From assembly GCA_031255615.1 (NCBI GenBank), contig JAIRSD010000179.1, forward strand, positions 1 to 13,021: a stretch of DNA of 13,021 bases, given 5' to 3'. This stretch comes from Treponema sp. Its GTDB lineage: Bacteria; Spirochaetota; Spirochaetia; Treponematales; Breznakiellaceae. The translations under genes were made by a program, and so were the position numbers. Positions 1-13,021 of this stretch are shown in pieces. Under the pieces are notes generated by a model. The model made no database searches. It saw nothing but the letters and a program-made list of their open reading frames with translations, and had not been told where the DNA came from. Positions within the stretch are counted from its first letter, which is position 1; every line of letters starts with the position of its first letter.

Positions 1-372
1 TTAATAATTATTGTAGGGGGTGTGGGTGAGGAAATCGGCTGGAGAAGTTTTTTAAAAACAACCTTGGAAAAAAAGTGTTCCGTATTAGTTTCATCGATAA
101 TTATTGGAATAATGTGGGGATTATGGCATATAGACCGATGGAATCTTGGAATAGTTTTTATGTCAGTAATGGTTTTAGAGACAGTATCGACTTCAATAAT
201 AATGGCATTGATATTAAAAGACACAAATAATAATATCATAATAGCAACGGCATTTCATGTGTCATTTAATATGGGGTTTCAAATATTTTTTGGGACACGT
301 TTCACGGAAACAAAGGTAATACTGCTGGTAGGGGTTACTGTGGACTTGCCCCCATTAGGTAGACACCATTAA
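1..372 (+). CDS. CPBP family intramembrane metalloprotease, 3' part, truncated by an insertion sequence
   Basis: The reading frame is open from the first base, so the start lies outside the window. Three family motifs are visible: EEIGWR (EExxxR type), the hydrophobic segment ending in MWGLWH, and a later AFHVSFN (HxxxN type). These are the metal-binding and catalytic motifs of CPBP/CAAX-type membrane proteases, which act inside the membrane and in bacteria are often linked to bacteriocin immunity or prenyl-peptide processing. Hydrophobic helices lie between the motifs. Host sequence ends at base 340; the last ten or so residues and the TAA stop are read from the insertion sequence, so the natural C-terminus, probably one more helix, is missing. 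The gene is strikingly AT-rich compared with the operon beyond the insertion sequence, which suggests foreign origin. It may be non-functional. The family call is fairly sure; the substrate is unknown. Confidence 0.75.
   Translation, partial: LIIIVGGVGEEIGWRSFLKTTLEKKCSVLVSSIIIGIMWGLWHIDRWNLGIVFMSVMVLETVSTSIIMALILKDTNNNIIIATAFHVSFNMGFQIFFGTRFTETKVILLVGVTVDLPPLGRHH
341..366 (+). repeat. IS terminal inverted repeat (orfB-proximal end)
   Basis: This 26-base end begins TGGACTTGCCCCC and ends in TAGACAC. It aligns, with a few mismatches and a one-base shift, to the reverse complement of 1594-1619. It lies 28 bases beyond the orfB stop, the usual IS3 arrangement. Confidence 0.8.
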
Positions 373-1244
373 GCGACTCTCTCTGAGTTAAACACATTAG
401 GCGTCATATAGTCAAGTACCGAATGCATGCGAATCCGATTATAATAGGCTTCAAGATACATGAACACCGATTGCCTGACCTCCCCCTCAGAATGTTTACC
501 GTCCAGCGTTTCAAGCTCCCGTTTGAGTGTTTTGAAAAATGATTCGGCACAGGCGTTGTCCCAACAATTCCCTTTCCGGCTCATGCTCTGGCGGACCGGG
601 GGGCACAATTCAGCAAGGCGGTCCCGAAAGGCTTTCGCGCAATACTGCACGCCCCGGTCAGAGTGGAATATAAGCCCTTCCCGGGCTCTCCGGTTGGCAA
701 AGGCCATCTCCATGGCCGGTATGGTCGTATGACCGGCCTCCATGTCGCCGCTTAGGGACCAGCCGATTATCTTCCGGTCAAATAAATCAAGGACCATTGT
801 CAAATACACCCAGCCTCCCGCGGTGCGCAGGTAGGTTATATCCGACACCCATTTCGTTCCGGCTGCTTCAGCGTGAAACTCCCGGGAAAGGATGTTTTCA
901 CAGACCTCTAGCCCGTGCTTAGAGTCAGTCGTCCGGATGAAATTCCGCTTTCTCTTGGCGTTTAAGCCCTCTTTCCTCATCAATCGGGCCACTTTCTTGA
1001 CGCTTACCCGCTTGCCGTAGGTGTTCTGTAGTTCTTTCTTCACCCGGGGGCTGCCGTACCGATAGTGGTGTTTCTCTTGGATTGTGCGAATAAGGTCTAC
1101 CAGCTCAGCGTCAGCTTCCTTCCGCCTCTCTGATACCCCGTACTTGGCCCATCGGTAATAGGCGCTGCAACTGACCCCGAAAAGTGCGGCCATCTCCCGT
1201 ATGGTGTACTGCTCTTGATGCGTTTGCAAGAACTGATATGCCAT
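369..1244 (-). CDS. IS3-family transposase orfB, DDE integrase subunit
   Basis: This 291-residue protein is the catalytic half of the IS3 transposase, normally made as an OrfAB fusion that cuts and joins element ends. An N-terminal HTH_21-like region (residues about 40-105, including YRYGSPRVKKEL) precedes the rve integrase core. The acidic residues appear as D135 in SDITYL, D196 in HSDRGVQY and E234 in the NACAESFFKTLKREL block. There are 37 residues between the second D and E by my count, slightly more than the usual 35. The C-terminus has the family YYNRIRMHSVL block. The ATG overlaps the orfA TAA by one base and lies in the -1 frame. The frame stays open upstream to the A7 site, as expected for a frameshifted fusion. 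The ORF itself looks intact. Confidence 0.93.
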   Translation of the reverse strand: MAYQFLQTHQEQYTIREMAALFGVSCSAYYRWAKYGVSERRKEADAELVDLIRTIQEKHHYRYGSPRVKKELQNTYGKRVSVKKVARLMRKEGLNAKRKRNFIRTTDSKHGLEVCENILSREFHAEAAGTKWVSDITYLRTAGGWVYLTMVLDLFDRKIIGWSLSGDMEAGHTTIPAMEMAFANRRAREGLIFHSDRGVQYCAKAFRDRLAELCPPVRQSMSRKGNCWDNACAESFFKTLKRELETLDGKHSEGEVRQSVFMYLEAYYNRIRMHSVLDYMTPNVFNSERVA

Positions 1245-1555
1245 TACTGGGGTTCTCCTTGTGCGAAGATGACCGCCGCTTTTTTTAGGATTTCATTCGC
1301 CTCCCGTAACGCCTTGTTTTCCTTCCGCAGGCGGGCAAGCTCCTGGTCCCGTGGCCGTCCGTGTCCCGGAAAGGCCGGTAAGCCGGTCCCTGCCGCCATC
1401 CGGGCCTGCTACATCCACCGGTACCGCATATTCTCGTTGATGCCCAAATCTGCCGCAGCCTGGCGTACCGGCTTCTCCTGCCGCCGTGCCAGCGCTACCG
1501 CCTCGTCTTTGAACTCCTGCGGGTATACCCGCCGCTCCTGTTCTTTCTTTCCCAT
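1244..1555 (-). pseudogene. IS3-family transposase orfA, interrupted by an in-frame TAG
   Basis: Reading from the ATG at 1555, preceded by a purine-rich GGGAGGAGAGGGA ribosome site, gives MGKKEQERRVYPQEF, a helix-turn-helix of the HTH_Tnp_1/IS3 OrfA type (AVALARRQEKPVRQAAADLG), then RYRWM followed by a TAG stop at codon 49 (1411-1409). The frame continues afterwards through an intact leucine/coiled-coil tail (RDQELARLRKENKALREANE) to TAA at 1246-1244. TAG terminates the nearby SpsF-like gene normally, so stop-codon reassignment is unlikely. A single base change from a sense codon such as CAG would explain the break. The OrfAB fusion cannot be made from this copy without readthrough or internal restart at codon 53 (ATG). 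Confidence 0.85.
1280..1286 (-). promoter_or_regulatory. Predicted -1 programmed frameshift site (A7) joining orfA to orfB
   Basis: Near the end of orfA the minus strand reads CTA AAA AAA GCG, a run of seven A that forms the classic slippery heptamer. Slipping back one base enters a frame that stays open into the orfB ATG and beyond. This is the usual way IS3 elements make the fused transposase. Confidence 0.75.
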
Positions 1556-1593
1556 CGTTCCCTCTCCTCCCGGTATATCTCCCGCTTATCTTT

Positions 1594-1619
1594 GTATCTA
1601 CCCATCGGGGCAAGGTCCA
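1594..1619 (-). repeat. IS terminal inverted repeat (orfA-proximal end)
   Basis: Read on the minus strand this end begins TGGACCTTGCCCCGATGGG and ends TAGATAC. It matches the other end at 341-366, with a one-base gap near the tip. Confidence 0.8.
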
Positions 1620-3583
1620 CCGCGTCCTTTCAGGGGTTCTTTGATCGCGTATACCTCAAAGGTGTCTCCCAGACGGAAGATCCGGCTGAGGAGAAATAGG
1701 AGCCGGTAGAGGGGACCGCGGGTCCCGCAAATTCTTCCCAACAGGGGGAAGCGCTCCGGGTGGCTGCCGGTGGCCACGATTTTTTTCAGCCTGAAGCCGT
1801 GGAATTTTAATACGCGCCGGCAGATCCGGGGACTCCAGAGGGTCCAATGGTCGCCGGGGCTTTTGTCCAGAAAGGTTCGGAGAGAGGTTCTACCGGAGAT
1901 CCCGGAAAAAGAGGGGGTTGAGAAGGCCAACACTCCACCGTCTTTAAGGAGGCGCCGGATTTCTCCCAGGGCGGCGGCGGGGTCCCTGAAGTGTTCGATT
2001 ACGTACCAAAGGGTAACGACGGAAAAGGAACCGGAGGCCAGGGAATATTCGTTTGTGGTTGTGGTTGAGTTCCCCTCCCCTTTCTCATTCCCTGCGGGGG
2101 GGAAGAAGCTCCGGATTGCCGGGAGTTTTAGGGTATCCCGAACATAGGAGGCCGCGTCCTCCGCAGGTTCCAGGCCCAGAACCTTAAAACCGGTCCGGGA
2201 GGCGGCCTGAAGAAAGGCCCCGTAGGCGCAGCCTATATCCAGGAGACGGGGCCCGCCTTCCCCGGAGCACCGCTTTGGGAGCCGCCCAAGGAGGGGAAGG
2301 ATGCAGCGAAGACGCCGTTCCGCCATGGCGCTGAGGTTGGGAAAGTCTTCGATGTAGGTTTTCCCGTACTGTTTCCGGTAAAGCTCAAAGAAGTATTCTT
2401 TCCCGTACTCGATGGGGGGGGCGTCGAGCCGGCCCATGGCAAAGGCGCCGCAGCGGGGGCAGCGACGGAAGATCCGCCGGGGGAATCGGGCCGCCACCGG
2501 GTGCAGGGCGCCGCCGGAATCCCCGCAACAGGGGCAGCGGGGGTTGAGGAATTCGGGACGGAGGGCATCGATAAGATCTGCAAGCCGGGGTCCCCCTTCC
2601 CTGGCAACGTCGTGGCGGCGGGCCAGAGAGGAGCAGTGCTCCCGCAGATCCCGCCAATCCCGGGAGGCGAGTTTCCTAATCCGCCGGAGGGCGGAGGCCC
2701 CGAAACCGGCGGAAAGGAAGCCCGCGGCCCGGGCCAGACGCTGATGGTAGGCGCTGGGGGATACCAGGAGGACCGGGACCCCTGCGTGGAGGGCCTCGAA
2801 GGCGGTAAGGCCGAAGTGGGTGATCAGGAGGTCGTATTCGGCCAAGCGTTCCCCCAGGGAAGGGAGGGTCCGTAGTACGGTAAGGTTCCCCCAGAGTTCC
2901 CCCTCCCCTTCTCGCCTCCCCTGGGGGTTGATGAGGGTAATATGAAAATCCCGGCCTCGGACCGGGGGGGAACAGAGGGCGGCGGCGCATTTTCCCCCCA
3001 GGCCGGCATGGTCTTCCGCCCCAAAACTGATAAGTACCTTAAGGGGGCCGGCGGGTTCGCGATCCGGGGGGCGGCGATTCCGGGGCAGGGGCAATAAACC
3101 GGGGTCCAGGATGTTAGGAGGGGGGCGGCCCGGCAGACCGGGAAGCAGATCGATGAGGAAATCGAAACGATCCCGGCAGGGGCCCCCTTCGTCGATGCCG
3201 ATAAGGGGCCCCAGGGAGGACCAGAAGCCGTATTCCCGACGGGAGGTTTGCAGACGGTCCAGGACGATAAGGTCCCACCTTTTCCCACCCAGACTGTCTA
3301 TTATCCAGGAAGGATCGATGCCGGCCAGCAGGGGGGCCAGTGCCGGGCCTTGCCCCGGCAGGGGACTTTCCGGGTCAAGGGGGCCGCAGGGAAAGAGGAA
3401 GGCCTCCCTGCCCAGGGCGCGGGCATCCCGCACCAGGGCGGCGCAGCGGGCCGCATGCCCCCCCCCTTTTCCCTTTTCTACCAGGGGAACGACCAGGAGG
3501 GGACCCTTCCCCGGCGGGGAAACTATGGGGGCAGCCCGCAGCGGAGCCAGCGGTAAAGCCGGAGAATCCGGCGAAGCAATCAT
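1598..3583 (-). CDS. SpsG/PseG-like sugar enzyme fused to a SAM-dependent methyltransferase; 3' end replaced by IS sequence
   Basis: Two enzymes are fused in 661 residues. Residues about 28-340 resemble SpsG/PseG, GT-B-fold enzymes acting on UDP-linked amino sugars: a glycine-rich GKGGGHAAR loop (35-46, with the His that is catalytic in PseG), LIGIDEGG (127-134), LISFGAEDHAGL (184-195) and a donor-site block LLITHFGLTAFEALHAGVP (252-270). Then comes a small Cys cluster (C350, C352, C353, C375, C378), probably a zinc ribbon, followed by a class I methyltransferase: SAM loop LLDIGCAYGAF (447-457), the post-II segment LWYVIEHFRDP (525-535) and LLKDGGVLAFSTPS. I chose the ATG at 3583, 40 bases after the SpsF-like stop; upstream the frame merely shadows that gene. 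The ribosome site is weak (GCAGG). Host codons end at about residue 655; GPCPDG and the TAG come from the IS, so a short natural tail is lost, though the domains look complete. Confidence 0.8.
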   Translation of the reverse strand: MIASPDSPALPLAPLRAAPIVSPPGKGPLLVVPLVEKGKGGGHAARCAALVRDARALGREAFLFPCGPLDPESPLPGQGPALAPLLAGIDPSWIIDSLGGKRWDLIVLDRLQTSRREYGFWSSLGPLIGIDEGGPCRDRFDFLIDLLPGLPGRPPPNILDPGLLPLPRNRRPPDREPAGPLKVLISFGAEDHAGLGGKCAAALCSPPVRGRDFHITLINPQGRREGEGELWGNLTVLRTLPSLGERLAEYDLLITHFGLTAFEALHAGVPVLLVSPSAYHQRLARAAGFLSAGFGASALRRIRKLASRDWRDLREHCSSLARRHDVAREGGPRLADLIDALRPEFLNPRCPCCGDSGGALHPVAARFPRRIFRRCPRCGAFAMGRLDAPPIEYGKEYFFELYRKQYGKTYIEDFPNLSAMAERRLRCILPLLGRLPKRCSGEGGPRLLDIGCAYGAFLQAASRTGFKVLGLEPAEDAASYVRDTLKLPAIRSFFPPAGNEKGEGNSTTTTNEYSLASGSFSVVTLWYVIEHFRDPAAALGEIRRLLKDGGVLAFSTPSFSGISGRTSLRTFLDKSPGDHWTLWSPRICRRVLKFHGFRLKKIVATGSHPERFPLLGRICGTRGPLYRLLFLLSRIFRLGDTFEVYAIKEPLKGRGGPCPDG

Positions 3584-3623
3584 TGGTGAAACCTGCAGAA
3601 TGGGGCGGACCGGGGGATCATCT

Positions 3624-4352
3624 CTATCCCTGGAACAGGGGATGTCCGGCCCCCGCGAGCTTTTGCCAGGCGGCGATAAGGGCCTCCTCTCCGGGGGAGG
3701 GACTGTTCCCCAGGACCTCCCAGAGGAGGAGGCATCGCTCGTAATCCTCCCCGGTATCCACGGTGATCCGCAGGGAGGGCCCCTGCCAGGACCGAGGGGC
3801 CAGGGGGCGGTGAAGGAGAAAAAGCTCCGGACGGTTGTAGAGGTAGGGACAGACATGCTCCCGCTCCGGCCTGTCCGGGGATAGGGAGGAAGTCTCCCGA
3901 TCCGCCCTGAGCAGGGCCGCCGCCGCCACGGATTCCACCCCCGCGCCGTAGGGCAGCCCGCTGTAGGCCCCATAATCGGCCCCCAGGGCCAGGGCTTCTT
4001 CATTGATGGCGGCGGCGGCGGCGGCGAAGACAAAAGGATTGTCCCCGGTAGCCCGGATCACCCGGCCCAGGGAAAAACGGCGGATCGCCAGACAGTAGCG
4101 GCCCAAGACATCCTCCTTGGGGCCGGGGAAGAACAGAAAGCCCACCTCCTCCGCCAGGGGGCCGAAGGCCCCGGCGCAGTCCTGAGGGGAAGCCAGGATG
4201 TAGAGATCCGCGGGAATCCGCCTCAGGGCCTCCATGACCCGGTAGATAAGGGGCCTGCCCCCCAGGTGGAGCAGGGCCTTACCGGGAAGCCGGGCGGAAT
4301 CGAGCCGGGCCTGGAGCACCACCGCCGCGGGGCCGGAAGGGCCGGGGCGCAT
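3624..4352 (-). CDS. SpsF-like cytidylyltransferase (nucleotide-sugar activating enzyme)
   Basis: The 242-residue protein has the hallmarks of the CMP-sugar synthetase-like SpsF family, which transfers a nucleotide to a sugar acid or related sugar for surface glycans. Visible motifs are the N-terminal nucleotide loop VVLQARLDSARLPGKAL (11-27), GGRPLIYRVMEAL, DVLGRYCLAI (81-90), ATGDNPF (101-107, metal/substrate site), SGLPYGAGVES (131-141) and REHVCPYLY. The length is normal for the family. ATG 4352 overlaps the previous TGA by one base (TGATG) and has GGAGG seven bases upstream; a GTG three bases earlier is the alternative start. The stop is TAG. Residues 110-115 are a run of alanines encoded by a GGC tract. 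The next gene, an SpsG-like fusion, follows after 40 bases, the classic spsF-spsG pairing. The substrate is not determinable here. Confidence 0.85.
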   Translation of the reverse strand: MRPGPSGPAAVVLQARLDSARLPGKALLHLGGRPLIYRVMEALRRIPADLYILASPQDCAGAFGPLAEEVGFLFFPGPKEDVLGRYCLAIRRFSLGRVIRATGDNPFVFAAAAAAINEEALALGADYGAYSGLPYGAGVESVAAAALLRADRETSSLSPDRPEREHVCPYLYNRPELFLLHRPLAPRSWQGPSLRITVDTGEDYERCLLLWEVLGNSPSPGEEALIAAWQKLAGAGHPLFQG

Positions 4353-5362
4353 CACGTTTCCTCCGACGGAGCGTCCACATCCTCCCAGAGGTCGTTAACC
4401 GTCCGGGCGTCGTGCCGCCAGCGGGAACGGTTGCCGCGGACCCAGCGGCGGGCCTCGTTAAATTCCTCCCAGGCGCTAAAGAGGTCCCAGCCGGAGCTGG
4501 CCAGATAGGAGGGGAAGCGCCGCCAAGGAAGATGGGCATAGCTTTCCCGGAAAATGGGGGCGATGTTTTTCAGGTAAAAACGGCGGTAGCTTTCGTCGAT
4601 GGTATTATCCTCCATAGGGATAACGCCTTCGTTTGAAAGTTTAATATGCTGGGTAACGCTAATCTCCTGCCCCCAAAGGTGGGCGCGGAAACCAAAATCC
4701 ATAAGCTGCCAGTAGGGATTCCGTATCCGGGGATCAAAGCCTTCCAGATTGATAAACCGTTCCCGGTCGTAAATTCCCACACCGTCAAAGGGGTAAAGGC
4801 TGGGGAGTCCCTCCTGCCGGGGGGCGAAAACCAGGGTTCTGATGTTCTTCCGGTACACCACCGGGGCGATAAGGGTGGGGTGGGTTTCATAGCGGTTGTT
4901 GAGGAGCCAGGGAATCGTGCAGAGACGCCGGAACCGGCTTGCCTCCCCAGCCTTTTTCAGTTCCTCCGGCGAAAGACTGATCCGTTCCGCCATCCGGTCC
5001 GCCCCCCCACCGGTAATTATCTTTAAATCGTTCCAAAGTACAAAAAACAGGGGGCTCGACGCCTCCACCGCCCCGATATTGATCTGTTCCCCGACATTCA
5101 GATCTTCGGGGATAAGGACAAAACGGACAAAGGGAAAACGGCCGGACAGGTCCTCCACATCGTAACGATCCGGGACGTTTTCCATGGAGATAACGTAATC
5201 AAACCCGGCCCGTTCAAGTTCCTGAAATACGGAACGCCGGGAAAAGGGACTCCGCCGGTTCAAGAGTATGGCCGAAAGTCCGGTAGAACCCAGGCGCTCG
5301 GTTCCCCCCACCGCGGTATAGGGGGGAAGGGTTTCATTAAAAATTATAGGTATAGAACTCAT
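4352..5362 (-). CDS. Putative GT-A fold glycosyltransferase (GT2-like)
   Basis: This 336-residue protein is soluble-looking and lies between the radical SAM and SpsF-like genes. It resembles family 2 glycosyltransferases only loosely: an N-terminal alpha/beta region (SAILLNRRSPFSRRSVFQEL, then FDYVISMENVPDRYD), a central INIGAVEASSPLFFVLWNDL that looks like the usual 'N.G...a...g..i..l..D' metal-site segment, and a late GVGIYDRERFINLEGFDPRI with YWQLMDFGFRAHLWG, like the C-terminal acceptor block of such enzymes. The start at 5362 has GGAG seven bases upstream and overlaps the upstream gene by 26 bases, indicating translational coupling. A longer frame upstream only shadows the spiro-SPASM gene. 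The role, transfer of the sugar made by its neighbours, is inferred. It could be a nucleotidyltransferase-like protein without transferase activity. Confidence 0.6.
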   Translation of the reverse strand: MSSIPIIFNETLPPYTAVGGTERLGSTGLSAILLNRRSPFSRRSVFQELERAGFDYVISMENVPDRYDVEDLSGRFPFVRFVLIPEDLNVGEQINIGAVEASSPLFFVLWNDLKIITGGGADRMAERISLSPEELKKAGEASRFRRLCTIPWLLNNRYETHPTLIAPVVYRKNIRTLVFAPRQEGLPSLYPFDGVGIYDRERFINLEGFDPRIRNPYWQLMDFGFRAHLWGQEISVTQHIKLSNEGVIPMEDNTIDESYRRFYLKNIAPIFRESYAHLPWRRFPSYLASSGWDLFSAWEEFNEARRWVRGNRSRWRHDARTVNDLWEDVDAPSEET

Positions 5363-6995
5363 CACACTCCGCACACCCCCCCGGGTAATCCGATCCTGCC
5401 GAATTCTCGATGCCGGCTTCCCCTGCAAGTTTTGCCTGTTTTGCTGCTTCGGCCTGCCGTACAGCCCTACAGTGTTTAACATAATATTTCTCTCCCCGGG
5501 ACCAAATAGTTTCCAGCGATTCATGGAATATATTCCCAAGAATCCGCCCCCCTCCCCTCAAGGCGGCCAGTTCTTCCCGGCACAGGGGAACATGACCGTC
5601 CAAAAGAACCGGCAGATCCCGCATGATGTGCCAGCAGCTCTGCCGCTCAAGGGGGCTTATGTCGGCGGCCTGCCTTTTCTCCAGGGCCCCGCAAAAATCA
5701 TCATACTTTTGAATAATGACGCCCTCGCTCCCCCGGGGGGCGAGTTCCGTCCAGGAACGGTAAAATTTTTCAATATCATCCTCGGCCCCCCGGATCCTTA
5801 GCGCCTGAACATAGGCGCTTGCGGGGAAAAGCCGGAAAAGTTTCTTCGCGCATTCCACGGCCTCGGCAAAGCCGGGCCCCCGAATCTCCCGGTAACGGCC
5901 GGGATCCGCGGCATCCAGGGAGACGATCCAGGACAGGGGGGGGCCGGAATATTCCCCCTCCCCGCGATCCGGGGCCGCGGCGGCCAGGGAAGCGGCCTCC
6001 TCCAGGTCCCCCTCCCGCCAGCCCACGCCGCTGGTTTCGACAACCAGGGCAAGCTGGGGCCGGGCCAACACTATGCGGATAAGCTCCATCCGCCGGGGGT
6101 GCAGGGACAGTTCCCCCCAAAGGGAAAGATCGATCACCCCGTCGCCGGAAAAAGCGATAATCCGGTCGAGAAGGGCCTCGAACACGCCGGGTTCCATGAA
6201 TTCTTCCCCCGCCCCCGGCGGGGACTCCCCGGCTTTCCCCAGACCGGCGGCCGCCGGATAGGGGCAAAAGGCGCAGAGATGGGGGCAGGGACGGGCAGCC
6301 TGAACGGGGAAAAACACCGGCAGGGTCCGCAGAATCTCCGGTCTTTCCCCGATGATCCCCGCCGCCCCCGCGGCCTCGGGGATGCCGCCGGCGGCATCGG
6401 AAAACCGGGTAAGCAGCAGCAGATTCCGTTTGGAATCCGCGGCAAGCCGCAGACGCAGGGAGCGGAGATCCACCGTTGAGATTTCTGTTTCTATATCAAA
6501 ACTGTTAATGTCCTTCTGCAAAACGGCGAATATGCTGTCCCGGTCCACCGGAATATCCTGATCCCCCTCGATCTTCGCCAGAATCCCCGCCGTACCGGGC
6601 GCCAGCAGCTCCGGGGCGAAGCCGTAGGGCCAGCCGTCGGCATAGGAATATTCCGCCCGGTAGCGCAGATGCCGATCCATCAGGGCCCCCGTAAGCGCCG
6701 GATCAAGGAAAGGACAATCGGCCCAGGCAAAGAGGCTTACATCAAAACCCTGGGAATGGCGCGAAACCGCCTCCAGCAGCTCCCGCCGGGTCCAGCGGGG
6801 CCGGGAAACCCACTCCACCGCCTCCGGCAGAGAATCCGGCGCCCCCTCCCGCCCCAGAACCACGGTCTTTTGCCAGCCGGGAACAAGGCGAACCCGCTCC
6901 AGGGCCAGCGCAAAGGCGCTTTTCTCCCCCGGAAAGACCCGCTCAAAGGCCTGGGACCGGAGATCCCCCCCATACAGCACGGCAAGGACACGCAT
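5337..6995 (-). CDS. Spiro-SPASM protein: nucleotidyltransferase-like N-domain plus radical SAM and SPASM domains
   Basis: Residues 1-200 look like a GT-A/nucleotidyltransferase domain (MRVLAVLYGGDLRSQAFERV, ALERVRLVPGWQKTVVLG, FAWADCPFLDPAL). Residues about 230-430 are radical SAM, with the 4Fe-4S motif CPHLCAFC (C237, C241, C244) followed by a TIM-barrel-like stretch (IDLSLWGELSLHP, WIVSLDAADPGRY). The C-terminus (C454, C472, C509, C541, C544; DGHVPLCREE, GNIFHESLETIWS, CAECDEF) is a SPASM/twitch auxiliary cluster region. This architecture is known in spirochaetes as the spiro-SPASM family; the reaction is unknown. It is the first gene of the operon. The ATG at 6995 has no clear Shine-Dalgarno, but upstream codons do not extend the protein convincingly. 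Its end overlaps the next gene by 26 bases. Proximity to sugar-nucleotide genes suggests radical modification of a sugar or its carrier protein. Confidence 0.85.
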   Translation of the reverse strand: MRVLAVLYGGDLRSQAFERVFPGEKSAFALALERVRLVPGWQKTVVLGREGAPDSLPEAVEWVSRPRWTRRELLEAVSRHSQGFDVSLFAWADCPFLDPALTGALMDRHLRYRAEYSYADGWPYGFAPELLAPGTAGILAKIEGDQDIPVDRDSIFAVLQKDINSFDIETEISTVDLRSLRLRLAADSKRNLLLLTRFSDAAGGIPEAAGAAGIIGERPEILRTLPVFFPVQAARPCPHLCAFCPYPAAAGLGKAGESPPGAGEEFMEPGVFEALLDRIIAFSGDGVIDLSLWGELSLHPRRMELIRIVLARPQLALVVETSGVGWREGDLEEAASLAAAAPDRGEGEYSGPPLSWIVSLDAADPGRYREIRGPGFAEAVECAKKLFRLFPASAYVQALRIRGAEDDIEKFYRSWTELAPRGSEGVIIQKYDDFCGALEKRQAADISPLERQSCWHIMRDLPVLLDGHVPLCREELAALRGGGRILGNIFHESLETIWSRGEKYYVKHCRAVRQAEAAKQAKLAGEAGIENSAGSDYPGGCAECDEFYTYNF

Positions 6996-7152
6996 ACTTT
7001 TAAGTATCGGAATAAAAAAAAGAACACTGAACCGGGGACAAGCCTAATCCGGGGGAAAGCGCGGACAACAGGCCGAATCGCCGCGCCGGCGGAGAACCCG
7101 CAACACGAGGCAGGCCCCATACCGAGTCTCCGCCGCCGGCCCCGTGTATGTT

Positions 7153-7191
7153 GTTGGGCGCATCCCCGGCCCGGGACCGGGCTGTCAAGGC
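7153..7191 (+). repeat. Modular hairpin element, copy A (conserved core)
   Basis: The core reads GTTGGGCGCAT, then a short GC-rich stem (TCCC...GGGA), then ACCGGGCTGTCAAGGC. The same two linkers surround a different stem at 10082-10127 and, inverted, at 8816-8770. Similarity to copy B continues downstream through a GGCTGCC segment near 7199, and the copy may extend to about 7300. Confidence 0.65.
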
Positions 7192-7301
7192 AACTGCAGG
7201 CTGCCAGGGCTGCGGTTTTCGTCTCCCCCTTGGCTGCGCTCCGCTCATCGTCAAGCCCCATCCGCGCCGGCGCCGGATGCGGGGACGAGCGCGGATCAGC
7301 G

Positions 7302-7496
7302 CCGGCAGGCTGCTTAGCCGAAAAACCCGGATATACGGATATAAAAAATTAATCGCAAAGTTACCAAAGGCGACAGGCGAAAAAGGCGCACAAAAGCCGG
7401 AGACAGGAAGCGCCCATTCATTCCTTCGCGTACCCTTGTGCGCCTTCGTTGCTTCCCTTCCGATTCCCGGTCATTCCGCTTATCCGGCGTTATGCG
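7302..7496 (+). repeat. Long direct repeat, copy 1 (upstream of the pyrophosphatase gene)
   Basis: This ~195-base non-coding segment starts CCGGCAGGCTGC and aligns almost end to end with 8398-8589, with scattered substitutions and few indels. Shared blocks include CCAAAGGCGACAGGCGAAAA, AAAAGCCGGAGACAGGAA and CCCTTGTGCGCCTTCGT. Within it AAGGCGCACAA (starting at 7384) and TTGTGCGCCTT (ending at 7446) form an inverted repeat. No protein is supported. Confidence 0.85.
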
Positions 7497-7514
7497 ACAT
7501 ACCCCCTAAATTGG

Positions 7515-7544
7515 TTGACAAAAAATATAAAAATGATATATAAA
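7515..7544 (+). promoter_or_regulatory. Predicted sigma-70-type promoter of the RdgB/HAM1-like gene
   Basis: A perfect TTGACA (7515-7520) is followed after 18 bases by TATAAA (7539-7544), or after 16 bases by TATATA. It lies about 25-50 bases before the ATG in a strongly AT-rich stretch. The start point was not determined. Confidence 0.65.
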
Positions 7545-7567
7545 AAATATCAAGAGAATATATAGCA

Positions 7568-8191
7568 ATGTATACGATATATTTTGGTACAAATAACCCC
7601 ACAAAAGTAGATTATATAAAAAATGTGTTAAAGAAGTCGCCTGTTAATATTATTGGCATATATGAATTGGAAAATATCGATCACAATATAGATGAAGACG
7701 GCAAGGAACCATTGGAAAATGCGAGAATAAAAGCGTTGCATTATTATGAGCAAATAAAGGAACCTGTTTTCTCAATTGACTCGGGATTATTTTTTGAGAA
7801 AATAGATTGCAGAGACCAGCCTGGAACGAAGATTCGACGGGTAAACGGTATAAAATTAACCGATGAAGAAATGGTGGAATATTATTCAAAACTGGCAAGA
7901 AAATACGGAGGGGAAATAGCGGGACATTATAAGAACGCAATATGCATAATAATAAACAAAAAAACAATAATCGAAAAGGATGATAGAAAAATAGATTCCG
8001 AGCGTTTTATAATAACGGCGGAACCGCATCATAAACGGGTTGAGGGGTGGCCCCTGGATTCGTTATCAAAAGAAATAAGAAGCGGGAAGTATTTTTATGA
8101 TATAAACCGGTTATGGGATAATAAAAACATTGAAAAAGAATATGAAAAAATATTTAAAGAAGCAACAGGAAGAATGAATGAGATAAAATAA
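7568..8191 (+). CDS. Divergent RdgB/HAM1-like non-canonical purine NTP pyrophosphatase
   Basis: The 207-residue protein matches the ITPase/HAM1 fold in its N-terminal half: FGTNNPTKVDYIKNVL (6-21, the substrate-binding loop), EDGKEPLENARIKALHYY (43-60) and SIDSGLFFE (69-77, equivalent to the family's DDSGL metal site), then a PGT segment (85-87). Such enzymes hydrolyse dITP, XTP and similar nucleotides to monophosphates and clean the nucleotide pool. The usual GFGYDPIF and C-terminal SHR motifs are not evident; instead there are EGWPLDSLSKEI and a lysine-rich tail. It may therefore have different specificity. The ATG at 7568 has only a weak AGAGA ribosome site. Composition is strongly AT-rich against GC-rich surroundings, and the gene stands alone between long direct repeats, which suggests horizontal acquisition. 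Confidence 0.72.
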   Translation: MYTIYFGTNNPTKVDYIKNVLKKSPVNIIGIYELENIDHNIDEDGKEPLENARIKALHYYEQIKEPVFSIDSGLFFEKIDCRDQPGTKIRRVNGIKLTDEEMVEYYSKLARKYGGEIAGHYKNAICIIINKKTIIEKDDRKIDSERFIITAEPHHKRVEGWPLDSLSKEIRSGKYFYDINRLWDNKNIEKEYEKIFKEATGRMNEIK

Positions 8192-8397
8192 AAACAGGGC
8201 AATGTCGCACTACAGGCCCGTATGCGCTTCGGTCCCAAGGGCCCCGGGCTCCGGTTTGCCGGGCCAGCCGCCGGCGGCTCCTTCCCACGCAAAGCTCCGC
8301 CCACATTTGCCGGCCCCGGCCTTTAATTCGCAAAGCCCTTACCCGGGCCGCCAAACCGCCGCATACAGCCGGAACAATAGCGGCGCGATCAAGGCCC

Positions 8398-8589
8398 CCG
8401 GCAGGCTGCCTGGCCGAAAAACCAGATATGCGGATATAAAAAATCAACCGCAATATCGCCAAAGGCGACAGGCGAAAAAAGCGCACAAAAGCCGGAGACA
8501 GGAATCCCTTATTCATTCCTTCGTATACCCTTGTGCGCCTTCGTGGTTCCCCTTCCAATTCCCGGTTCTTTCGCTTACCCGGTAACGCG
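8398..8589 (+). repeat. Long direct repeat, copy 2 (downstream of the pyrophosphatase gene)
   Basis: This is a diverged second copy of 7302-7496 in the same orientation, starting CCGGCAGGCTGC and ending near GGTAACGCG. The internal inverted repeat is partly preserved as GCGCACAA/TTGTGCGC. Together the copies bracket about 900 bp that contain the AT-rich gene. Confidence 0.85.
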
Positions 8590-8687
8590 GCGCAATCAAG
8601 GCACTGTCCGCCCGGCCCCCTGCACCCCCGCCCTTCTTATCCGCAAGCCGGAAAAACGGCAGGGCGCAGCGAAAACGAATGCGAACC

Positions 8688-8816
8688 CCCGCGCAAGGGA
8701 TAGAGGGGTGCGGAGCAGCCACGCCGCGGGCAGGGCCGGAGCGCAGCGGAACCCCGGCAGCCAGAGGTCGCCTTGATAACCCGGCCTTTTGCGGCGGAGC
8801 CGTAAAAAATGCGCCC
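8688..8816 (-). repeat. Modular hairpin element, copy B (inverted)
   Basis: On the minus strand it reads GGGCGCAT (8816-8809), an imperfect stem with a TCC loop (about 8810-8785: TTTT..CGGC TCC GCCG.AAAA), the linker CCGGGTTATCAAGGC (8784-8770), a variable GC-rich middle, and CTCTATCCCTTGCGCGGG (8705-8688). The three linkers correspond to those of copy C at 10082-10175; the stems differ. Confidence 0.7.
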
Positions 8817-8945
8817 GAAATTCGCGGATCCTTTTCCAAACGGAGCGCAGCTGAATCCGAAGGCCCGCGCGCGCCTGCCCGGATCTCCCCCCTTCGACAA
8901 ACAGCCCGGCAAGTACTGCCGCGGGCCGTCTTGCTTCTGTTTTTT

Positions 8946-9983
8946 TCATTGCGCCCGCTGCGCAAGAACCATGCCGTGGAATTTTTCCGATTTTTCGCGG
9001 GCGTCCTTTAACCACGCGGATTCCTCCGCCCCCGCGGGGCCGCGGTAGACGATTTCAAAATCGGCGGGCAAATGGAGAAGCGGGGCTTCGGCGACGCCGC
9101 GGGCGACGCGGTCCCAGTCAACAACGCCGGTAAATGGAGTCCGGTGGGAGTCAAGCCCCAGCAGGGAATCCATGCTGCCCATCCATTCCGGCGGAACGGC
9201 CCCGACTCCTTCGGTCCGGGCCCGATCAAGGACGGAACGAATCCTTTCGAGCAGGGCCGCATCAATAGAATCCGTATCCTGGAGATGCACCGCAAAAATC
9301 CGGTCCTTGTATTTTTCGAGGTAATAATAATAATTATCAAGGCAGGACAGGGTCGCGTGGCCGGAATCGTAACAGAGCCCCATGTAATCATCGGGATAAC
9401 GATTGAACAGGCGGTCGAATTTTTCGTCCTCCTCCTCGTTGGGCGTAAAAAAGAGATTTTCCTGGGCGATGCGGACCCCCGACGCTTTCGCGTATTCCTC
9501 CAACTCGTCAAAGGAACGGTACACCGCCGCGTAATAATCCGCCTTGTCCCGCGGGTTTTCCCTGAACATTCCATAGGGAAGCTGCATATGCAGCACAAGG
9601 GTATCCGCCCCAATGCGGGAACACAGGTCTATTCGATTTTTGATAAGATCAACCCCGGCAAGCCTGAGGTAGCGATTCGTGGAAGTATAATCCTTGCGTA
9701 TCGTGGTGCAGCGAATCTGGGGCATCGGTATCCATCTTCCCTGATCGTAAAATCCCCGCTCGCCCCCTTCAGATCCATGCAGGGTATGGGCCGTCAAATT
9801 GTATTCCCGCAAGACATCCCTGGCCTGGAGCATTTCGCTGGGACTATAGAGATATTCCCCGTACCAGTCATGGATCCACTGCACATGGGTAAATCCGGCC
9901 TCGGCGATATTCCGTATCTGCCTCTCGATCTCGAACCAATCATGTTTGTCGTTGAGATAATCGGTATTGATAGAAGTATGCAT
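8946..9983 (-). CDS. Sugar phosphate isomerase/epimerase, xylose isomerase-like TIM barrel
   Basis: The 345-residue protein belongs to the AP endonuclease 2/xylose isomerase-like superfamily, metal-dependent enzymes that isomerise or epimerise sugars. Probable metal ligands or catalytic residues are in IAQENLFF (E175), CYDSGHA (D206, H209), AVHLQDTD (H233) and ADFEIVYRG (E310), all at expected beta-strand ends; IGADTLVLHM (125-133) is another typical strand. The start at 9983 is chosen for the strong GGAGG six bases upstream and because MHTSINTDYLND begins the barrel. The longer open frame upstream runs through hairpin repeats and is not coding. No signal peptide is visible, so it is cytoplasmic. 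It stands alone on this strand, facing away from the transporter/esterase pair, which may share its pathway. The exact substrate is unknown. Confidence 0.82.
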   Translation of the reverse strand: MHTSINTDYLNDKHDWFEIERQIRNIAEAGFTHVQWIHDWYGEYLYSPSEMLQARDVLREYNLTAHTLHGSEGGERGFYDQGRWIPMPQIRCTTIRKDYTSTNRYLRLAGVDLIKNRIDLCSRIGADTLVLHMQLPYGMFRENPRDKADYYAAVYRSFDELEEYAKASGVRIAQENLFFTPNEEEDEKFDRLFNRYPDDYMGLCYDSGHATLSCLDNYYYYLEKYKDRIFAVHLQDTDSIDAALLERIRSVLDRARTEGVGAVPPEWMGSMDSLLGLDSHRTPFTGVVDWDRVARGVAEAPLLHLPADFEIVYRGPAGAEESAWLKDAREKSEKFHGMVLAQRAQ

Positions 9984-10002
9984 ACAATTCCTCCCCTCCC
10001 TC

Positions 10003-10031
10003 ATTATCATGCCATCCGGCGCATTTGAAAA
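10003..10031 (-). promoter_or_regulatory. Possible promoter of the sugar isomerase gene
   Basis: On the minus strand TTTTCA (10031-10026) and GATAAT (10008-10003) are separated by 17 bases, some 20 bases before the ATG. The match to the -35 consensus is only moderate. Confidence 0.35.
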
Positions 10032-10081
10032 GGGCCGCCGCGAAAATTCCCCATTGAGAACACGCCGCATATCGAGTGCAG

Positions 10082-10407
10082 GTTGGGCGCATTTTTTTGC
10101 TTCGCAAAAAAACCGGGCTATCCGCTCTAACAAAAACCCTGCGGGTTTTTGTTCCGCTTCTATCCCTTGCGCGGGCGAACATCCGCATCCCTGCGGATGT
10201 TCGCCTTTCGCAGTTGGACGCACTCCGCGCTCCAATTCAAGTACCGGAAACAGCCGGCCTCCCTGCCGGCACAGCTCTCGCCTTCCTTGATCCGCCGCGC
10301 CCGCGGCGCGGCGGATCAAGGAATACCCCCGCCCCGGGGAGTTTCGCTCCGCGAAACCAAAACGCCGGGCGTTTTGATTCGGCCTCCCCGTCGGCGGAAT
10401 TCCGCCG
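10082..10407 (+). repeat. Modular hairpin element, copy C, with an array of at least seven stem-loops
   Basis: GTTGGGCGCAT (10082-10092) begins the element. Successive self-complementary stems are 10092-10112 (9 bp, loop TTC), 10129-10153 (11 bp, loop TGC), 10174-10205 (14 bp, loop TCCC), 10283-10323 (19 bp, loop CGC), 10341-10357 (7 bp, loop TCC), 10358-10376 (GGG centre) and the perfect palindrome 10392-10407. Weaker pairs lie at 10214-10235 and 10253-10270. Linkers CCGGGCTATCCGCTC (10113-10127) and CTTCTATCCCTTGCGCGGG (10157-10175) recur in copy B. No coding function is seen. Confidence 0.75.
10283..10323. repeat. Perfect 19-bp inverted repeat with a 3-base loop
   Basis: The arm TTCCTTGATCCGCCGCGCC (10283-10301) is exactly complementary to 10305-10323, with loop CGC. 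It is too strong and exact to be chance. There is no adjoining T-run on the plus strand, so a simple terminator is not obvious. Confidence 0.85.
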
Positions 10408-10641
10408 GAGTTGAATCGCCGGAACTCTCCTCCGGGGCCCCCTTAAAAACACCCCGCCGCGGCGAAAGAATATGCCTATGATGGGCCGCGGCGGCGGTAA
10501 ATTCTCAAAATACCGCCATATACAGCGTCTACATATCGCACATACCCTATATACAGCGCCGCATACGGATACATGAAAATCCGCCCCCTGGGAACAACCG
10601 CGATTCGCGGGGCATCAAAAAAAGGCCGAATAGCCGCGTAA

Positions 10642-10687
10642 AGCCGTTTTAAACGGCTGTTGTTCGAAAACTGAAGTTCTGAACAAC
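10642..10687. repeat. Two adjoining small inverted repeats
   Basis: AGCCGTTT/AAACGGCT (10642-10658) is directly followed by GTTGTTC (10659-10665) and GAACAAC (10681-10687). The second pair encloses a 15-base loop. Function unknown. Confidence 0.5.
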
Positions 10688-10727
10688 TCCATAAAAGGCG
10701 GCAATTTATAATAAATTGATGAAAACA

Positions 10728-10756
10728 TTGACTTTAGAAAAAAGGCGGGGTAGGAT
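10728..10756 (+). promoter_or_regulatory. Predicted promoter of the transporter-esterase operon
   Basis: TTGACT (10728-10733) and TAGGAT (10751-10756) are exactly 17 bases apart, placing the transcript start near 10763, directly before the leader hairpin. Confidence 0.5.
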
Positions 10757-10766
10757 TATCCATTAG

Positions 10767-10803
10767 AATTGTCCCGCCGCGCATAGGGACAATTTCCTTT
10801 TTT
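10767..10803 (+). promoter_or_regulatory. Leader inverted repeat followed by a T-run upstream of the transporter gene
   Basis: AATTGTCCC (10767-10775) and GGGACAATT (10786-10794) are perfect complements with a 10-base spacer, followed by TCC and six T. The position just after the predicted transcript start fits either an operator for a dimeric repressor (covering +4 to +31) or a terminator-like attenuator; the sequence cannot decide. Confidence 0.55.
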
Positions 10804-10823
10804 GCCGTATGAAGGAGACCCTT

Positions 10824-12122
10824 ATGGCTACCCAGGCTGTTTCCGTCGAAAGATCGCCGGCATTCCAGCGTTATTTCGTTATCCTGTTTATCGCCCTGGC
10901 CGGCGGGGTAATTACCAAACTCCCGTACCTGTTCGGGGCCTATTACATGCCCCTGATTAACGCCACGGGCATCACCAATACCCAGTTGGGCCTGTTGTAC
11001 AGCGCCTACGGCATTGTTAATTTTATCTGTTATCTCCCCGGCGGTATTCTGGCCGACCGTTTTTCGGCGAAAAAGCTGGTTGTTATCGCCACCTTGGGCA
11101 CGGCGGCCATCGGCTTTATCTACTCGGCTCTCCCGGGTTTTGTCTGGCTTCTGGTAATCCAGATGGGCTTTGCCATCACCACGGTGCTTGTTTTTTGGGC
11201 CGCCATGGTTAAGGTTGTCAACAACCTGGGAACCCCGTCCGAACAGGGCAAGATGTTCGGAACCCTGGAAGGGACGCGCTACCTTATCGGCGTCATTGCC
11301 AGTTATGGCTCCGTCGCGGTCTTCGGATCCTTTGCCGAGGAGGTGGCCGGATTCCGGGGGGTGATCATTTATTACAGCATCCTGCTGGTAATAGCCGGCA
11401 TCCTGGTAGGACTCTTCCTCAAAGAACCCCAAAAAGCGGTCGAGGCAAAGGCCGCCGCGGAACCGGCGCGGAAAACGACCCTGGCGGATTTTATCGCGAT
11501 ACTTAAATACCCGCCCATCTGGATGTGCGGGGTCCTTGTTTTTTGCGCCTACGCGAACGGCTGTTTTTCCAACTATATCAACCCGTATTTCGTAACCGGT
11601 TTCGGGGTAAGCAGCAAAATGGCGGCCCTTTTAACAACCACGGCGGCAAGCATAGCGGCGGTCAGCGCGGCGTACCTGGGCGGTATCCTGGCGGACAAGA
11701 TCGGCAGCCGGATAAAGTATATCGCCATCAATTTTATCCTCATGACCGTGTTCAGCGTTGTTCTATTGCTCGTCCCCGTAACCCCCGCGCTGCTGTGGGT
11801 ATTTTACGTTCCTTCGATCCTCCTGTTTTTCTGCTATTACAGCATCAAAGCCCTGTTCTTCTCCACCATGGACGACGTGAATATACCGAAACATCTTGCC
11901 GGTTCCGCGTCGGGAGTAATCTCCCTGGTCGGTTATGCCCCGGAAATATTCATCTATGTGTTGATAGGGCAGATCATCGACACCCATACCGATTCCAACC
12001 TGGGCTATCAGATCGCCTTTATCGCCATGGCCGTTACGGCGGCCGTCGGCATCCTATGCAGCGTCCTGTTGCTGCGGATAATCAAAAAGGGCAAGACCCC
12101 GGATACGGTTCAAAGGGCCTGA
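10824..12122 (+). CDS. Major facilitator superfamily transporter
   Basis: This 432-residue protein is almost entirely hydrophobic, with about twelve predicted membrane helices split by a central charged loop (residues about 206-220, KEPQKAVEAKAAAEPARK). The MFS loop 2-3 signature appears as GGILADRFSAKKL (73-85) and is echoed in the second half as GGILADKIGSRIKY. A second conserved loop, EQGKMFGTLEGTRYLIG (140-156), resembles the YihN-like carbohydrate/organic-acid branch of MFS; that assignment is tentative. It works in the inner membrane as a proton-coupled importer or antiporter. I chose ATG 10824 because AAGGAG lies six bases upstream; an ATG at 10809 lies before that ribosome site. It is followed after 110 bases by an esterase with its own ribosome site, probably on the same transcript. 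Confidence 0.88.
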   Translation: MATQAVSVERSPAFQRYFVILFIALAGGVITKLPYLFGAYYMPLINATGITNTQLGLLYSAYGIVNFICYLPGGILADRFSAKKLVVIATLGTAAIGFIYSALPGFVWLLVIQMGFAITTVLVFWAAMVKVVNNLGTPSEQGKMFGTLEGTRYLIGVIASYGSVAVFGSFAEEVAGFRGVIIYYSILLVIAGILVGLFLKEPQKAVEAKAAAEPARKTTLADFIAILKYPPIWMCGVLVFCAYANGCFSNYINPYFVTGFGVSSKMAALLTTTAASIAAVSAAYLGGILADKIGSRIKYIAINFILMTVFSVVLLLVPVTPALLWVFYVPSILLFFCYYSIKALFFSTMDDVNIPKHLAGSASGVISLVGYAPEIFIYVLIGQIIDTHTDSNLGYQIAFIAMAVTAAVGILCSVLLLRIIKKGKTPDTVQRA

Positions 12123-12232
12123 AAGGGGCAGGCCCCGGGCGGACGCGCCGGCGTCACGGAGCGGCGGGCTGTTTTCCGGTTTTGCCCCTGGTTTCCGCCT
12201 GCAACCCTGATTCCCTAACGAGGAGAATAATT

Positions 12233-13003
12233 ATGGCGACGATTCAGGCTTCTGTCTTTATCCCCGAGGTTTCCCGATCCGTTCAGGTTCATTTGTATTT
12301 TCCCACCGACAGCATGGCGGAAAACGCTGAGGCCAGGGGGGTCATCACCCTGCTCCACGGATTCTCCGGTTCGGGGGACGATTGGGTCCAGCTTTCGGCG
12401 GCCGGGCGTTATGCCTACAACAAGGGCTATATCCTGATTTGTCCCTCCTGCGATAATTCCTTTTACAACAACATGCGCTACGGTCCCCCTTGGTATACCA
12501 TCCTTACGGAATATTTGCCCGCCAGGCTGGCGCAGATCTTTAAGATCCCCGCCAACCGGGAAATTAACTACATAGCGGGGCTTTCTATGGGCGGTTACGG
12601 TGCGCTGCGTATAGCCCTCCGCAATCCCGGCCGCTACGCCGCGGCGGCTTCGTTCTCCGGCGCGCTGGACATAAAAAAACTTGTCGGATTATACGGAGAC
12701 AATGAAAACGCGAACTCCCTGTTTACCGGCATTTTCGGCGATGATCTGTCCATCCCCGAAGATGCCGATCTGTTGAAACTGGCGCCGAAAGCGGCGGCGG
12801 ATTCCCGGACCCGGCGGCTGCGTATATTCATCACCTGCGGAAAACAGGACAATCTGGAGCATCAGGTGTACGCCCAAAATCAAAATTTTCTTGAAGCGGC
12901 GAAGGATACTCCCCTTGACATAACATACCGGGAATGGGACGGCAGCCACGAATGGCAATTCTGGGATAGAAGCCTCGCGGAATTTATAGACTTTTTGGAA
13001 TAA
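12233..13003 (+). CDS. Alpha/beta hydrolase, tributyrin esterase (EstA)-type
   Basis: The 256-residue protein is close in layout to the EstA/putative esterase family (esterase D-like) that removes short acyl groups from sugars or glycerides. The oxyanion loop is LLHGFSGSGDDW (40-51). The nucleophile elbow is GLSMGGYGALRIAL with S118, followed by AAAASFSGALDI, typical of the family. The acid is probably D206 in CGKQDN and the histidine H239 in DGSHEWQFWD. There is no signal peptide, so it should act in the cytoplasm on imported substrate. The start is ATG 12233 with AGGAG seven bases upstream; the same frame stays open far upstream inside the transporter gene but is not coding there. Pairing with the transporter suggests deacylation of an imported acyl sugar; this is inference. 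Confidence 0.87.
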   Translation: MATIQASVFIPEVSRSVQVHLYFPTDSMAENAEARGVITLLHGFSGSGDDWVQLSAAGRYAYNKGYILICPSCDNSFYNNMRYGPPWYTILTEYLPARLAQIFKIPANREINYIAGLSMGGYGALRIALRNPGRYAAAASFSGALDIKKLVGLYGDNENANSLFTGIFGDDLSIPEDADLLKLAPKAAADSRTRRLRIFITCGKQDNLEHQVYAQNQNFLEAAKDTPLDITYREWDGSHEWQFWDRSLAEFIDFLE

Positions 13004-13021
13004 TGGACTTGATAAGCGAAA

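Follow-up and report, generated by a model that had tools for sequence, protein, structure and literature searches.

The window, the whole 13,021-nt stretch of Treponema sp. DNA analysed here, contains one intact copy of a structured element (copy C) whose neighbours are a minus-strand gene with an AP_endonuc_2 (xylose-isomerase-like barrel) domain and a plus-strand MFS transporter gene (Pfam), as well as two incomplete copies, A and B (Table 1). An earlier note on this DNA had described three copies of a multi-hairpin element, the last at 10082..10407, with constant linkers and with stems that change but stay complementary. In our analysis the element starts at 10085 and ends at 10172, and 10173-10407 is a series of other hairpins outside it. 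At the level of letters the description is accurate: all three copies have the same linker GGGCGCAT, the CCGGGYTRTC linker is nearly constant, the P1 stems of the copies pair, and the further sequence common to B and C is the 17-mer TCTATCCCTTGCGCGGG. The number of copies needs qualifying, since A is truncated and B degenerate.

Copy C folds best on the minus strand, as a three-way junction of P0 (a 5-bp closing stem), P1 and P2, the last of which carries constant purine-rich loops and is capped by the variable hairpin S2. Within linker 3, CCC at 10164-10166 partners the GGG of linker 2, and TGCGC forms the 3' arm of P0. Folded alone, 10082-10430, a stretch that also includes hairpins outside the element, was much more stable than its shuffles (z -10.7 as DNA, -9.8 as RNA); the stretches of copies B and A showed no such excess (z 1.0 and -0.2). 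Copy B retains P0 and the basal P2 triplet, and its S2 slot is filled by another insert. The flank profile of 112 parsed copies shows an upstream preference for AATT(T). Behind TTGCGC there is little beyond a preference for G (104 copies with flanks long enough), and no conserved 3' tail was found in the flank profiles of the parsed copies.

Other repeats and a mobile gene are also present in the window. A second palindromic repeat (TGTTCGAAAACTGAAGTTCTGAACAAC-like) at 10643-10698 has matches in many genomes of the family of G004, a spirochaete genome considered below. Near copies A and B, at 7302-7487 and 8398-8582, a direct repeat of 166 nt (86%) adjoins one of 26 nt (92%), and 369-1244 is a transposase gene with rve and HTH_21 domains, presumably IS3-like.

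Table 1. Features of the element and its copies in the window
Feature	Position	Strand	Basis
Copy A, 5' part only: linker 1, short P1, variant linker 2 (CCGGGCTGTCAAGG); without linker 3	7153..7191	+	sequence
Copy B, degenerate: linker 1, imperfect P1, variant linker 2 (CCGGGTTATCAAGG), end of linker 3	8688..8816	-	sequence
Copy C, intact element: three linkers, P1 and S2	10085..10172	+	sequence; covariance model
P0 5' arm GCGCA, within linker 1 GGGCGCAT; partner 10168-10172	10087..10091	+	sequence; stem covariation
P1 variable hairpin, T7 GC-TTC-GC A7	10092..10112	+	sequence; fold; slot variable in 112 parsed copies
Linker 2, CCGGGCTATCCGCT; basal P2 triplet GGG at 10115-10117	10113..10126	+	covariation
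S2 variable hairpin, CAAAAACCC TGC GGGTTTTTG	10127..10153	+	sequence; fold
Linker 3, CCGCTTCTATCCCTTGCGC	10154..10172	+	parsed copies; covariation
Sub-threshold match to Rfam Flavo-1 (RF01705), P2 arm	10107..10181	-	30.4 bits, gathering 42, E 0.0012

Covariation of a three-way junction

We searched with a covariance model. It was trained on 17 elements, most from phage contigs and the others from one plasmid and genomes G126 and G044, with the window and the listed linker-pattern loci excluded, and it found copy C (minus strand 10172-10087, 54.5 bits, E 7.5e-11) as well as copies in other loci. Applied to 45 further loci, some of which hold relatives of training sequences, the model gave 64 matches in 39. 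It found none in the other six: L043 and L096 are chance hits, L236 and L250 are element-free sites, and at L140 and L161 a weak or truncated copy is visible by eye. Within the window, copy B was matched in the right place (8691-8814) at 9 bits and E 1.6, which is not significant and falls below a chance match at 3878-3959 (12.6 bits), and copy A was absent from the 22 matches up to E 10.

The closing stem P0 was seen from the flanks of matches to Flavo-1, an Rfam family discussed below, in spirochaete genomes, phages and plasmids, where the outermost linkers pair together. From P0 to P0 the 203 parsed copies measure 63-187 nt. At the base of P2 the two sides vary together (GGG/CCC, GCG/CGC, GTG/CAC, ACG/CGT), and under a pattern that ignores those positions this triplet is fully paired in 171 of 187 elements, against a mean of 120 and a maximum of 129 in shuffles. 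In the 180 elements that remain once 7 with fewer than two paired triplet positions are set aside, an element's own 3' P0 arm meets its partner before the P1 stem in 137 cases, and an arm taken from another element does so in 6.3%. Under a looser rule (at least 4 of 5 P0 pairs), the 203 elements include 18 distinct fully paired P0 types, a count that leans on this rule and contains a few doubtful types.

We then aligned 22 diverse, hand-chosen elements from spirochaetes, plasmids and phages, cut at the arms of P0 (alignment A2); these arms were picked for pairing, and kinship among the copies inflates all counts given here. In all five P0 pairs and two of the three basal P2 pairs both partners vary and pairing persists, with 100% of P0 cells paired. 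Over the named structure, 89.5% of cells are paired against 70.8% in shuffles, with double changes in 13 of 16 pairs, and whole-structure covariation is 0.466 against 0.129 in shuffles (0/500 reach 0.466) and at most 0.194 when the structure is slid. An inner P2 pair (columns 12/76, RNAalifold) is paired in 22/22 elements with four types, and only 71.8% of S2 helix cells are paired. Nineteen columns are invariant, and the constant core reads AGGGATnGnAGCGG ... AGCGGAnAGCCCG on the minus strand. Further genomic copies and covariation, whose absence the earlier note had named as counting against its reading, are thus both present. Its emphasis on structure, drawn from constant linkers and changing yet complementary stems, holds, and is strengthened by an additional stem: P0, formed by the outer linkers, covaries too.

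Variable hairpins on a constant scaffold

A pattern of linker 1, gap and linker 2 recovered at least 120 stretches from genome contigs. By record title, 115 of those listed belong to spirochaete-labelled MAGs, 3 to one Clostridiales Family XIII MAG and 2 to Cryobacterium and Komagataeibacter; this MAG series is, we assume, from termite guts. The last two stretches we take for chance, as they have no third linker and no model match. Exact three-linker copies number 32 in G004, 19 in G001 and 10 in G003; each of the remaining twelve records has between 0 and 5, and the reversed three-linker pattern has 0 matches in all 15.

We parsed 112 elements (the listed matches, the window and one viral locus). 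The linkers are constant, with CCGCTTCTATC in 86/112 and CCTTGCGC in 105/112, although the pattern itself demands near forms of them. The two slots, by comparison, hold 97 different fillings in P1 and 96 in S2. Uninterrupted pairing over 5 bp or more occurs in 94 of the 97 P1 fillings versus 24% for recombined halves, and in 49 of the 96 S2 fillings versus 6%.

In both genomes tested the two hairpins vary independently: mutual information between P1 and S2 types was 0.268 in G001 (shuffles 0.298, p 0.64, 33 copies) and 0.496 in G004 (shuffles 0.584, p 0.87, 26 copies), where types are 4-mer clusters and copy numbers of this size leave weak linkage possible. Plain whole-element copying would be expected to leave linkage, whereas swapping of arms among copies would not. 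Many copies in G001 have a common upstream segment of ~85-100 nt, which reads as no common ORF, and copies in G004 have one of ~23 nt (by eye).

Several elements depart from this plan. Four of the 112 (L018, L020, L059, L118) carry a third hairpin module (..AGG.TGCATGG.CGAGCAGC...CGACCAG) between CTATC and CCTTGCGC. At L084 and L103 a hairpin GGAGTTTG...CAAACTCCGAA sits inside S2 with an apparent ~11 bp duplication of the S2 arm around it (by eye), an arrangement that looks as if hairpins insert into hairpins. Long versions occur in single-contig genomes of the same phylum (L122-L125, L134; G188, G303, G046), those at L125 at the start of ORFs that appear RHS-like by eye. Clustered copies in G188 (8) and G303 (3) have a single orientation within each cluster.

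Pairing and orientation

G.T pairs are few in the conserved helices (2/220 cells, against 24/300 in 14 tRNAs from the fetched sequences), a comparison that leans because the choice of P0 arms favoured Watson-Crick pairs and each helix was ended at a double mismatch. P1, analysed in 105 of 107 distinct fillings with the same cut, is 98% Watson-Crick, with 12 G.T or A.C and 18 mismatches in 1035 pairs. S2 departs from this low-G.T rule, with 41 G.T (plus strand) and 14 A.C among 1023 pairs. Of the 41 G.T, 38 fall in two S2 types, one per stem (27 stems of the first type, 11 of the second); in the second type a bulged G may have shifted the register. The remaining 51 stems contain 3 G.T and 8 A.C in 670 pairs. 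Plus-strand wobble in S2 speaks against minus-only pairing there. As an indicator of strand, wobble asymmetry is not decisive (4 versus 8 in P1, 41 versus 14 in S2, with the S2 excess in two shared types).

Orientation relative to genes gave no support for a cis-regulatory or terminator role: among 112 copies, with ORFs of at least 100 aa, those between co-directional ORFs divide 21 versus 21, the remainder being 15 divergent, 9 convergent, 29 with a neighbour missing and 17 inside a long ORF (unused). Replication-strand bias judged by local GC skew is weak (44 versus 66, p 0.045, 110 copies).

Filled and element-free loci

Two loci of G004 have element-free counterparts in G405. At L231 and L236 the flanks are 91 and 93% identical and lie 490 nt apart in G004 versus 73 nt in G405, which lacks a 350-nt block that includes the element and another repeat. 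At L074 and L250 (flanks 87 and 92%) the spacing is 180 nt, element included, in G004 and 24 nt in G405. Each difference is a gain in G004 or a loss in G405. No target-site duplication was seen at either pair, and the extra blocks are composite, the L074 block having unconserved flanks. Like a MITE, the element is dispersed in many copies and is present or absent between relatives; its P0 arms are terminal 5-bp inverted repeats, but no duplication accompanies them at these two composite loci. Where L035 and G007 correspond (region ~86% identical), both genomes have recognisable linkers at one place, enclosing different hairpins; the G007 copy has mutated linkers and a degenerate look. Three other comparisons were set aside: in G384 the locus orthologous to that of the window has no element, and ~1.8 kb with another gene separates the flanks, G408 matches a single flank only, and L083 has flanks that are rearranged in relatives.

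Outside the spirochaetes, 1 of 398 sampled Bacillota genomes matches under strict filters, namely G003, with at least 11 matches. Its element-bearing contigs carry housekeeping genes (leuS, rsfS and nadD/yqeK on L032; ruvA, ruvB, queA and tgt on L046) in orders that we believe to be typical of Bacillota, and we take both contigs as clostridial. A 32-nt S2, TGTATCTTTTTTGCCTGCGGCAAAAAAGGATA, is exact in both G003 and the spirochaete G004, with a different P1. These MAG assemblies are fragmented and break at repeats, and the ORFs are mechanical calls.

Phages and plasmids

Carriers of the element comprise Spirochaetota contigs and those of one Bacillota MAG, Bacteroidota and Moraxella plasmids, and phage contigs. 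From 23 records picked for holding the element or a piece of it, and therefore giving no rate (17 viral, 6 plasmid), 22 match Flavo-1, the exception being a Vibrio plasmid, and 7 exceed the Flavo-1 cut-off.

Ten of the 25 listed viral elements follow the stop codon of a homologous gene, terL, at a distance of 2-77 nt and on its strand. The products of these ten genes share homology, with 22-60% identity in the pairs reported, and three of them have matches to phrog_2, a terminase large subunit family. In L001 another phrog_2 ORF has the element 44 nt away on its start side; the other listed viral elements lie elsewhere. When we examined the best 80 of 430 terminase relatives, 6 carried the element behind the gene, 5 of these on contigs already in the set; 5 of the remaining 74 have too little downstream sequence to judge, and L294 has an element elsewhere. 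The gap from terL to the next ORF (70 aa) is 372-635 nt in 7 of 8 measurable cases and 23 nt in L154. The site behind terL is favoured but sporadic, perhaps because of the long gap there. In the related phages L154 and L292 (78.7% identical in the region), P0 behind terL is kept, the S2 tip differs, linker 2 has a substitution, and both elements are without P1.

Among plasmids, L160 from B. fragilis and P. salanitronis pBACSA01, whose element is without the S2 arm, are alike from inside the element onward and unlike before it. The Moraxella bovoculi plasmid L187 holds three copies in repeated units (167-322, 2050-2205, 2392-2547). BLAST of the window copy against plasmids gave no match, and BLAST of the L145 element gave 32 plasmid records and 1 phage record.

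Relation to Flavo-1 and competing explanations

No Rfam family matches anywhere in the window at its gathering threshold. Below it, the P2 stem with its purine-rich internal loops aligns on the minus strand to positions 1-76 of the Flavo-1 model, so that the "unnamed structured RNA" that the earlier note had offered as one option does resemble an RNA family in this arm, one that already has a name. The likeness covers P2, its loops and the strand; the Flavo-1 model, which Rfam classes as an sRNA, lacks P0, P1 and the three-way junction itself. In a survey of 296 genomes of G001's phylum (strict filters, 15 candidates scored per genome), 26 genomes matched Flavo-1 at E <=0.001 and 11 exceeded the gathering threshold; 0 of 14 control genomes matched. 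Flavo-1 is named under "Most Abundant Small RNAs" in the review PMC9029176, and neither the Flavo-1 passages of that paper nor those of PMC9723704 describe a function, a three-way junction or mobility, though these may be in print elsewhere. Going by these passages, the core of the element was previously catalogued solely as an RNA family of no stated function.

The main rival to a DNA-level element is a structured RNA, in which one strand would be transcribed, fold and act in cis or in trans, copies being kept because the RNA works. Covariation and constant purine-rich loops on a single strand are what such an RNA would be expected to leave, its P2 arm is entered in Rfam as an sRNA, wobbles occur in S2 on the plus strand, and the element lies on the same strand behind terL in 10 viral contigs, though the gene-sense strand there is plus. 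According to the relevant passages of a F. psychrophilum transcriptome study (PMC9723704), several 5' transcribed regions overlap Flavo-1 hits, but hits fall indistinctly in sense and antisense and many are not in transcribed regions. That pattern, the rarity of G.U in P0, P2 and P1 and the even orientation between ORFs lead us to prefer an element acting as DNA; element-free loci and the single Bacillota genome among 398 also sit poorly with an RNA kept for its work, and we consider this explanation unlikely. A folded single-strand recombination site like attC, at which a putative recombinase joins or swaps DNA and the cargo is the flanks and not the element, would account for plasmids that resemble pBACSA01 only from within the element onward, for the repeated units of the Moraxella plasmid and for the unidirectional clusters of G188 and G303. 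Most compared copies, however, have no common flank beyond short repeats, and no integrase is tied to the element here. The R boxes of attC have the polarity RYYYAAC...GTTRRRY, the opposite of the arms GCGTT...AACGC. As described in part of PMC2727003, attC sites are likewise folded single DNA strands with conserved structure, variable stems and terminal structures and poor sequence conservation; each folds into a single hairpin, has R and L boxes plus extrahelical bases, and is used by IntI, whereas our element is a three-way junction with constant loops. We give an attC-like site little credence.

The earlier note had also suggested a REP-like mobile element, and of its three options mobility fits best given the filled and empty loci, the 1/398 Bacillota and the genome-typical stems; kinship with REP/RAYT was unsupported on testing. 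Spread by a Y1 transposase (RAYT/TnpA-REP) as part of a REP/REPtron family, perhaps of the Bacteroidetes subclass 2.6, would suit dispersed structured repeats, and the passages seen of PMC6006769 describe "atypical secondary structures" for this subclass, with genes flanked by structures that have copies elsewhere in the genome. Yet among the spirochaete-set genomes and G003, PF01797 matches occur in 14 of 22 element-bearing genomes and in none of the other 8, G003 included; all three linkers are found at 1 of 30 fetched Y1 loci (L264), and the flanks of the 112 profiled copies show no prominent GTAG or CGTC foot. The element's occurrence is thus not matched by that of Y1 transposases in these genomes; the Y1/REPtron link is not supported, and we regard it as highly unlikely. 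One genome, G012, has 47 mostly weak Y1_Tnp matches in 2 Mb, an unusual expansion. As far as the consulted parts of PMC3733652 and PMC6006769 go, REPs are also high-copy palindromic repeats, CGTC repeats being reported from Bacteroidetes and Spirochaetes, but a REP measures 20-40 bp, has a tagged end and is associated with a Y1 transposase. BOX elements of Streptococcus, in the portion of PMC3049150 consulted, have sequence-defined modules (boxA, boxB, boxC) that vary in number, and are AT-rich with terminal inverted repeats and target duplications; our element has a constant scaffold with hairpins that differ in sequence and no duplication seen, and we claim no sequence kinship. Intergenic palindromes with neither function nor mobiliser, perfected by template switching and spread by homologous exchange between copies, could produce P1 stems with 18 mismatches in 1035 pairs and the hairpin-rich stretch after copy C. 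They would leave unexplained the P0 covariation, the many copies in one Bacillota genome of 398 and the 19 columns of A2 invariant across spirochaete, plasmid and phage copies, and this account seems to us very improbable indeed.

Discussion

We regard it as somewhat probable that the element is short, mobile and non-autonomous, that it is recognised as a folded strand, and that its hairpin modules are interchangeable. A putative enzyme would recognise the folded minus strand, reading the junction and the constant loops, and for that reason P1 and S2 would be free to change as long as they remain hairpins. Within a genome the two arms may be swapped between copies via the constant linkers, by recombination, gene conversion or template switching, and their complementarity would be kept near-perfect at the level of DNA; no host function needs assuming. 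Several observations count against this reading: no mobiliser was found, Y1 transposases included; 10 of 25 viral elements lie behind terL on the same strand, which random insertion would not predict; the constant purine-rich loops on one strand look RNA-like; S2 departs from the low-G.T rule and pairs in 71.8% of its A2 cells; the strand bias against GC skew is weak; and no target-site duplication was seen, the L231 block including a second repeat. A bolder version, which we hold tentatively and think rather doubtful, is a mobile folded-ssDNA element whose arms are cassettes exchanged within genomes and across phyla and which is moved by machinery that is neither Y1 nor integron. Were this cassette version true, part of an Rfam RNA family would really be DNA.

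On the mobile reading, spirochaetes, a clostridial MAG, phages and plasmids would have a common mobile element, and it would offer a natural case of structured DNA that holds its complementarity during sequence turnover. On this evidence the orphan Rfam family Flavo-1 seems to be the central part of a larger, mobile piece of DNA, and annotations of it would then read differently.
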